Positions 1 through 64,000 of a stretch of 64,000 nucleotides of DNA are shown in pieces; position 1 is the stretch's first letter; each line of letters starts with the position of its first letter. Source of the DNA: Halorussus vallis. GTDB taxonomy: Archaea; Halobacteriota; Halobacteria; Halobacteriales; Haladaptataceae. Below the pieces are notes generated by a model. It did no database searches and was not told the origin of the DNA. It worked only from the letters and a program-made list of their open reading frames with translations. The position numbers and the translations under genes were made by a program. The stretch spans positions 1,178,001-1,242,000 of the forward strand of contig NZ_CP100000.1 of assembly GCF_024138165.1 (NCBI RefSeq). Reading direction: 5' to 3'.

Positions 1-1998
1 CTGGTGGTCGCCGACCAGCACGAAGCGGTCGGCGAGGTTCACCGCGGCGAGCGTCGCGGGTTCGGTGAGCTGAGAGGCCTCGTCGACCAGCGCGGCGTCG
101 AAGTGCTGTTCGCGCATGATTCGCGAACCGCACGTGGCGGTGGTGGCGGCGACCACGCTCGCGACCCGGAGTTCGGCGACGCGCTCGCCGGGGTCGCCAG
201 CGCGTTCGAGCCGAAGGTCCTGCATGTCCTCGCGGACGCCGTTCTCGGTGCCGACGCGCACGATGTCCTCGAATCCCTGGTCGCGCAGGGCTTCGAGCGC
301 GTTGTCGACCGCGCGGTTAGTGAACGCCGACAGCAGGACGCGTTCGCCCTGCTCGACCATCGCCCGGATGGTCCGCGCGATGGTGTAGGTCTTGCCCGTG
401 CCCGGAGGGCCGTGGACCAGCGCGAAGTCCTCGGCGTTGGTCGCGAGATTCACGGCGGCGTTCTGGGCCTCGTTGTTGTCGATGTAGATCGTCTCGCCGT
501 CCCCGAACTCGGGGTCGGCGCGCTCGAACAGCACGTCCTTGCGCCGCTGGTCGCCCTTGAGCAGGAAGTCGTGGAGCGCGGTGAGCATCCGGTCGGCCGA
601 GAGCTCAGAGGGGTAGACGTCGAGTCGCCGGAGTTCGACCGGTTCGTCGGCCGTGACGACCACCTCGTCGCCCAGCTTTCGGACGCGGGCCATCTCGGCG
701 TGGCCCCCGATGGGGTCGCCGTCGCTCGCCAGCACCACGTCGCCCTCCCGAATCTTCGAAACCGCTTCGTCGGTCCGGTTGGCACGTAGCTCCCAGCGAC
801 CGCCTTCGATCTGGCGTTGGCCCGCGGGTTCGAGTCCGATGAGCGCTCGGTCGTCGTCGGCACGCTCGGCGGCGGTCTGCTCCCAGAGTTTGGCGTACTC
901 CTTGTGGGTCGCCCCGCGCTCCTCCTCGATGGCGCGGTAGATGCGGTCGAAGTACTCGCGTTCTTCCTCGGGAATCGCCTCGCCGATCTGGCCGGCCTTC
1001 GACTCCTGATCGAGGCGCCCCGAGACGACCATGCAGGTGTCCTGCTCGAAGCAGTACTCGCAGGTGGCGTCGGCCTCGTAGCCCGTCGGAATCCCGGAGT
1101 CGAACTCCATCGCGGCGATCTCGTTTCTGGTCCGCACCACGAACTTCAGCAGGCCGTCGCCCATCGAGAACTCCTTGGCCGGCGAGAGGTCGCCGCTCTC
1201 CTCGGTCCGGTCGAGCGCGGAGTTCTTGGTGTACAGCAGGGTGCCGGTATCGACCGGAACGCCGCGTTCGCGGAGGAGTAACCCGTAACACGCCGCCTGA
1301 ATCTTGTCCTGGAACCGGGGGTCGCGCTTGAGATTCTTGCCAGTCTTGAGTTCGACGGGCATCCCGCGCCGGAGCGCGTCGGCCCGGCCCTTGATGCCGA
1401 ACGTCTCGCTGATGAGCAGTTGCTCGCTCCGCCAGTCGTCCTCCTCGGTGAGCGCGCCCTGCTGGAGCCACCCCTCGATGGCCTTTGCGTTCTGGCGCAC
1501 CTCGTCGGCGACGTCGTCGCGCTCGCGGCCCAGCAAGCCGAGTTGGAGGCCGGCCTCCTCGACGCGCTCGTCGATGCTCTCGTCGATGTCGCGGTCCCGG
1601 AGCAGGTCGCCGAACACCTCGTGGACGATGGTCCCCTTGACCACCGGGTACTCCAGCGGAATGCCGGAAAGCTTGTTGAGGTAGTACATCCGCGGGCATT
1701 GGACCCACGACCGGATGTCGGTCACGTCCACCAGGAAGGAGGGTTCGACGACGACGTACGACTCCTTGCCGGTCGAGTAGGTCGTCTCGCCGCGGTACTC
1801 GCCCTCGTCGACGTCGGTGACCAGCAGTTCCATTCCGTCTTCGAGGAGTTCGGCCGACTCGGTCCACTTGCCCCACAGCGTCACCCGCTTGGGGCCGTCG
1901 TCCTCGCGGACCGTGACTTCGGCGAGGTCGCTCTCGCCGTACTGCGTGCTGACCGTCCGCGTCTCGGGTTCCCCGACGACCGTACCCCGTACGTTCAC
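1..1998 (-). CDS. Dna2-like nuclease-helicase (Cas4/RecB-type nuclease fused to SF1 helicase), partial
   Basis: The reading frame is open from a GTG at 1998 to the window edge, so the C-terminus is missing; 666 residues are visible. A short beta-rich, OB-like N-terminus (about residues 1-85, with VTLWGKW) is followed by a PD-(D/E)xK nuclease module (GRADAL then VELKTGK) carrying a Cas4/AddB-style cysteine set: WVQCPRM near residue 98 and later CEYCFEQDTC, typical iron-sulfur ligands. The helicase follows, with Walker A GPPGTGKT encoded around 392-415 and the motif II sequence VDEAS near 95. Family knowledge: Dna2-type proteins process flaps and resected ends during replication and repair. A T-rich TATA-like stretch at 2021-2030 sits about 27 nt before the GTG, which fits a leaderless transcript. 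Its position beside orc1 and an origin supports a replication or repair role, but that is inference. Confidence 0.88.
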   Translation of the reverse strand, partial: MNVRGTVVGEPETRTVSTQYGESDLAEVTVREDDGPKRVTLWGKWTESAELLEDGMELLVTDVDEGEYRGETTYSTGKESYVVVEPSFLVDVTDIRSWVQCPRMYYLNKLSGIPLEYPVVKGTIVHEVFGDLLRDRDIDESIDERVEEAGLQLGLLGRERDDVADEVRQNAKAIEGWLQQGALTEEDDWRSEQLLISETFGIKGRADALRRGMPVELKTGKNLKRDPRFQDKIQAACYGLLLRERGVPVDTGTLLYTKNSALDRTEESGDLSPAKEFSMGDGLLKFVVRTRNEIAAMEFDSGIPTGYEADATCEYCFEQDTCMVVSGRLDQESKAGQIGEAIPEEEREYFDRIYRAIEEERGATHKEYAKLWEQTAAERADDDRALIGLEPAGQRQIEGGRWELRANRTDEAVSKIREGDVVLASDGDPIGGHAEMARVRKLGDEVVVTADEPVELRRLDVYPSELSADRMLTALHDFLLKGDQRRKDVLFERADPEFGDGETIYIDNNEAQNAAVNLATNAEDFALVHGPPGTGKTYTIARTIRAMVEQGERVLLSAFTNRAVDNALEALRDQGFEDIVRVGTENGVREDMQDLRLERAGDPGERVAELRVASVVAATTATCGSRIMREQHFDAALVDEASQLTEPATLAAVNLADRFVLVGDHQ

Positions 1999-2228
1999 GA
2001 GAGGGTGGTAGCCGCCCCCGGTAGAAAAACCCTCGCGGTCGCGGGTGAAAGTGAAACGTGCAGAGAGAACCCGAAGCAACTCGACCTCGAAAGCGACGCG
2101 CTGACGCGGCGTGCCGCGTCAGCGCGGGGCGCAAGGTGACACCCACCACCAGAGACTGCCAGTGCCACGTTCCACCGGTAAGCTCGGTGAGACGTTCAGC
2201 AGCGAGCGCCCTTCCGACTAACTGACGG

Positions 2229-2359
2229 GTGGGACTGAAAGGGGCCGCCCGCTCGCGTTTACCGTGGTCGCCTCAGTGACCTCTATTCGAGGAGGGCCGG
2301 AGGCCCGACTGGAATATGTCGCTGAGCGACCGCGAGCGGGCAGGGGCTTTCGAGGCGGT
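2229..2359 (+). ncRNA. Structured repeat element, copy A (candidate RNA or intergenic repeat)
   Basis: The ends are conserved with a second copy at 31629-31755 on the other strand: a left end GGGACTGAAAGGGGCC then GCCCGCTCGCG, and a right end CGCGAGCGGGC then GGGGCTTTC. The ends pair (GAAAG with CTTTC, GCCCGCTCGCG with CGCGAGCGGGC). Inside, GGTCGCCTCAGTGAC at 2267-2281 pairs with GTCGCTGAGCGACC at 2318-2331, and GGGCC/GGCCC forms a hairpin near 2294-2306. The inner helix sequence differs in copy B but still pairs. It may be an RNA or a mobile palindromic element; no function is known to me. Confidence 0.6.
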
Positions 2360-2458
2360 CAGAGTCTTAGTTACGGTAATCATCGCAGTTCGTGATGGCG
2401 TGAGGGACGTGTTCGGGACTACATCGAATCGAGAGGGAGGAGGAGAACAGAAAATCTC
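2360..2458. other. Remainder of helicase-orc1 intergenic region
   Basis: Together with 1999-2228 this is the non-coding sequence flanking repeat element copy A. I see no convincing open reading frame or RNA gene here apart from the element itself. Confidence 0.5.
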
Positions 2459-3688
2459 CTAAATCCCTAGGTCCGCAATCCGAGAGTCCCGGTTCAGCAC
2501 CTTCTTGACGATTTCGGGCTCTTCGAGCAGGCGGTGCATCGTGTGTACCCCGCGTCCTCGGCCCCGACCCCGCGTCTCGGAGTTGATGACGTTGAGGAAG
2601 TCCTGCTCTTGAAGAATCTCCTGGACGCGGCGCTCCGAGAGGGCGTCCATGTCGAGTTCGCGGGCGATGGTCTGGTACTGCTTGTATATCTGCTGGGTCG
2701 GGAACTGCTCCTGATGGCGGTTCTCGGTGAGTACCGTGAGCGCCAGCAGGATGGCCTTCGCCTGGGTCGGCGCGCCCTCGATTAGTTCGGCGAAGCGGTC
2801 GGCCTCGGTCTTCTCCTTGGCGGCGTAGACGTGGTGTTCGGTTACCTCGGTGTCGTCGTCCTTGGTCGCGATGCGGCCCGCGTTCCGGAGGATGTCGATG
2901 GCCTTGCGGGCGTCGCCGTGTTCCTGGGCGGCGAGCGCGGCGGTGAGCGGGATGGCGTCGTCCGAGAGCACGCCGTCGCGGAAGGCGTCGGCGCGGTTCT
3001 GGAGGATGTCGATGAGTTGGTGGGCGTCGTAGGGCGGGAAGACCAGTTCGTCGTGGGCGAAACTCGACTTGACGCGCTCGTTGAGTTCGTCGGGGAAGTC
3101 TATCTTGTTCGAGATGCCGACGATGCCGATAGTCGAGTCGGTGATGCGGCGATTCTCGCCGGCCCGTGAGAGTTTCCGGAGCACCTCGTCGTCCTCCAGC
3201 ATGTCTATCTCGTCGAGGATGACGATGGTGACGTCGCTGGAGGTGTCGATGATGCGCCAGAGGCGGTCGTAGTAGTCGCCCGTGCCGAGGCCGCGCTGGG
3301 GGACCGTGATGCCCGTCTCGTTCGAGTCGTTTAGTTGGCGGCCGATCGTCTTGATGACCGACGCCTCGGTGGTCTGTTCGCCGCAGTCGATGAAGGCGGT
3401 CCGGACCCGGACGTCCTCGCGGCGGGCCTCGTCCTCGACGCGCCGGGAGACGCTTCGGGAGATGAGCGACTTGCCGGTGCCGGTCTTGCCGAAGATGAAC
3501 AGGTGGGTCGGCTCTTGGCCGAAGATGGCGGGGTTCAGCGCCTCGGCGACCTTCTGCATGTGCTCGTCGCGGCCCACGATTCGGTTCGGGCCGGGCAAGT
3601 GGGAGATGCGCAGCAGGTCCTCGTCCGCGAAGATCGGTTCGTCGTAGCGAAAGAGAGGGTCGCGTTCGACTGTCTCGTCGGAAACCAT
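2459..3688 (-). CDS. orc1: Orc1/Cdc6 family replication initiator
   Basis: This is an AAA+ origin-binding protein of 409 residues. Walker A GKTGTGKS lies at residues 67-74, and Walker B ending in DEID lies at about 159-162. A sensor-type region follows, then a C-terminal winged-helix domain that contains an Arg/Gly run (TRGRGRGRG) near the end. The start at 3688 (MVSDETVERD) is preferred over longer in-frame options because a TTTATAT box at 3714-3722 lies about 28 nt upstream and the extra N-terminal residues look non-coding. Family knowledge: archaeal Orc1/Cdc6 proteins bind origin recognition boxes and load the MCM helicase. The gene faces away from the repeat-rich region at 3730-4502, which is the usual initiator-origin arrangement. 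Which paralogue this is cannot be told from the sequence. Confidence 0.96.
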   Translation of the reverse strand: MVSDETVERDPLFRYDEPIFADEDLLRISHLPGPNRIVGRDEHMQKVAEALNPAIFGQEPTHLFIFGKTGTGKSLISRSVSRRVEDEARREDVRVRTAFIDCGEQTTEASVIKTIGRQLNDSNETGITVPQRGLGTGDYYDRLWRIIDTSSDVTIVILDEIDMLEDDEVLRKLSRAGENRRITDSTIGIVGISNKIDFPDELNERVKSSFAHDELVFPPYDAHQLIDILQNRADAFRDGVLSDDAIPLTAALAAQEHGDARKAIDILRNAGRIATKDDDTEVTEHHVYAAKEKTEADRFAELIEGAPTQAKAILLALTVLTENRHQEQFPTQQIYKQYQTIARELDMDALSERRVQEILQEQDFLNVINSETRGRGRGRGVHTMHRLLEEPEIVKKVLNRDSRIADLGI

Positions 3689-3712
3689 CGGTCGCCCGAG
3701 TTTTCGCGCTCC

Positions 3713-3723
3713 CGGATATAAAG
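3713..3723 (-). promoter_or_regulatory. TATA box of orc1
   Basis: The reverse strand reads CCTTTATATCC about 27-30 nt before the ATG at 3688. This spacing is typical of leaderless haloarchaeal transcripts. It lies directly beside the first origin repeat, so initiator binding could also repress the gene (inference). Confidence 0.7.
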
Positions 3724-3729
3724 GTAGGG

Positions 3730-3886
3730 GGGACCGTCGCGGATGTATCTCGGTACCGAATCGATACTGGACGCGGTATCCGGCGCGTCTGGGTGAGTCG
3801 GGCGCTTGGACCACCGTCGCGGATGTTCTGGCCGGACCCGGGGCAGCGGTGTTCCCGGGGACGGACACCAATGTCGCGTATGTAAG
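3730..3886 (+). repeat. ORB-like repeats 1-3 (left of AT-rich tract)
   Basis: There are three plus-strand copies: 3730-3748 (GGACCGTCGCGGATGTAT), 3807-3827 (GGACCACCGTCGCGGATGTT) and 3863-3886 (GGACACCA then GTCGCGTATGTAAG). The first two share the exact core CCGTCGCGGATGT; the third differs by one base in GCGTATG. Confidence 0.75.
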
Positions 3887-3904
3887 GGGACTCGCCGTGG
3901 GTGA

Positions 3905-4120
3905 GTCCGAGGCGAGGGTAGTAAGCGAGTTAGAGGGAAATGATTGGGAGTAGAGACGGTGAATAGAAACTGTGACTGGAGAGACTAGTGGTTAACGAGT
4001 ATAGGTTGACGAGTAGAGATAGTAAGTGAAGACTATCGAAACGAGAAAAGGAGGGAAAGACGAGTGAGAAGAGGAAAGAATGAAGAAAACGATGAAAAGA
4101 GTGAAATCAGATGTAGTCGA
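3905..4120. other. AT-rich purine-biased tract, candidate DNA unwinding element
   Basis: In an otherwise GC-rich window this stretch is rich in A and G on the plus strand (for example AGAAAAGGAGGGAAAGACG and GAATGAAGAAAACGATG). It is flanked on both sides by the ORB-like repeats. No credible coding frame crosses it. Confidence 0.65.
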
Positions 4121-4127
4121 GGGTGGC

Positions 4128-4206
4128 GGACACACACCACTGTCGCGTCTGTAAGACAGAAGGAGGCTAGCTAGTCGTCGTCCACACACCAGTCTCGCGG
4201 TTGTAA
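4128..4206 (+). repeat. ORB-like repeats 4-5 (right edge of AT-rich tract)
   Basis: There are two plus-strand copies: 4128-4155 (GGACACACACCACTG then TCGCGTCTGTAAG) and 4180-4206 (GTCCACACACCAG then TCTCGCGGTTGTAAA). They have the longer ACACACCA left half. Confidence 0.75.
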
Positions 4207-4302
4207 ATCTCGTCTTTTCCCCGGTTTTGGACGGTGCTCGTCCGATTTCACTTCTATCACCCGCGAACCGGACGCTTGACGACTCGTTCTAGGTCGATTA
4301 CG

Positions 4303-4502
4303 CTTACATCCGCGATGGTGGTGTCCCCGCGAGAGAGACGCCGATTACCTCGCGAAGCTCCGTAGAACCGGATTTCGACTGCGTACCACCCCGTTCGTCC
4401 GGCTATCTTTCGGGAGCGGCGCTACGAATCTATCGTCGGAGACGTTCGGTCACCCCTCCCGGGGGTACCGTCTCGGCTTACATCCGCGACGGTGGTGTGT
4501 CC
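4303..4502 (-). repeat. ORB-like repeats 6-7 (inverted)
   Basis: There are two minus-strand copies: 4303-4326 and 4477-4502. On plus both read CTTACATCCGCGA then GGTGGTGT; the second has GGTGGTGTGTCC. They are the closest to each other of the set and have the opposite orientation to copies 1-5. Confidence 0.78.
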
Positions 4503-4685
4503 CCGCGAGCGGGCGTCCCAGAACACTCGTCCCCGAAGAGTCACGGAACACTATCTGCGAAGGACCACGAGACAACCAACCCCGGAAGACGAAGTCCAAA
4601 CCGAACGCCCATCGACCGGAAACGGGCCGCGCCGAGGAACGCCGCCGGCAGAAAGATTTTGTCGGCACGGACCCAACTTCGAGGA

Positions 4686-5639
4686 GTGAGCCTCTACCGT
4701 AGCGTCCGGGCGATCGCCGAGTCCTCGGGCACCGGCCCCATCGACTGGACGGCCGTGGCCGAGGCCGCCAAGGCGTCGACCGACCCCGGGTCCCTGGAGT
4801 TGACGGCGGCCGAACGCGACGGGTACGCCTCCGATGTCCGGGACGCTCGTGCCCGCGTTCGCGAGGTTTCCGGCGCGGAGTTCGACGTCCCGAACACCAT
4901 CGAGGTCCAGAATCGCCACCACTGGATAGACGCCAACATCGACACCTTCCGGCGGGTGATGACCCCGCTCGAAGAGCACGGCCCGCCGGTTCTGCCGGGC
5001 GTCTCGCGCACCATCAACACCGGCACGATGTCGGTGATGCTGTCGGTGCTGGCCAAGAACGTCCTCGGCCAGTACGATCCGCTTCTGCTCGCGGAGGGCG
5101 ACGAGCACGCGCTGTACTTCGTCCGGCCGAACATCCAGCGCATCGCCGACGCGCTGGCGGTCGACTACGACCGCTTCCGGCGGTGGATCGCGTTCCACGA
5201 GGTCACCCACGCCGCAGAGTTCGGCGCGGCCCCGTGGCTCTCCAAACACCTCGAATCGCGCATGGAGGCGGGCATCGAGGCGCTGGCCCACGGCGGCATC
5301 GACCGCAAGGCGTTCCGCGAACTCGACGCCGCCATGACCGCCGTCGAGGGGTACGCCGAACTGCTGATGGACGGTGCGTTCGACGACGAGTACGCCGACC
5401 TCCGCGAGAAGATGGAAGAGCGCCGGCGGTCTCAGGACCCCCTCTCGAAACTTCTCCGGCGGATGCTCGGCCTGGGCCTCAAGCGCCGCCAGTACGAGCG
5501 CGGCAAGGCGTTCTTCGACGCGGTGGCGGCCGAGCGCGGCATCGAGGGTGCGAGTCGAGTCTGGGACCGCCCGGAGAACCTGCCGACCGACGCAGAGCTA
5601 GACGAACCCCGGCGATGGCTCGCGCGAGTGAGTCCGTAA
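4686..5639 (+). CDS. Zincin-like metalloprotein (zinc-dependent protease-like, F420-associated family)
   Basis: The protein has 317 residues. The central HEVTHAAEF is an HExxH zinc motif, followed by helical sequence and a conserved glutamate region (AVEGYAELLMDG). This matches the zincin_2 / DUF2342-type family found in actinobacteria and haloarchaea, often labelled coenzyme F420 biosynthesis-associated; substrate and true activity are unknown. The GTG at 4686 (VSLYRSVRAI) is chosen because the upstream frame (Ser/Pro/Arg-rich) runs into the last origin repeat and looks non-coding, and because an AT-rich box near 4653-4660 lies about 30 nt upstream. It is the first gene on the right side of the putative origin. 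Confidence 0.8.
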   Translation: MSLYRSVRAIAESSGTGPIDWTAVAEAAKASTDPGSLELTAAERDGYASDVRDARARVREVSGAEFDVPNTIEVQNRHHWIDANIDTFRRVMTPLEEHGPPVLPGVSRTINTGTMSVMLSVLAKNVLGQYDPLLLAEGDEHALYFVRPNIQRIADALAVDYDRFRRWIAFHEVTHAAEFGAAPWLSKHLESRMEAGIEALAHGGIDRKAFRELDAAMTAVEGYAELLMDGAFDDEYADLREKMEERRRSQDPLSKLLRRMLGLGLKRRQYERGKAFFDAVAAERGIEGASRVWDRPENLPTDAELDEPRRWLARVSP

Positions 5640-5773
5640 GGTTCGTTTCGCCACGTTCTCGGGCCGCAAAGCCCTCACACTGCAACCCTCCCACCGCCAA
5701 GCCCTCCACCGTCACGTTTTGATACCTCGTCTACCGTTTTCGGGCGAACCACGGTTATACGAGCCGAATCAGA

Positions 5774-5959
5774 CTACAGAATCCAGGAGAGGTAGGCAAG
5801 GAGTATCGCCCCGACGACCAACCCGGCGACGGCCGCGCCCGCGACCTCCAGCAGCGACCCGCCCCCGGACAGGGTGATGAGTGCCGCCGACGCGCCGACC
5901 AGCAGGACGACGGCCGCCTTCAGTCGGTTCATCGCGGCGGTTTTGTCCTCGTCGGACAT
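5774..5959 (-). CDS. Small two-segment membrane protein, unknown function
   Basis: The protein has 61 residues: an acidic N-terminus (MSDEDKTAAM) and then two hydrophobic segments (AAVVLLVGASAALITLS and VAGAAVAGLVVGAILLAYL). An upstream in-frame ATG at 5971 would add four residues. It lies just downstream of a short acidic frame on the same strand (5974-6057), and the two may share one transcript. I do not recognise a family. Confidence 0.6.
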   Translation of the reverse strand: MSDEDKTAAMNRLKAAVVLLVGASAALITLSGGGSLLEVAGAAVAGLVVGAILLAYLSWIL

Positions 5960-5973
5960 CGGCCCGACCATGC

Positions 5974-6057
5974 TTAGCGCTCTGTGGGGACGTCGTGCGG
6001 CTCCGGTCCCGCGGCCATCTCCGTCTCGCCGTCCTCGACTCCGCCGGGTGCGCTCAT
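5974..6057 (-). CDS. Possible 27-residue acidic small protein
   Basis: The frame runs from ATG at 6057 to TAA at 5974 and encodes a hydrophilic Glu/Pro/Gly-rich peptide (MSAPGGVEDGETEM...). An AAACTTAAG box at about 6080-6090 sits near 28 nt upstream, as in leaderless genes. The stop lies two to three bases from the next start at 5971, or about 15 nt before 5959. It may be a real small gene or just a leader of the membrane gene. Confidence 0.35.
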   Translation of the reverse strand: MSAPGGVEDGETEMAAGPEPHDVPTER

Positions 6058-6200
6058 GAGTATGGGGTGTGGAGCGACTCGCTTAAGTTTACTCTTGTCG
6101 AGGGTGGGCGTCCGCGGAGGGTCGATACCCCATCGGTTGCGACGACGCTGAGCTCTACAGTACGGGTTTCGGTCCCTGAAAGCATTTACCGTCGGCTGCG

Positions 6201-7025
6201 GTGAACACGACCGTGCCCCGTACACTCCCGCTCGCTCTCGCGTTGGCCGCCCTCCTCGCCCTCGCCGGCTGTCTCGGGGCGTCGGGCGAACCACCGGAAG
6301 CGACTTCGCCCGACGTCTCGTCCGAAACCGACGCGCCGACGGATTCGGTTTCGACGACCACCCGGACCACCGCGTCGGCTCTCGACTGTCCCGACGGGTA
6401 CGACCGGTACCGCGACATCGCCAGAGCGCACGTCGCCGACGAAACCGGCAGTGATCCGGCGAACGTGACGGTCAGAAAGGAATCGATGGTAGACTACCCG
6501 GTCCTCGGCGAGTGCTACTACCACGCGAAAGTACAGAACACCAGAACCGGCGAACTCCACGGCGCGTTCGTCGCCGAGAACGGGACCGTCGTCGACTACG
6601 ACGCGGTCGAAGCCAGGGCAGAGCGCGCCTACGAGCGACGCTACGGGAATCTTAGCCGAGAGCTCTACCGCCGCGTCGGGACGGCCGACGCCGACGAACG
6701 CCTCCCGGTCACGGTCCACGTCGCCGGGATAAACGAGAGCGCGATCGAGCGGACGCTCGACCGAGAAACGCTCACAGACGCCGAGTACAAGGAGGCGCTC
6801 TCGGCCGAACGAGAGCGCCGCGCCGAGAACAAGACGGCGGCGGTCGTCGCCGACATCCGGACGGTCGAAGGCGCGACCGTCGAAGGCCAAGGGTCGCTCC
6901 GCGTCGACGTCACCGCGACGCCGACCGCGATCGAGGAGATTCAGCGCCTCGAAAACGTGACGTGGGTCACACTCCGTCGAGAGACGGCAACGACGACGTA
7001 CGTGAGTAACGACGGGCGTCAGTAA
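6201..7025 (+). CDS. Secreted lipoprotein, unknown function
   Basis: The protein has 274 residues from a GTG start. A hydrophobic signal (LPLALALAALLALAGC) ends in a lipobox, so Cys 24 is the likely lipidation site. A Thr/Ser/Pro-rich spacer follows to about residue 58 (TDAPTDSVSTTTRTTAS), as is common for haloarchaeal cell-surface lipoproteins. The C-terminal 210 residues are hydrophilic and mostly helical, with no motif I recognise; two cysteines (near 63 and 114) might form a disulfide. The 3' end faces a convergent small gene across a 27-bp perfect hairpin. Exported location is well supported; the role is unknown. Confidence 0.75.
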   Translation: MNTTVPRTLPLALALAALLALAGCLGASGEPPEATSPDVSSETDAPTDSVSTTTRTTASALDCPDGYDRYRDIARAHVADETGSDPANVTVRKESMVDYPVLGECYYHAKVQNTRTGELHGAFVAENGTVVDYDAVEARAERAYERRYGNLSRELYRRVGTADADERLPVTVHVAGINESAIERTLDRETLTDAEYKEALSAERERRAENKTAAVVADIRTVEGATVEGQGSLRVDVTATPTAIEEIQRLENVTWVTLRRETATTTYVSNDGRQ

Positions 7026-7107
7026 CCACAGAGAAAGGAACGTGGGACGGCGGTTATCGGCGGAACGCAAGACGATGATTACCAGTCAAACGGAGACGGT
7101 CGCGCCG

Positions 7108-7164
7108 GCCGAGGGGCGTTGAGGGCCGGCGACCGGCGGTCGCCGGCCCTCAACGCCCCTCGGC
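7108..7164. terminator. 27-bp perfect hairpin between convergent genes
   Basis: The arms 7108-7134 and 7138-7164 are perfectly complementary with a GGC loop. The hairpin lies between the stop of the lipoprotein gene (7025) and the stop of the minus-strand small membrane gene (7178), so it could end transcription in both directions. No oligo-T run follows, so termination is an inference from position. Confidence 0.6.
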
Positions 7165-7177
7165 GGTGCTCACGGAC

Positions 7178-7312
7178 TTAACCACTGAGGAGGTGTTCGA
7201 CCGTAGACGGACCTGCGAACGCGATCAAGGTCACGAGACAGCCGAAGACGAACACGAGGACGGCGAGCGCCTTGAGGACACCTTGCCAGTCTTCCCCCAG
7301 ATTTTCTGCCAT
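7178..7312 (-). CDS. 44-residue single-segment membrane protein
   Basis: ATG at 7312 to TAA at 7178 encodes MAENLGEDWQGVL, then a hydrophobic segment (ALAVLVFVFGCLVTLIAFAG) and a short tail. A CTTTATTTC box at about 7340-7350 sits near 30 nt upstream, matching leaderless expression. The length and layout resemble many haloarchaeal small membrane proteins; no family or role is recognised. Confidence 0.6.
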   Translation of the reverse strand: MAENLGEDWQGVLKALAVLVFVFGCLVTLIAFAGPSTVEHLLSG

Positions 7313-7379
7313 ATTCTCTCGTTACGAGTCGCCTATCAGAAATAAAGCTTCGGAGCGCGACCCGCGAGAAGCCACCGTC

Positions 7380-7931
7380 TCACTGGAACCCGCGACCGAC
7401 CTCGTCCTCGTCGATGAGGTCGTCGAGTTCGGCGTTCAGCAGGTCCTCGGCCTCCTCGAACCGCTCGGAGAGGTCCTCGACGTTGTCCGGACGGTCGGCG
7501 AAGTCGTAGTCGATGGGGCCGAACGCCGGACTGTCGAGGGCCTCCATCAGGTCGTCGAAGAAGTCGTTGGGCGTGGTCGGCGCGTCGGCGTGGGCCTTCA
7601 CGACCTCCGAGAGGTGGCGGGCCTTCCGCTCGGCGTCCTCCTCACCCTCCGGAGGACGCTGGACCGCGAAGCGGGCCTCTCGGTCCTTCTCGGGAAGGAA
7701 CGTCCCGATCTCGTCGTCGAGTTTGCGCGCGACCCGCGCGCCGACGCCCCGCACGTCGTAGGGGTTCTTCGCGTAGGTCTTCAGCAAGTAGAGTCCCCCG
7801 CGCGGGTGACCGAGGTAGAGGTCCTCGCCGACGCCACCCGACCGGGTGCCGCCGACCGCGCGCCAGCCTTCGGGGTCGACTCGCTCGTCGGTCACGTCGT
7901 CGACGATGTCCTGCCACTCGCGTATCCGCAT
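7380..7931 (-). CDS. Conserved haloarchaeal protein of unknown function
   Basis: This is a very acidic soluble protein of 183 residues. It begins MRIREWQDIVDDVTD, has a Gly-rich middle (GHPRGGLYLLKTYAKNPYDVRGVG), and ends in a Glu/Asp-rich helix (LSERFEEAEDLLNAELDDLIDEDEVG). There is no signal peptide, membrane segment or cysteine. The composition and codon use are those of a real haloarchaeal gene. It stands between a small membrane gene and the cobalamin adenosyltransferase on the same strand, with gaps of 67 and 126 nt, which gives no firm hint of function. Confidence 0.7.
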   Translation of the reverse strand: MRIREWQDIVDDVTDERVDPEGWRAVGGTRSGGVGEDLYLGHPRGGLYLLKTYAKNPYDVRGVGARVARKLDDEIGTFLPEKDREARFAVQRPPEGEEDAERKARHLSEVVKAHADAPTTPNDFFDDLMEALDSPAFGPIDYDFADRPDNVEDLSERFEEAEDLLNAELDDLIDEDEVGRGFQ

Positions 7932-8057
7932 GCCTATCGGTCAGGTACGGGCGTGACCGGATTAACGTATCGGTCGCGCGAACGCTCGGAAAGTCGGCGC
8001 CTCGTTCCGGACCGATTCGGTGCTTCGGTCCTTCGGCGATTCGACCCTTCGACGCTC

Positions 8058-8591
8058 TCAGTACGTCGGCGACTCCTCGGGGACGCCCTCGCGCTGGTTC
8101 ACCACGCGCGCGAAGACGAACAGCGCGTCCGAGAGGCGATTGAGGTAGGTGACCGCCTCGTCGTTGACGTCCTCGTCACTTTGGAGCGCGACGGCGCGGC
8201 GCTCGGCCCGGCGACAGACCGTCCGGGCGTGGTGGAGGTCCGCGCCGGACTCGCTCCCGCCCGGCAGGATGAACGACTGGAGGGGTTCGAGTTCCTCGTC
8301 GTACCCGTCCATCCAGTCCTCCAACTGCTCGACGTGTTCGGTGCCGACCGCAGGGTCGTCCTCGTCGGGGTCGGGATTGGCGAAGTCGGCCTGGACGACG
8401 TGGAGATGGTTCTGGACCTCGCGAAGGTGGTCGTCGACGTCGTCGTGACCGGTCGGCCGCGTCCGGCCGACGAGGGCGTTGAGTTCGTCCACCGTGCCGT
8501 AGGCTTCGATTCGCGGACTCGTCTTCGAGACGCGCGACATGTCCCGGAGGTCGGTCTGTCCCTCGTCGCCGCGACCGGTGTAGACTTTCAT
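8058..8591 (-). CDS. pduO: ATP:cob(I)alamin adenosyltransferase, PduO type
   Basis: The protein has 177 residues. The N-terminal MKVYTGRGDEGQTDL is the ATP-binding signature of the PduO/MMAB family, followed by RVSKTSPRIEAYGTVDELNALVG and the C-terminal arginine-rich helix (ARTVCRRAERRAV) and YLNRLSDALFVFAR that complete the active site. It transfers the adenosyl group from ATP to reduced cobalamin to make coenzyme B12, used for example by methylmalonyl-CoA mutase and class II ribonucleotide reductase. The length is usual for the family. No other cobalamin gene is adjacent. Confidence 0.95.
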   Translation of the reverse strand: MKVYTGRGDEGQTDLRDMSRVSKTSPRIEAYGTVDELNALVGRTRPTGHDDVDDHLREVQNHLHVVQADFANPDPDEDDPAVGTEHVEQLEDWMDGYDEELEPLQSFILPGGSESGADLHHARTVCRRAERRAVALQSDEDVNDEAVTYLNRLSDALFVFARVVNQREGVPEESPTY

Positions 8592-8665
8592 GACGGCGTG
8601 AAGTTGCGCCCGGCCCTACTTAACTCTCCGCGAGCCCCGTGCCGCGTCGGCGACGGGCGACCGCC

Positions 8666-8911
8666 TCACGCGTTAGCGAGCGACCGTTCGACGTATTCGA
8701 GGACGTTGTCGCTCTCGTTCATCGTCACGCCAGCCTCTTCGTGGACCAGCACCGGCACGGCGCGCTGGCCGCTGATTCGCTTGACTTCGTCGCGTTCGGA
8801 GTGGAGCGCCTCGACCCACCGCGTCTCGTACTCGACGCCGGCGTCTTCCAGCGCGTCGTGGACCTTCTCGCAGTACGGACAGCCGTCGAGCGCGTACAGT
8901 ATCACGGACAT
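8666..8911 (-). CDS. Glutaredoxin-like / GST N-terminal domain protein
   Basis: The protein has 81 residues starting at ATG 8911 (MSVILYALDGCPYCEKV). The CPYC dithiol at residues 11-14, the cis-proline region (RAVPVLVHEE) and the terminal ESDNVLEYVERSL helix make a complete thioredoxin fold of glutaredoxin type. It probably acts as a thiol-disulfide oxidoreductase in the cytoplasm; haloarchaea use gamma-glutamylcysteine rather than glutathione, so the partner thiol is uncertain. The longer frame upstream to 9109 is Arg/Pro-rich and is rejected as coding. Confidence 0.9.
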   Translation of the reverse strand: MSVILYALDGCPYCEKVHDALEDAGVEYETRWVEALHSERDEVKRISGQRAVPVLVHEEAGVTMNESDNVLEYVERSLANA

Positions 8912-9083
8912 GGGGCTTGGTTCGAGTCTCCGGGTCAAGAAGTTTGGTGCCCGCGGCCGCGCCGACGAGCCATCACGTCCGGGACGACCCCGATCTAATC
9001 GGCGCCCCGAGGCAGGCTGTGTCTCGACGCCATTCGAGTGAATTGGTATCGCGATAACCAATTTATGCTCCTGCAAACGCCGT

Positions 9084-9119
9084 CGAGCGGGGGCTAGCCC
9101 GTCGGCCATCCCCCGCTCG
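9084..9119. repeat. Inverted repeat in intergenic region
   Basis: The 10-bp arms CGAGCGGGGG (9084-9093) and CCCCCGCTCG (9110-9119) are separated by 16 nt. It lies between two divergent genes (starts at 8911 and 9212), so it is more likely regulatory, or part of a 5' transcript, than a terminator. Confidence 0.35.
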
Positions 9120-9211
9120 CTGGTTTCTCTCCAGAACGCCTCCGACGAGGTCGACGACCGCCGACGCGAGAAACCAGTATCTTAAATTGTTCCGCGACCC
9201 GACGTAGGAGT

Positions 9212-9379
9212 ATGGCTCAGGAGCTCGACCACGACTGTCCCCAGTGTGGGACCGAGCGGACCTTCTACCGCACCGCGAGCACGAATCTCCACCTCGGACT
9301 CAAGACCAAGTGGGGCTGTCCGGAGTGCGACTACCGGTTCGTCCGGATCGACGGCGAAATCGACTCGTCCGAGGCGTAG
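9212..9379 (+). CDS. 55-residue zinc-ribbon protein
   Basis: ATG 9212 to TAG 9379 encodes MAQELDHDCPQCGTERTFYR, then a linker and WGCPECDYRFVRIDGE. The two CPxC knuckles (residues 9-12 and 36-39) form one zinc ribbon. A CTTAAATTG box at 9181-9189 is about 27 nt upstream. Such short zinc-ribbon proteins are common in haloarchaea and often have no known role. Codon use is normal for the genome. Confidence 0.8.
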   Translation: MAQELDHDCPQCGTERTFYRTASTNLHLGLKTKWGCPECDYRFVRIDGEIDSSEA

Positions 9380-10364
9380 TCCGGCCCCCTCGGCGCCGTC
9401 CACATCGAACCGCATCCACGCCCATCGGTCGCGGTCCGAAAACTGCGACCGACGGCCGATTCTTCGGAACCGCCGAGTCGGCGACCGCCTGGAGAGGGCA
9501 AACTCCCCCGTTTCGGCCGTCGAAACGGAGTCGCCGGACCGCCCTTTCTGGCCAGTGCGTCACCGTTTCTGCGCGTGCCGCCGGTTCCGACGGCTAAACT
9601 CGCGTTCCCCGTACGTCCTCATCGAGCCCTTCGCGTAGTACCGTCCCCAGAACTCGCAGCGGGGTAATTTCGTCCTCGCTGAGAAGCACATCGTTCTCAG
9701 AGGCCGAGGCGGCGGCCCCGATATCCGTGGGGGACCGCCCCGAAAACGGCGATTCCCCCGGCCGTTTCTGCGCCGGCGTTCTCCAGTCGTCGCACGACAG
9801 TGCAAGTGTTTCTCCGCGCACGCGACGATTCGCCGAAATGCGTGGCGCTCCGCCCGGCGACGTAGTCGCCGACCTTCTGGCGAGTCATCGGACGAGTGCG
9901 TCTCCCGGTTCTCCGTTCGACCTTGCGACGTTCGATGGACGCTCGGTTCACACCGGCCGCCCGTCTTGCGCCGTACCGTCCCGGTCGTTCACCTGCGCCG
10001 GCAGAGCTTCACCGAGAGGTCTCCGTCGGCGGTCGTCGAGGTTCGCGGTCGAATCGGTAACCTCGCCGAGCGCCATCCCCGCAACAACCCCGATATCCGC
10101 CGCGAACGAACGCTCTTCCCGGAATATCGGTCGATGCAGTCGAAACTAATAAATCAGATTTCGAGATACAAAATCACCCAATCGGCGGCTCGGAAGCCCC
10201 CTCTGGAAGTGTCCTCACCGCCACGAAGGTCGGACCCGAAACGAGTTCGAGAGCCCACCGTTTCGCCGCGACACCGCCGCGAACCGCCGCTCGCTCGCCG
10301 TCGCCGACCGCCGGAAAGCCGGCGCTTAGAAAGCGTTATCCGACCGACCGACCGAAAACGTAGT
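9380..10364. other. 985-bp stretch without a convincing gene
   Basis: Several short frames exist on both strands, but none has the acidic composition or family features expected here. The only partly protein-like one is the minus-strand end at 9594-9730 ([20 protein letters not shown]...), which could be a decayed gene fragment. A less GC-rich stretch at about 10140-10185 precedes thrS. I see no tRNA, hairpin family or repeat of note. Confidence 0.5.
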
Positions 10365-12293
10365 ATGAGTCAAGTCACGGTTACCCTCCCCGACGGCTCG
10401 ACGTTGGAGCTGTCGGAGGGGGCGACGGTCGAGGACGTCGCGTACGAAATCGGACCCGGACTCGGGCGGGACACCGTCGCGGGGGTCGTCGACGGCGACC
10501 TCGTCGACAAGGCGACCGAACTCCACGAGGACGTCGCCATCGAGATCGTCACCGACCAGAGCGACGAGTACCTCGACGTGCTCCGCCACTCGGCGGCCCA
10601 CGTCTTCGCCCAGGCCCTCCAGCGCCTCTACCCCGACGCGAAGTTGACCATCGGCCCGTGGACCGACGACGGCTTCTACTACGACATCTACGGCGTCGAA
10701 CTCGACGAGGAGGACCTCCGGGCTATCGAGGAGGAGGCCTACGACATCATCGAGGAGGACCTCGCCATCGAGCGGTTCGAGCGCTCCCGCGAGGAGGCCT
10801 TCGAGGTCTACGAGGACAACGAGTTCAAGCGCGAGATTCTGGAAACCGAGGCGGCCGGCGACGAGTCGGTTTCCTTCTACGAGCAGGGCGAGTTCGAGGA
10901 CCTCTGTCGCGGACCGCACGTCGAGTCGACCGGCGAAATCGGCGGTTTCGCGCTGCTGTCCATCTCGGGGGCCTACTGGCGCGGCGACGAAGAGAACGAG
11001 ATGCTGACCCGGGTCTACGGCACCGCCTTCGAGAGCGAGGCGGAACTGGAGGAGTTTCTGGAGCGCCGCGAGGAGGCCGAGGAGCGCGACCACCGAAAGA
11101 TCGGCCGGGAGATGGACCTCTTTTCCATCCCCGAACACTCGCCCGGATGCGCCCACTACCACCCCAACGGGATGACCATCCGGCGGGAACTGGAGGATTA
11201 CATCCGAGCCAAGAACGACGAACTCGGCTACGACGAGGTCTGGACGCCCGAACTCAACAAGGCCGAACTCTGGAAGCCCACGGGTCACTACGACAACTTC
11301 AAGGAGGAGGGCGAGATGTTCGCGTGGGAGCAGGACGACACCGAGTACGGCCTGAAGCCGATGAACTGCGCGAACCACGCCCACATCTACGACAGCCACA
11401 CCTACTCCTACCGCGACCTGCCGGTCCGGTTCTCGGAGTTCGGGACGGTCTACCGCAACGAGCAGTCGGGCGAACTCTCCGGCCTCCTGCGGGTCCGCGG
11501 GCTGACCCAGGACGACGGCCACGCCTTCATCCGGAAGGACCAGATCCGCGAGGAGATTACCCGGACGCTCGGCATCATCGAGGATATCTACGGCCACTTC
11601 GATCTCGAGGTCAAGTACAAACTCGAGACGAAGGGCGACAACGCGGTCGGCAGCGACGAGATCTGGTCGGAGGCCACCGACGCGCTGAAGGCCGCCCTCG
11701 AATCCGAGGGCCTCGACTACGACGTCGAAGAGGGCGAAGCCGCCTTCTACGGCCCGAAGATTGGCCTCGACGCCGTCGACGCTATCGGCCGGGAGTGGAC
11801 CATCGGCACGGTCCAACTCGACTTCAACATCCCCGAGCGCCTCGACCTGACCTACACCGGCGAGGATAACGAACCCCATCGCCCGGTGATGGTCCACCGC
11901 GCGTTGCTCGGGTCGTTCGAGCGCTTCATGGGCGTGATGATCGAGCACTTCAAGGGCAACTTCCCGACCTGGCTCGCCCCCGAGCAGGTCCGCATCCTGC
12001 CCGTGAGCGACGACAACATCGGCTACGCCAAACAGCTCCAGAACCGCTACCTCGGCGACTTCCGGGTCGAAATCGAGGACCGGTCGTGGACGGTCGGCAA
12101 GAAGATCCAGCAGGCCCACGACGACAACGTCCCCTACATGCTCGTCGTCGGCGACAACGAGGAGGAGGCCGGCACCATCTCGGTGCGCGACCGACTGGAG
12201 CGCGAGCGCGACGACGTCAGCGTCGAGGCGTTCGCCGACCACCTCGCCGAAGAGGTCGAGGGCAAGGCGACGACGCCGACGTTCTTGGAGTAA
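10365..12293 (+). CDS. thrS: Threonyl-tRNA synthetase (bacterial-type domain layout)
   Basis: The protein has 642 residues. It starts with a TGS domain (1-62), then the N2/SAD editing domain with H75-x3-H79 (HSAAHVFAQ) and the CRGPH cysteine-histidine motif. The class II catalytic core follows, with the zinc-binding MNCANH, motif 2 ([16 protein letters not shown]) and motif 3 ([11 protein letters not shown]), and an HGTP anticodon-binding domain closes it. It charges tRNA-Thr and the N2 domain clears mischarged Ser-tRNA-Thr. This layout differs from the typical euryarchaeal enzyme with a DTD-like editing domain. The ATG at 10365 is chosen since the upstream frame is Arg/Pro-rich with no protein character. 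Confidence 0.97.
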
Positions 12294-12432
12294 GCGACGC
12301 CCGAGTCACACGGAACTGCCCGTCGGTTTTTCGCGGTCGGAGCGTCCGGAGGTCATCGCGTCCGGACCGCGACTCGCAGTGTCACCAAGGGGAGGTTTTA
12401 TCTGGGTGCCCTCCGCGCGACCCACGTAACGA

Positions 12433-12789
12433 ATGCCCCCAGCGTTGATGATAGTGGACGACAGCGACTTCCAGCGGACGATGATTCGCCAGGCGGTCGA
12501 GGGCGAGTTCGACGTCGTCGCGGAAGCCGGCACCGGCGCCGAGGCGGTCGAGCAGTTCGAACGTCACGCCCCCGACGCGATAACGATGGACATCATGATG
12601 CCCGAGATGGACGGGGTGGAGGCGACCTCGGAGATCAAATCGCGGGCCGACCCGCCGGTCGTCGTGATGGTCACCAGCGTCGACCAGGAGAGCAAGATGA
12701 AACAGGCCGTCAGGGCCGGCGCCGACAGCTACGTGACCAAGCCGTTCGACCCCGAGGACGTACTCGCCGAACTCGACTCCTTCGTCTGA
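12433..12789 (+). CDS. cheY: Stand-alone CheY-type response regulator
   Basis: The protein is a single 118-residue receiver domain. The acidic pocket D9-D10 (VDDSDFQ), phospho-acceptor D53 (TMDIMMPEMDG), T81 (VTSVDQ) and K103 (VTKPF) are all present, so it is expected to be phosphorylated. There is no output domain. CheY-like proteins of this type signal to the archaellum motor or to other partners; no che or fla gene is in the window, so a chemotaxis role is not shown. An in-frame ATG five codons in (MIVDDSDF) is an alternative start. Confidence 0.88.
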   Translation: MPPALMIVDDSDFQRTMIRQAVEGEFDVVAEAGTGAEAVEQFERHAPDAITMDIMMPEMDGVEATSEIKSRADPPVVVMVTSVDQESKMKQAVRAGADSYVTKPFDPEDVLAELDSFV

Positions 12790-12865
12790 GCGGCCGCCGG
12801 TCTGGTCGTCCGTGCGCGCCGGCACGGTTCCTCGGCACAGTTCCTCGGCAGGGTTCCCCCGCCGT

Positions 12866-13714
12866 TCAGGCGGGCTTCCACCGAATCTCCGAGAGCGGGT
12901 GGAGCGGATTGCCGCCGACCACGTCGTAGGTCGTCTCGGTCACCTCGAAGCGGTCGGCGTCGCGGAGCGACGACAGTAAGTCGTCGTTGTAGCCCCGGCG
13001 GGCGACGTAGCTCCGCCGGAGTTGGCCGAGTAGCGTGTCCGCGGGGTGGAGTTCGGCTACGTGTTCGAGGTGGACGCCGACCCGGATTCGGTCGCGGTAC
13101 GTCGCCAGCGGGCCGGTCACGATTTTCCGAACGCTCGGTATCGCGGTCAGCGACCCCTGCGTGAACAGGACGACCTCCTCCTCGTCGGGGAGGGCCTCCA
13201 GCGGGTCCCACCGGTCGTCGCGGAAGTCGAACGACTCGACGGCGATTCGGTCGCGGTCGCCCAGCAGTTCGCGGGCGAGCGCCACGCCGCTCGCCGCGGA
13301 TTCGCCGCCGACGAACTCGCAGTCGGGGTAGGCCTCGGCCAGCACGCCGAGTTCGTGGCCCCACCCGCAGCCGAGCGCGACCACCGTCTCGCCGCCCGCG
13401 AGCACGCCGTCGAGGGCGGCGACCAGCGCCTCGTCCTGGAGTTCCTGTTTCTCGTCGACGTCGGCGAGGTAGAGCGTCTCGCCCCGGGAGACGGCGACCG
13501 GACTCTCCTCGGCGTAGTGGTTGGCGGATCGCTTCACGTCCCGGAAGTCCATCTCGGGGTTCTCGCGTGCGAGGTCGAGCAGTTGCTCGTAGATGGACTC
13601 GTAGGCCGCCACTCCGGTGCCGCCTGGGCCGTCGCCGTCCCGGTCGTCGAGGTCGAGTAGTCTCGACGGCCACGGCGAGTGCTTCGGCAGGTCGTCGAGC
13701 GGGAGTTCGCGCAT
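12866..13714 (-). CDS. SAM-dependent methyltransferase-like protein
   Basis: The protein has 282 residues. The Rossmann motif I VVALGCGWGHELG at about residue 112 and the acidic end of the next strand (CEFVGGESAAS) mark a class I methyltransferase fold. The N-terminal ~100 residues (DVKRSANHYAEESPVAVSRGETLYLADV) are not part of the core and may give substrate specificity. No target-type signature is evident (no NPPY or PPxY), so the substrate is unknown. It is downstream of the gcv genes on the same strand but separated by 190 nt containing an inverted repeat and a tandem repeat. Confidence 0.8.
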   Translation of the reverse strand: MRELPLDDLPKHSPWPSRLLDLDDRDGDGPGGTGVAAYESIYEQLLDLARENPEMDFRDVKRSANHYAEESPVAVSRGETLYLADVDEKQELQDEALVAALDGVLAGGETVVALGCGWGHELGVLAEAYPDCEFVGGESAASGVALARELLGDRDRIAVESFDFRDDRWDPLEALPDEEEVVLFTQGSLTAIPSVRKIVTGPLATYRDRIRVGVHLEHVAELHPADTLLGQLRRSYVARRGYNDDLLSSLRDADRFEVTETTYDVVGGNPLHPLSEIRWKPA

Positions 13715-13764
13715 GGACTTCGTTCGGACTCACGTCGAGAAGATAAGCGTTCCGTGCGCGGCGG

Positions 13765-13836
13765 GTCGAACGAGTGGGTCAGTTCGAGCGAGTCGCACGG
13801 TTCGAGCGATTCGGACGATTCGAACGAGTCGGTCGT
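13765..13836. repeat. Four tandem 18-nt degenerate repeats
   Basis: Units of 18 nt begin at 13765, 13783, 13801 and 13819, with pattern TTCGARCGAKTCGSACGG. The first unit is the most diverged (GTCGAACGAGTGGGTCAG). They lie just upstream of the methyltransferase start (13714) and downstream of gcvPB. Confidence 0.6.
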
Positions 13837-13866
13837 TCGGCGCCACCGGGCGGCGCCAAACGACCG
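13830..13866. terminator. Hairpin downstream of gcvPB
   Basis: The 15-bp arms 13830-13844 and 13852-13866 have one mismatch and a 7-nt loop. It starts about 40 nt after the gcvPB stop at 13905 on the minus strand and is the likely 3' end signal of the gcv transcript (inference). Confidence 0.5.
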
Positions 13867-13904
13867 GCGTTTCGCGTGATTCGTCCGTCGTTCCGCGGTC
13901 CGAC

Positions 13905-15359
13905 CTATTCCTCGGAGTCGTCAGCGCCGAGCGCCCGCCACGACAGCCGCAGGTCGCGGGCCGCGCTCGTCTGGTCGATGCGCCGAGCGGTGGTGCGCTC
14001 GGGCGCGGCCGAGAGCGTCTCGTCGTCCTCGTCGTGGACCGCGTCGAACGCCGCCGCGAGTTGGTCGAGCGTCTCCTTCGTCTCTATCTCGGTCGGCTCG
14101 GTCATCAGCGCCTCGGGGACGATCTCGGGCCACTTGGTCGTCGGCGGGTGGACGCCGTAGTCGAGCATCCGCTTGGCCACGTCGGCGGCGTCCTGGTCGC
14201 CCGCACTGGCGACGAACTCGTGGTGGAACGGCCCGAACGGAATCTCGTACTCTATCTGGCTGGCGAGGTAGTTGGCGTTCAACACCGCCTTCGCGGAGGC
14301 GTCTTCGAGGCCCACGTCGCCGAGGCGGGCGATGTAGGCGTAGGCTTTCACGAGGACAAGCCAGTTGCCTTCGAAGCCGTGGACCTTGCCGACGGTCGAC
14401 TCGGGGTCGAAGCGCTCGTAGGCACCCGAGTCGGTTTCGCGGACCCGCGGCGCGGGCAGGAACTCCGCGAGGTCGGAAACCACGCCGACCGGGCCGGCGC
14501 CGGGGCCGCCGCCGCCGTGGGGCGTGGCGAACGTCTTGTGGACGTTGTAGTGCATGATGTCGAAGCCCATGTCGCCCGGTCGGGCCTGGCCCAGCAGGGC
14601 GTTGAGGTTCGCACCGTCGTAGTAGAGCAGGCCGCCGGCGTCGTGGACGATTTCGGCGATCTCCTCGATGTTCCGCTCGAACAGTCCGAGCGTGTTCGGA
14701 TTCGTCAGCATGAACAGCGCGGTCCGGTCGCCGGCGGCGGCCTCCAGCGCTTCGAGGTCGACCCGGCCGTCGTCGCCCGAGGGGAGTTCGACCACGTCGT
14801 AGCCGGCCAGCGCCGCGCTGGCGAAGTTGGTGCCGTGGGCGCTGTCGGGGACGATGATCTCGTCGCGAGTCTCGCCGTCGCCCTCGGCCTCGTGGTACGC
14901 CTTGGCGACGAGGATGCCTGCGAATTCGCCGGCCGCGCCGGCAGGAGGCTGGAGGCTCACCGCGTCCATCCCGCCGATGCGTGCGAGGTAGTCCTGGAGG
15001 CCGTGCATCAGCGCCAGGGTCCCCTGGAGGCTCCGGTCCGAGCGGTCGTGGTGGACCGCCGCGCTCGGGAGCGCCGCCACGTCCTCGGTGAACTTCGGGT
15101 TGTACTTCATCGTGCAACTGCCCAGCGGGTACGGCCCGGAGTCGACGCCGTAGTTCATCTGGGAGAGCCGGGTGTAGTGGCGCGCGAGTTCGGGTTCCGA
15201 GAGGCCGGGCAGTTCCACGGTGTCGCGAGTCAGTTCGTCGGGGAGCGGCGACTCGACCTCGACCTCCTCGGTGTTCTTCTCCGAGAGTAGCGGTTCGTAC
15301 TGGTCGTCGGTCGATTCGCCGTTCTTGTCGTGGGTCCACCGGGCTTGGTCGTAGCGCAT
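13905..15359 (-). CDS. gcvPB: Glycine dehydrogenase (decarboxylating) subunit 2
   Basis: The protein has 484 residues. It is the PLP-bearing half of the split P-protein of the glycine cleavage system. The PLP lysine is K275 in HKTFATPHGGGGPG, and the SCTMKYNPK motif (81-89) typical of subunit 2 is present. With GcvPA it decarboxylates glycine and passes the aminomethyl group to lipoyl-GcvH. The ATG directly follows the gcvPA stop with no gap, so the two subunits are translationally coupled. The C-terminus is acidic and ends LGADDSEE. Confidence 0.97.
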   Translation of the reverse strand: MRYDQARWTHDKNGESTDDQYEPLLSEKNTEEVEVESPLPDELTRDTVELPGLSEPELARHYTRLSQMNYGVDSGPYPLGSCTMKYNPKFTEDVAALPSAAVHHDRSDRSLQGTLALMHGLQDYLARIGGMDAVSLQPPAGAAGEFAGILVAKAYHEAEGDGETRDEIIVPDSAHGTNFASAALAGYDVVELPSGDDGRVDLEALEAAAGDRTALFMLTNPNTLGLFERNIEEIAEIVHDAGGLLYYDGANLNALLGQARPGDMGFDIMHYNVHKTFATPHGGGGPGAGPVGVVSDLAEFLPAPRVRETDSGAYERFDPESTVGKVHGFEGNWLVLVKAYAYIARLGDVGLEDASAKAVLNANYLASQIEYEIPFGPFHHEFVASAGDQDAADVAKRMLDYGVHPPTTKWPEIVPEALMTEPTEIETKETLDQLAAAFDAVHDEDDETLSAAPERTTARRIDQTSAARDLRLSWRALGADDSEE

Positions 15360-16703
15360 CTAGGCCACCTCCTCGAAGGCCGCGACCAGTCGGTCGACGG
15401 CGTGCTCGTTCGCGTCGGTCACGCAGACCTGCACCTCGTGTTCGCCGACCGCGTGGACCGCGAAGCCCTCGGCTTCGAGGTCCGAGGCGATGGCGGCGGC
15501 GGGCTGGTCGGTGTGGGCGACGAACTCCCGGAAGTGGTGGCGGTCGTGGACCGGCGCCTGCAGGCCGCTCACGTCGTCGAGTCGGTCGGCGAGGTCGGCC
15601 GCGAGGGTCACGCAGTCGTTGGCGAGGTCGACCAGTCCGGCGGGGCCGAGGTAGGCGGCGTGGATGGCGGTCCGGAGTGCGACCCACGCCTGGTTCGTGC
15701 AGATGTTGCTCGTCGCGCGCTCGCGGCGGATGTGCTGTTCGCGCGTCTGGAGCGTCAGCGTGTAGGTCCGGCGGTCGGCGGCGTCCTCACTGGCGCCGAC
15801 GAGTCGGCCCGGCACCTGCCGGACGAACTCCTCGCGCGTGGCGAACAGACCCAGTCCCATGCCGTAGGCCGTGGGCAGTCCGAGCGCGGCCGCGTCGCCG
15901 ACCACCACGTCGGCGCCGACCGACGCGGGTTCCTGGAGCACCGCGAGCGCGACGGGGTCGGTGCCGAGGCAGAACAGCGCACCGTGGTCGTCGGCCAGGT
16001 CGCCGACGTCCGCGAGGTGCTCCTCTATCGTCCCGCGCGTGGTGGGGTTCTCCGCGTACACCATCAGGACGTCGTCGTCGAGGGCCTCGGCCAGCGCGTC
16101 GACGTCGACGTTCCCGTCGTCGGTGCCGTAGGTTTCCACGGCGAGGCCCGCGCCGTCGGTGTAGTTTTCGAGGATGTCCCGACGCTCGGCCAGCAGGTAC
16201 TCGGGCACCAGCACCCGGTCGCCGTCGGTCGAGCGCACCCGGGCGGCGAGCAGGGCCGCCTCCGCCAGCGCGGAGGCGTGGTCGTACATCGAGGCGTTGA
16301 CTATTTCGAGGCCCGTCAGCTCCACCAGCATCGACTGGTACTCGAACAGCGCCTGGAGGAACCCCTGGGTGATCTCCGGCTGGTACTGGGTGTAGGAGGT
16401 CAAAAACTCCGAGCGCTGCGAGAGGTGGTCGACCAGCGAGGGGACGTAGTGCTCGTAGTGGCCCCGCCCCAGGAACTCGGTCAGGTCGTCGTTGCGCGAC
16501 AGTAGCCCCCAGACGTGGCGCTCGGCGTCGCGTTCGGTCCGGGCCTCGATGCCGAAGTCGCCGTCGAACGCGACCGACTCGGGGATGTCGAAGAGGTCGG
16601 TCACGTCGTCGGCGTCCACGGCGTCGAGCATCGCCTCCGTCTCGGCGGCGGTGTGTGGGGCGTACGGGCTTCCCCGCTCCCCGCGCTCGTTTCGTCCGCT
16701 CAT
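15360..16703 (-). CDS. gcvPA: Glycine dehydrogenase (decarboxylating) subunit 1
   Basis: The protein has 447 residues. It begins with a family-typical [13 protein letters not shown] then DLFDIPESV, and YHYVPSLV-like ([13 protein letters not shown]), [21 protein letters not shown] and [10 protein letters not shown] blocks match the N-terminal half of the glycine decarboxylase P-protein. It forms the heterotetramer with GcvPB. A CGCTTAAAACGG box at 16727-16738 lies about 30 nt before the ATG, so the gcvPA-gcvPB pair has its own promoter separate from gcvT-gcvH. Confidence 0.97.
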
Positions 16704-17008
16704 GTGTGCGAGGCTACGGAGTCGACCGTTTTAAGCGAGTGGTATTCGGTTTCGGCCTCGATGCACGTTCGTGTAACAGATGGCGTCCGAGGTGGGTGGG
16801 GAAGGGGTCGACCGTGAACAGAACTGGCCGAAAACCGCCGCATCTGTTCGTCGGGAGCGACGGTGGCTCTCGGCAGGTGCGCGTGACGACGGTTCTCGCT
16901 TCCGGTGCGCTCGACCGGAGCGTGCGAGGGCCTTCGATGCTGTCACGGTTTCAGTCGCCACTTCCGAGCCACTGTCGGCCGCCGGAAAATCGCAGTCCCG
17001 ACCCGAAC
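16704..17008. other. Non-coding stretch between gcvH and gcvPA
   Basis: These 305 nt hold the gcvPA promoter (TATA near 16730) and otherwise nothing I can assign. Short frames on both strands lack acidic protein character. No structured repeat is seen. Confidence 0.5.
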
Positions 17009-17392
17009 CTACTCGATCTGCTCGCGGTACTCGTCGGCCGACAGCAGGTCGTCCATCCCGCTGTCGTCGTCGAGTTCGACCTCCAGCATCCAGCCGTCGC
17101 CGAAGGGGTCGTCGTTGACCAGTTCGGGCTGGTCGGCCAGCGCCTCGTTGACGGCGACGACGGTGCCGTTCACCGGCGAGTAGAGGTCCGAGACGGCCTT
17201 GATGGACTCGACCACGCCGAACTCCTCGTCCTTGGTGAGGTCGTCGCCCTCGTCGGGGAGTTCGACGAACACCACGTCGCCCAGTTCGTCCTGGGCGAAG
17301 TCGGTGATGCCGACCTTCGCGGTATCGTCGGCGTCCGTTACCCACTCGTGCGATTCCATGTACTTCCGGTCTGCTGGTACGTCGAAACTCAT
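17009..17392 (-). CDS. gcvH: Glycine cleavage system H protein
   Basis: The protein has 127 residues. The lipoyl-attachment lysine is K65 in [13 protein letters not shown], within the typical hammerhead fold ([26 protein letters not shown] is the usual start region). It shuttles the aminomethyl group from the P-protein to GcvT and is reoxidised by lipoamide dehydrogenase, which is not in the window. It starts 2 nt after gcvT, so the two are co-transcribed. Confidence 0.98.
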
Positions 17393-17394
17393 TG

Positions 17395-18486
17395 TCAGTC
17401 ACTCAGAAATGGCGTGTTCGCGATCTTTGCTTTTTTCGACTGGCCGCGGACGACCACGTTGACGACCGCCCCGGGGTCGGCGTACTCGGTCGGGACGTAC
17501 CCCAGCGCGATGGGTTCGCCGAGCGTCGGACTCATCGTCCCGCTGGTCACCTGCCCGATTATCACGTCGTCGGTGTTGGTGACGTCGTAGCCGTGGCGCG
17601 GCACGCCGCGGTCGACGAGTTTGATGCCGACGAACTCCTCCTCGACGCCCTCCGCCTCGACGCGTTCGAGGGCGTCCCGGCCGACGAACTCGGTATCGAG
17701 TTTGACGGTCCAGCCGACGCCCGCCTCGTAGGGGTTGCGGGGGTCGTCCTCGTGGTCGAAGTCCTGGCCCGAGAGTAGAAAGCCCATCTCCAGTCGGAGG
17801 GTGTCTCGAGCGCCGAGGCCGCAGGGCTGGCAGTCAAGCGCCTCCCAGACGGTCTCGGCCTCCGCGGCGGGCAGGACGAGTTCGAAGCCGTCCTCGCCGG
17901 TGTAGCCGGTGCGAGCGGTCCAGCACTCGACGCCCGCGACGGTGGCGTACTTGGCCTCGAACTTCTGGAGGTCAAGAATCGATTCCTCGGCGACCTCCCC
18001 GAGCAGTTCGGGGGCGTCGGGGCCCTGGAGCGCGAACATCGCGTACTCGTCGGTCGCGTTCGAAACCGTCGCGTCGAGGTCCCACTCGTTGCGGTGAGCG
18101 GTCCAGTGCTCGTGCATCTGCTCGTCGTGACCCGCGTTCGGGACGAACAGGAACTCCGCCTCGTCGCCCTCGGGGAGCCGGTAGACCACCGTGTCGTCGA
18201 CGATGACGCCGTCCTCGTCGGTGATCATCGAGTAGTGGGAGTCGCCCGGGTCGAGGGCGGTGACGTCGTTGGTCGTGAGCCGCTGCATCAGCGCTTCCGC
18301 GTCCGGCCCGGCGACCTCTATCTCGCCCATGTGGGAGACGTCGAAGATGCCGACCTCCTCCCTGACCGCGCGGTGTTCGTCCGTTATCGACTCGAACTCG
18401 ACGGGCATGTCCCACCCGCCGAACTCCGTGAACGTCGCTCCGCGCGCGTCGTGGACGTCGCGCAGTGGCGGCTTCCGAAGGGCCAT
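17395..18486 (-). CDS. gcvT: Aminomethyltransferase (glycine cleavage T protein)
   Basis: The protein has 363 residues and starts [16 protein letters not shown] at 18486. [42 protein letters not shown] and the [13 protein letters not shown] region match the folate-binding T-protein. It transfers the methylene group from lipoyl-GcvH to tetrahydrofolate (or tetrahydromethanopterin analogue) and frees ammonia. The frame continues 32 codons upstream, but that part has no family match; an AT-rich stretch (CATTACTTG at about 18510) sits near 27 nt upstream of 18486 and supports the chosen start. Confidence 0.97.
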
Positions 18487-18588
18487 ACTCCAACGGTCGA
18501 CCCCCCACAAGTAATGTTTTGTTTTCCCGTCCGGCGATCCGTACCGCCGCTCGGCCGCCGACGGCTCCGTCGCAGGCGCCAACCCTGC

Positions 18589-18768
18589 TCAGGCGGGTTC
18601 GACGACGATCTGCCCGTCGCGGAGTTTGTACACCAGCCTGTCGCCCTCCTCGACGTCGACGCCGTCTTCGGCGAACTCCTCGCGGACGGCCTTGATGAGG
18701 CTGATTCGCCAGCGCTGGGTCACGGTCGTCGTCCCGAGTATCTTCTCGTCGCTGTCGTCTGAACTCAT
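18589..18768 (-). CDS. AbrB/MazE-type swapped-hairpin DNA-binding protein
   Basis: ATG 18768 to TGA 18589 encodes 59 residues. The layout KILGTTTVTQRWRISLIKAVREEF... then VEEGDRLVYKLRDGQIVVEPA is the AbrB/SpoVT fold: a beta-strand with a T-x-R pattern, a short helix, and a GDRLVY strand pair. Such proteins are transcription factors or antitoxins; no toxin frame is adjacent. The 5' region contains one copy of a 36-nt motif (18789-18824) whose second copy lies before the next plus-strand gene (18967-19002), which suggests shared or auto-regulation (inference). Confidence 0.75.
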   Translation of the reverse strand: MSSDDSDEKILGTTTVTQRWRISLIKAVREEFAEDGVDVEEGDRLVYKLRDGQIVVEPA

Positions 18769-18788
18769 CTACGGCCGTCTTGGCTATC

Positions 18789-18824
18789 GGTACTGTTATG
18801 GACTCTTAGCTATTTCGACTATCT
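18789..18824 (+). promoter_or_regulatory. 36-nt repeat motif, copy 1 (upstream of AbrB-like gene)
   Basis: The sequence GGTACTGTTATG followed by TTAGCTATTTCGACTATCT is shared, with 28 of 36 positions identical, with 18967-19002. It starts 21 nt upstream of the minus-strand ATG at 18768, overlapping the expected promoter. It is a candidate operator. Confidence 0.45.
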
Positions 18825-18966
18825 CGGTACTTTCGCCTACCGCGTCGAAGACTCGACGTTCGCACCCGCGGTTCGCCGACGACTTTCAACCGAACGCCGA
18901 GAGACGACGTCAGGCCAGTTCCCTCCGGGCCGCGGCGCGTCGACGCGACCCCCAACTTCCGCCACC

Positions 18967-19002
18967 GGTACCGTTATGCGTCCGTAGCTATATCGACTAC
19001 CT
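18967..19002 (+). promoter_or_regulatory. 36-nt repeat motif, copy 2 (promoter of 19011 gene)
   Basis: The sequence GGTACCGTTATG followed by GTAGCTATATCGACTACCT ends 8 nt before the ATG at 19011. TAGCTATATCG inside it resembles a TATA box about 25 nt from the start. It is the same motif as 18789-18824 in the same orientation. Confidence 0.5.
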
Positions 19003-19010
19003 AGACGAAT

Positions 19011-19472
19011 ATGACTAATACGACGATGAATAAACTCGCTTCGCGGCTGGAGCAAACCGGAGCGGGCGCGGTGCTCGTCCGGGGAACGCGCGCGCCGATG
19101 CGGCCAAGTCGCACGGTGACGGTTTCGCCCGGCGTGTTGGCGACCGTGGACGCCGACCGGCGGTACGCGTCGCTGTACGTCTCGGCCGACGCCGGAACCG
19201 GGAGGGCGGTCCGGCAGTTCGGCTACGACGAGGTTCCCGCGGCCGCCGACTGCGCGACCCGGTTCGTCGCCGAGCGGAACGCGGCGGCGCTGTGGCTGTG
19301 CGGGCGCGACCGATTCGCCGGGTGGTGGTCGGAGTCGACCGTCCGCGGCGTCGAGCGCCGCCTCGACGAGGCGGCGCGTCGGGCAGAAGTTCCGCTGGTC
19401 GTCTGGACCGACGACGCCGACCGCGACGCGGGGGCGAACGCAGACCGCTACGACGACGTGTTCGAGGCGTAG
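19011..19472 (+). CDS. Conserved haloarchaeal protein of unknown function
   Basis: The protein has 153 residues. It begins MTNTTMNKLASRLEQTGAGAV and has an Arg-rich middle (RGTRAPMRPSRTVTVSPGVL), then a C-terminal part with RFVAERNAAALWLCGRDRFAGWW and ERRLDEAARRAEVPLVVWTDD. There is no signal peptide or membrane segment. It is less acidic than its neighbours in the first half. Its 3' end overlaps the convergent zinc-finger gene by 25 nt. No family is recognised. Confidence 0.65.
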   Translation: MTNTTMNKLASRLEQTGAGAVLVRGTRAPMRPSRTVTVSPGVLATVDADRRYASLYVSADAGTGRAVRQFGYDEVPAAADCATRFVAERNAAALWLCGRDRFAGWWSESTVRGVERRLDEAARRAEVPLVVWTDDADRDAGANADRYDDVFEA

Positions 19473-19729
19473 CGCGCGAGCAACGTCGCCGCCGAGACGC
19501 CGACGTCGGTGCTGTCGCAGGCAGGACACTGGACGGCGAGCGAAACCGCCTCCTTGACGGAGCGACCGGCCGACCCCGACGCGTCGGGGTCGGCCGGGTC
19601 GGGAGAGACGGTGGAGTCGGTAGAGTCGGCGGAGTCGGCCGACCCGGAAGGGTCGGCCGGAATCGACAGCGCGAGGTCGACGAGCAACACGAACGAACCG
19701 GAGTGACCGCAGTTGTGACAGTGCGTCAT
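19448..19729 (-). CDS. Zinc-finger protein with Ser/Asp-rich insertion
   Basis: The protein has 93 residues from ATG 19729 (MTHCHNCGHSGSF). A first CHNC pair (residues 4-7) and a second CPAC pair (68-71) would bind one zinc. Between them sits a low-complexity Asp/Ser/Ala/Pro stretch (about 25-56) encoded by near-repeats, including a 32-nt perfect DNA palindrome at 19566-19597. The first ten residues resemble haloarchaeal one-zinc-finger proteins. The gene overlaps the convergent upstream gene by 25 nt. It may be a small regulator or simply a structural zinc protein. Confidence 0.65.
   Translation of the reverse strand: MTHCHNCGHSGSFVLLVDLALSIPADPSGSADSADSTDSTVSPDPADPDASGSAGRSVKEAVSLAVQCPACDSTDVGVSAATLLARYASNTSS
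19566..19597. repeat. 32-nt perfect palindrome inside coding sequence
   Basis: A zero-loop palindrome with centre CCGACGCGTCGG lies in the Ser/Asp-rich linker of the zinc-finger gene. The same central motif is found in intergenic palindromes at 26329-26370 (GGACGCGTCC) and 48658-48695. Confidence 0.7.
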
Positions 19730-19804
19730 GGATGTCGGGCCGGCAGGTGAGTTCCGCGCGCCGGCGACCGCGAACTTGCCCCGTCTCGGTACTTGAACGT
19801 TCGC

Positions 19805-19844
19805 GTCGGGGGAACGTGCCGCCCCGGCGGCACGTTCCCCCGAC
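19805..19844. terminator. 19-bp perfect hairpin downstream of antiporter gene
   Basis: Arms 19805-19823 and 19826-19844 are perfectly complementary with a 2-nt spacer. It starts 23 nt after the antiporter stop on the minus strand and is a likely 3' end signal. Confidence 0.55.
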
Positions 19845-19866
19845 CGACTCCGGTCGCCCCGACGTC

Positions 19867-21573
19867 TCAGTCGTCGCCGGGTTTCGGTCGCGGTTCCATG
19901 TCGAGTCCGTACTCGGCGGCGCGCGCCCGCCAGAACTCCTGGAAGCCCTCCTCCTCGGGGTCGTGGGTGACGGTGCTCTCGCCCGTCTGGACCCGGTCGA
20001 GTTTGAGGTCGAGTTCTTCGAGCAGGCGGTGGCCCACGTCGTCGCTGATGGTCCCGTTCCGCATCGCGTCCATGACCGCGCTCTTCTCGCGCTTGAGCAC
20101 GCGGCGCTCGCCGACCAGCAGTTCCTCCTCGCGGAGTTCGGGATTGCTCGTCAGCAACTGGGAGATGGCACCGCTCAGGTCGTCCTTCTCGCGCTGGTAC
20201 TCCGCGCGGAAATCCTCGTAGACCGAGTTCGAGAGGTCGCCCGTCCGGTGGAGTCGTTCGGCGGCGTCGAGCGCGGCGTCGACCGACCGCGCGCGACCCA
20301 CGAGCAGTTCGTAGAGTTCCTCGGCGTCCGAGCGGGTGACGATGTCGAACGCGTCCATCACGCGCTCCATCGACAGCCCCTGGCCGATGAGGCTGAACGC
20401 CGCGACCCCGAACACCATCGCGCGAAGCTCCTCCCGGTGGGGGAACTGGGGCGGCAGGCCGAGCACGAGCGCGATGGGGATGGAGCCGTGGAGTCCGCCC
20501 CACACCATCACGTGCTGGTACGACAGCGGTATCGACGCCGGGATGAACCGGTTCGAGAGGGCCGTGAGCGGGTAGACGACCAGCGCGCGGGCCGCCACCA
20601 CCAGCGGAATCGCCAGCAGAATGAGCTTGCCGTGGGTGAGAATCTGGGCGATGGGGGTCTTGGCCCCGATGAGTAGGAAGATGAGCGTGTTGACGAGGAA
20701 GGCGGCGGTGTCCCAGGTGTTGAACACAGAGATCTTGGTCTGGGCGCTCATCGCGTACTCCGCGCCCGCGTTGCCGATGAACAGCCCCGCCGTCACCGTG
20801 GCGATGACGCCGCTGACGTGGAGATAGTGTTCGGCCAGCAGGAAGCTCCCGTAGGCCAAAATCATCGTGAGCACGATCTCGGTCATGTGCTCGTCGAGTC
20901 GGTACATCACCTGGTACACCGCGAGGCCGGCGACCAACCCGACCAGGAAGCCGCCGCCGCTGGCGACGAGGACGTCGACCGACGCCTGTCCGATGGTGCC
21001 GGGGGTGACCAGTTCCGCGAGTTCCGTCCCGGCCTGCTGGGACTCGACGACCAGCGCGAACAGCGTCGAGAAGATGACGACGCCGACGCCGTCGTTGACC
21101 AGGCTCTCGCCCTCGACCAGCACCGAGAGTCGCTCGGGCGCGCCGAGTTCCTCGAACAGCGCCAGCACCGACACCGGGTCGGTCGGCAGTATCATCGCGG
21201 CGAACAGCAACGAGATGAGCAGGGGGAAGCCGAAGACGTAGCTGCCGGCCACCCCGAGTGCGAGGATCGAGACTATCAGACCGACGACCGCGAGCACGAT
21301 TATCGGGAGCAAGTTCGCCCGGAACCGTTCGAGGTCCGTCGTGGCCGCTCCCTCGAACAACAGTGGCGGGAGGAACACGAGGAGGATGAGATCGTGAGAC
21401 AGTTCGATGTCGATCGTGATGCCGAGGACGGACACCGCGAACCCCGCGAGCAACAGCGCGATGGTGTACGGAAATTTACCGACCTTGGCGACGAAGATGC
21501 CGACGCCCGCCGCGATGACGAACACCGCGAGCAGGTCGATGAGTTCGGCGGCGATACCAGTCTCTGCGACCAT
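19867..21573 (-). CDS. Cation:proton antiporter, CPA1 (NhaP) family
   Basis: The protein has 568 residues. The first 400 form about 12 membrane segments (for example LLAVFVIAAGVGIFVAKVG, LILLVFLPPLLFEGAA, VLVEGESLVNDGVGVVIFS). The ND motif in SLVNDGVG is the cation-binding site of CPA1 Na+/H+ exchangers, and VWGGLHGSIPIAL is the conserved arginine-poor family segment near the end. The C-terminal 165 residues are cytosolic, helical and charged, likely regulatory. It exports Na+ in exchange for H+, a core function in a halophile. The hairpin at 19805-19844 follows it. Confidence 0.93.
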   Translation of the reverse strand: MVAETGIAAELIDLLAVFVIAAGVGIFVAKVGKFPYTIALLLAGFAVSVLGITIDIELSHDLILLVFLPPLLFEGAATTDLERFRANLLPIIVLAVVGLIVSILALGVAGSYVFGFPLLISLLFAAMILPTDPVSVLALFEELGAPERLSVLVEGESLVNDGVGVVIFSTLFALVVESQQAGTELAELVTPGTIGQASVDVLVASGGGFLVGLVAGLAVYQVMYRLDEHMTEIVLTMILAYGSFLLAEHYLHVSGVIATVTAGLFIGNAGAEYAMSAQTKISVFNTWDTAAFLVNTLIFLLIGAKTPIAQILTHGKLILLAIPLVVAARALVVYPLTALSNRFIPASIPLSYQHVMVWGGLHGSIPIALVLGLPPQFPHREELRAMVFGVAAFSLIGQGLSMERVMDAFDIVTRSDAEELYELLVGRARSVDAALDAAERLHRTGDLSNSVYEDFRAEYQREKDDLSGAISQLLTSNPELREEELLVGERRVLKREKSAVMDAMRNGTISDDVGHRLLEELDLKLDRVQTGESTVTHDPEEEGFQEFWRARAAEYGLDMEPRPKPGDD

Positions 21574-21730
21574 GGGGAGTCGTTAGGCCCGGCGGCAATT
21601 AAAGGAAAAGGCCCTCTCGGCTCGAGGCCGCCCGGAGACGAGGCGCGACGTGACTCGCGGCCCGAGGTGTCCGGGGGCCGGTCGGCGAGGGTCGATTCCG
21701 CCGCGCGACGGAGACGTCTCTTCAGCTTCT

Positions 21731-21762
21731 CGGCGTCCGGCGACATTCACCGCCGGACGCCG
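21731..21762. terminator. 12-bp hairpin downstream of the halolysin gene
   Basis: Arms 21731-21742 and 21751-21762 are perfectly complementary with an 8-nt loop. It lies about 70 nt after the halolysin stop on the minus strand. The remaining intergenic sequence 21574-21828 shows nothing else. Confidence 0.45.
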
Positions 21763-21828
21763 CACGAAGCCGTCGCTGGACCGAAACGCGACCGAGCGGA
21801 AAAAGGAGTAACGCCGCGAACCGAGCGA

Positions 21829-23409
21829 CTACTGGTACTCGGTGATGGTGAGGTCGTAGCTACCCGACCCGCTGTAGGAGTCGACGTCGATCTGGAGCGC
21901 CGTCGACGTGTCGGGGCTGTCGATGGTGATGGACTCCTGGCTGTTCGTGCTGATCGAGCGGTAGTCGTAGTTGCTCGGACTCGCGGCCGTCGTCGTGCCC
22001 TCGTTGATGTAGAGGTCGAAGTCGGCGTCGCTCGGACCGGCGAGTTCCACGACGATCTGGCTCGGACTGCTGTACTCCCAGCTCCACGTATAGTCGTCGT
22101 AGTCGCTCGACCCCGACAGCGAGTCGCTGACGGTCGAGGAGGTCGAACCGTCGCCACCGCCACCGCCGCCACCGCTGTTCGACGGATCGGTGGTGACCGC
22201 CGCGTAGGCGTCGACCTGACCGCTGCCCTGCTTGTCCGAGGAGAGGCCGATGTCCTCGGCCGTGTTCTTGAGGTGGGCGCGGAGTTCGGAGTTGGTGAGG
22301 CTCGACCACTTGGCGAGGGTCAGTCCGGCGACGCCGGACGTGACGGGGGTCGCCATCGAGGTCCCCGAGAGCTTCTCGTAGGAGCCGCGAGTCTCGGTGG
22401 TGGTCGAGAGGATGTCGACGCCGGGGGCGCAGAGTTCGACGTCGCTACCGTACTGGGAGAACGACGCGAGTTGCTCGTTGCTGTCGACCGCCGAGACGGC
22501 CACGCACTCGCTGTAGGCCGCGGGGTAGGAGACGCTGCTCGACCCGTCGTTACCCGCCGCGCAGATGACGAGCGAGCCGTTGCTGGTCGCGTAGCTGACG
22601 GCGTTCTTCATCGTCGAAGTGTAGCCGCCACCGCCGAGGGACATGTTGATGATGTCGGCGCCCTGGTCAGCCGCCCATCGGACCGCGTCGGCGATGTCGG
22701 AGGTGGAACCGCTACCGCTCTCGTCGAGCGCCCGGCCGTTGATGAGCGAGGAGTTGCCCTGGCCGGCGACGCCGGTGCCGTTGTCGACGACGGCCGCCGC
22801 ACAGCCCGAGACGTGCGTGCCGTGGTACTCGTCCTGGGGGACGTCGGGCGCCGGGTCCGAGTCCGAGTCCACGAAGTCCTTGCCGGGGTCGGACTTGTAG
22901 TTGGCCGCGAGGTCCGGGTGGTCGTACTGGGCGCCGGTGTCGACGACCGCGATGGTGACGTCCGACGAACCCGTGGTCGTGTCCCACGCCTGGTCGGACT
23001 TGACCTGCTGGGGCGCGTACTGGTCGCCGAAACGGGGGTCGTTCGGCGTCATCTGGGTCTCGTACGTCGCGTTCGGCTCGGCGTACTTGATGCCCTCCTT
23101 CTTCGTGATGGCGTCGATGAAGTTCTGACGAGCGACGTCGGGAGCCTCGCTCGGGAACTTGACGGCGACGTACCGGAGTTTCTCGTTCTTGTGGACGACC
23201 TCGGCGTTGCCGGGGACGTGCTGTGTGACCGCCTGCTCGACGTCTCCCGCACCTGCGGAGACGCCGACCAGGATCTCGTCCTCCTTCGGACCGGGTTCGC
23301 GCCCGGGGGTCGCGGCAGTGATGCCACCCATGGCGGCCGCGGCACCGACCGCGCCCGTTGCCTTCAGGAAACTACGTCGATCGAAACGCTGCGTGCCTTC
23401 ATCTGACAT
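21829..23409 (-). CDS. Halolysin-type secreted subtilisin-like serine protease
   Basis: The protein has 526 residues starting at ATG 23409; a TTG two codons earlier is less likely. A twin-arginine signal RRSFLKATGAVGAAAAMGG (11-29) directs folded export. An I9-type propeptide (about 45-120) is followed by the S8 catalytic domain with D157 (VVDTGAQYDHPDL), H197 (HGTHVSG) and S351 (GTSMATP), and oxyanion Asn near 287 (AAGNDG). A Gly/Ser linker (GGGGGGGDGS) leads to a C-terminal pre-peptidase-like beta domain (about 425-526), typical of halolysins. It degrades extracellular protein. The AT-rich upstream region 23420-23520 carries the promoter (TTAATACG near 23435). Confidence 0.95.
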   Translation of the reverse strand: MSDEGTQRFDRRSFLKATGAVGAAAAMGGITAATPGREPGPKEDEILVGVSAGAGDVEQAVTQHVPGNAEVVHKNEKLRYVAVKFPSEAPDVARQNFIDAITKKEGIKYAEPNATYETQMTPNDPRFGDQYAPQQVKSDQAWDTTTGSSDVTIAVVDTGAQYDHPDLAANYKSDPGKDFVDSDSDPAPDVPQDEYHGTHVSGCAAAVVDNGTGVAGQGNSSLINGRALDESGSGSTSDIADAVRWAADQGADIINMSLGGGGYTSTMKNAVSYATSNGSLVICAAGNDGSSSVSYPAAYSECVAVSAVDSNEQLASFSQYGSDVELCAPGVDILSTTTETRGSYEKLSGTSMATPVTSGVAGLTLAKWSSLTNSELRAHLKNTAEDIGLSSDKQGSGQVDAYAAVTTDPSNSGGGGGGGDGSTSSTVSDSLSGSSDYDDYTWSWEYSSPSQIVVELAGPSDADFDLYINEGTTTAASPSNYDYRSISTNSQESITIDSPDTSTALQIDVDSYSGSGSYDLTITEYQ

Positions 23410-23636
23410 ACGCAACTGTCACAACGAACCGTATTAATTTAAATTTGTCCGTAAAAGAGAATTAATTATTGTCTCAGTATAGTTATTTTACGTACTGGTT
23501 TTTCAAATATATACAGCGTTTGAAGTGGGCGGTTCGTCGCCGACCGTCTCGCACGGCAGCGCTCGGCGAGGAACCGGCGAGCCACCGGGACGCCGGGACC
23601 GCCACCGCTATAGCCGACCGACGGGTATCGGCGACC
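23410..23636. promoter_or_regulatory. AT-rich divergent promoter region
   Basis: The region 23425-23520 is unusually AT-rich for this genome (TTAATTTAAATTTG, AATATATACAGCG). It separates the halolysin gene (minus) and the NYN gene (plus) and probably holds both promoters and possible regulator sites. Confidence 0.5.
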
Positions 23637-24080
23637 ATGAAGCCGTTGCGCTCGCTCCTCTCGGGGGAGACGTCCGTCGCGCTGTTCGTCGACGGACCGA
23701 ACGTCCTCCGCGAGGAGTTCGACGTGGACTTGGACGACGTTCGCGATGCCGCCTCCGAACTGGGCCAACTGGTAGTGACCAGACTCTACCTCGACGAACA
23801 CGCGACACCCGGGCTTATCCAGGCGGCCGAAGCCCGCGGCTACGAGGTCACGGTGACCAGCGGGGACGTCGACGTGAAACTCGCGGTCGACGCCACCGAG
23901 TTCGCGCTGACCGACGGACTGGACGTGCTGGCCATCGCCTCGCGGGACACCGATTTCAAGCCGGTGCTGGAGAAGGCCGCCCGCAACGGCGTCCGAACCG
24001 TCGCCATCGCCCCCGGCGAACACGGCCGCTCCGACGCGCTTCGCAACGCCGCCCACGAGGCGTACGTGCTGGAGGAATGA
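23637..24080 (+). CDS. NYN-domain (PIN-like) putative RNase
   Basis: The protein has 147 residues. VALFVDGPNVLREEF (14-28) and the later SGDVDVKLAVDATEF and LAIASRDTDFKPVLEKAARNG blocks are the conserved acidic residues of the NYN family (TIGR00288-like), a PIN-type fold that uses Asp residues to coordinate metal for RNA cleavage. The real target is unknown. The start at 23637 (MKPLRSLLSGE) is taken because the upstream frame encodes an Arg-rich sequence that lies in the AT-rich promoter region. Confidence 0.88.
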   Translation: MKPLRSLLSGETSVALFVDGPNVLREEFDVDLDDVRDAASELGQLVVTRLYLDEHATPGLIQAAEARGYEVTVTSGDVDVKLAVDATEFALTDGLDVLAIASRDTDFKPVLEKAARNGVRTVAIAPGEHGRSDALRNAAHEAYVLEE

Positions 24081-24116
24081 CGCGCCTCGACGACCGAGAA
24101 TCGGAGTCTCGGCCGC

Positions 24117-24596
24117 TCACCCCAGTTTCTTGACGGCGACGCGGTGGCGTCCGTCGGCCGCCGATTCGCTCCCGCCGGTCCGCAGTTCGAGCGTCTCCAC
24201 GACGGCGGCCGCGACCGACTCGCGCCACGCCTCGACCGCCTCGGCGTGGCGCTCGTGGTGGCGTTCGACCGAGAACTCCTCGTCGGGGTCCTCGCGGAGT
24301 CGGTCCTCCGTGTCGTCGGGGTGCGGGAACGCTTCGACCGCGTCCTCGTCGACGAGTCGGTCAGGGTGGAGGTGGATGGCGCCGGTCTGCGGGTCCACGT
24401 TGGCGGTTCGTCCGTCTTCGTCGGCCTCGTCGACGACGTGAAGGCGCGCCCGCATCCGGCCGCTGAACGGCGGCGTCGCCCGCAAAACGGTTCGGCGCGA
24501 CGGCGTGCGCCGTCGCGCCTCGTAGGCCGCGACGACGTCGTCGGTCGTCACGACGACGGTGTGGACGACCCCCGGGTCTGTCCCGTCGGCGTTCAT
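24117..24596 (-). CDS. Conserved haloarchaeal protein of unknown function
   Basis: The protein has 159 residues and is hydrophilic and acidic. It starts MNADGTDPGVVHTVVVTTDDVVAAYEA and includes RATPPFSGRMRARLHVVD, VDPQTGAIHLHPDRLVDE and a C-terminal helix EAWRESVAAAVVETLELRT. The composition and codon use look genuine. There is no recognisable domain. It ends 37 nt from the convergent NYN gene. Confidence 0.7.
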   Translation of the reverse strand: MNADGTDPGVVHTVVVTTDDVVAAYEARRRTPSRRTVLRATPPFSGRMRARLHVVDEADEDGRTANVDPQTGAIHLHPDRLVDEDAVEAFPHPDDTEDRLREDPDEEFSVERHHERHAEAVEAWRESVAAAVVETLELRTGGSESAADGRHRVAVKKLG

Positions 24597-24666
24597 GCCC
24601 GTCGCTCGGGTCCCGAGGCCCTTGAGTATTCACTCGGAGACGCGGAGGGCCGGTTCCTCTCCACCG

Positions 24667-24677
24667 TAGTATAAAAG
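24667..24677 (+). promoter_or_regulatory. Strong TATA box upstream of the beta-helix gene
   Basis: AGTATAAAAGT is the best TATA match in this interval. A transcript would start near 24697, about 145 nt before the proposed GTG at 24841. Short frames of 26 and 20 codons at 24705 and 24798 lie in that leader, but have no protein character. Confidence 0.5.
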
Positions 24678-24840
24678 TTTCCGTTCCGCCTAGCGATGTG
24701 ACAAAATGGCACGCTATCACGACCCAGTGCCTGTCAGAGCGCGCTCACGTCCCGCGATTTCGACGCGAAGACGCGCCCCCACCTAATAGGTGTCCAGATG
24801 AAGCGAACCGACCTTGGAATCACCGTTCGGTCGATTTTGT

Positions 24841-26202
24841 GTGCAGAACGCAGACGATAAAGCTAACGGCCGAACGGTTGGCAGGCGGGAAAATGATGTC
24901 TCTGATGACACTACGGCTTCGACTGACAGTAGCGGTTCTACCGAGGTGGGACTCGACGTGACGCGACGCGGTCTCTTCGCGCTGGCGGGGATCGCGGGAC
25001 TCGGACTGGCGACGTCCGGGACCGCCGCGGCCCACGACGACGGAGGCGCGACGGGATTCGACGCGCTCGACTCGGTCCACATCGTCGGCGACGGGCCGGG
25101 CCAGTACGACACGATTCAGGAGGCCCACGACGACATCCCGGGTGCGGGCGCGGAGGGCAACGGAGCCATCCTCATCGCCGACAGCTACGACCCGAGCAAC
25201 GAGGTCTTCCCCATCGTGGTCGATAAGTACGCCGACATCCGGGGGCTGTCGAGCACCGGCGTCTCCATCAACAATCGCTCGTCGGCGAACACGTTCGTCT
25301 TCAAGGCGACCGAACAGCACAACACCGAGTCGCCCAAACTCAGCAACGTCCGACTCATCGGCGGCGAACACGCCATCGTTATCGAGGGCCACGTCGGCAT
25401 GACCGTCGAGGGCGTGACCATCTGGGACTGTGCGGGCGACGGCATCCGCATCAAGGACAACTCCTACTCGAGCACCTGCTACGACAACTACTTCCGGAAC
25501 ATCTGCATCGCGGGTCCCGGAAGCGACGGCGTCTACGTCGCCAACGGGAGCGCCCCGCACTCGCTGGTGTTCGACAACGTCAACGTCTACCGGGCCGGCA
25601 ACTACGGCTACCAGTTCCGCCAGGCCGGCGCGGGCACCACGGTCCAGAACTCCACGATACAGCACTGCGAGAACTGGGGGATGCTGGTCGAACGGAGCGC
25701 CTGCTTCACGGCCCGCGACTGCTACTTCGAGCGCAACGGCGAGAAGTACGCCACGGGGTCGGGCGCGAAGATCGACATCTGCTTCCACAACAACGGCGAG
25801 AACGACAACTTCCTCGTCGAGGGCTGTTACTTCAACGGGATGGGCGAGGGCGTCAACGCCATCCACCTCAACTCCGGCGAGTGCGGCGAACTCCGCAACT
25901 GCCACTTCAACGGCTACGACGGCGGTTACATCGTCCAGGACGCGGGCCACCGCGACCTGAACGTCGCGCGCTCGACCATCTGCACCGACGGGTCGGAAAC
26001 CAACTTCTACGGCGACGGCGACCCGCTCGGGACGCGCACTCGCGAAGACGGTATCGTGACCCGACAGGACCTCTCGAACACCGAGGGCTGCCACGAGGGC
26101 GACAAGGGCATCCACGACGGGTCGGGGAGCGCGCCCGAAGGGTTCGCGCTCTGGCTCGACGGCCGGTGGGTGAGCCAGGTCAACGGCGAGGTCATCTCGT
26201 AA
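24841..26202 (+). CDS. Tat-exported right-handed beta-helix protein (pectate-lyase-like)
   Basis: The protein is about 450 residues. A twin-arginine signal TRRGLFALAGIAGLGL (about residues 40-55) precedes an Ala-rich cleavage region. VHIVGDGPGQYDTIQEAHDDI starts a right-handed parallel beta-helix, seen in repeated NVRLIGGEHAIVIEGHVGMT-like turns and many Asn/Gly/Cys positions (ENWGMLVERSACFTARDC). Such folds bind or cleave surface polysaccharides or act as phage-tail-like adhesins; catalytic residues are not clear. The start is uncertain: GTG 24841 is used here, a GTG at 24958 directly before the RR motif is possible, and ATGs at 24893 and 24896 are in another frame (see findings). A 13-bp hairpin follows the stop. 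Confidence 0.75.
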   Translation: MQNADDKANGRTVGRRENDVSDDTTASTDSSGSTEVGLDVTRRGLFALAGIAGLGLATSGTAAAHDDGGATGFDALDSVHIVGDGPGQYDTIQEAHDDIPGAGAEGNGAILIADSYDPSNEVFPIVVDKYADIRGLSSTGVSINNRSSANTFVFKATEQHNTESPKLSNVRLIGGEHAIVIEGHVGMTVEGVTIWDCAGDGIRIKDNSYSSTCYDNYFRNICIAGPGSDGVYVANGSAPHSLVFDNVNVYRAGNYGYQFRQAGAGTTVQNSTIQHCENWGMLVERSACFTARDCYFERNGEKYATGSGAKIDICFHNNGENDNFLVEGCYFNGMGEGVNAIHLNSGECGELRNCHFNGYDGGYIVQDAGHRDLNVARSTICTDGSETNFYGDGDPLGTRTREDGIVTRQDLSNTEGCHEGDKGIHDGSGSAPEGFALWLDGRWVSQVNGEVIS

Positions 26203-26224
26203 GTCGGGCAGAGACTCGCGAGGC

Positions 26225-26253
26225 GGCGCGTCGGCGTTCGACGCCGACGCGCC
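26225..26253. terminator. 13-bp hairpin after the beta-helix gene
   Basis: Arms 26225-26237 and 26241-26253 are perfectly complementary with a TCG loop. It begins 23 nt after the stop at 26202 and is followed by five A residues, fitting a 3' end. Confidence 0.5.
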
Positions 26254-26328
26254 CGCCGCAAAAACGACGCCAATGCACACTCGACGGGTCGAAGCGACAC
26301 GCGGTCGGGGGACCGCGTATCGCCGGAG

Positions 26329-26370
26329 GGGACGGTCGGCCGCCGGACGCGTCCGGCGGCCGACCGTCCC
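26329..26370. repeat. 42-nt perfect palindrome upstream of TatD-like gene
   Basis: A zero-loop palindrome with centre GGACGCGTCC lies in the 250-nt gap before the start at 26456. It is unrelated in sequence to the nearby hairpin at 26225-26253. It may be a terminator or a regulatory site. Confidence 0.6.
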
Positions 26371-26455
26371 GAACCTCGGACCGTCGAACCGGGTATCGCC
26401 GCCGAACTGGGTACGAATCACCGCAGTTTTCCTTTCTCGCGCCGACGTCCCGTAC

Positions 26456-27307
26456 ATGAGCGAGGACCTCGGAACGCCGGTGTTGGACGACCACCTGCAC
26501 CTCGACCCCGACCACGGCCGGGGCATCGAGGCCGTGAAGGACTTTGCGCGCAGCGGCGGCACCCACCTGCTCGTGGTGAACAAACCCTCGTGGCTCCTCG
26601 GGGTCGAACCCGAAACCGGCGAGGAGTTCCGCCCCGTCTTCGAGCGCACCCTCGACGTCGTCGCCGACGCGACCGACGAACTCGACGGCCGGGCGTGGCC
26701 CGTCCTCGGCGTCCACCCCGGACTCGTCTCGAAACTGGTCGACGACCGGGGCTTCGCGCCCGAGGAGGCGCGCGACCTGATGTGCGCCGGTCTGGACCTC
26801 GCGGCCGAGTACGTCGCCGACGGGGAGGCGGTCGCGCTCAAGACCGGCCGGCCCCACTACGACACCGCCGAGGCCGTCTGGGAGGCGTCGAACGAGGTGC
26901 TCAGACACGGCCTCGCGCTCGGCGCGGAGCGCGACTGTGCGGTCCAGTTGCACACCGAGGCCAGCGAGGACCTCACCGAAATCGCGGAGTGGGCCGAGGA
27001 CGCCGGCCTCTCACGCGAGCGCGTGGTGAAACACTACGCCGAGGGGAAACTCGCGGGACCGACTCCGAGCGTGATGAGCGAGAAGGAACGCTTGGAAGTC
27101 GCCGCCGAGCGCGGCGACCCGTTCCTGATGGAAACCGACTTCGTCGACGACCCCGACCGACCGGGCGCGGTCATGGGTCCCAAGACGGTGCCCCGGCGGG
27201 TCCGGTGGATGCGCGAAGAAGGGTACGACGACGCGATACGCAACGCCCACGTCGAAACGCCGAAGCGGGTGTACGGGTTGGACACGCAAGAAACGCTCGG
27301 CCGTTGA
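26456..27307 (+). CDS. TatD-family metal-dependent hydrolase
   Basis: The protein has 283 residues. VLDDHLHLDPDHG holds the HxH metal motif (HLHL, about residues 13-16). LGVHPGLVSKL, VALKTGRPHYDT and VQLHTEASE give further His/Glu ligands, and PFLMETDFVDDPDRPG carries the conserved late Asp. These are the TIM-barrel features of TatD/YcfH proteins, which act as 3'-5' exonucleases or related phosphoesterases. The lysine and histidine pattern KTGRPH is slightly unusual, so the activity is likely but not certain. The start at 26456 removes a low-quality Arg-rich extension that spans the palindrome. Confidence 0.88.
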   Translation: MSEDLGTPVLDDHLHLDPDHGRGIEAVKDFARSGGTHLLVVNKPSWLLGVEPETGEEFRPVFERTLDVVADATDELDGRAWPVLGVHPGLVSKLVDDRGFAPEEARDLMCAGLDLAAEYVADGEAVALKTGRPHYDTAEAVWEASNEVLRHGLALGAERDCAVQLHTEASEDLTEIAEWAEDAGLSRERVVKHYAEGKLAGPTPSVMSEKERLEVAAERGDPFLMETDFVDDPDRPGAVMGPKTVPRRVRWMREEGYDDAIRNAHVETPKRVYGLDTQETLGR

Positions 27308-27367
27308 CTCCCGTTAGTCGAACGACAAGGAGAAAGGCATATGAGTCGCGCGGGGCACGAACAGGAT

Positions 27368-27949
27368 ATGAGCGCGCCCCCGGAGGAGTTCTACTCCGAC
27401 GAACGCTGGCAGAACTGGCTCGACCGCATCCGCGAAGAGGACATCGACCCCGAGAACGAGGACTCGGCGCGACTGCTGTTGAACCTCCAGGACGACGTGG
27501 CCATCGCCATCGCCAAGATCGTCACCGCCTACGACGACGACGCCATCGGCGAGGAGGAGGCCATGGACGAACTCGGCGACATCCGTGAGGTCGTTCTCGA
27601 CGAGGTCGACTTCGACGACGAGGAGAAGGCCATGCTCATCGACGGCGTCCAGACCAGCCTGGTCTGCGTCTTCTACGCGGCCGAGCAGTACGTCGCCGAC
27701 GGGGCGGCCGAGGAGGGGAGCGTCGAGGAGTACGTCCTCGAAGCGGGCCGGGCCGAGGAGGCCGAGGACCTGGACTCCGCGCTGGGACTCGTGGCGGCCG
27801 CCGGGACGCGCATCATCGACGGCGAGGAACTCGACATGGCCGTGACCGAGGACCTGGAGTACGGCCTGGTCACCGAGTGGGTCAACGGACTCGACAGCCT
27901 CCAGAGCGCGATGAGCGACCCCGAAGTGGTCGAGGAAGAGGACGAGTAG
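27368..27949 (+). CDS. DUF2150 family protein
   Basis: The protein has 193 residues. The block PEEFYSDERWQNWLDRIREEDIDPENEDSARLLLNLQDD at the N-terminus and the helical acidic middle (REVVLDEVDFDDEEKAMLIDGVQTSLVCVFYAAEQY) match the haloarchaeal DUF2150 family. No catalytic motif is known. The start at 27368 (MSAPPEEFY) agrees with the family; a frame from 27341 would add nine residues. It lies 33-60 nt after the TatD-like gene, possibly in one operon. Confidence 0.85.
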   Translation: MSAPPEEFYSDERWQNWLDRIREEDIDPENEDSARLLLNLQDDVAIAIAKIVTAYDDDAIGEEEAMDELGDIREVVLDEVDFDDEEKAMLIDGVQTSLVCVFYAAEQYVADGAAEEGSVEEYVLEAGRAEEAEDLDSALGLVAAAGTRIIDGEELDMAVTEDLEYGLVTEWVNGLDSLQSAMSDPEVVEEEDE

Positions 27950-28014
27950 GCCGGCGGCGAGCGAACCGGCGAACAGACGCTATTTTTATCTGTCTCGCCT
28001 GAAAGAAGTCGGTC

Positions 28015-30072
28015 GTGCGACTGCTGGCCGACGACCGCGGGGTGACGGTGCAGGTCGGAGCGGTGTTGCTGTTCGCCGTCCTCATCATCCTGCTCTCGAC
28101 CTACCAGGCCCAGGTGGTGCCCCAGCAGAACGAGCGGGTGGAGTTCAACCACAACCAGCGGGTCCAGAGCCAGCTACAGGAGCTTCGGGACGAACTCGTT
28201 CGGGCGGGCGAAACCGGCCGCGGCGGGTCGGCGTCGGTGGCGCTCGGCATCCGGTATCCCGGCCGGGCGTTCTTCGTCAATCCGCCCCCGCCCTCGGGCA
28301 CGCTCCGGACGACGCCGCCGGCGAACGCGACCGTCGAGAACGCCACGGCGCGCGGCGAAACCGGCGATTACTGGGACGGTAGCGACCGCAACTTCTCGAC
28401 CCGGGGACTGGTGTACCGACCGAACTACCACGTCTACGGCAACCCGCCGACGACCGGCTACGGGGCGAGCGTGCTCTACAACCGCTTCGCGGAGACGACC
28501 CGGCCGATATCGGGCCAGCGACTGGTCGACGGCAACCGCATCACGCTCGTGGCCCTGAACGGGAGCCTCTCGGAGTCGAGCAGCGCCACCGTCAGCGTCG
28601 ACCCGCGGGCGGTCAGCGCGGCGACGCGCTCGGTGACGGTGCGCAACGCGAGCGCCGACCAGAACGTCTCGCTGGTCGTGCCGACCGAACTCGACGCCGC
28701 CGCGTGGCGCGACCTGCTCGCGGACCAGATGAGCGAGGGCGACGGCGACGACCGGCACGTGCTCGCGGTGAAACCCGGAGCCCGCGAGGGCACCGTCCGC
28801 GTCGTGCTCGAACCCGCCACCTACGTCCTCCGACTCGCGAAGGTCGGCGTCGGTTCCGACGTGAGCGGCGTCGACGCCCACTACGTGACCGACGTCCGCG
28901 GCGACGACGACAGCGCGCCCGAGGACAGTCCGCACGAACTCGTCGTGGAGGTCCGGGACCGCTACGACAACCCGGTCGCGGGCGCGACGGTGAACGCCAC
29001 GCTCGTCGGCGACCTCGCGGGCGACGCCATCTCGGCGGGCGGGTCGTCGGGCGAGACGCTCACCGGCCTGGAAACCGACGGCGAGGGGCGGGTCCGGATT
29101 CGCTACCGTGCTCCGAACTTCGACGGTGAGAACCGCGACGTCGAAGTTCGGGTGAGTTCGACCCGCGTCCCCGCGACCGGCCCCGAGTTCGACCCCGGCG
29201 CGCGCACGAATCTCAGCTTCGACCTCACCGCGGTCAACACCGACGGGAGCGGCCTCGGCGGGGGCGGAGGATCCTACGACGTGAACTGGACGGACGCCTC
29301 GGGCGGCGACCTCTCCTGTGACGCCGCGCTGACTCGCTGCACCTTGAACACGGATTCCGGAACGACGGTATCGCTCACGGCGACGGTGACCGCGGACGGC
29401 GACCCGCTCTCGCAGGCGACCGTCGACTACGCGGTCAACGACAGCACGATGGGCACCGTCTCCCCGGACGCCGGCGTCACCGACGAGGACGGCCGAGACA
29501 GTACCACGGTCGACGTGACGCCGACGGACGGCGTGATGACGGTGTACGCCGGGAGCGGCGGCGACGCCGACCCGCTTCGGATTCGCGTCGAGAGCGGCGA
29601 CGGCGGTTCGACCGATATCGTCTACAACGACGACGGAACTGCGACCCGCGGGAACCGCGACGGCGGGAAGATGTCCGGCCTGCGCTTCAGCGTCACCAAC
29701 CGGTACGCCGAACCGGTGACGGTGACGGGCGTTCGGATTCGGCCGACGGACGCGTCGATAGACGAACTGAGCGACCCGTCGTACTGGTTCGGTCGGTACC
29801 GGAGCGAACTGTACGTCGAGTCGGCGACGGACGGCCGCGCCGACATCGCCGACGGCACGTCGCTCCCGACGACCATCGACATCGCCGACGACGCCCAGTT
29901 CGGCGGTGGCGAACCCACCATCGACGGTAACGGCGGCGTCGCGACGTTCTACCTCTACGAGTTCTTCGCCGACGGTCGCCGCGTGAACATGAACGACGAG
30001 CGGGTCGCGATAACGCTGTACTTCCGGAACCACAATTCGGTGACGTTCACCGTGCGCGGGAACGACGGGTGA
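28015..30072 (+). CDS. Large surface protein with archaeal pilin-like N-terminus and Ig-like domains
   Basis: The protein has 685 residues from GTG 28015. Residues 8-30 (RGVTVQVGAVLLFAVLIILLS) give a type IV pilin-like/prepilin hydrophobic segment after a short positive leader, and the next 20 residues are Gln/Asn-rich (VVPQQNERVEFNHNQRVQ). The middle contains bacterial Ig-like (Big1, invasin-type) repeats with DRYDNPVAGATVNATLVGD (about 325) and ADGDPLSQATVDYAVND (about 461). Many NxS/T sites imply glycosylation. It is likely anchored in the membrane with a long extracellular domain. A TATTTTTATC box at 27980-27990 is about 30 nt upstream. Confidence 0.82.
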   Translation: MRLLADDRGVTVQVGAVLLFAVLIILLSTYQAQVVPQQNERVEFNHNQRVQSQLQELRDELVRAGETGRGGSASVALGIRYPGRAFFVNPPPPSGTLRTTPPANATVENATARGETGDYWDGSDRNFSTRGLVYRPNYHVYGNPPTTGYGASVLYNRFAETTRPISGQRLVDGNRITLVALNGSLSESSSATVSVDPRAVSAATRSVTVRNASADQNVSLVVPTELDAAAWRDLLADQMSEGDGDDRHVLAVKPGAREGTVRVVLEPATYVLRLAKVGVGSDVSGVDAHYVTDVRGDDDSAPEDSPHELVVEVRDRYDNPVAGATVNATLVGDLAGDAISAGGSSGETLTGLETDGEGRVRIRYRAPNFDGENRDVEVRVSSTRVPATGPEFDPGARTNLSFDLTAVNTDGSGLGGGGGSYDVNWTDASGGDLSCDAALTRCTLNTDSGTTVSLTATVTADGDPLSQATVDYAVNDSTMGTVSPDAGVTDEDGRDSTTVDVTPTDGVMTVYAGSGGDADPLRIRVESGDGGSTDIVYNDDGTATRGNRDGGKMSGLRFSVTNRYAEPVTVTGVRIRPTDASIDELSDPSYWFGRYRSELYVESATDGRADIADGTSLPTTIDIADDAQFGGGEPTIDGNGGVATFYLYEFFADGRRVNMNDERVAITLYFRNHNSVTFTVRGNDG

Positions 30073-30147
30073 CGTCGGAGCCGGGTTTCGACGCACGTCG
30101 AATCAACTATCGACAAAATCTTATAGCCCCTTCCCGCACGAACGTAC

Positions 30148-31485
30148 ATGACAGCGGTCGGCATCGACGCCATCGAAATCTGGACGGGGAAGCTCGAGCT
30201 CGACCTGCCGGGGACGTTCGCGCCCGAGATGGGCGAGGACCCCGAGAAGTACACCAAGGGCCTGGGCCTGCACGCGAGTTCGTTCCCTGACGCCCACGAG
30301 GACATCGTGACGATGGGGGCGAACGCCGCCAAGCGACTGATGGAGCGCAAGGGGCTGACCCCCGACGACATCGGCCGCATCGACGTGGCGACCGAGTCGG
30401 CGTTCGACAACTCCAAGCCCGTCTCGACGTACATCGCGGGCTGTCTGGAGCAGGTGTACGACGAGGACTTCCACCACGCCAACAAGGGCGAGCGCAAGTT
30501 CGCCTGCATCGCGGGGACCCAAAGCCTCGACGACGCGTACAACTGGATCAAGGCGGGTCGCAACCGCGGCCGCGCGGCGCTGGTCGTGGCGACCGACACC
30601 GCCCTCTACGAACGGGGCGACCCCGGCGAGGCGACCCAGGGCGCTGGCGCGGTGGCGATGCTCATCGACGAGGACCCGAACCTCGTGGAACTCTCGACCG
30701 AGCAGGGCTACGGTTCGGCCGACGAAACCGACTTCCTCAAGCCCAACCAGCAGTTCCCGAGCGTCGACGGCAAGCGTTCGATGCAGGTGTACCTCGCCCG
30801 GATGCGCGAGGCGCTGGAGGACTTCGAGAGCATCTCGGGCGACACTCACCCCGACGACTTCGCGTACATCCCGTTTCACACGCCGTTCCCCGGGATGGTC
30901 CGGCGGGCCGGCCTGCTCGGCTACCGCCACATGATTCGGGACACCCCCGTCGAGGAGGCGCTCGCCGAGGAGATCGGCTTCCAGCCCCGCGAGGAGGACT
31001 TCGAGGACCGCGACTCCTACGAGGAGGCCATCCGCGAGCACATGGACGAACTGAAGGCCACCGAGCGCTACCGCGACTGGTACGCCGACACCATCGAGCC
31101 GACGCTCGCCATCTCCCGGCAGGTCGGCAACTGGTACACTGGTTCGGTCCACATCGCCCGCGCCAGCGCGCTCAAGACCGCCGCCGAGGAGGGCCGCGAC
31201 CTCGCGGGCCAGAGCCTCCTGGTCGGCTCCTACGGGTCGGGAGCGCAGGCCGAAATCCACGCCGAAAAGGTTCAGGACGGCTGGAAAGAGGAGATCGAGG
31301 CGCTCAACATCGACGCGCAGAACGACGACCGCTACGACCTCAGCTTCGAGGAGTACGAGAAGGTCCACGACCGCCACAACCACGACAAGACCATCGAACT
31401 CGAGGACTTCACGGTGCCCGACGGCGAGTTCGTCTTCACGGGGAGAGGCCGGATGAACGAGCGTATCTACGACTACGTGGAGTAG
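30148..31485 (+). CDS. hmgB: Hydroxymethylglutaryl-CoA synthase
   Basis: The protein has 445 residues. It condenses acetyl-CoA with acetoacetyl-CoA to give HMG-CoA, the entry to the mevalonate route for archaeal isoprenoid lipids. The catalytic triad is visible: E83 (ATESAFDNSK), C120 (RKFACIAGTQ) and H244 (YIPFHTPFPGM). The acidic insertions (EDFEDRDSYEEAIREHMDE) are typical of haloarchaeal forms. It has no operon partner here; the ATG at 30148 follows an AATCTTATAG box at about 30118, near 30 nt upstream. Confidence 0.97.
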   Translation: MTAVGIDAIEIWTGKLELDLPGTFAPEMGEDPEKYTKGLGLHASSFPDAHEDIVTMGANAAKRLMERKGLTPDDIGRIDVATESAFDNSKPVSTYIAGCLEQVYDEDFHHANKGERKFACIAGTQSLDDAYNWIKAGRNRGRAALVVATDTALYERGDPGEATQGAGAVAMLIDEDPNLVELSTEQGYGSADETDFLKPNQQFPSVDGKRSMQVYLARMREALEDFESISGDTHPDDFAYIPFHTPFPGMVRRAGLLGYRHMIRDTPVEEALAEEIGFQPREEDFEDRDSYEEAIREHMDELKATERYRDWYADTIEPTLAISRQVGNWYTGSVHIARASALKTAAEEGRDLAGQSLLVGSYGSGAQAEIHAEKVQDGWKEEIEALNIDAQNDDRYDLSFEEYEKVHDRHNHDKTIELEDFTVPDGEFVFTGRGRMNERIYDYVE

Positions 31486-31628
31486 TTCTCGGTCGTTCGG
31501 TTTCTGCGTCTTCCATTTTCGTTTCTGCGACCGAGACGTCGTGGAGTAATTCGCCGGTGTCTGCTGACCGGAACGCTTCGAAAACATCTGCTCGCTACGT
31601 GAACCGGCAGCGGATACAACGAGAACTT

Positions 31629-31755
31629 CCAGAAAGCCCCCGCCCGCTCGCGGTCGCTCTGCAGAATATCCACGCCTCGCTGACGCTCGGCGAGAATAGT
31701 TGCCTGCAGAGATGACCAAGCCCTACGGGCGCGAGCGGGCGGCCCCTTTCATCCA
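31629..31755 (-). ncRNA. Structured repeat element, copy B
   Basis: On the minus strand the element starts TGAAAGGGGCCGCCC then GCTCGCG and ends CGCGAGCGGGC then GGGGGCTTTC, matching copy A at both ends. The inner helix is CTCTGCAG with CTGCAGAG (copy A has CTCAG with CTGAG plus flanking pairs). CTATTC and GGATAT/GGAATAT are shared inner strings. This pairing with a changed sequence supports a real RNA or DNA structure. Confidence 0.6.
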
Positions 31756-31952
31756 CCCCACCGCAACCGCACCGCGACCGCCACACCCCTCCCCAGCCGA
31801 TTCCTTCGTGCCCCGGAGGGGCACTCAGTCATCCCTCGCACGAAGATGGCGCGACCCAACACCGCCGGGTCACGCCAGCGCGCGCCGGGAGGCCGGGTTA
31901 GAAGCGCTCGGTGAAACAGACCACCGAAACGCCCGGTCGACCAACCGGCAGG

Positions 31953-31974
31953 GCGGGACTGAAAGGGGGCTTTC
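31953..31974 (+). repeat. Body-less version of the structured repeat ends
   Basis: GGGACTGAAAGGGGGCTTTC contains the left end (GGGACTGAAAGGGG) of copies A and B directly joined to the right end (GGGGCTTTC), with the GC-rich stem body missing. GAAAG and CTTTC still pair as a small hairpin. Confidence 0.5.
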
Positions 31975-32085
31975 GCTTGGTCAGTTGTCGTGGTGGTAAA
32001 GGTTCTCGGCAAAATTCCTTTCCGACCAGAAACACCCCTCTCTCCGTCCGAGTCCTTATAAACGAAGCCGCCCGACTATAGTGAT

Positions 32086-33237
32086 ATGAGCGACGTTGGC
32101 ACGGAGGACGCGGGCGAAACCGTCGACCCGCGTCCTTCGGCCGAGGACCCCCACGAGGCTGGAGAGTCCCCCAAGTCCGAGGAGCGTCCCGACCAGGATT
32201 CGACCGACCCCGAGGTCGAGTCGATGCCGGCCAGCGACGCCTTCGAAGCGCTCGGCAACGAGGTCCGGATGGCCATCCTGCGGGCGCTGGTCGACGCCCC
32301 CGAAGACGACGCGGGCGGGGAAGCGAGCGAGGACGCGGCCGACGACCCCGAACGCGTCTCCGGCCGGACCGCGACCTTCTCGGAACTGTTCGAGGCCAGT
32401 TCCGTCGACACCACCGCCGGGTTCGCCTACCACCTCCGCCAGTTGACCGGCCAGTTCCTCCGCAAGACCGGCGAAGACGACGACCGGTACGCGGTGACCT
32501 ACGCGGGTCTGCAGGTCGCGCGCGCCATCGTCGCGGGCACCTACACCGACCGGGTGTCGTTCGGTCCGGTCGAGACGGGCGACGACTGCCCGCTCTGCGA
32601 GTCGGGCGGCCTCGCGGCGACCTGCGAGGCCAACTACGTCACCGTCGCGTGCGACGCCGGGGAACGGACGAGCGAGGGAGAGCGCGAGGGCTGCGGCCGG
32701 ACGATACTCACGCTCCCGTTCCCGCCGGGCGCGCGCCGGAACCGCGACTCCGACCCCGGCACCGACTCGGACGCCGACCGCCTGCTGGCGGCGTTCGACC
32801 GCCACCACCGCCGCCGACTCTCGGCGATGTCCGACGGAGTCTGCCCGGAGTGCGCCGCGACGATGGACGCCGCGCTCGCGCTCGCCGACGGCGAATCCGC
32901 CGAACGAGCATCGGAATCCGATTCCGACGCCGACCCCGAACGCGCGCAGGTCCGCCTCGACTGCCGGCAGTGCGGGTGTCGACTCCACTGCCCGGTGACG
33001 CTCGCGGTTCTCGAACACCCCGCGGTCATCGCGTTCTACCACGACCACGGTGAGAACGTCCGCGACAGGCCCATCTGGAACGTCGGGCCGGAGTGGCGCG
33101 AGACGGTCGTCTCGACCGACCCCTGGTGCGTCCGGGTCACCGCGCGACTCGACGGCGAGGCGCTGGACCTGTTCGTCGCCCGCGACCTCGACGTCGCCGG
33201 AACTCGGCGACGCCGCGAAACCGAGCGGGCGTCCTGA
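32086..33237 (+). CDS. ArsR-like winged-helix regulator with zinc-ribbon modules
   Basis: The protein has 383 residues. An acidic, disordered N-terminus (1-45) precedes a winged helix: SDAFEALGNEVRMAILRAL ... TFSELFEASSVDTTAGFAYHLRQL ... YAVTYAGLQVARAI (about 48-160). Then come cysteine pairs CPLC (about 168), CPEC (about 264) and CRQCGC (about 292), which suggest two or more zinc ribbons. The combination is known in haloarchaeal regulators of unknown regulon. The C-terminus continues with VRVTARLDGEALDLFVARD. The gene points toward psmA2, but convergently, so regulation of it is not implied. Confidence 0.83.
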   Translation: MSDVGTEDAGETVDPRPSAEDPHEAGESPKSEERPDQDSTDPEVESMPASDAFEALGNEVRMAILRALVDAPEDDAGGEASEDAADDPERVSGRTATFSELFEASSVDTTAGFAYHLRQLTGQFLRKTGEDDDRYAVTYAGLQVARAIVAGTYTDRVSFGPVETGDDCPLCESGGLAATCEANYVTVACDAGERTSEGEREGCGRTILTLPFPPGARRNRDSDPGTDSDADRLLAAFDRHHRRRLSAMSDGVCPECAATMDAALALADGESAERASESDSDADPERAQVRLDCRQCGCRLHCPVTLAVLEHPAVIAFYHDHGENVRDRPIWNVGPEWRETVVSTDPWCVRVTARLDGEALDLFVARDLDVAGTRRRRETERAS

Positions 33238-33241
33238 CGAT

Positions 33242-33985
33242 TCAGGACGCCCGCCGACCGTCGCCGAGGAGGTCGAGGTCGTCGAGCGCGTCGCGGCGCT
33301 CCTCGACAGGGAGCGTCCGGTACGACTCGCCGACCGCGACGGTCGAAACCGCCACGTCCTCGGGCGCGAATCCCTCGTCGTCGGCGGGCGACGCGAGCGC
33401 CGCCAGCGCGAGGTCCACGCCGGATTCGAGGTCGAGAGTCGCGTCGTACTCGGCTTCGAGGAACCGCCGGATGTCGGCGCTGTCGCGGCCGACCGCGGCC
33501 GCCCGCCACGACGACGGCGTCCCGCTCGGGTCGGTCTCGTAGAGGGCGGCCTCGCCGTCCGAGACGCCGCCGACGAGTAGCGCCGTCCCGAACGGGCGCG
33601 CGCCGCCCGACTGGGTGTACTCCTGGACGTGGTCGCCGACCGCCTTCGTCAGCGTCTCGGCGTCGACGGGTTCGTCGTAGCGCAGGCGGTCGCGCTGGGC
33701 GGTCCGCCGGGCGAACTCCACGAGTTGGCGGGCGTCGGCCGCGTTGCCCGCGCTGGCGACGCCGAGGTGGTCGTCGACCTGGTGGAGTTTCTCGACGCTC
33801 TCGGGGTCCATTAGTGGCGAGCGAATCCGCCGCCGGGCGGCCAGCACCACGCCGTCGTCGGTGCGGACGCCGACGCTCGCGCTCCCGCGCTCGACCGCCT
33901 TCCGGGCGTACTCGACCTGGTAGAGCCGACCGTCCGGCGAGAAGATGCTGGTCCCGCGGTCGTAGGCGCGCTGGTCGCCCTGCAT
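33242..33985 (-). CDS. psmA: Proteasome subunit alpha, PsmA2-like
   Basis: The protein has 247 residues. The N-terminal YDRGTSIFSPDGRLYQVEYARKAVERG is the alpha signature, in the RGTS... form seen in haloarchaeal PsmA2 rather than the usual YDRAITVFSPDGR of PsmA1. There is no catalytic Thr. It forms the outer ring of the 20S proteasome and gates entry. The ATG at 33985 overlaps the psmB stop (TGATG), so the two subunits are coupled. A second alpha gene is expected elsewhere in the genome. The protein ends in an Arg-rich tail (LLGDGRRAS). Confidence 0.93.
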   Translation of the reverse strand: MQGDQRAYDRGTSIFSPDGRLYQVEYARKAVERGSASVGVRTDDGVVLAARRRIRSPLMDPESVEKLHQVDDHLGVASAGNAADARQLVEFARRTAQRDRLRYDEPVDAETLTKAVGDHVQEYTQSGGARPFGTALLVGGVSDGEAALYETDPSGTPSSWRAAAVGRDSADIRRFLEAEYDATLDLESGVDLALAALASPADDEGFAPEDVAVSTVAVGESYRTLPVEERRDALDDLDLLGDGRRAS

Positions 33986-34683
33986 CAGGCCACCTCCTCC
34001 GACGCGTCGTCGGTGTCGGTTTCCAACTCCCGCCGGACGTCTCGGGGGTCGTCGTAGGTCCGGAAGTCGACGCCGTCGGCGGTCACCTCGGCGACGGTGA
34101 CGCCGTTACCGCTGGCGGTGTCGCGCTCGATGGCGCTCTCGACGGCGCGGGCGGCGACCGCCCGCGCCTCGTCGGTCGAGAGGTCGGGCCGGTAGTCGCG
34201 TTCGAGGACGCCGAGCGCGAACTGGGTGCCGCTCCCGTTCGCGGCGTAGGGCGCTTCGAGGACCGCTCCGCCCGCATCGAGGTCGTAGACGTGCGAACCG
34301 TCGGCGTCGACGCCGCCGAGCGTCGACTGGACCGCGCGGTAGGGTCCGTTGCGAAGCAGGTTGCCCGCGAAGGTGGCGAACGCGTGCATGCTCGGCGGGT
34401 CGCCGCGGCGAATCGCGTAGCGGTCGGCTTCCGCCTCGAGGCGGCGGGTGTAGTCCTGGAGACTGCCCACCGCGCCCGCGATGGTCACCCCCGCGGTCGG
34501 GTGGACGGCCTCGACCTTCTGGGTGTCCTTGCTGGTCACGAAGTGGCCGCCGGCGCTCGCGCGCCGGTCGGCCGCCAGCACCACCGAGTCGGGCGTCGAC
34601 ACCGCGACGGTCGTCGTTCCGGTCTTCGTCAGTTCGGCGTCCGGGGCGGCCCCGGGTACCGCGTGGGGGTCTGTCTGGGGCAT
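33985..34683 (-). CDS. psmB: Proteasome subunit beta
   Basis: The protein has 232 residues as precursor. A short propeptide ends at G22, leaving T23 as the catalytic N-terminal Thr (TTTVAVST). Asp 39 (AADRRAS) and the lysine in TQKVE match the active-site D17 and K33 neighbours of the family. It is the proteolytic ring subunit of the 20S proteasome. The A22/T23 self-cleavage is inferred from the family. The stop is overlapped by psmA2. A perfect palindrome at 34720-34737 lies just upstream and contains the TATA box. Confidence 0.93.
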   Translation of the reverse strand: MPQTDPHAVPGAAPDAELTKTGTTTVAVSTPDSVVLAADRRASAGGHFVTSKDTQKVEAVHPTAGVTIAGAVGSLQDYTRRLEAEADRYAIRRGDPPSMHAFATFAGNLLRNGPYRAVQSTLGGVDADGSHVYDLDAGGAVLEAPYAANGSGTQFALGVLERDYRPDLSTDEARAVAARAVESAIERDTASGNGVTVAEVTADGVDFRTYDDPRDVRRELETDTDDASEEVA

Positions 34684-34719
34684 CGGCAGTGGGTAGTGGC
34701 CCGCCGCGCAAAAGTGTTA

Positions 34720-34737
34720 GCTAAAATATATTTTAGC
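34720..34737 (-). promoter_or_regulatory. 18-nt palindrome containing the psmB TATA box
   Basis: GCTAAAATATATTTTAGC is a perfect palindrome centred about 45 nt before the psmB ATG. The AT core can serve as TATA with a short leader of about 17 nt. Its symmetry means a dimeric regulator, or a promoter on both strands, is possible. Confidence 0.55.
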
Positions 34738-34799
34738 CGGGTCGCGGAGGAAACGTCGGACGACGAGGAGGATGGAAAACGGGCGAGGAGCGAGGCGAC

Positions 34800-35513
34800 T
34801 CAGGGGAACTCCCGGAGCGCCTCCAGCACGTCGTCGAGCGGCGCGTCGGTGACCGCGAGCGAGAAACCGTCGAGTTGGGCCATCTTCGGGGCGTACTCCC
34901 AGAGGTCCTCGCGGTCGAGGCCGTGGAGCACCACCGCGTTCGGCGTCGGGTTGACGACGCGCATCGCGACCAGCGGCGACTCGCCGCGGGTGACGTTGGT
35001 GAACATCAACGCCCTGCTCGTGCTCTGGCCGTAGAGGCGGTAGAACTCCTCGCTGGAGAGTCTGGTTATGGCCTGGATGCTGTCGATGACGGTGTGGCCG
35101 GTCACGTGGTCGTAGTCGCCGTCGGTGAGTTCGGTCGCGCCCACGGCGTCGTAGAATCGCGAGAGTTGGACCGTCGTCGGGTACTCCCGGAGGTCGCTCA
35201 CGATGTCGCTCTCGAACCCGGCCGAGAGCACCCGGGCGTACTGGCGGATGCGGTCGCCGCCCCGGCGCTCGTCGATGTCGAGCAGCGCGGTCACGATACG
35301 GGCGACGACGCCGATGCCGGGACTCTCCCGGCGGCCGCTCTCGTAGTCGCTGATGACCGACGACGACACGTCGAGGTGGTCGGCGAGGTCGGTCTGGGAA
35401 ACCCCGAAGTCGGTGCGCCACTTCCGGAGCGTGGCCCCGGGGTCGTCGCTGAGAGTTATCTCGCCCGCGATGCGCTCGGCGAGGTGCTCGCGGGGGTCGT
35501 CGGGTGCTGTCAC
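34800..35513 (-). CDS. XRE-type helix-turn-helix transcriptional regulator
   Basis: The protein has 237 residues from GTG 35513 (VTAPDDPREHLAERI). The HTH block TLRKWRTDFGVSQTDLADHLDVSSSVISDYESGRRESPGIG covers about residues 30-70. The rest (about 75-237) is a conserved haloarchaeal extension (RLSSEEFYRLYGQSTSRALMFTNVTRGESPLVAMRVVNPTPNAVVLHG) with an unknown sensor role. Longer starts to 35615 encode a basic, less coding-like extension. It is on the same strand as the psm operon but 117 nt away and has its own start, so it may regulate that operon (inference only). Confidence 0.85.
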   Translation of the reverse strand: MTAPDDPREHLAERIAGEITLSDDPGATLRKWRTDFGVSQTDLADHLDVSSSVISDYESGRRESPGIGVVARIVTALLDIDERRGGDRIRQYARVLSAGFESDIVSDLREYPTTVQLSRFYDAVGATELTDGDYDHVTGHTVIDSIQAITRLSSEEFYRLYGQSTSRALMFTNVTRGESPLVAMRVVNPTPNAVVLHGLDREDLWEYAPKMAQLDGFSLAVTDAPLDDVLEALREFP

Positions 35514-35619
35514 GTACCGGAGTGGGCGAGTCGCCGGGAAAAGCGTATCGAAGTCGGGGTTCGACGTTCGCCGAAACGACCGGAACACTGATAGTGCGTA
35601 CGACTGCCACACCAACTAG

Positions 35620-36330
35620 ATGCCATCGACGGTCGTCCACGTGGCGCTCGCGGGACTGATCGGCGCGGCCCTGCTCGCCGAGCACTTCGACGGGAAGGCG
35701 GTGCTGGTGGTGATGGCGGCCGTCGCGCTCGTCGACTTCGACGTGTTCGTCGGCTTCTGGATCGAGGGCGCCCACCGGGCGGCGTTCCACACCGTGCTGC
35801 TCCCGCTGGCGCTCGGGGTGTTGCTGGCGTACGACCTGCGCGTCCGAGAGCGGTCGCTGGTGCGCTCGCGGTGGGACGCCCGCGGCGTCCGAATCGCGTG
35901 GGTCACCCTCGTCGCGGTGACGTTCGCCGGCATCGGCCTCGACGCGTTCTTCAACGGCGTGAACCTGTTCTACCCGGTCCACGACCGCTTCTACAAGATC
36001 ACCGGGAAGATGTTCTACTCGACGAAAGAGGGGTTCGTCCAGACGCTCGTGGACGTGAACCTCGACGCGCTGAGAGAGGCGGTCGCCCCCGAGTCGGGGG
36101 CCGAACCGAGCGGTCCGGGCGGAAGTGGTGGGGCCGGCGGCGACGCCGAGAAGGTCCGCACGACGAAGAACACCCACTACCGCACGGGCATCGACCCCTC
36201 GAAGGGCGCCGAGGAGCGGAACGTCGAGCGCATCTTCCCCATCGCATACACCGGCGAACGCGCGCTGTTGGCGCTGACCGGCTATACCGTGGTCGGCCTC
36301 CGGGTGTGGCTCGAACGTCGGAACCGCTAA
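35620..36330 (+). CDS. Membrane metal-dependent hydrolase-like protein (YdjM/PF04307 type)
   Basis: The protein has 236 residues. Three to four hydrophobic segments (GAALLAEHFDGKAVLVVMAAVALVDFD, TVLLPLALGVLLAYDL, IAWVTLVAVTFAGIGLDAFF) carry the DFDVFVGF acidic site and HRAAFHTVLLP histidines that mark this membrane hydrolase family. The C-terminal region is soluble (100 residues) with an unusual Gly/Ser-rich stretch (GPGGSGGAGGDAEK). It starts 4 nt... directly divergent from the HTH gene. The substrate is unknown. Confidence 0.75.
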   Translation: MPSTVVHVALAGLIGAALLAEHFDGKAVLVVMAAVALVDFDVFVGFWIEGAHRAAFHTVLLPLALGVLLAYDLRVRERSLVRSRWDARGVRIAWVTLVAVTFAGIGLDAFFNGVNLFYPVHDRFYKITGKMFYSTKEGFVQTLVDVNLDALREAVAPESGAEPSGPGGSGGAGGDAEKVRTTKNTHYRTGIDPSKGAEERNVERIFPIAYTGERALLALTGYTVVGLRVWLERRNR

Positions 36331-36355
36331 CACCCTCGTCGGCCAATCGCGGGGC

Positions 36356-36985
36356 ATGGACGAGTCGGACACCGGCGGACGCGAGGCGGACGCCGACGCG
36401 GGCGAGTCGGACGCAGACGCGGACGTGCGCGTGCGCAACTACGACCCCGACCGAGACGCCGAGGCGCTCTGGGAACTCAAGCGCGGATTCGAACTGGGAC
36501 TCGGGGACGGAACGGGCGGCGACGAAAAGCGCGAGCGGTACGAGGCGAAACTGAGCGACGACTACCGGCGGCGCTACCTCGATTGGGTTCGCTGGTGCGC
36601 GACCCACGACCCCCGGTGCGTGACGGTCGCCGAGGCGTCGTCGGAGTCCGACGACGCCTCGGCGACCGACGGCGAGAGCAGGGTCGACCTCGTCGGCTAC
36701 GTCTTTGTCCTCCCCCAGCAGTTGGCGATGATCTGGGACGCGGCCGTGCTGAACGAGATATACGTCGCTCCGGAGCGCCGAGGGAGCGGCGTCGCCGACG
36801 ACCTGATGGCCGCCGCGGTCGAACTCGCCCGCGACCAGGACCTGCCCCTCGGCCGACTCGTACTGGACGTCGACCGCGAGAACGAACGCGCCGGGGCGTT
36901 CTACGCGCGCCACGGCTTCGAACACTGGGGCGAGATGGTCGCCCGCGAACTGGAGAGCGACGGTCAGGAGACGTCGAGCCAGTAG
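36356..36985 (+). CDS. GNAT-family N-acetyltransferase
   Basis: The protein has 209 residues. After a short acidic leader, DVRVRNYDPDRDAEALWEL starts the GNAT fold. The acetyl-CoA binding motif A is VAPERRGSGVADDLMAAAV (about 140-158) and motif B follows with LVLDVDRENERAGAFYARHGFEHWG. The acceptor substrate is unknown. The 3' end overlaps a convergent small membrane gene by 22 nt. It starts 25 nt after the previous gene and is probably co-transcribed with it. Confidence 0.9.
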   Translation: MDESDTGGREADADAGESDADADVRVRNYDPDRDAEALWELKRGFELGLGDGTGGDEKRERYEAKLSDDYRRRYLDWVRWCATHDPRCVTVAEASSESDDASATDGESRVDLVGYVFVLPQQLAMIWDAAVLNEIYVAPERRGSGVADDLMAAAVELARDQDLPLGRLVLDVDRENERAGAFYARHGFEHWGEMVARELESDGQETSSQ

Positions 36986-37173
36986 AGGATGCTCACGAGC
37001 GCGTAGGCTACCACGATGAGGGCCGCGAGGACGAGGTTCGAAATCCCGGCGACGGGCGCGACGTCGAACACCGCGAGGGCGAGCACCCCGACGCCGACCG
37101 CCGTGACGATGAGAAACACTACCGGCCAGTTCACCGTCGTCTCCGAACCACCGTCGGTCAGTGCGATTGGCAT
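36964..37173 (-). CDS. Small two-segment membrane protein
   Basis: The protein has 69 residues from ATG 37173 (MPIALTDGGSETTVNW). Two hydrophobic segments (VVFLIVTAVGVGVLALAVF and VLAALIVVAYALVSILYW) make it an integral membrane protein. The frame's upstream extension (to 37317) is Arg/Gly-rich and non-coding in style. It overlaps the convergent acetyltransferase gene by 22 nt. Function unknown. Confidence 0.68.
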   Translation of the reverse strand: MPIALTDGGSETTVNWPVVFLIVTAVGVGVLALAVFDVAPVAGISNLVLAALIVVAYALVSILYWLDVS

Positions 37174-37435
37174 CCGTCCCCCCTCGCGCTCGCGTCGGCG
37201 GTCGCGTCCGCTCGCCGGCGAGTGTTGTCTTCCGGTTCCCGCACCTTTGTTATAGGCTCTGGAACCGGACGGGCCGTTCGACCGACGGCGGTTACCGACC
37301 GGATGAACCGTCGTCACGCACGATACCGACCTTCAACGGGTGATCGGCCGGACGTAACGCCCGATGCGCCGACGACTGCGGAGCGTCGGAGCGCTCCGCG
37401 AGGGCCGCCCGCCGTCGACGGTGAGGGTCTCGAAC

Positions 37436-38092
37436 TCAGTCCGTGGCCTCGCCGGTGCTCTCGCCCGGACCGGTGACGATTCTGACGCCCGGGACCTTCC
37501 GCGCGGTCACGCCGACGAGGTCGCCGGGACAGTCGATCGCGTTGTTGACGATGAACGTCGTCCCCAGCGGGATGTCCTGGGGTTGCGGTTCGACGAAGAT
37601 GGTGTTGCGCTCGACCAGTTCGGTGGCGCGCACCCGCGGGTTCGCGCCGAAGAAGCCGGCCGACCCCAGCGCGTTCCGCCAGTCGACGACGATGCCCTCC
37701 CAGACGTTGAAGTTCTGGGGCGGCCAGTCGCCGCTGAACTGACAGCCGTTCAGGTTCTCCTGTTGGACGTCCCCGAGCTGGTCGGGTCGGGTGTCCTTCC
37801 GGTCGGTCATGATGATGAGCTTCTGCACGAGGTCCGTGCTCGGGTCGAACTGCGGCGACGAGCCGAGTTCGTCGGGGTACGGAAACACCATCCGGCGGAC
37901 GTACAGCGGCCGGTCGCCTGCGCCGCCGTCGCCGCCGTCCGGCCCGTCCTGCGCGAGGGAAGCGTCCCGGCCGTCCGCTCGGCGGTCGGTCGCTCCCCGT
38001 CCCGCCAGGCCACCCAGTCCCAGCGGGAGCGCGGCCGCACTCTTCTTGAGAACGCTTCGCCTGTCGAGTTTCGTGTCGTCGGAGTCCCCCAT
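37436..38092 (-). CDS. Tat-exported protein of unknown function, paralogue 1
   Basis: The protein has 218 residues. DRRSVLKKSAAALPLGLGG is a twin-arginine signal without a lipobox. The mature part contains YVRRMVFPYPDELGSS, QKLIIMTDRKDTRPDQL, GDWPPQNFNVWEGIVVDWRNALGSAGFFGANPRVRATELVERNTIF and CPGDLVGVTARKVPGVRI. The next gene upstream on the strand (38170-38835) has the same blocks, so the pair arose by tandem duplication. The extracellular location is well supported; no enzymatic motif is recognised. Confidence 0.8.
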   Translation of the reverse strand: MGDSDDTKLDRRSVLKKSAAALPLGLGGLAGRGATDRRADGRDASLAQDGPDGGDGGAGDRPLYVRRMVFPYPDELGSSPQFDPSTDLVQKLIIMTDRKDTRPDQLGDVQQENLNGCQFSGDWPPQNFNVWEGIVVDWRNALGSAGFFGANPRVRATELVERNTIFVEPQPQDIPLGTTFIVNNAIDCPGDLVGVTARKVPGVRIVTGPGESTGEATD

Positions 38093-38169
38093 TGCCACCG
38101 GACGAACGGTATCGACGTCCGTAATGGTTGTCGCCGTCCGCCGGCGCTGTCGGTTCGCCGGGAGCGACG

Positions 38170-38835
38170 CTACCCGCTCGTGGTGTCGCCGGTGCTCACG
38201 CCCGAACCGGTCTTGACCTCGACGCCGGGAATCTTCGTGGCCTCGACGCCGACGAGGTCGCCCGGGCACTTGTCGACGCTGCTGACGACGAACGGCGTCC
38301 CCAGCGGAACGTCCGACGGTTGTCCTTCAACGAAGATGGTGTTGCGCTCGACCAGTTGGGTGGCCCGCACCGTCGGATTCGGCCCGAAGAAGCCCCGCAA
38401 CTGGTCGGAGTTCTGCGCGTCGACCAGCAACCCCTCCCAGACGTTGAGGTTCTTCGGCGGCCACTGGCCGTCGAAGGTGCACTCGCCGACCGCCTTCTGG
38501 TCGACGCCCTTCAACTGGTCGGGGCGCTGGTCCTTGCGGTCGGTCACGATGATGATCTTCTGGCGGAGGTCGTCGCCGAGTCGTTCGGGGTACGGAAACA
38601 CCATCCGCCGGAGGAACAGCGGTCTGTCGCCCGCGTTGCCGTCGCCGCCGTCGGGGCCGTCCGTAGTGGTACCCCCACCGCCGGCCCCGGCGGTCGTGGT
38701 CGGCGTCGAACCGCCCGTCGTCTCCCGTCCGCCGTCCTGACCCTGACTCCCGGTACACCCTGCAATCGCCGCCGCGACCGTCACTGCGCCGGCCGATTCG
38801 AGGAACGACCGACGCGAGAAGCTATCGCGGGACAC
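38170..38835 (-). CDS. Tat-exported lipoprotein of unknown function, paralogue 2
   Basis: The protein has 221 residues from GTG 38835, with a CTTATCGG box at about 38860-38867 near 28 nt upstream. SRRSFLESAGAVTVAAAIAGC is a twin-arginine signal with a lipobox, so unlike its neighbour it is lipid-anchored. A Gly/Thr-rich spacer follows (TTGGSTPTTTAGAGGGG), then FLRRMVFPYPERLG, IIIVTDRKDQRPDQLKGV, FDGQWPPKNLNVWEGLLVD, RGFFGPNPTVRATQLVERNTIFVE and KCPGDLVGVEATKIPGVEV, which align with paralogue 1. The 77-nt gap to paralogue 1 suggests one transcript. Confidence 0.8.
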   Translation of the reverse strand: MSRDSFSRRSFLESAGAVTVAAAIAGCTGSQGQDGGRETTGGSTPTTTAGAGGGGTTTDGPDGGDGNAGDRPLFLRRMVFPYPERLGDDLRQKIIIVTDRKDQRPDQLKGVDQKAVGECTFDGQWPPKNLNVWEGLLVDAQNSDQLRGFFGPNPTVRATQLVERNTIFVEGQPSDVPLGTPFVVSSVDKCPGDLVGVEATKIPGVEVKTGSGVSTGDTTSG

Positions 38836-38948
38836 GTCCCTTACGACAAGGAAGACGCCGATAAGATTGGTGGCACCGCCGACCGTATTCGCCGGAAGGC
38901 GAGCGCGCAGACCGCCCGCGTCCGGCGGAGATGTTCGCCGTGCGGCCC

Positions 38949-41642
38949 TCACCCGGTGTTCTTCATCCCGGCGGCGATGCCCTTCACCGTCAACCGGAGG
39001 GTGCGCCGTTCGTCCTCGGTGAGGTGGGTCTGGGCGAGCAGGTGGGTCTGGAGCAGGTTCAGCGGGTCGACGTAGGGGTTCCGGCGGGTCAGGCTCTCTT
39101 CGAGCCACTCGCGGGAGAGCAGCGAGTCCCGCCCCGAGATGTCGGTCACGAGGTCGACCGCGCGGACGTACTCCGACTCGACGATCGGGAAGAACCGCTC
39201 GCGGAGGTCGGCGTCGGCCAACCCGGCGTACTCGGCGGCGATCTCTAGGTCGGTGCGCGCAAGCGCGAGCGCGGCGTTGTCGAGGGTCGTCCGGAAGAAC
39301 GGCCACTCGTCGTACATCTGCCGGAGGGTTTCGAGGTCGCCGCCGGAGTCTAAATAGGCGTCCAGCCCCGCCGCGAGCGAGTACCACCCCGGCAGGATGC
39401 ACCGCGCCTGGGTCCACGAGAACACCCACGGAATCGCCCGGAGGTCCTCGACGGTGCGCTCGCCCGACCGCGAGGCGGGCCGCGACCCGAGGTTGAGTTC
39501 CTCGATGACCGTGATGGGCGTCGCCTGCTCGAAGTACGAGACGAAGCCGTCGGTGTCGAGCAGGTCGCGGTAGGTTTCGCGGGCGGCGTCGGCCGCGGTC
39601 TCCATCGCGGCGAACCACTCCTCGGGCACGTCTTCGGTGGGTTCGCGGATGGCTTCGTGGCGGGCGCGCAGTTGGGCGTCGAGCATCTGTTCGAGATTGC
39701 GCTCGGCGATGCGGGGGTTGGCGTACTTCTCGGCGATGGCCTCGCCCTGCTCGGTGAACTTGACCTGACCGGTGACCGTCTCGTTCGGCAGCGCCAACAG
39801 CGCGTCGTTCATCGGGCCGCCGCCCCGCGAGATGGAGCCGCCCCGGCCGTGGAACAGCCGGAGGTTCACGTCGTAGTCGTCGCAGATGGCCGCGAGTCGC
39901 TTCTGGTTACGGTAGAGGCTCCAGTTGGCGGCGAGGAAGCCGTTCTCCTTGTTGGAGTCCGAGTAGCCGAGCATCACCTCTTGCGTGCCGCCGCGGGCTT
40001 CGAGCGCCGCCGAGTAGGCCTCGTTCTCGAACAGCGTGCCCATGATTCGCCGGGCGCCCGAGAGCGCCGACTCGGTTTCGAGCAGCGGCACCACGTCGAT
40101 TCCGGCGTAGCCCGGCAGGTCGACGATGTCGGCCTGGTCGGCCAGGAACAGCACTTCGAGGACGTGGCTCGGCTCCTCGGTCATGCTGATGCAGTAGGTG
40201 TCGATGGCGTGGGTGCCGTACTCGGCCTGCCAGTCGGCGGTCCGGGCGAAGAGGGTGAGTACGCGCGCCGCGGTCTCCGAGAGGTCGGCGGTGTCCTCGA
40301 CGTCCACGACGGGGTCGTCCTCCAGCATCGCCTCGGTCAGCACCTCGACGCGCTCGTCCTCGTCCATCGCCTCGTAGTCGATGCCCTCGCGGGCCAGCGC
40401 CTCGGAGACCGCGGTCGTGTGGTTCTCCTGGTGGTCTCGGAGGTCGAGGCTGGCCAGCGACAGGCCGAAGGTCGCGACCTTCCGGCGGAGCGGGTCGACC
40501 TTGGTGTCCGCGACGGTTTCGGCGCCGCTCTCCCGCAGGCTCTCGCCGATGGCGTCGAGGTCGGTCAGCAGGTCCTCGGCGTCCTCGTACTCGCCGGGCC
40601 GGACTCCGCCCACGCGGTCGAGGCGCTCGCGCATCAGCTTCAGTTTCTGTCGGTAGGGTTCGTCGGGGTAGCGCTCCTCGGCCTCCGCCGCCACGCCCGG
40701 CAGGCGCTCGCGGTCGGCGTCGAGGCGTTCGCGGAGGCGGTCGCCGACGGCGACGCTCCGGTCGTCCTGGCTCAGCACGCCCGAGAGGCGCTTGAGTTCC
40801 TCGCGGTAGCGCGCGACCACGACCTCGCGCTGGCGTTCGAGCGTCTCGGCGGTCACCTCGGGGGTGACGTAGGGGTTGCCGTCGCGGTCGCTGCCGGCCC
40901 ACGACCGGAACTCGAACAGTTTCGGCACGTCGAGGCCATCGAAGCGCTCGCCGAGTTCCCGCTCCAGTTCGTCGTACACCTCGCCGACCACGTCGAAGAG
41001 CGTGTTCTCGAGGTACCACTGGACGTTCAGCGCCTCGTCGGTGACCTCAGGGCGTCGGCGCCGGACCTGCGGGGTCTGCCAGAGGCTGGTCACCTCGGCT
41101 TCGAGGTCGCGCTCGACGCGGTCCTCCTCGCGGTCGGTGAGCCGCCGCTCGTCGAGGGTTTCGAGGTCGTCGGCGACCGACCGGAGTTTGGCCTTCACCG
41201 TCTTCCGGCGGGCCTCGGTCGGGTGGGCGGTGAACGTCGGTTCGATGAGCACGTCGTCGAGCACCCGCTGGACGGTCGTTTCGTCCGCACCCTGCTCGGC
41301 GAGCGTCTCCGCGGCGGCCGCGACGCTGTCGGCCAGCGTCCCCTCCTGGTTCCCCCTTCGAACCGCCCGCACCCGCTCGCGCTCCTCGGCGAGGTTGATG
41401 AGTTCGAAGTAGGTGGTGAACGCTCGGGCGACGACGCCCTCCTGGTCGGCCGGGAGGTCCCGGAGTTTCTCGCGGAGGTCCTCGCGCGAGGCGACCTCCC
41501 CGCGGCGGTAGTCGATGGCGGCGGTCCGGACCGCCTCGACGAGGTCGAACGCCTCGGCGGAGGTCTGGTCCTCCAGCACGTCACCGAGCAACGCCCCGAG
41601 TTCGCGCACGTCCCGACGAACGTCCCTGGCGTGTAAGTCCAT
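38949..41642 (-). CDS. ppc: Phosphoenolpyruvate carboxylase
   Basis: The protein has 897 residues, the full length of the bacterial-type enzyme. The catalytic His lies in TAHPTEARRKTV, and the PEP site includes GYSDSNKENGFLAANW and FHGRGGSISRGGGPMNDA; the C-terminus ends GIAAGMKNTG, the invariant end of the family. It fixes bicarbonate onto PEP to give oxaloacetate, refilling the TCA cycle. The start at 41642 (MDLHARDVRRDV) is preferred over a GTG/TTG seven codons earlier. It stands alone between other genes. Confidence 0.98.
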   Translation of the reverse strand: MDLHARDVRRDVRELGALLGDVLEDQTSAEAFDLVEAVRTAAIDYRRGEVASREDLREKLRDLPADQEGVVARAFTTYFELINLAEERERVRAVRRGNQEGTLADSVAAAAETLAEQGADETTVQRVLDDVLIEPTFTAHPTEARRKTVKAKLRSVADDLETLDERRLTDREEDRVERDLEAEVTSLWQTPQVRRRRPEVTDEALNVQWYLENTLFDVVGEVYDELERELGERFDGLDVPKLFEFRSWAGSDRDGNPYVTPEVTAETLERQREVVVARYREELKRLSGVLSQDDRSVAVGDRLRERLDADRERLPGVAAEAEERYPDEPYRQKLKLMRERLDRVGGVRPGEYEDAEDLLTDLDAIGESLRESGAETVADTKVDPLRRKVATFGLSLASLDLRDHQENHTTAVSEALAREGIDYEAMDEDERVEVLTEAMLEDDPVVDVEDTADLSETAARVLTLFARTADWQAEYGTHAIDTYCISMTEEPSHVLEVLFLADQADIVDLPGYAGIDVVPLLETESALSGARRIMGTLFENEAYSAALEARGGTQEVMLGYSDSNKENGFLAANWSLYRNQKRLAAICDDYDVNLRLFHGRGGSISRGGGPMNDALLALPNETVTGQVKFTEQGEAIAEKYANPRIAERNLEQMLDAQLRARHEAIREPTEDVPEEWFAAMETAADAARETYRDLLDTDGFVSYFEQATPITVIEELNLGSRPASRSGERTVEDLRAIPWVFSWTQARCILPGWYSLAAGLDAYLDSGGDLETLRQMYDEWPFFRTTLDNAALALARTDLEIAAEYAGLADADLRERFFPIVESEYVRAVDLVTDISGRDSLLSREWLEESLTRRNPYVDPLNLLQTHLLAQTHLTEDERRTLRLTVKGIAAGMKNTG

Positions 41643-41779
41643 ACCACGACGTACGACGGCCAACGGCTAAAACGTCGGGACGACGCGAAAATTGCCACTC
41701 GGAATCGAGTAAATGATTATTCCGGCAGGTTCGGTGCGCGTCCGCCAGAGATTAGTCGCCACCCGCGCTCGAATCGGAC

Positions 41780-42166
41780 GTGAACGACGCGACGCTCGTC
41801 TACGACGACGACTGCGGTTTCTGCGCGTGGTGGGCCGACTACGTCGCGGCCGACGCCGGCGTCGAGGTCGTGGGCTTCGCCGAACTGACGCCCGACCTCC
41901 GCGACCACCTACCCGACGACTACGAGGAGTGTTCGCACCTGCTCGTCGACGGCGAACGCTACTCCTGTGGCGCGTCGATTGAAGAGGCGCTCACCCGCAC
42001 CTCGCTCGGCGCGGACCTCCGGCCGGCGGTCGAGTTCCTGCGGAACTTCGAGGATTACGAGCGACTTCGGGAGTCGGCGTACCGGTGGGTGGCGGAGAAC
42101 CGGGGGTTGCTGGGGCAGTTCCTCTCGAAGGAGTTGTCGGCGGGAACGGAGTCTGACCGCGGGTAG
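41780..42166 (+). CDS. DUF393 thiol-disulfide oxidoreductase-like protein
   Basis: The protein has 128 residues from GTG 41780. TLVYDDDCGFCAWWADYVA has the CxxC motif (residues 14-17) typical of DUF393, which has a thioredoxin-like fold. The following AELTPDLRDHLPDDYEECSHLLVDGERYSCG has two more cysteines. It may reduce or isomerise disulfides in the cytoplasm. No membrane segment is present. It is convergent with the MFS gene with only 9 nt between the stops. Confidence 0.85.
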   Translation: MNDATLVYDDDCGFCAWWADYVAADAGVEVVGFAELTPDLRDHLPDDYEECSHLLVDGERYSCGASIEEALTRTSLGADLRPAVEFLRNFEDYERLRESAYRWVAENRGLLGQFLSKELSAGTESDRG

Positions 42167-42175
42167 CGAGACGAA

Positions 42176-43453
42176 TTACGCCGCCGTCTCGCGCCGAACC
42201 GCCACCAGCAGGAGCGCCCCCGCCGCCGACAGCGCCGCCAGCGCGGTCCACCCGGCCCCGTAGCCGAGGGTGTCGGCGAGGTAGCCGAACGCGGGCGGGG
42301 CCAGCAGGCCGCCGACGTTGATGGCGGTCTGGCCGCCCGCGGTCGCGGTCCCGACCTCGTCGCCGGCGACGAGGTCGCCCAGACAGGAGTAGTAGACCCC
42401 CGTCGAGCCGAGCACGGTGAATCCGAGCGCGCCGAAGACGGCCGCGATTTCCGCGAGCGTCCCGACCCCGACCGCCAGCAGTGCGAACAGTCCGGCCGCG
42501 GCCGCCAACTGGCCGAGCGCGATGGTCGCCGCGCCGCGGGCGCCGCCGAAGCGGTCGGCCAGCGACCCCGCGCCGACCCGGCCGAGACTGCCGGTCCCCT
42601 GCGCAAGCGCGAGCACGACCCCGGCCGCGGCCGGACCCGCGTCGCCGACGTCGGTCGCGTAGAGGACGACGTACCCGATGGTCGAGAAGAGGGTCGCGCC
42701 GACGAACAGCCCCGCCGCCACCAGGAGCAGGTACGCCCGGTCGGCCCGGAGTTCCGAGAATCTCGGCAGTTCCAGCGACCCCGACCCCGCGGTTCCGTCG
42801 TAGCTGAGCGCGAAGACGGCGGCGTACGCGACGGCGACGACGGCGATGGCCCGAAAGCCGGCCCGCCACGCGAACACCGCCGCGACGCCGGTAACGACCA
42901 GCGACGCCGCGCCGCTACCCGCGGTGACGCCGACCTGCTTGATTCCCATCGCGAGGTTCTCGCGGCCTCGGGGCGCCGACGCGAGGATGCCCTTGTTCGA
43001 GGCCGGCATCGCGACGGCGTAGGCGCCGCCGAGCACCACGCCCGCCCCGAGCAGGGTGAGGTACGTCGGCGCGAGCGAGACGGCGACCGCCCCGCCGGCG
43101 AGCGCGAGCAGGCCCACGACCATCGCGGGGCGCTCACCGAACCCGTCGACGACGGCGCCGCTCGGGAAGAGGTTCAGCGTGTAACCGACCATCGCCGCCG
43201 TCAGGAACACCCCGACGAGCGTCCGCGAGACGTCGAAGTCCTCGCGGACAAACGCGGTGGCGGCGAAGATGCTGTAGTAACAGAGGCTCGCGGCGGTCTG
43301 CCAGCCCGCGATGACGAGGACCGACCGCCAGCCCCGACAGTCCGTAGACTGCGAACCGCCGGGGCTGGCGGTCGTCGAACCGTCGGGGTCGGTCGACGAC
43401 CGTCGCGAGCCTGCTCCGTCGTCGACCTCCGAGCCGCGTTCGTCGGCTCTCAC
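42176..43453 (-). CDS. Major facilitator superfamily transporter
   Basis: The protein has 425 residues and about 12 membrane segments, starting at GTG 43453. After a hydrophilic leader (1-40) the first segment is SVLVIAGWQTAASLCYYSIFAATAFV. The motif A region GAVVDGFGERPAMVVGLLAL between segments 2 and 3 and the repeat GRVGAGSLADRFGGARGAATIAL are typical of MFS. The substrate is not indicated; candidate groups include oxalate/formate or sugar-phosphate-like MFS clades. Export or uptake cannot be told. Confidence 0.88.
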   Translation of the reverse strand: MRADERGSEVDDGAGSRRSSTDPDGSTTASPGGSQSTDCRGWRSVLVIAGWQTAASLCYYSIFAATAFVREDFDVSRTLVGVFLTAAMVGYTLNLFPSGAVVDGFGERPAMVVGLLALAGGAVAVSLAPTYLTLLGAGVVLGGAYAVAMPASNKGILASAPRGRENLAMGIKQVGVTAGSGAASLVVTGVAAVFAWRAGFRAIAVVAVAYAAVFALSYDGTAGSGSLELPRFSELRADRAYLLLVAAGLFVGATLFSTIGYVVLYATDVGDAGPAAAGVVLALAQGTGSLGRVGAGSLADRFGGARGAATIALGQLAAAAGLFALLAVGVGTLAEIAAVFGALGFTVLGSTGVYYSCLGDLVAGDEVGTATAGGQTAINVGGLLAPPAFGYLADTLGYGAGWTALAALSAAGALLLVAVRRETAA

Positions 43454-43559
43454 TCTCCCAAAACGGGTCCGCCGCCCACCTCGTCATCCACTGCCAGCTG
43501 AACAGTGGCGGTGGACGATGCGCTCGACACTCCTGCGTCCGGCGAGTGCGCGACTCGGT

Positions 43560-43883
43560 TCAACTGTATTCCCGCCAGCGGTGGCCGCACTCCTGGCACT
43601 TGAAGAAACGCGTCGGCGGTTCGTCGGCCGACGCGGTCTGCTTGATGGTGTACCACGCCGTCCCGTGGCCGCACTCGTCGCAGTGGACGTCGTTCGCGGT
43701 GGGCTTGCCCTCGAAGTCGGCACCCTCCTCGGTTTCGATCACCTCTGAGTCGCCCTGCTTCTCGGTGCTGACGAACTGCGCGGCCTTCTCCTCGTCCTTC
43801 TCGACGGTGTGCTCGCAGTTCGAACACACCATCTTCGACCCCATCGACTTCATCATGGAGCCGCACTCGTCGCAGAATTGCAT
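43560..43883 (-). CDS. Transcription factor S (TFIIS-like, RPB9-related)
   Basis: The protein has 107 residues from ATG 43883. An N-terminal zinc ribbon (CDECG at 4-8, CSNC at 20-23) is followed by a linker and a C-terminal ribbon (CDECG at 68-72, CQEC at 96-99) with the acidic loop around TASADEPPTRFF. The C-terminal Asp/Glu pair that inserts into the RNA polymerase active site is in this loop. It stimulates RNA cleavage by stalled polymerase and improves transcription fidelity. Length and domain order match archaeal TFS. Confidence 0.93.
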   Translation of the reverse strand: MQFCDECGSMMKSMGSKMVCSNCEHTVEKDEEKAAQFVSTEKQGDSEVIETEEGADFEGKPTANDVHCDECGHGTAWYTIKQTASADEPPTRFFKCQECGHRWREYS

Positions 43884-43984
43884 GCCCGCGAGTAGCGGCG
43901 GCGGCCCCATAAGCGCCACGCTACCCGGTCGAGTCGGGGCCGGCGTTCCGAGGCGCGCGACCGACCGAACGCGGGAGTGCGGCG

Positions 43985-44506
43985 CTACGGCGACGGAATC
44001 CCCGCCAGCGACATCCCGGTCCGGACCAGCAGGGTGATGGCGACGCCGAACGCCGCGGCGCCGACCGCCGAGTAGAGCGTGAACTTCCAGCGAGCCATCC
44101 CGGAGAAGCCGGCGGGAATCGAGATGACCGACCGCAGGACCGGCAGGAGTCGGCCCCACAGCACCGAACTCTCGCCCCACCGCTGGAACCACTCGCGGCT
44201 CCGCTCGACCTTCGACTCCGAGACGTTCACCCACCCGCCGCGACCCTCCACGGCGGCGTGGCCCTTCCTGCCGAACACCCAGTAGGCGAACAGGCTCCCG
44301 GTGGTCGTCCCGACGACGATGGCCGCTACGAACAGCGCGAACGACACCGGCCCGCGCACTCGAAGCGCCGCCGCGCCGGGGACGACGACCTCGCTCGGCA
44401 GGAGCGGAAATAGCATCGACGCCTCGAGGAAAGTGAACACCGCGACGGCTACGAACCCGTACTTCGAGACGAAGCCGAGCGCGGTCTGACCGAGCCCTTC
44501 GAACAC
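43985..44506 (-). CDS. DedA family membrane protein
   Basis: The protein has 173 residues from GTG 44506. The family signatures FLEASMLFPLLPSEVVVPGAAAL (about 29-51) and GSLFAYWVFGRKGH lie in a 4-5 segment membrane protein; the arginine in GRLLPVLRSVISIPAGFSGM is the conserved transporter-like motif. DedA proteins are implicated in undecaprenyl-phosphate or lipid flipping and in proton-motive-force homeostasis. The start is set by a GGGTTATAGG box at 44529-44538, 27 nt upstream; longer frames to 44815 run through coding DNA of the next gene. Confidence 0.88.
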   Translation of the reverse strand: MFEGLGQTALGFVSKYGFVAVAVFTFLEASMLFPLLPSEVVVPGAAALRVRGPVSFALFVAAIVVGTTTGSLFAYWVFGRKGHAAVEGRGGWVNVSESKVERSREWFQRWGESSVLWGRLLPVLRSVISIPAGFSGMARWKFTLYSAVGAAAFGVAITLLVRTGMSLAGIPSP

Positions 44507-44528
44507 GGTCGAAAGGAGGGGTTCCGAC

Positions 44529-44538
44529 CCTATAACCC
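44529..44538 (-). promoter_or_regulatory. TATA box of the DedA gene
   Basis: The minus strand reads GGGTTATAGG 27 nt before the GTG at 44506. It fixes the start choice for that gene. Confidence 0.6.
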
Positions 44539-44588
44539 AGTCGGCCGCACCGGCGGCGGCGCCGGGAGCGATTTCCGTCGCCGCATCA

Positions 44589-45164
44589 CTACTCCGGCGC
44601 CTCGGGGTCGGCGGCGTCGACGCCGCCGACCCCGTCGACGACCACCGGGCAGTCGGCGACCCGGAAGCGGTCGGCTTCGACGAGTTCGAGGATTTCGGTC
44701 CCCTCGTGGGTGCAAGCGACGTCGGGCGGCGCGGCGAAGTGCGGACAGCCGTGGCAGGTCGTCTTCGGGACGGTTCGCACGTCGCGGTCGTCGGTCGACT
44801 CCGCCGCGGGCGCATCGGCGCCGACGCCGACGGTCGAACCGTCGGCGTCGGCCAGTCGCGCCCAGAGTTCCTCGCCGTCGATGTCGCCGACCTCGACCGC
44901 CTCGAAGACGCCCGAATCGTCGCCGGACGAACGCCGGCGGCGTTCGTCCACCTCCGCGGCGAGCCCCGAGAGCGGGCCGGTACGCTCGGGGGCGTCGTCG
45001 GCTTTTGGCCGGTCGTCGCGCCGTCGCGTGCGGACCTCGCGTGCGAGGTCGTCCAGCGGTTCGCGGCGCTCGGCGTCCGGTTCGGGTCGGTCGGCGGCTT
45101 CCGTGTCGGCGTCGGGAAGGTCGGTGTCGTCGCCGTTCGAACCCCGTTCTCGGTCGTCGCTCAT
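44589..45164 (-). CDS. Haloarchaeal acidic protein with a Cys-rich C-terminus
   Basis: The protein has 191 residues. The first 100 are Arg/Asp/Glu-rich and disordered (DDLAREVRTRRRDDRPKADDAPERTGPLSG). The C-terminal third carries TTCHGCPHFAAPPDVACTHEGTEILELVEADRFRVADCPVVV, where four cysteines (CHGC, C, C) look like a metal site. It overlaps the upstream coiled-coil gene by 4 nt (ATGA), so the two are one operon and probably work together. No family name is known to me. Confidence 0.72.
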   Translation of the reverse strand: MSDDRERGSNGDDTDLPDADTEAADRPEPDAERREPLDDLAREVRTRRRDDRPKADDAPERTGPLSGLAAEVDERRRRSSGDDSGVFEAVEVGDIDGEELWARLADADGSTVGVGADAPAAESTDDRDVRTVPKTTCHGCPHFAAPPDVACTHEGTEILELVEADRFRVADCPVVVDGVGGVDAADPEAPE

Positions 45165-46045
45165 TCGTCCTCACCGTCGTCAAGCAGGTCGTCCAGCACG
45201 CCCTCGGGGTCGACCGACTCAGCGTCCGTCACGGAGCCCACCGCCCACTCCGCCCGTTCGCCCTCCAGCGCGGGCGGGTCGCCGACAACGAGCCGAGCCG
45301 ACCCGAAGAACCCCCGCTTGGGTTCGACGTCACTGAACGTGCTCGCGCAGTGGGGACACCGGGGCGCGGCCAGCAGGCCGACGTGGACCGACTCGCCGCA
45401 GTGGCCGCACTTCCCGCGCTCGACGCCCCGGCGGTTGGCGAGGTGTGCGAGTTCGTCGGCGGCCGACCGGGCGGCGTGGCGGGCCGCCAGCGTCTTCGTC
45501 TGTTCGCGCAGGGCCACGGTCACCTCCGCGAGCGTCCGGAGCTTCGCGTCGAGGTCGTCGGTCGCCTCCGTCAGGAACTCCAGGACGTCCTCGTAGTTGT
45601 CGAAGCCGGCGTCGACCGTCGCTTCGAGATTCTCGACCGACGCCGAGAGCGACGCGAGTTCCTCGGCGAGTCGGTCGGCGCGCTCGGCGGCGTCTTCGCT
45701 CTGTTCGCGCAGGTCCGGGTGGTCGTGGTCGCCCGGCGCCTTCTCGTCGGTTTCGCGCTTGACCTGGATCACCCGGTCGCGGACGTCGTCTATCTTCTCG
45801 TCGAACTCCTCGCGGGCGGCGTCGACTTCGGATTCGAGGTCGTCGCGGGTCGCGTCGAGGCGGTCGTCGAACTCGCGGGCGAGCGCGAGGAACTCCTCTT
45901 CGATCGCCGACGCGTCGACGTCGCCCCCGAGGCGTTCGAGCAGTCGACGGCGGCTCACGCCAAGTTCCTCCGCCTTCTCGTCGACCCACTCGTCGAGCGA
46001 GTCGTCGCCGTCGATCACCGACCCGCCGACATCTTCCCCGGCCAT
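45161..46045 (-). CDS. Coiled-coil protein with C-terminal zinc ribbon
   Basis: The protein has 294 residues. A short N-terminal domain (LDEWVDEKAEELGVSRRRLLERLG) precedes a long coiled coil of about 150 residues (FDDRLDATRDDLESEVDAAREEFDEKID... ASVENLEATVDAGFDNY). Near residue 213 a zinc ribbon CGHCGESVHVGLLAAPRCPHC begins, followed by an acidic tail. It is a structural or scaffold-type protein, perhaps a DNA- or RNA-organising factor, but nothing proves this. Its 3' end overlaps the next gene by 4 nt. Confidence 0.75.
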   Translation of the reverse strand: MAGEDVGGSVIDGDDSLDEWVDEKAEELGVSRRRLLERLGGDVDASAIEEEFLALAREFDDRLDATRDDLESEVDAAREEFDEKIDDVRDRVIQVKRETDEKAPGDHDHPDLREQSEDAAERADRLAEELASLSASVENLEATVDAGFDNYEDVLEFLTEATDDLDAKLRTLAEVTVALREQTKTLAARHAARSAADELAHLANRRGVERGKCGHCGESVHVGLLAAPRCPHCASTFSDVEPKRGFFGSARLVVGDPPALEGERAEWAVGSVTDAESVDPEGVLDDLLDDGEDE

Positions 46046-46392
46046 TCGGTTGCAGTTATCACAGGGGTGACTTAATGGTTGGCCTCCGGTCGCCGGGCGA
46101 GTCGCGGCGCTTTCCGGACCGTCCGCGACGACGACATCGCTCGCGACCGACGAGTTAAAACGCCGTCGTCGGACGCCGACGGACGACGATTCGGGCGTCT
46201 CTCTCCGAAACCTGTAACCACAACAGTCAATCAGGGTACCAAATTGCTATGTAGCCCCAAGCCGTACGAAGAGACGAAGCATGAGCCCGCAGTCCGGACG
46301 CAATCGGCCGGTTCGAAATCCGAAATCCCCGGTAGCAAAGGACTTATCCCGCGCGGGTCCCCACCGACAAATAATCCCCGTATTCGCTAATC
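46046..46392. promoter_or_regulatory. Upstream region of cdc48
   Basis: These 347 nt lie between divergent genes. AATAATCC and CTTATCCC boxes at about 46340-46378 are likely TATA/BRE elements for cdc48, and GTTATCAC near 46055 for the minus-strand gene. No other feature is seen. Confidence 0.45.
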
Positions 46393-48618
46393 ATGAATGA
46401 AGTTCAACTAGAGGTGGCGAAGGCGTACCCGAACGACTCGGGGCGCGGCATCGCCCGCCTCGACCCCGATACGCTGCTTCACCTGAAGCTCAGCCCGGGC
46501 GATATCATCGAGATCGAGGGCGGTGACACCACCGCCGCGAAGGTGTGGCGCGCAGACCGGCAGGACTGGAACACCGACACCGTCCGCATCGACGGTTTCA
46601 CGCGTCAGAACGCGGACGTCGGCATCGGCGAGCGCGTCGAGATCCGGAAGGCCGACGCTGAGAAGGCCGACAAACTCGTCCTCGCGCCGCCCGAGGAGGC
46701 CAGCGTCCAGTTCGGCTCCGACGCCGCGGGCATGGTCAAGCGCCAGATTCTCAAGCGCCCCGTGGTCGAGCGCGACATCGTTCCCGTGATGTCGAGCACG
46801 AACCACCCGTTCATGCGCTCGCCCGGCCAGGCGATTCCGCTCATCGCGGTCGAAACCGAGCCGGACGGCGTCTGCCTCATCACCGAGGACACCGAGGTCG
46901 AACTGCGCGAGGAGCCCATCTCGGGCTTCGAGAAGACCGGCGGCGGCATCACCTACGAGGACATCGGCGGCCTCGAGAACGAGATTCAGCGCGTCCGGGA
47001 GATGGTCGAACTCCCGATGAAGCACCCCCAGATATTCAAGAAACTGGGCATCGAGCCGCCACAGGGCGTGCTGCTCCACGGCCCGCCCGGCACGGGTAAG
47101 ACGCTGCTCGCCAAGGCGGTCGCCAACGAGACCTCCGCGAGTTTCTTCTCCATCGCGGGGCCCGAGATCATCTCGAAGTACTACGGCGAGTCCGAACAAC
47201 AACTCCGTGAGATATTCGAGGACGCCAGCGAGGAGTCGCCGGCCATCATCTTCATCGACGAACTCGACTCCATCGCGCCCAAGCGCGAGGACGTGACCGG
47301 CGAGGTCGAACGTCGCGTCGTCGCCCAGTTGCTGACGATGATGGACGGCCTGGAGGCTCGCGGGCAGGTCATCGTCATCGCGGCGACGAACCGGGTCGAC
47401 TCGGTCGACCCCGCGCTCCGGCGACCCGGCCGCTTCGACCGCGAGATCGAAATCGGCGTCCCGGACGAGACGGGCCGCGAGGAGATACTCCAGATTCACA
47501 CCCGCGGGATGCCGCTGTCGGACGACGTGGCGCTGGACTCGCTGGCCAACGACACCCACGGCTTCGTCGGCGCCGACATCGAGAGCCTGACCAAGGAGGC
47601 GGCGATGAAGGCGCTCCGGCGCTACCTCCCCGAGATCGACCTCGACGAGGAGGACATCCCGCCGAGCCTCATCGACCGGATGATCGTCAAGCGCGAGGAC
47701 TTCAACGGCGCGCTCAACGAGGTCGAACCCTCGGCGATGCGCGAGGTCCTCGTCGAACTCCCGAAGATATCCTGGGACGACGTCGGCGGCCTCGAACAGG
47801 CCCAACAGGAGGTCAAAGAGAGCGTCGAGTGGCCCCTCTCCTCGCCCGAGAAGTTCCGGCGGATGGGCATCAACCCGCCGAGCGGCGTGCTGCTGTACGG
47901 CCCGCCCGGCACGGGCAAGACCCTGATGGCGAAGGCGGTGGCCAACGAAACCAACGCCAACTTCATCAGCGTTCGCGGCCCGCAACTGCTGTCGAAGTGG
48001 GTCGGCGAGTCCGAGAAGGCCATCCGCCAGACGTTCCGGAAGGCCCGCCAGGTCTCCCCGACCATCATCTTCTTCGACGAACTGGACAGTCTCGCGCCGT
48101 CCCGGAGCCAGGAGGTCGGCTCGAACGTCTCCGAGCGCGTGGTCAACCAGTTACTGACCGAACTCGACGGTCTGGAGGAGAAGGGCGACGTGATGGTCAT
48201 CGGCGCGACCAACCGCCCGGACATGATCGACCCCGCGCTCATCCGCTCGGGCCGGTTCGACCGCCTCGTGATGATCGGCCAGCCAGACCAGGAGGGCCGC
48301 GAGCAGATCCTGAAGATTCACACCGACGACACGCCGCTGTCGGCCGACGTGAGCCTGCGGGAACTGTCCGAGGTCACCGACGGCTACGTCGGTAGCGACC
48401 TCGAGTCCATCGCGCGGGAGGCCGCCATCGAGGCGCTCCGCGAGGACGACGACGCCACGGAGGTCGAGATGCGCCACTTCCGCCAGGCGATGGAGAACGT
48501 CCGACCGACCATCACCGAGGACCTGATGGACTACTACGAGCAGATGAAAGACGAGTTCAAGGGCGGCACGTCCAGCCCCGACCAGGGTCGCCGCGGCGGC
48601 CGTATCGGTTTCCAGTAG
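46393..48618 (+). CDS. cdc48: CDC48/VAT AAA+ ATPase
   Basis: The protein has 741 residues. An N-terminal double-psi-barrel substrate domain (1-190, [26 protein letters not shown]) is followed by two AAA modules. D1 has Walker [19 protein letters not shown] (about 231) and Walker [13 protein letters not shown] (about 287). D2 has [21 protein letters not shown] (about 505) and [14 protein letters not shown] (about 559), and arginine fingers near [10 protein letters not shown] and [10 protein letters not shown]. It unfolds substrates for the proteasome. Its neighbour psm genes are 12 kb away, so co-regulation is not shown. A perfect palindrome lies downstream. Confidence 0.98.
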
Positions 48619-48657
48619 CGACTCCGCCGCGGTCTTCCGTCTTCGGTCTGATTTCTG

Positions 48658-48695
48658 CGGCCGGGCGTCTCCGACGCGTCGGAGACGCCCGGCCG
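48658..48695. terminator. 38-nt perfect palindrome downstream of cdc48
   Basis: A zero-loop palindrome with centre CCGACGCGTCGG begins 40 nt after the cdc48 stop. It shares its centre, but not its arms, with the palindromes at 19566-19597 and 26329-26370. It is a likely 3' end signal. Confidence 0.55.
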
Positions 48696-48825
48696 GCGTC
48701 GTGCGTCGAACGTCGATGCCACACTCGTCCGGGCGGCTTGATAACGAAAACTAGGTCGCAGGGAGCTTTCGGCCGACGACTGGTCGGCAATAACACCTTT
48801 CTTTCCGTCTACCCTCGTCTCCCGT

Positions 48826-49668
48826 GTGGCCACTCCAGACGCTTCAGCCGACGGGCCGCCCGCCGACGAAACCCTCTGGGAGGAGATGCTCGACGTGTTG
48901 ATGACGGGCATCGCCATCATCGTCCCGCTCGTCGTCACCATCTATCTCATCGAGATGGGACTGGACTTCGTCACCGACGCGCTCCAGCCGTTCATCCGCC
49001 TGCTCGAGTGGGCGGGCATCATCCAACAGTTCGAGCGTGTCGAACTCATCTCCGCCCTCATCGAACTCGGCATCTACCGGCACGTCATCGACTTCCTGAC
49101 CGAGATAATCGCGGTGTTCATCCTGCTCGGCGGCGTCGTGCTCGTCGGGTCGGTCGGCCAGCACCACTACGGCCAGCGGGTCATCGGCTTCTTCGACATG
49201 GCCATCTCGTCGATTCCGGGCATCGGCACCGTCTACAAGAGTTTCCGGCGGATGGGCGACGTGATGCTCGACGAGGGCGCGGAGAACTTCAAGGAGATCA
49301 AACTGGTCCAGAGCCTCGACGACGACATGTACCTGCTGGCGTTCGAGACGGCCAGTTCGCCCGCCACCGTCGAGGAGGCGACGGGCCACGAGGAGATGGT
49401 GACGCTGTTCATCCCGATGGCGCCGAACCCGGTCACCGGCGGGTTCCTCACCCACGTTCCCGAGCACAAGGTGTACGACGTGGACATGACCATCGAGGAG
49501 GGCGTCCGAAGCATCCTCACCAGCGGTATCGCCGCCGGCGACGGGCCCGGGAAACAGCAGTTGACGATGGGCGACCTCGACCAGTTGACCGACATCGACC
49601 TCCAGGAAGCTATCACGGTCGAGGACCCGGGACTGGTTCACAGCGATGACGACGAGAAGTCGGAGTGA
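48826..49668 (+). CDS. DUF502 membrane protein
   Basis: The protein has 280 residues from GTG 48826. Two to three hydrophobic segments (MLDVLMTGIAIIVPLVVTIYLIEMG and TEIIAVFILLGGVVLVGSVG) are followed by IPGIGTVYKSFRRMGDVMLDEGAENFKEIKLVQ and MVTLFIPMAPNPVTGGFLTHVPEHKVYDVDMTIEEGVRSILTSG, the conserved block of DUF502. Members are poorly characterised membrane proteins of bacteria and archaea, some linked to protein sorting or stress. The C-terminus is acidic and cytosolic. Confidence 0.9.
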   Translation: MATPDASADGPPADETLWEEMLDVLMTGIAIIVPLVVTIYLIEMGLDFVTDALQPFIRLLEWAGIIQQFERVELISALIELGIYRHVIDFLTEIIAVFILLGGVVLVGSVGQHHYGQRVIGFFDMAISSIPGIGTVYKSFRRMGDVMLDEGAENFKEIKLVQSLDDDMYLLAFETASSPATVEEATGHEEMVTLFIPMAPNPVTGGFLTHVPEHKVYDVDMTIEEGVRSILTSGIAAGDGPGKQQLTMGDLDQLTDIDLQEAITVEDPGLVHSDDDEKSE

Positions 49669-49753
49669 GCGGCGTATTCCGGAGTGAAAGCGCGCTAGAC
49701 CCCTACAGTCCACCGACGCAGGGCGCGAAGCGCCCGCGCCAGCGGTTGAAGAT

Positions 49754-49794
49754 GCGACCGAGATGACCGCGCGGCGCGCGGTCATCTCGGTCGC
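49754..49794. repeat. 19-bp perfect hairpin in DUF502-phoU gap
   Basis: Arms 49754-49772 and 49776-49794 are perfectly complementary with a GGC loop. It is adjacent to the bookended element that ends the phoU gene, and serves the same convergent gap between the stops at 49668 and 49886. Confidence 0.6.
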
Positions 49795-49795
49795 G

Positions 49796-49888
49796 TGCCC
49801 TTTTTTGGCCCAGATTTTTTCGAGGAGCGGTGGCCGGGCAGGCCGTCGGCCTGCCCGGCGACCCGACGAAGAAAAAAGGTGGGGTCTA
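49796..49888 (-). terminator. Bookended 3' element at the phoU stop codon
   Basis: On the minus strand it begins at the stop codon: TAGACCCCACCTTTTTTC, then a 12-bp perfect hairpin (49833-49844 with 49848-49859), then GAAAAAATCTGGGCCAAAA. UUUUUUC and GAAAAAA can pair outside the hairpin. The same bookends with a different hairpin follow pstB (51509-51585). Confidence 0.6.
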
Positions 49889-50563
49889 GTAAATGAGTTC
49901 GTCGTCGTTCTCGACCATGTAGAGGGTGCGGGCGGCGATGTTGACCGCGTGGTCGCCGACGCGTTCGAGGTCCCGAACCGTCAGCAGCAGTCTGGAGACG
50001 TCCTTGAGGAGCGTCTCGACTTCCTCTTCGGTGTTGTCCTCCAGTTCGGTTTCGATGAGGTCGCGAACGACGATTTCGCTGGCGCGCTCGCAGAGCGCGT
50101 CGAGGTCGTCGTCGCGGTCGGCGATCTCGTAACAGCCGTCGGTGTTCTCCTCGGCGTAGGCGTCCATCGCGTCCTCGATCATGTCGAGGGTGAGCGCGCC
50201 GAGTTCCTGGACGTCGACGTCGGGGAACACGTCGCGTTCGGCTTCGAGGGTGTACTCGCCGAGGTTGGTCGCCAGGTCGCCGACGCGTTCGAGGTCGGTG
50301 ATGATCTTGAACGTGGCGGCGACGAACCGGAGGTCGCTGGCGACCGGTTGCTGGAGCGCCAGCAGGTCGATGCAGTTCTGTTCGAGTTCGAGATAGAGTT
50401 CGTTGACCTCCTCATCGCCGTTGATGACCTCCCAAGCCAAGTCCTCGTCCTTCTGTTCGAGCGCGTCGAGACCCATCCGGAGTCGCTCCATGACGACCTC
50501 GCTCATGTAGAGGACGTTCTCGCGGAGGTCCTCCAACTGCTGTTGATAGTCTTTACGCGGCAT
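49886..50563 (-). CDS. phoU: Phosphate-specific transport accessory regulator PhoU, copy 1
   Basis: The protein has 225 residues. Two three-helix PhoU repeats are seen, each with an E/DxxxD metal-type pattern (LERVGDLATNLG and LERVGDHAVNIA). PhoU binds the Pst transporter and dampens phosphate uptake when phosphate is plentiful. It lies downstream of a second phoU and the pst operon on the same strand. The stop codon is the first codon of a conserved 3' element. Confidence 0.95.
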   Translation of the reverse strand: MPRKDYQQQLEDLRENVLYMSEVVMERLRMGLDALEQKDEDLAWEVINGDEEVNELYLELEQNCIDLLALQQPVASDLRFVAATFKIITDLERVGDLATNLGEYTLEAERDVFPDVDVQELGALTLDMIEDAMDAYAEENTDGCYEIADRDDDLDALCERASEIVVRDLIETELEDNTEEEVETLLKDVSRLLLTVRDLERVGDHAVNIAARTLYMVENDDELIY

Positions 50564-50634
50564 GGTTACTGGTGAGATGCCCGCAGTGTTGTACTTTTCC
50601 TTCGAATACGTTTTTCTCGGAGCGATGCGTCTCG

Positions 50635-51315
50635 CTACCGAATCAGCGCGTCGTCGCTCTCGACCATGTAGAGGGTGCGGGCGGCGACGTTGACTGCGTG
50701 GTCGCCCACCCGTTCCAGGTCACGAATCGTCAGCAGCAGTCTGGAAACGTCTTGGAGCAAGAATTCGACCTCCTCGTCGTCGGCGTCCGCCGGGAGCTCG
50801 GTTTCGATGAGGTCGCGGACGACCGTCTCGCTGGCGCGCTCGCAGAGCGCGTCGAGGTCGTCGTCGCGGTCGGCCAGCGCGAGGCAGGCGTCGGGGTCGG
50901 CGGCGTCGAACGCCAACAGAGCGTCCTCGACCATCTCGACCGCTCGCTCACCGATTTCGCGGACGTCGACGGTCGAGAACACCTCGCGGTCGGCGTACAG
51001 CGCGTGCTCGCCGAGGTTGGCCGCCAGGTCGCCGACGCGTTCGAGGTCGGTGAGTATCTTGAACGCCGCGACGACGAGGCGGAGGTCGCCCGCGACCGGT
51101 TGCTGGAGCGCCAGCAGGTCGATGCACTCCCGTTCGAGGTCGAGGTAGAGTTCGTTGACGTCTTCGTCGCCGTCGATGACGCGCCACGCGAGGTCGTGGT
51201 CCTGGCGGTCGAGCGCCTCCAGCGCGGTGCGGAGTCGCCTGACGACGACGTCGCCCATCCGAAGTAGCTCCTCGCTGAGCGTTTCGAGCTGGCGTCTGTA
51301 ACCTGTTCGGGGCAT
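50635..51315 (-). CDS. phoU: PhoU, copy 2
   Basis: The protein has 226 residues and aligns over its whole length with copy 1 (both end VGDHAVNVAARTLYMVE-like). The same two LERVGDxAxN sites are present. A two-residue insertion (LPADADDEEVE) and a different charge pattern suggest an old duplication. It is 71 nt upstream of copy 1 and probably in the same transcript. The two PhoU proteins may form a heteromer or act at different phosphate levels (inference). Confidence 0.95.
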   Translation of the reverse strand: MPRTGYRRQLETLSEELLRMGDVVVRRLRTALEALDRQDHDLAWRVIDGDEDVNELYLDLERECIDLLALQQPVAGDLRLVVAAFKILTDLERVGDLAANLGEHALYADREVFSTVDVREIGERAVEMVEDALLAFDAADPDACLALADRDDDLDALCERASETVVRDLIETELPADADDEEVEFLLQDVSRLLLTIRDLERVGDHAVNVAARTLYMVESDDALIR

Positions 51316-51508
51316 TCGAATCGGGTTTCAGTGTGGTTGGTTCGCGAGCGGGATGAGTCTGTCGCGGGTGGCGTCGCTCGGCGAGCGGAGCGGCGGTTGC
51401 GGTGAGTGTAATTCAACTTTACTGCGAGCGAACGCAGTGAGCGAGCAGGCCGAGGAACCCCTGACAGCGCGTCCGAACGAAGTGAGGACCGACGAAAGGG
51501 GTGACGAA
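51316..51508. other. Intergenic sequence between phoU copy 2 and the pstB 3' element
   Basis: The interval carries inverted CG-rich segments (GCGAGCGAACGCAGTGAGCG type, direct echoes of GCGAGCG/CGCTCG) but no gene. A short GAAAGGGG...GGCTTTT piece at 51494-51515 is reminiscent of the structured-repeat ends, but is too short to be sure. Confidence 0.4.
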
Positions 51509-51585
51509 GGCTTTTGGTCCAGCTTTTACCAGCCGAGGACCGCGGCAACGCCGCGGTCCTCGGCGCAGTAAAAGGTGGAGGTCTA
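51509..51585 (-). terminator. Bookended 3' element at the pstB stop codon
   Basis: On the minus strand TAGACCTCCACCTTTTAC starts at the pstB stop codon, then a 15-bp perfect hairpin (51532-51546 with 51550-51564, loop AAC), then GTAAAAGCTGGACCAAAAG. CUUUUAC and GUAAAAG pair outside the hairpin. The bookends match those of phoU copy 1 while the hairpin sequence does not. Confidence 0.6.
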
Positions 51586-52497
51586 TCCGAACTTGCCGGT
51601 GATGTAGTCCTCGACGCGCTGGCTGTTGGGGTTCTCGAATATTTGGTCGGTCTCGCCGTACTCGGCGAGTTCGCCACCGGTGAGGAAGACGGCGGTCTGG
51701 TCGGAGATGCGGGCGGCCTGCTGCATGTTGTGGGTGACGACGACCACGGTGTAGTCCTCGGCGAGGTCCTCGATGAGGTCCTCGATCTTGGCGGTGGCGA
51801 TGGGGTCGAGCGCCGAGGCGGGTTCGTCCATCAGGATGACCTCTGGGTCGACGGCGAGACAGCGGGCGATGCAGAGCCGCTGTTGCTGACCGCCGGACAG
51901 GCCCAGCGCGTTGTCGTCGAGTCGGTCGTCGACCTCGTCCCAGATGGCGGCCTGCTTCAGCGAGCGCTCGACGATCTCGTCTTCCTTCTCCTGGTTCGAC
52001 CGGCCGAGCAGTTTCGCGAGCAGGCCGGTGTCGATGTCGCCGTGCTTGCGCGGCCCGTAGGCGATGTTGTCCCGGATGGACTTCGGGAAGGGGTTGGGCG
52101 CCTGGAACACCATGCCGACCCGCTTGCGAAGTTCGACGAGGTTGACGCCGTCCTGGTAGATCTCGTCGCCGTCGAGTTCGACCGACCCGTCGATGGTGGC
52201 GGCCTTGATGCGGTCGTTCATCCGGTTGAGACACCGCAGGAACGTCGACTTCCCACAGCCCGACGGACCGATGAGCGCGGTGACGCTGTTCTCGGGGATA
52301 TCCATCGATACCGACTTGAGCGCGTGGTCGTTGCCGTAGTAGACGTCGAGGTCCGACACCGACAGCTTCGGCGCGCCCTCGAACTCGTACTGGGTCCACT
52401 CGTCGCGAATCTTCTCCTGGGTTTCCCCGCTGACCGTGGTCCGTTCGTCGGCCTGTTCCTCGCGCCGCTCTCCCGCCTTGAATTCTGCGTTGCTCAT
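51583..52497 (-). CDS. pstB: Phosphate ABC transporter ATP-binding protein
   Basis: The protein has 304 residues. A 50-residue hydrophilic leader precedes the ABC core: Walker [10 protein letters not shown], signature LSGGQQQRL, Walker [14 protein letters not shown] and the H-loop VVTHNMQQ. It powers phosphate import through PstC/PstA. The start overlaps the pstA stop by 4 nt (ATGA). A conserved hairpin element begins at its own stop codon. Confidence 0.98.
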
Positions 52498-54116
52498 TGT
52501 TGTAGCTTCCTCCGGAAGTATATTCGAGAGACGATGCCGACGGCGTAGAACGACAGCACCACCATCAACAGCACCAGCGCCGTCGCCCAGCCGAACCGGG
52601 GTTCGCTGCTGACGACGCCCGCCGCGATAGCTCCGTAGAGCTTGTAGGGGAGGGCGGGCGGGGCGTTCATCAGCGCCGCGTTCGTGATGAACGGCGGGCT
52701 CGCCGTGAACTGGAACGACCCCAGCACGTCGATGGGCTCCATGGCCTGGAGGGGGCCGCCCATCACGAGGATGAGCGGCGCCGTCTCGCCCGCGATACGG
52801 CCGACGCCCAGGATGACGCCCGTGATGACGCCGGGCATCGCCGCGGGGAGGACGACGCTCTTTATCGTCTCCCACTGGCTCACCCCGAGCGCGGCGCTCG
52901 CGTCGCGGTACTCGTCGGGCACGGTCTTGATGGCCTCCCGACTGGTGATGAGCACCAGCGGCAGGAGCATGAACCCGAGCACCAACTGGCCGGCCAGCAG
53001 CGAGTCGGTGTTGCCCAACCGCGGGATGAGGAACGCGAAGCCGAACAGCCCGTAAACGATGCTCGGCGTACTCCACAGCCCGTTGGTGGCGATCTCGACC
53101 ACGCGGGTGAACGCGCCCTGTTCGGCGTACTCGGTGAGGAACACCGCCGCGCCGACGCCCAGCGGGACCGCAAACAGCACCGCGCCGAACACGACCCAGA
53201 ACGTCCCGACGATGGCGGGCAGGACGCCGTTGATGGTTTCGCTCGACAGCGAGTAGCCGTTCATCGTGAACGGCCAGTAGAACCACACGCCCGGTATCTC
53301 GAAGATGAGGTACTGGTCGAGGACGGGCACGCGGAACCAGAAGGCGGGCTCGCTGAACAGGCCGAACTTGATACCCTGAAGCATGTACCCGGCGCCCTTC
53401 TTGGCGACGAAGAGCACCAGCAACAGCAGGACCCCGAGCATGCCGAAGGCGTTGAGACCGACGAGCATGTACGCGCCGGCCTGTCGGCCGCGGGTGCCGA
53501 ACCCTTCGTGGGCCTTCGCGGCCGCCCACGAGATGATGAGGCCGGCGAACACGGCGAGCGCCGGCACGACGACCGGGGCGGCGAACTCGCCTGAGAGCCC
53601 TTCGGGGTCCCACTCCCACTCGACGGTGATGACGTTGGCCAGCAGCAGCGCGCCGACGGTGATTCCGAGCGCGCCCGCCGGGAGCGTCGACCCGACATCC
53701 TCACGAGTCAGGACGGTCACGGCCACGACGCCGCCGCCGACGAGCAGTCCGCCGACGAGCCACCCGGCCAGGCCGAGGCCGAGCGTCTGCGAGGCGAGGA
53801 GGCCGCCGGTAACGAAACCGATGAGGCCGAACAGAGTCCCCGTGAGGAGCCCGGCCGAGCGGTCGGGCGCGGTTTCTATCGCGCCGGCGCGCGAGGCCGC
53901 GCCGAGCGCGATCACGCCCAGGCCGGCGACCGCCAGTATCACGCCGAACAGGTCGAAGACCGCGACGCCGAACATCGTCCCTTCCACGTCGGTCCACTGG
54001 AACAGCGATGCGAAGCCGAACACGACCGTCAGGATGCCGAGGCCGACGATGCCCGCGGCAACCTTCTCGGCGGCCGACGACTCGTCGGCGACCAGCGTCC
54101 GTTCCTCGTAGCTCAT
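52494..54116 (-). CDS. pstA: Phosphate ABC transporter permease PstA, with N-terminal extension
   Basis: The protein has 540 residues, much longer than the usual 280-300. The last ~300 form the canonical PstA permease with the EAA-type loop [30 protein letters not shown] and [11 protein letters not shown]. The N-terminal ~240 residues add six or more extra hydrophobic segments ([47 protein letters not shown]), an extension seen in some haloarchaeal pst systems. It forms the channel with PstC. Starts and stops overlap pstC and pstB by 4 nt. Confidence 0.94.
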
Positions 54117-55186
54117 CGTTCACCTCCGAGTTTGCGCTGCATGTGGTCCTCGACGAGTTGCGAGGCGACGCTGAGTCCGAGGACGGTCACGAACAGCACG
54201 ACGCCGGCCGCGAACAGCGCCGCCATCTGGTTGCCGCTGGCGACGCCGTACTGGCTGGCGATGAGGCTGGTCAGCGTCTCGGTGCCCGCGAACACGTCGT
54301 ACAGCGGGTCGGGCAGCACCTGCGAGTGGGGCAGCATCACCGTCACGGCCATCGTCTCGCCGACCGCGCGGCCGACGCCCAGCAGGACGGCGGCCGACAC
54401 GCCCGAGAACGATGCCGGGATGGTGACGCTCTTTACGGTCTGCCAGTCGGTCGCGCCGAGCGCCAGCGACCCGCTCTTCATCGCCTCGGGCACGCTGCCG
54501 ATGGCGTCCTCGGCGACCGACACCACGGTCGGAAGCGCCATCAGGCCGATCATCAGCCCGGCCGCCAACAGGCTCCCGAAGTTGGCCAGGCCGAACTCGT
54601 TCATCATGTAGGTGTTGATGATGACGTAGCCGATGTAACCGTAGACGATGGAGGGGACGCCGGCCATGATCTCGATGCCGGGCTTGACGATTTCCCGGAG
54701 CCATCCGGGTGCGATTTCGCTGATGAACAGCGCGCCCGCGACCCCCAGCGGCGCGGCGATGCTCATCGCGAGTATCGTGGTCACGAGCGTCCCCCACATC
54801 ATCGGCACCAGCGAGTACACCTCTTCGCTCGTACTCCACAGCGGCTGTTGGACGCGCGTCACGATGTCCAGGCCCATCAGTTCGAACGCCGGGATCGACC
54901 GGACGAGGAGGTAGACGGTGATGAGACCGAGGATGACGACCGTCGACGCCGTCATCAGGAACATCAGCAGTTTCGCGGTGTTGGCCTGGTGGGCGACCCA
55001 CCCGTACGCGGTCACCACGAGGAACGCGAGTATCGGGAAGACGGTCAGGTCCGCGGCGAACAGGAACGCGAACAGCGCCGCCACCACCGACACGAGCGCC
55101 ACGGCGTCGACGAACTGCGCGCCCCGGTCCATGTCCTCGACGGTCGCGCGGGCCGACCGCATCTGCGCGTCGATGCTTCCGATCAT
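54113..55186 (-). CDS. pstC: Phosphate ABC transporter permease PstC
   Basis: The protein has 357 residues and six or more membrane segments. The family motif region GSVPEAMKSGSLALGATDWQTVKSVTIPASFSGVSAAVLLGVGRAVGETMAV contains the EAA loop that contacts PstB. It pairs with PstA. It overlaps pstS and pstA by 4 nt each (ATGA), so all four pst genes are one transcript. Confidence 0.97.
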   Translation of the reverse strand: MIGSIDAQMRSARATVEDMDRGAQFVDAVALVSVVAALFAFLFAADLTVFPILAFLVVTAYGWVAHQANTAKLLMFLMTASTVVILGLITVYLLVRSIPAFELMGLDIVTRVQQPLWSTSEEVYSLVPMMWGTLVTTILAMSIAAPLGVAGALFISEIAPGWLREIVKPGIEIMAGVPSIVYGYIGYVIINTYMMNEFGLANFGSLLAAGLMIGLMALPTVVSVAEDAIGSVPEAMKSGSLALGATDWQTVKSVTIPASFSGVSAAVLLGVGRAVGETMAVTVMLPHSQVLPDPLYDVFAGTETLTSLIASQYGVASGNQMAALFAAGVVLFVTVLGLSVASQLVEDHMQRKLGGER

Positions 55187-56289
55187 TGGGTGTCCGGGAG
55201 TTTCCCTAACTCCTCCTTGCGGCGCGCCTTGGTGAGGGTGGCGTAGCCCGCCGACTTGACGTAGTTCTCCTGGCCGAACTCGCTGATAATCATCCGGAGG
55301 AAGGCGGCCTCCTTCTTCGAGGTGCCGTCGTAAGTGTAACAGTGGAGGTCCCGCGACAGCGGGTAGCCCTTCTCCGCGAGGTTCTTGCCGGGTTCGTACA
55401 CCTTCCCGTTGAACTCCAGTTTGATGGCGGGCGTCTCGCTCGTGACGAACGCGAGGGCCATGTAGGCGATGGCGTTGTTGGACTTGCTGACCAGCGTCTT
55501 GACCTGCTGGTTCTGGCCCTTCCGGACGTCGACGCCCGGCATCTTCGCGTTCGCGTCGCCGAGCATGTGGAGCCGGAAGGCGGTGTCAGTGCCCGAGCCT
55601 TCGGCCCGGCCGACCGCCTGAATCTCCTTGTCCTCGCCGTTGTACGACGGAATCGCCGACCAGTTCTTGATCTTGCCCGTGTAGATCTTCCGGACCTGCT
55701 CGGCGGTCAGCTTCTTGACGCCCGCCTCGTAAATCTCCTTACTGACGACGATGGGCTGGGCGTCGACGCCCACGACGTGGTTCGTGAACTTGTTCAGTTC
55801 CTCCTTGCTCAGTTCGGGGAGTTCTGCCTTGACGGGTGCGCTGGCGTTGCCGATGTCGAGCAGGCCCTTCTTGAGCTTCTCCAAACCGGTGCCCGAGTGG
55901 CTGAGTTTCACCGTGATGTTGAACGGCGGCGACGCCCCCGACCCGTCGAAACCGTAGAGGCCGGCCCAGTAGTTCGCCAGCCGTTTGTCGGTCTGGATGC
56001 CGTAGTTGCTCGGTCCCCAGTACTCCTCGTCGGAGGGTTTGGGGTTCGAGTTCCACACCGACGCCGCGGTGCTCGTTATCGGATACACCGTCGAGGAACC
56101 GCCGGACGACAGAGGACTGCTCCCCGACCCTCCGGAGCTTCCCGACCGTGTCGTTCCCCCGGAATCCGTGGACTCCCCACCTCCGCCGGGAGGAGTTGAA
56201 CTGGTACTCACGCAGCCAGCCAGCGATGCCACGGCGGTGCTCCCTCCGAGGAGAACTGTTCTACGGCTTAGAGAGGGATGGTCCCGCAT
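55183..56289 (-). CDS. pstS: Phosphate-binding protein PstS (Tat lipoprotein)
   Basis: The protein has 368 residues. SLSRRTVLLGGSTAVASLAGC is a twin-arginine signal with a lipobox. A Gly/Ser-rich spacer (28-60) precedes the periplasmic-binding fold, with STVYPITSTAASVW (phosphate-site Ser/Thr residues), YIGKIKNW-like (KIYTGKIKNWSAIP) and GRAEGSGTDTAFR. It captures phosphate outside the cell for PstCAB. It is the first gene of the pst operon and follows an AGTAAATA-type TATA (56313-56320) 29 nt upstream. Confidence 0.96.
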   Translation of the reverse strand: MRDHPSLSRRTVLLGGSTAVASLAGCVSTSSTPPGGGGESTDSGGTTRSGSSGGSGSSPLSSGGSSTVYPITSTAASVWNSNPKPSDEEYWGPSNYGIQTDKRLANYWAGLYGFDGSGASPPFNITVKLSHSGTGLEKLKKGLLDIGNASAPVKAELPELSKEELNKFTNHVVGVDAQPIVVSKEIYEAGVKKLTAEQVRKIYTGKIKNWSAIPSYNGEDKEIQAVGRAEGSGTDTAFRLHMLGDANAKMPGVDVRKGQNQQVKTLVSKSNNAIAYMALAFVTSETPAIKLEFNGKVYEPGKNLAEKGYPLSRDLHCYTYDGTSKKEAAFLRMIISEFGQENYVKSAGYATLTKARRKEELGKLPDTQ

Positions 56290-56558
56290 TGGGAGTGATT
56301 TGCCGAAGACGAAGTAAATACCCTACTATGATTTCTATATAGATGTATTTATGCGTCTGTACTAGCCGCGTGGCAGTTTCTCATTCGACTCCGAACCGGC
56401 CCGATTCGCCGGGGAAACCGGTTCCACGCTGATTCATTTCTTGCGAAGACTCCGACGTTCTCGCGGCCGGTCATAAATTTCCGGCGTCCGACGGCGAATT
56501 AGAGCGGACGTATATAGACTTGAATAGATTTATTGTGGAGTGGCAATCACCTCCATAC
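56290..56558. promoter_or_regulatory. Divergent regulatory region of pst operon and AbrB-PhoU gene
   Basis: The region holds the pstS TATA (56313-56320, minus) and an AT-rich TATA-like ATTTATT at about 56525-56531 for the plus gene. TATATAGA occurs at 56336-56343 and again at 56511-56518, one near each promoter, so it may be an operator for a phosphate regulator. Assigning a Pho-box is inference. Confidence 0.55.
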
Positions 56559-57557
56559 ATGGAGACCCGAAAGGTGCAGGTCACCGGCGGTTCGACGTTC
56601 ACGGTTTCGATTCCGAAGGGTTGGGCGACCGAGAACGGCATCGAGGCTGGCAACCGAGTCGAGTTCCACCCCGAGGGCGACTCGCTCCTCCTGTCGCCTC
56701 GGGCGACCGAAGACACCGTCGAAGGCTCCGTGGAGATCACCGACCTCGAAGGACCGGAACTCACCCGAACGGTGTTCACGCTCTACGTCAGCGGGTTCGA
56801 CGTCATCAACCTCGAAGCGACGCGGGTGACCCCCGACCAGCGCCGGACGGTCCGGGACGCCACCCAGGGCCTGGTTGGCCTCGAAGTCATCGAGGAGACC
56901 AGCGACAGGGTGGTGCTCCAGGACCTGCTCGACTCCTCGGAACTGTCGATTCACAACGCCATCACCCGGATGCGACTCGTCGCCGTGACGATGCTCGACG
57001 ACGCGGTGACCGCGATAACCGACGACGACACCGACCTCGCCACCGACGTCATCGAGCGCGACGACGACGTCGACCGCCTCTGGTTCATGATCTCGCGGGT
57101 GTTCCGCTCGGCGCTCCGCAATCCCAGCACCGCCGCCGACATCGGCCTGCCCCGCGAGACGTGTTTCGACTACCACTCCAGCGCCCGACAGCTCGAACGC
57201 ATCGCCGACCACGCCTCGAAGATCGGACGGCTCACGCTCGAACTGGACGACGTGCCCGAGGACGTCGCCGACGCGCTCGCCGAACTCCACGACGAGGCGT
57301 CGGCCATCGTGGAGATGGCGATGGACGCCCTGCTGGAGGACGACGGCACCGAGGCGACCGAACTCGCCAACGAGGCCCGCGAGCGCGTCCGGAACATCGA
57401 CCGGTACACCCGGAAAGTCGACGACCGCATCCGCGAGATGGACGCCCAGCGCGCCCAGAACCTGAGCCTCATCGTCGACTCGCTCTCCCGGAGCGCCGAC
57501 TACGGCGGCAACATCGCCGAAACTGCACTTCAGAAGGCCGCACCTCGACCGGAGTAA
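56559..57557 (+). CDS. AbrB-PhoU phosphate uptake regulator
   Basis: The protein has 332 residues from ATG 56559. The first 45 residues (METRKVQVTGGSTFTVSIPKGWATENGIEAGNRVEFHPEG) form an AbrB/SpoVT DNA-binding domain. The rest is a double PhoU domain (RMRLVAVTMLDDAVTAI, YHSSARQLERIADHASKIGRL, VDDRIREMDAQRAQNLSLIVDSLSRSADYGGNIAE). This couples a DNA-binding fold to phosphate sensing, so it is likely the transcription regulator of the divergent pst operon. A TTG at 56520 (LNRFIVEWQ) is an alternative start with a less suited TATA. Confidence 0.92.
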   Translation: METRKVQVTGGSTFTVSIPKGWATENGIEAGNRVEFHPEGDSLLLSPRATEDTVEGSVEITDLEGPELTRTVFTLYVSGFDVINLEATRVTPDQRRTVRDATQGLVGLEVIEETSDRVVLQDLLDSSELSIHNAITRMRLVAVTMLDDAVTAITDDDTDLATDVIERDDDVDRLWFMISRVFRSALRNPSTAADIGLPRETCFDYHSSARQLERIADHASKIGRLTLELDDVPEDVADALAELHDEASAIVEMAMDALLEDDGTEATELANEARERVRNIDRYTRKVDDRIREMDAQRAQNLSLIVDSLSRSADYGGNIAETALQKAAPRPE

Positions 57558-57620
57558 GAGAAATCGCCGGGCGTTCCGCCCGACCTATCGCGCTCTTTTC
57601 GCGCTGTCCTGTCCCTACGT

Positions 57621-58763
57621 TCAGAGTTCGCCGAGCTTCCGCAGGAGTTGGCCCTCGTACTCGCGGTCGCTCTGAACGCCTTTGAGTTCGAGGACGTTGC
57701 GTTCGAGTTTGTCGCGCGCGACGCTGAACGCCTGCTCGGCGCCGTACCCCTCACCGGTGCCGGCGACCTGCCCGCGGTTCGTCCGGAGGCGGATCTTACA
57801 CTGGACCAGCGGCGTCCCGCGGAGCTTCTCCTTGTGCTCGTGGAAGCGCACGTGGGCGTGGCGCACGCGCATGTCCTGGTACTTCTCCGAGATCTCCTCG
57901 ATGCTCGCGCGGATATCCTCGCGGCCGATGGTGTCGAGGAGGCTGACGTTGGTCACCTGGACGTCCATCACGTCCTCCTCGGTGTACGACAGCGCCCGGA
58001 GCACGTCGGTCTTGGTGACGACGCCGCCCACGACGCGGTCGTCGTCCTCGGGCGTGACGATGAGGCCGGCGTAGTCCTTCTCGAACATCTTCTCGACCGC
58101 CTCCTCGACCGTGTTGCCGAGCGAGATGGTTTCGGCGGGACTCGACATCACGTCGTACACCGGCAGGTCGAGCATCCGCTCGCCCTCGCCCGAGCGGTCG
58201 CCCCGGGTCGCCTTCTGCATGTTCCGGGTCGCGAAGTCCACCACGTCCTGGGTCGTGACGACGCCGGTGAGGAAGCCGTCGTCGTCGACGACCGGGAGCC
58301 GCGAGATGCCGTGTTCGCGCAGGAGGTTGATGGCCTGCCCGAGCGTGGCGTCCTCCGGGATGGAGATGGGGTCCTCCGAGAAAATGTCCTGGACGGTGAT
58401 GGAGTCCAGATTCTCGAGGACGGCTTCGAGGATGAGGTCCTCGTCGACGATGCCCCACAGCTTGTCGGATTCGAACACCGGCGCGACCTTCGTGCCGCCC
58501 TCGACCAGCGCCCGGGCCACGTCCCGGACGTCGTCGGTCCGTTCGACCTTCGGCGCGGGTTTGGTCAGGGTTTCGACCTTCGTGTGGTCCTCGATGTGCG
58601 AGCGGAGCAGTTGCTTCTGAGTAATGACACCCTCGTAGGACCCCGCTCGCGTCACGATGAGTCCCTTCGGGTTCTCCTCCTCGAAGACCGCGCGAGCCTT
58701 TCCGACGTTCGACTCGGCTTCGAGTTCGATGTAATCCGTAGTTGCGATCTCGGAGATGTCCAT
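57621..58763 (-). CDS. CBS-domain protein with C-terminal HPF-like domain
   Basis: The protein has 380 residues from ATG 58763 (MDISEIATTDY). Four CBS motifs in two Bateman pairs are visible (VGKARAVFEEENPKGLIV, VRDVARALVEGGTKVAPVF, LGQAINLLREHGISRLPVV, VEEAVEKMFEKDYAGLIV). The last ~100 residues (IRASIEEISEKYQDMRVRHAHVRFHEHKEKL...KIRLRTNRGQVAGTGEGYGAEQAFSVARDKLERNV) look like the ribosome hibernation factor (HPF/RaiA) fold. Such a fusion could let adenine nucleotides sensed by CBS control ribosome silencing. That role is inference from domain families. Confidence 0.87.
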   Translation of the reverse strand: MDISEIATTDYIELEAESNVGKARAVFEEENPKGLIVTRAGSYEGVITQKQLLRSHIEDHTKVETLTKPAPKVERTDDVRDVARALVEGGTKVAPVFESDKLWGIVDEDLILEAVLENLDSITVQDIFSEDPISIPEDATLGQAINLLREHGISRLPVVDDDGFLTGVVTTQDVVDFATRNMQKATRGDRSGEGERMLDLPVYDVMSSPAETISLGNTVEEAVEKMFEKDYAGLIVTPEDDDRVVGGVVTKTDVLRALSYTEEDVMDVQVTNVSLLDTIGREDIRASIEEISEKYQDMRVRHAHVRFHEHKEKLRGTPLVQCKIRLRTNRGQVAGTGEGYGAEQAFSVARDKLERNVLELKGVQSDREYEGQLLRKLGEL

Positions 58764-58870
58764 CGTCGTTCGAAATGACACGGGCGACGCTCTTGAAACT
58801 TACCGCGCCGGAACGGGCGATTGGGCGTCCGAGGCGGGGACTTTTGACATCGCCGACCGTAGAACGCGAG

Positions 58871-59206
58871 GTGATACCGGACATCGGCGCCGTTTTCGGG
58901 GCGTACACCTACCTTGCGACCGAAGTATTGTGGGGTTCGATAGCGGTAGGACTCCTCTATCGTGCCCGGGCGTTCGCGGTGGCGGCCCGTACCGTCGCGA
59001 TACTCTACCCCGTCGCGTACGTCTGGGACTGGTACACGCTCCATATCGGCGTGTTTGCCATTCCGTTACGGACCGGCGTGGAGTTTCTGGGTATCCCAAT
59101 CGAGGAACATATCTTCATAGTTGTAGTTCCGGCGCTCGTCCTCGGTATCCACGAGAATCTCCGTCTGACCGACCTTCGGGGTGATTCGGCCGAAAACTCG
59201 GCCTAA
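58871..59206 (+). CDS. Half-size lycopene-cyclase-like membrane protein
   Basis: The protein has 111 residues from GTG 58871; three membrane segments are predicted. YVWDWYTLHIGVFAIPL and the later LGIPIEEHIFIVVVPALVLGIHENL match one repeat of the lycopene beta-cyclase (CrtYc/CrtYd) domain (TIGR03462-like), including the conserved PIEE. Haloarchaeal lycopene cyclases carry two such repeats in one chain, so this protein is either a paralogous single repeat that must dimerise or a truncated gene. No other carotenoid gene is nearby. An ACTTTTGAC box at about 58839 is near 28 nt upstream. Confidence 0.72.
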   Translation: MIPDIGAVFGAYTYLATEVLWGSIAVGLLYRARAFAVAARTVAILYPVAYVWDWYTLHIGVFAIPLRTGVEFLGIPIEEHIFIVVVPALVLGIHENLRLTDLRGDSAENSA

Positions 59207-59366
59207 GGAGGGGCTAACGCCAGACGGCGCGGGGTTGTCCCGCTCGCGGAACGGAGCGAAACGGTAAGTAAGGGGTAGTTTCCGGGGGGTAAACGGTGAA
59301 TAACAAAGGCTAATCCCGGCGATGTGTCTAATCCATGCTGGGTTACGAGCAAGGGGTGGCACTTTA
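59207..59366. other. Intergenic region before the DUF7344-like gene
   Basis: This 160-nt region contains several G-runs and AGTAAGGGG/GGGGTAAACGG-like stretches but nothing I can name. No TATA at the usual distance is obvious for the 59367 start. Confidence 0.35.
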
Positions 59367-60035
59367 ATGAGCGCCATTGGTGATTCATCGGGTGCCGGAA
59401 GCAGTGATTCCGACGAAACTACCGGACAACAGGGCAACACTGTTGCGACGAAACAGGTCGCCGACGTCACCGACGCCGAGTCGGAAACCGAGGAAGTCGC
59501 CGACCTCTCGCGCGACCTCGTGTTCGACGTCCTGAAGAACCGGCGCCGGCGCTACGCCCTCCACTACCTCCGACGAGCAGAAGAGACGGTCCAACTATCC
59601 GAACTCGCAGAACAGGTCGCGGCGTGGGAGAACGACACCACGATCGACGCCATCTCCGCGGCCGAGCGCAAGCGCGTCTACACCGCGCTCTACCAGTCGC
59701 ACCTCCCGAAACTCGACGACGCTGGCATCGTCGACTACAACCAGAACCGCGGTATCGTCGAACTCTCCGGCGCGGCCGAGCAGCTCGATGTCTACCTCGA
59801 CCTCGACGCCAAGCCCGACATCGCCTGGAGTAACTGGTATCTCGGTCTCGCGGTGGGCGGCATCGGCCTGCTCTCGGCCGCGTGGCTCGGGCTTCCGCCC
59901 GCCGCGCTGATGGGCGACGTACTCGTCGCGGCCCTCATCGTCGTCGCCTACGCGGCGGTGGCGGTCGCGCACACGTACTACTCGCGCCATGCGTCCACGT
60001 CGGCCGAGGCGCCGCCGGAGATTCAGGAGTCCTGA
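59367..60035 (+). CDS. DUF7344-type winged-helix membrane-linked regulator
   Basis: The protein has 222 residues. An acidic leader is followed by LSRDLVFDVLKNRRRRYALHYLRRAEETVQLSELAEQVAAWEND... AERKRVYTALYQSHLPKLDDAGIVDYNQNRGIVEL, the haloarchaeal winged-helix family often called DUF7344. Two C-terminal membrane segments (WYLGLAVGGIGLLSAAWLGL and VLVAALIVVAYAAVAVAHTY) tether it. Such proteins are predicted one-component regulators. It is 3 nt from the next gene, so they share a transcript. Confidence 0.85.
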   Translation: MSAIGDSSGAGSSDSDETTGQQGNTVATKQVADVTDAESETEEVADLSRDLVFDVLKNRRRRYALHYLRRAEETVQLSELAEQVAAWENDTTIDAISAAERKRVYTALYQSHLPKLDDAGIVDYNQNRGIVELSGAAEQLDVYLDLDAKPDIAWSNWYLGLAVGGIGLLSAAWLGLPPAALMGDVLVAALIVVAYAAVAVAHTYYSRHASTSAEAPPEIQES

Positions 60036-60038
60036 CGG

Positions 60039-60659
60039 ATGGAGCGGTCGGCACCCTCGGGTGACCGACCCGTCGGACCGGGTGCGCCGACGGGCGGTGA
60101 CGGGACGACGAGCGACGGGTCGACGGGCGGGCGCGGGGCGTTCACGGGCGAACGCCTCGCGACGCCGGGCGTCCAGTCGCTCGTCCGAACTCCCTCGGGC
60201 GCCGACCCGCTGTCGGCGCTCCCCGAGCGTGCCTACGACAACCTCCTCGTGGTCGCGACGCGCGACCATCCGAACAAGATAGAACATCGCCTCGAACGGG
60301 CGGGCCTGGACGGCGCCGGCGTCGGCGTCGTGCCGGCGATTCCCGCAGCGACGGAGTATCGGGGCGACCTCTGGACGACCGATCCGGTCCGACCCGACGA
60401 CCTGACCGGCATCGGAATGCGGTTCTCGGACGCCGTGCGCCACGTCGAGGAGGACGCCGGCTGGGTCTTCGTGGACTCGCTGGGGGTCCTCCTGATGTAC
60501 GCCGACGACGACCGGGTGTGTCGCTTCTTTCAGACGCTCGTCGGCCGCGTCCGGGCGCGAGGTGCCCGCGGCGTCTACTGCGTCGACCCCGCGGCGGTCG
60601 CAGACGAAACCTACGAGCGACTGCGGGGACTCTGCGACGCCGAGTGCGAACTCGCGTAG
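60039..60659 (+). CDS. DUF7504-like (HTR-like) protein
   Basis: The protein has 206 residues with an acidic Gly/Thr-rich leader (1-50). The rest has a Rossmann-like pattern (YDNLLVVATRDHPNKIEHRLERAGL, VGVVPAIPAATEYRGDLWTTDPVRPDDLTGIGMRFSDAVRHVEE, AGWVFVDSLGVLLMYADDDRVCRFFQTLVGRVRARGARGVYCVD). Related haloarchaeal genes are annotated HTR-like or DUF7504 and lie beside DUF7344 regulators, as here. The probable role is in a sensing or RecA-like regulatory step, not yet shown. Confidence 0.75.
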   Translation: MERSAPSGDRPVGPGAPTGGDGTTSDGSTGGRGAFTGERLATPGVQSLVRTPSGADPLSALPERAYDNLLVVATRDHPNKIEHRLERAGLDGAGVGVVPAIPAATEYRGDLWTTDPVRPDDLTGIGMRFSDAVRHVEEDAGWVFVDSLGVLLMYADDDRVCRFFQTLVGRVRARGARGVYCVDPAAVADETYERLRGLCDAECELA

Positions 60660-60789
60660 CGGCTCGGTTGGGAGCCGCTGAAACGCTTCAGGGACGACCT
60701 GAACGCGTTCCGGCGTCCGTTTTGCACCGTTTCACGGGGAGCTATCGCTTTCGTCGGGGATTATGGTGGCGGCGCGCCGACCGGAGCGT

Positions 60790-61272
60790 ATGCCCTCCGC
60801 GAACCGCCGTCTCCTCCTCACCTCGCTCGGGTCGGTCGCCGTCGGAAGTCTAGCTGGATGCACCGGCGTCACGTCCGACGAACTACCCGCGGGAAGTCTC
60901 CGGTTCGAGAACGAACACGAACTCCCCCACGTAATCGCGATGCGGGTCACCGACATCGGTTCCGGACCCGGCGACGGTCCCGGCGCGGTGGTCGGTCACC
61001 CGAGCGTCGTCCCTGCCCAACGAAACCTGAGCGCGTCGGCGTCCGTCGAACCCGGCGAGAGCAAGACCTACGAGGGCGTGTTCACCGAACCCGTCTGGTA
61101 CGCCGTCCAGTTCACCGTCGACGGTCGGAAACCCCACGAAGAGACGTGCGCGACGGTGTTCCATCCCGCTCCCGCAAACGAGAAGGACGGGACCTTTCTG
61201 TCGGGGAAGGTCTACGACTCGGGCGAGTTCTCGTGGGTCGTTAGTAGCACCGAGAACGAGGGTTCGTTTTGA
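60790..61272 (+). CDS. Tat-type lipoprotein of unknown function
   Basis: The protein has 160 residues from ATG 60790. NRRLLLTSLGSVAVGSLAGC is a Tat-type signal with a lipobox. The mature beta-rich part (SLRFENEHELPHVIAMRVTDIG, ARNLSASASVEPGESKTYEGVF) has two cysteines at most and resembles a small cupredoxin-like or PPC-like fold, but no copper motif is seen. GGATTATGG at 60757 is about 30 nt upstream. Function unknown. Confidence 0.75.
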   Translation: MPSANRRLLLTSLGSVAVGSLAGCTGVTSDELPAGSLRFENEHELPHVIAMRVTDIGSGPGDGPGAVVGHPSVVPAQRNLSASASVEPGESKTYEGVFTEPVWYAVQFTVDGRKPHEETCATVFHPAPANEKDGTFLSGKVYDSGEFSWVVSSTENEGSF

Positions 61273-61377
61273 CTCGGCCGCTCGACTGTCTGTCTCGCGT
61301 ATGCGCCGTGTCGGCCGGATGTGTTCCGCACCGGCCCGGAACAAGAGTTATGTGACCGCTCTGACAGCGTAACACGT

Positions 61378-61548
61378 ATGGCTCGAATGGAGGTAATCTT
61401 GACGAACAACTCGCGCATCGGCGCCATCGCGAAAGTCGAGGAGGGGGAGAACGGCATCTTCCTCCACCGCGACACCGGCAACGTCATCGAGAAGGTCGGA
61501 TACGTCCCGTACAGTTCCCTCTCGCACGTCCGTCCGGTCGAAGGATAG
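61378..61548 (+). CDS. Conserved small protein, 56 residues
   Basis: ATG 61378 to TAG 61548 encodes MARMEVILTNNSRIGAIAKVEEGENGIFLHRDTGNVIEKVGYVPYSSLSHVRPVEG, a compact beta-rich protein with no cysteine and a balanced charge. The pattern looks like a conserved haloarchaeal small family; no function is known to me. An upstream frame to 61321 is not supported because it lacks coding character. Confidence 0.7.
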   Translation: MARMEVILTNNSRIGAIAKVEEGENGIFLHRDTGNVIEKVGYVPYSSLSHVRPVEG

Positions 61549-61686
61549 CGCTAGAATCTGCAGTTCGCTCACTCTCCGTTCTGCGGGTAGCGGTATACGG
61601 ATTTTGACCGTCAGAAGAGTTCGACTCGACCAAAATTGGGTGCAAACGAAGCGACGCTCGCCGTGAAATCTCGCGGAAAATCGTAG

Positions 61687-61760
61687 TGGGTTTGGGCAGA
61701 TTTGAACTGCCGGCCTCCTCCATGTCAAGGAGGTGTCATAACCAACTAGACCACAAACCC
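61687..61760 (-). tRNA. tRNA-Val (GAC)
   Basis: The minus strand folds as a full tRNA of 74 nt: acceptor GGGTTTG/CAAACCC, D-arm with GGTTATGAC, anticodon stem CCTCC/GGAGG with loop TTGACAT (anticodon GAC, reading GUC valine), T-loop TTCAAAT and discriminator A. There is no intron. It lies alone between a small gene and the trp operon. Confidence 0.95.
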
Positions 61761-62015
61761 GTGCTGTTGCGGTCCTCCTCGGACGCATTTCATCGTTGAC
61801 CGCGGGTGTAATTGAAGCTTTCGAATTCGAGTGCAGTCCGGCGGTTTGGCGGTCGACCGACCCCGAAAGCACCGCTCGGTCGCTCTCGACGCCCGGACGC
61901 CGGTCTTGCGCTCGTGGCCGACCCACCGTCCGAATATCCACGTTGGCGGCGACACCCTTAAGTTGATGTACGGATGTGTTCATTGTAATACGAAGAAGTA
62001 CACTGGTGACTTCAA
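61761..62015 (+). promoter_or_regulatory. Upstream region of the trp operon
   Basis: A TGTAATAC box at about 61984-61991 is near 27-30 nt before the trpD ATG. TGTAC (61967-61971) and GTACA (61998-62002) are inverted around it and may be an operator. No leader-peptide attenuator is seen, as expected for archaea. Confidence 0.45.
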
Positions 62016-63020
62016 ATGCAGGAACACATCGAACGCGTCTCCGACGGACGAAACCTCTCGCTCGAATCGGCCCGAGACGCCGCCACGGCCGTCTTCGAGG
62101 ACGCAACCGAGGCCCAGATCGGCGCACTGCTCGCCGCCCTCCGCGCGAAGGGCGAGACCGAAACCGAAATCGCGGGCTTTGCGCAGGGGATGCGCGACGC
62201 CGCACGGACCATCGACCCGGACCGCGCGCCCCTGGTCGACACCTGCGGCACCGGCGGCGACGACTACGACACCATCAACGTCTCGACGACCAGCGCCATC
62301 GTCGCCAGCGGCGCGGGCGTCCCGGTCGCCAAGCACGGCAACTACTCGGTGTCGTCCTCCTCGGGGAGCGCCGACGTGCTCGAGGAACTCGGCGTCGAGG
62401 TCGACGCCGAACCGCCGGCGGTCGAAACCGCCATCGAGGAGGACGGCATCGGCTTCATGCTCGCGCCCGTCTTCCACCCCGCGATGAAGGCGGTCATCGG
62501 TCCCCGGAAGGAACTCGGCATGCGGACCGTGTTCAACGTCCTCGGCCCGCTGACGAACCCGGCGGGCGCCGACGCCCAGATCGTCGGCGTCTACGACCCC
62601 GACCTCGTGCCCGTCCTCGCCCGGGCGCTCGCCCACATGCCGGTCGAGAACGCGCTGGTCGTCCACGGCTCCGGCATGGACGAGATCACCGTCCACGACG
62701 AAACCGCCGTCGCGGAAGTGCGCGGCGACGACGTCGAAGAGTACGTCATCGCGCCCGAGGACCTCGGCGTCGGTCGCCACGACATTGCCGACGTGGCGGG
62801 CGGGACGCCCGCGGAGAACGCGAAGGACCTCCGGGGCATCGTCGGGGGCGACGTCCGCGGCGCGAAGCGCGACATCATCCTCGCCAACGCCGGCGCGGCC
62901 GTCTACGTCGCCGGGGAGGCCGACTCCCTCGAAGACGGCGCCGAGCGCGCGGCGAAGGCCATCGACGACGGCTTGGCCGCCGACCGACTCGCCGAACTCC
63001 GACGGACCGTGACGGCATGA
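62016..63020 (+). CDS. trpD: Anthranilate phosphoribosyltransferase
   Basis: The protein has 334 residues. The PRPP/magnesium motif CGTGGDDYDTINVST and KHGNYSVSSSSGSADVLEELG are those of TrpD. The region NVLGPLTNPAGA and VHGSGMDEIT complete the anthranilate site. It joins PRPP to anthranilate in tryptophan synthesis. It is the first gene of the operon and its stop is overlapped by the trpF start (ATGA). Confidence 0.97.
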   Translation: MQEHIERVSDGRNLSLESARDAATAVFEDATEAQIGALLAALRAKGETETEIAGFAQGMRDAARTIDPDRAPLVDTCGTGGDDYDTINVSTTSAIVASGAGVPVAKHGNYSVSSSSGSADVLEELGVEVDAEPPAVETAIEEDGIGFMLAPVFHPAMKAVIGPRKELGMRTVFNVLGPLTNPAGADAQIVGVYDPDLVPVLARALAHMPVENALVVHGSGMDEITVHDETAVAEVRGDDVEEYVIAPEDLGVGRHDIADVAGGTPAENAKDLRGIVGGDVRGAKRDIILANAGAAVYVAGEADSLEDGAERAAKAIDDGLAADRLAELRRTVTA

Positions 63021-63667
63021 CGCGGGTGAAGATCTGCGGCATCACGAGCCGCGAGGACTTGCAGGTCGCCGTCGACGCCGGCGCCGACGCGGTCGGCCTG
63101 CTCGTGGACGTGCCGGTCGAGACGCCGCGGGAGATCTCGCCCCGTCGGGCGGCCGACCTCGCGGCCGAGGTGCCGCCGTTCGTCTCGACGGTGCTAGTGA
63201 CGATGCCGGGGACGCCCGACCGCGCGGCCGAACTGGTCCGCGCGGTCAACCCCGACACGGTTCAGGTTCACGGCGACCTCGGCCCCGGCGACCTCGCGTA
63301 CCTCACCGCGAGCGTCGAGGCCAGCGTCGTCAAGACCGTCGACGCGACCGAACTCGACCGCGCCCGCCGTTACGACGACATCGCCGACGCCCTGCTGGTC
63401 GATTCGGTCGACGATGACGGCGCGGGCGGAACCGGCCGCACCCACGACTGGGAGCGGACTCGCGCCCGGACCGCCGACCTCGACTCGCCGGTCGTGCTTG
63501 CGGGGGGCCTCGTCCCCGAGAACGTCGCCGAGGCCGTCGAGGCGGTCGACCCCTTCGCCGTGGACGTCGCCAGCGGCGTCGAATCGACCGGCGGTCGCAA
63601 GGACGCCGACGCGGTCGCGGCCTTCGTCGAGAACGCGAAGCGCGCTCGCCGCACTCCGACGCCATGA
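63017..63667 (+). CDS. trpF: Phosphoribosylanthranilate isomerase
   Basis: The protein has 216 residues. It starts MTRVKICGITSREDL, the catalytic-Cys motif of TrpF (C7), and continues as a TIM barrel (VQVHGDLGPGDLAYL, LLVDSVDDDGAGGTG, VVLAGGLVPENVAEAV, DVASGVESTGGRKD with the catalytic Asp). It isomerises N-(5-phosphoribosyl)anthranilate. It overlaps trpD and trpE by 4 nt each. Confidence 0.97.
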   Translation: MTRVKICGITSREDLQVAVDAGADAVGLLVDVPVETPREISPRRAADLAAEVPPFVSTVLVTMPGTPDRAAELVRAVNPDTVQVHGDLGPGDLAYLTASVEASVVKTVDATELDRARRYDDIADALLVDSVDDDGAGGTGRTHDWERTRARTADLDSPVVLAGGLVPENVAEAVEAVDPFAVDVASGVESTGGRKDADAVAAFVENAKRARRTPTP

Positions 63668-64000
63668 CCGGTTCCGATTCCCACGGCGACGCCGACGCGA
63701 CCTCGGCGGGCGACGCGACGCCGGGTCGCGAGCGCTTCGTCTCGTACTGCGAGGACGACGAGGCGGTCGTCGTCCGAACCGCCGTCGAACTCGACGTCGA
63801 GACGACGCCGCTGTCGGCCTACGCGGCGCTCACCGGACGGTCGAGCCCCGCCGACGCCGCCGAGTACGCGTTCCTGCTGGAGAGCGCCGAGAAGACCGCC
63901 TCCAGCGACCCCGACGGCGCGTTCGAACCCGGCGCCTCGGGCGACCGCCACGCCCGGTACTCCTACGTCGGCTACGACCCCGACGCCGTCGTCACGGCCG
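63664..64000 (+). CDS. trpE: Anthranilate synthase component I, partial
   Basis: The frame starts at ATG 63664 (overlapping the trpF stop) and is open to the window end; 112 residues are visible. The N-terminal part (ELDVETTPLSAYAALTGRSSPADAAEYAFLLESAEK, RYSYVGYDPDAVVT) is the usual start of TrpE. It makes anthranilate from chorismate with TrpG, which is expected downstream. The gene order D-F-E is typical of haloarchaea. Confidence 0.93.
   Translation, partial: MTGSDSHGDADATSAGDATPGRERFVSYCEDDEAVVVRTAVELDVETTPLSAYAALTGRSSPADAAEYAFLLESAEKTASSDPDGAFEPGASGDRHARYSYVGYDPDAVVTA

Follow-up and report, generated by a model that had tools for sequence, protein, structure and literature searches.

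Two copies of a structured repeat in the window

The window, a stretch of 64,000 nucleotides from Halorussus vallis (NZ_CP100000.1, positions 1,178,001 to 1,242,000), contains two copies of a structured repeat, copy A on the forward strand and copy B on the reverse strand (Table 1). An orc1/cdc6-like gene, identified from its sequence only, occupies positions 2466-3500, with its 3′ end ~0.1 kb from copy A. Both copies were present as described in the initial annotation, although the spans given there took in a few flanking bases outside the cores. The 22-nt left end occurred exactly twice in the window, versus 0 expected from shuffles. In the genome, the left end TGAAAGGGGCCGCCCGCTCGCG occurred 66 times at ≤3 mismatches, versus once for the pattern read backwards. 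The inner helices named for the two copies do form: GGTCGC/GCGACC and TCAGTGAC/GTCGCTGA with a bulged C in copy A, and CTCTGCAGG/TCTGCAGAG in copy B, continuing into TATTC/GAATA or GGATA. Predicted minimum free energies were -71.2 kcal/mol (copy A) and -73.9 kcal/mol (copy B). The left end of copy B is abutted by a second, independent structured repeat, M1 (CGCGCGCTGGCG..CGAGGGATGA..TCGGTTGGGGAGGGTGTGG), which is present in high copy number and occurs without the core at other sites in relatives.

Table 1. Coordinates of the two copies, their parts and related features. Locations are window positions unless a contig or element part is named.
Feature	Location	Strand	Remark
Copy A, type I core, TGAAAGGGG...GGGGCTTTC	2236..2351	+	
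Copy A, P0 5′ arm GAAAG (partner CTTTC, 2347-2351)	2237..2241	+	Also seen class-wide
Copy A, unpaired conserved G/G loop (G-runs)	2242-2244 and 2345-2346	+	
Copy A, P1 5′ arm CCGCCCGCTCGC (partner 2332-2344, bulged A at 2342)	2245..2256	+	P1 covaries class-wide
Copy A, P3 5′ arm GGTCGCCTCAGTGAC (partner 2318-2331)	2266..2280	+	Predicted fold and covariation
Copy A, asymmetric internal loop	2281-2283 and 2317	+	
Copy A, P4 terminal hairpin TATTC..GAATA, cGGAg triloop	2284..2316	+	Predicted fold
Copy A, left arm, degenerate 33-nt repeat unit ending GGGTGGGAC	2190..2235	+	
Copy A, right arm, degenerate ~65-nt repeat unit starting at the CTTTCGAGGCGGTC end of the element	2352..2412	+	
Copy B, type I core (P2 mini-hairpin GCCC-GTA-GGGC at 31730-31720)	31632..31751	-	
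M1, second independent structured repeat	31760..31890	-	Abuts left end of copy B
Core-deleted remnant GGACTGAAAGGGGGCTTTCGC	31956..31976	+	Sole such form in the genome at ≤3 mismatches
Inserted palindromic modules, L015, L035, L058, L059	In P1		
Inserted palindromic modules, L030, L042	After P3		
Inserted palindromic modules, L016, L018, L033, L046, L047, L107	Left flank		
Head-to-head pairs, G000:C1	2430674/2430912, 3118859/3119281, 3370807/3371121, 3856211/3856646, 2056590/2056917		
OB-fold gene units in the same genome	C1:3226304 and C4:75114		With L042 and L116, respectively

A family of repeats with two interiors in one frame

A covariance model (R1) built from 51 copies of the same genome returned ~67 type I copies and 11 lower-scoring ones. 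Copies A and B are two of the ~78 in this Halorussus genome, and the observation is much larger than first reported. Read along the plus strand, the type I layout is GGGAC TGAAAG GGG, P1 (12 bp), P2 (a mini-hairpin that is not always present), P3, an internal loop with CCC or CCAC on one side and T on the other, the P4 hairpin, P1′ and GGG CTTTCGAG, and the inverted ends of the family consist of GAAAG/CTTTC plus P1. Eleven copies of this genome (L100-L110) share the frame and left repeats with type I but differ in the interior, CGACGTAAGCACCGCA...GAGGAGCGCAGCGAG; this form, here called type II, was found in other genera too and has many conserved unpaired bases. Since two unrelated interiors occupy one frame, the frame is the constant part. 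Cores are mostly 114-124 nt in type I and ~110-125 nt in type II.

Across the class, covariance model matches (E ≤ 0.001, strict filters, ≤8 scored per genome) were found in 200 of 392 Halobacteria genomes, representing 61 of 86 genera. A pattern scan of ~85,000 prokaryote species returned Halobacteria alone, and the plasmids that matched by similarity were from Halorussus, Haloarcula and Haladaptatus. A viral origin was considered and rejected, with no model match in 69 viral contigs carrying the 14-mer and none in phage records. When the window was searched with Rfam at the gathering score, just one tRNA was returned, elsewhere than at the element, and at the element nothing came near the threshold of any family. 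The repeat thus matched none of the Rfam families, and no description was found in the literature searched; the initial remark that it resembles no element that could be named still holds.

Covariation of the helices

In the 51 copies from the same genome, compensatory change was present in 20 of the 42 consensus pairs. In 62 distinct class-wide copies, whose alignment was fitted to the covariance model so that the pairing numbers lean towards it (the sequences can also be read directly), two-sided change was present in 35 of 42 pairs and 96.4% of cells paired, versus 35%-42% when partners were slid by 1-3 columns; the covariation score was 0.350, versus 0.097 for shuffled and ≤0.064 for slid partners, and none of five measures was reached by any shuffle. 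The sequence of P1 differed wholly between genera, with pairing nearly always kept. Conserved features outside the helices were the asymmetric CCC/U loop and the GGG/GGG loop between P0 and P1, which was unpaired in nearly all copies. Selection on a structure, proposed when only A and B had been seen, finds strong support in the class-wide compensatory change together with these unpaired features: matches exist beyond the two copies, and the extra copies covary.

Adjusted mutual information between the two arms of P3 was 0.70. Between modules it was 0.02 (P2-P3), -0.005 (P2-P4), 0.07 (P3-P4), 0.13 (P1-P3) and 0.05 (P1-P2). The P3 arms thus predict each other whereas modules hardly do, indicating that recombination mixes modules while pairing is kept.

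Other palindromic modules, including GAGCGAAGCGAACGAGA-type hairpins, were observed at recurring sites within the element or next to it (Table 1). Degenerate tandem units lay on both sides of copies in the same genome (e.g., L017, L019, L024), ~33 nt long upstream and ~65 nt long downstream, the first part of the downstream unit being a remnant of the 3′ end of the element itself. Nested insertion was not adopted as the source of the flanking L and R repeat arrays, the unit counts of which were only weakly correlated (rho 0.23, p = 0.12).

Gene context of chromosomal copies

Using gene calls from a simple codon model, none of 73 copies in the same genome lay inside a called gene. For copies from this and other genera, the start of the 3′ neighboring gene faced the element in 83 of 119 cases, and that of the 5′ neighboring gene in 54 of 117 (Fisher p = 3e-4). 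In tandem contexts, copies were co-oriented with the downstream gene 47 times versus 20 (p = 0.0013). This orientation bias could reflect selection or targeting. Strand clustering by replichore did not exceed chance (33 runs versus 37.9, p = 0.15; 33 versus 31 in genome G176), and no convincing gene neighbor was common to the dispersed chromosomal copies in the loci compared.

A divergent OB-fold gene beside plasmid copies

Haloarcula plasmids carry a single copy, and next to it a divergently oriented gene, annotated as "SOSS complex subunit B" or hypothetical, whose 5′ end is ~0.5-0.6 kb away. The encoded protein (e.g., WP_011222351) has a C-terminal RPA/SSB-like OB fold and no recognizable catalytic domain. 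Its gene was detected by profile search in 176 of 292 Halobacteria genomes, and among the compared loci was common only to plasmid-type copies, not to dispersed chromosomal ones. A frame or element was positioned 0.4-0.9 kb 5′ of the OB gene, in divergent orientation, in 27 of 33 assessable loci, a count in which related plasmids are over-represented because these loci are the best-scoring matches, in which L276, L281 and L283 were among the loci used to build R2, and in which L282 and L304 were counted for their frame. By genus, an element of type I or II, or failing that the frame, was found at 11 of 11 loci in Haloarcula, 6 of 8 in Halorussus and 10 of 14 assessable loci in other genera. 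Where present, the frame or element was always 5′ of the OB gene and divergent from it, and when 19 of these loci were scanned for the frame, the opposite strand and the opposite side gave no hit. No recognizable element was seen at the OB genes of L277, L280, L300, L301, L307 and L313. At positions 2966-3053 of L282 (G024:C7), from a congener that lacks type I copies, the frame next to the OB gene was observed to hold a third, unrelated interior.

The OB gene was on a plasmid in every named example, and the same arrangement of gene and element was found in plasmids of Haloarcula, Haladaptatus, Halorientalis and Natrinema. Conservation in pNG500-type plasmids extended to the DNA that separates the gene from the element, and T4SS-type genes or orc1/cdc6 lay near the unit in several plasmids. 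In Natrinema (L275), the element was seen between cdc6 and the OB gene. The OB-fold gene beside L042 (G000:C1:3226304-3227146) has one in-frame TGA, and this chromosomal unit may therefore be decaying.

The folded strand and the choice between DNA and RNA

Among consensus pairs, G.T outnumbered A.C by 97 to 23, which identifies the plus strand as the folded one. In 112 distinct cores, the predicted plus-strand triloops were cGNAg in 79 of 103 cases; in DNA, d(GNA) triloops closed by C-G correspond to the GNRA loops of RNA (PMC5815330). Of 28 predicted tetraloops in the same cores, 12 were cGNNAg, 1 was GNRA and 1 was UNCG. Loops of the d(cGNNAg) type are also unusually stable in DNA.

The element had been proposed to act as RNA or cruciform. 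A symmetric cruciform is disfavored, since the wobble and loop preferences are confined to one strand. A structured RNA, transcribed by read-through or from its own promoter, serving as a noncoding RNA, mRNA stabilizer or attenuator, and spread by transposition or duplication but kept for its RNA function, is an unlikely account, though one that retains some weight. Strand-specific covariation, tandem G.A-rich internal loops and the sense bias relative to the downstream gene are all consistent with it, as are the many conserved unpaired bases of type II interiors, which are typical of RNA. However, a TATA-like motif at -45 to -15 was found in 0 of 73 copies and downstream T5 runs in 2 of 73, the loops belong to the cGNAg and GNYA types and not to GNRA or UNCG, orientation showed no bias relative to the upstream gene (63 versus 54), one congener has zero copies, and Rfam contains no match. 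Single-stranded DNA is preferred to RNA because promoter signals were absent from these copies and the loops are of a DNA-stable type. On these indirect signs, with loop and wobble statistics taken from related copies that share ancestry, the element probably folds on one strand, as single-stranded DNA.

Dispersal of the element

Copies per Halorussus genome numbered 106, 93, ~78, 55, 34, 6 and 0. Locus A is occupied in G176 by a copy at the same position and in the same orientation, whereas G274 lacks a copy there and shows a 32-bp gap; for locus B, the relatives compared had either no copy or a core-deleted remnant. These differences in copy number and site between species resemble the pattern of mobile DNA. 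Precise insertion with target duplication was not seen in the locus comparisons, in which the flanking sequences are repetitive too and an exact empty site could not be aligned, and no transposase, recombinase or relaxase gene was found beside copies. Slippage in the G-runs would explain the core-deleted forms better than enzymatic excision. Head-to-head pairs of elements within ~450 bp were recurrent (Table 1).

An ordinary MITE, that is, a deletion derivative of a DDE transposon that has GAAAG plus P1 as terminal inverted repeats, is mobilized by the transposase of that transposon and folds only as a by-product of long inverted repeats, is improbable. The inverted ends, size, intergenic location and variable copy number would suit such an element, but in the same genome the terminal 14-mer (≤1 mismatch) occurred almost exclusively at these short elements, so that no long parent was seen there. 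Unlike transposase-bound terminal repeats, P1 varies freely with pairing kept; moreover, interior helices covary, G/G mismatches are conserved and the association with the OB gene is fixed.

We regard as very improbable a purely mutational covariation, in which template switching and palindrome correction during replication make one arm a copy of its partner and structure is not under selection. The G/G loop, the U bulge and the asymmetric loop persist class-wide, although such correction should remove them, and the fourfold excess of G.T over A.C on one strand also argues against it. Consistent with correction are the discrete helix alleles, the existence of chimeras such as L029, which looks fresh and mismatched, and copy L115, in which full pairing has replaced the GGG/GGG loop to give perfectly paired GAAAGCCCC/GGGGCTTTC ends, as correction would make them. 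Least probable of all is a non-mobile chromosomal organization or insulator site (~1 per 50 kb) bound by a nucleoid protein, which would fit dispersed intergenic copies facing gene starts, but not 0-106 copies between congeners at sites that are not conserved, and which leaves the plasmid placement beside the OB gene unexplained.

Comparison with known systems

Judged by the published description, the nearest published kind is the SMRs of Haloquadratum. SMR-A of Haloquadratum walsbyi (HqIRS42/43/55) is ~110 bp long, with prominent inverted terminal repeats, ≤54 copies per genome, no transposase and a mobilization called enigmatic; SMRs are reported to insert into palindromes of PATEs/IS605 elements, and their copies to be commonly >95% identical (PMC3119063). 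The element described here shares with SMR-A its size, inverted terminal repeats, lack of a transposase, haloarchaeal host and tens of copies per genome (~78 in this genome, up to 106 in a congener). Unlike SMR-A, it sits between ordinary genes rather than in PATE/IS605 palindromes (PATEs being unannotated here), and its copies are diverse, covarying and linked to an OB-fold gene.

REPtrons combine REP elements, recognized as single strands, with a RAYT transposase (PMC3733652). The shared features are one partner-gene locus with an adjacent element, many dispersed structured copies and head-to-head pairs. In contrast to REPs, no conserved GTAG tag was seen, the conserved foot being GGGACTGAAAG, and the recurrent neighbor encodes an OB-fold protein of RPA-like type in place of a Y1 HUH nuclease; no Y1 (HUH) transposase gene was seen at the loci inspected. 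In F, Frpo is a folded single-stranded promoter upstream of ssb (PMC9849209). As with Frpo and ssi, a folded element lies upstream of a plasmid ssb-like gene, and the strand that probably folds is the template strand of that gene. Unlike those promoters, the element is also dispersed in chromosomes, and for it transfer, promoter boxes within the fold and entry as single-stranded DNA are hypothetical. Integron attC sites are single-stranded DNA hairpins with conserved structure, variable sequence and conserved outer boxes. The element resembles attC in all three respects, but its fold is branched, and cassette arrays and an association with an integrase were not seen.

Interpretation and significance

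The favored reading, to which we give about an even chance, is that the element is a single-strand-folded structure, probably of single-stranded DNA, belonging to a plasmid module, and that non-autonomous mobile repeats have spread from it. The plus strand of these ~115-nt repeats (GGGACTGAAAG...CTTTCGAG) is under selection to form P0 and P1 separated by a G-run loop, P2 where present, and then P3 and P4 with an asymmetric loop between them. Folding as single-stranded DNA, the element would act on plasmids while their DNA is single-stranded, for which Frpo upstream of ssb in F (PMC9849209) and relaxosomes with OB-fold helpers (PMC12614216) are parallels. The hairpin would serve a plasmid module with a single-stranded DNA-binding protein during transfer or replication, in a role comparable to that of single-stranded promoters, ssi or oriT hairpins. 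Chromosomal copies, including A and B, would be non-autonomous mobile derivatives moved in trans by some enzyme, and modules would then be exchanged between copies such that both arms of each helix stay matched. Against this reading stand the lack of a transposase, recombinase or relaxase gene beside copies, an OB protein with no recognizable catalytic domain, the OB genes at which no element was recognized, and the co-orientation with the downstream gene, for which a purely neutral mobile element would have no need.

More tentatively, an RPA-like single-stranded DNA-binding protein and a divergent single-stranded DNA hairpin of conserved structure may form a conserved two-part plasmid module, an archaeal counterpart of Frpo/ssi/oriT signals. 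The hairpin would have moved from there into chromosomes and, as a mobile repeat of a new, partner-dependent class, risen to some hundred copies, with helices that covary and are exchanged as modules by recombination. The element itself is best placed among structured non-autonomous repeats, and a larger novelty may lie in the plasmid module.

The family is carried in most sampled haloarchaeal genera and constitutes a rare natural data set for a covarying structure that is apparently tuned to DNA, not RNA. It is a candidate for the missing cis signals of archaeal plasmids (transfer origin, single-strand promoter or origin), with the partner gene named, and could help to explain the movement of the enigmatic small mobile repeats found in halophiles.
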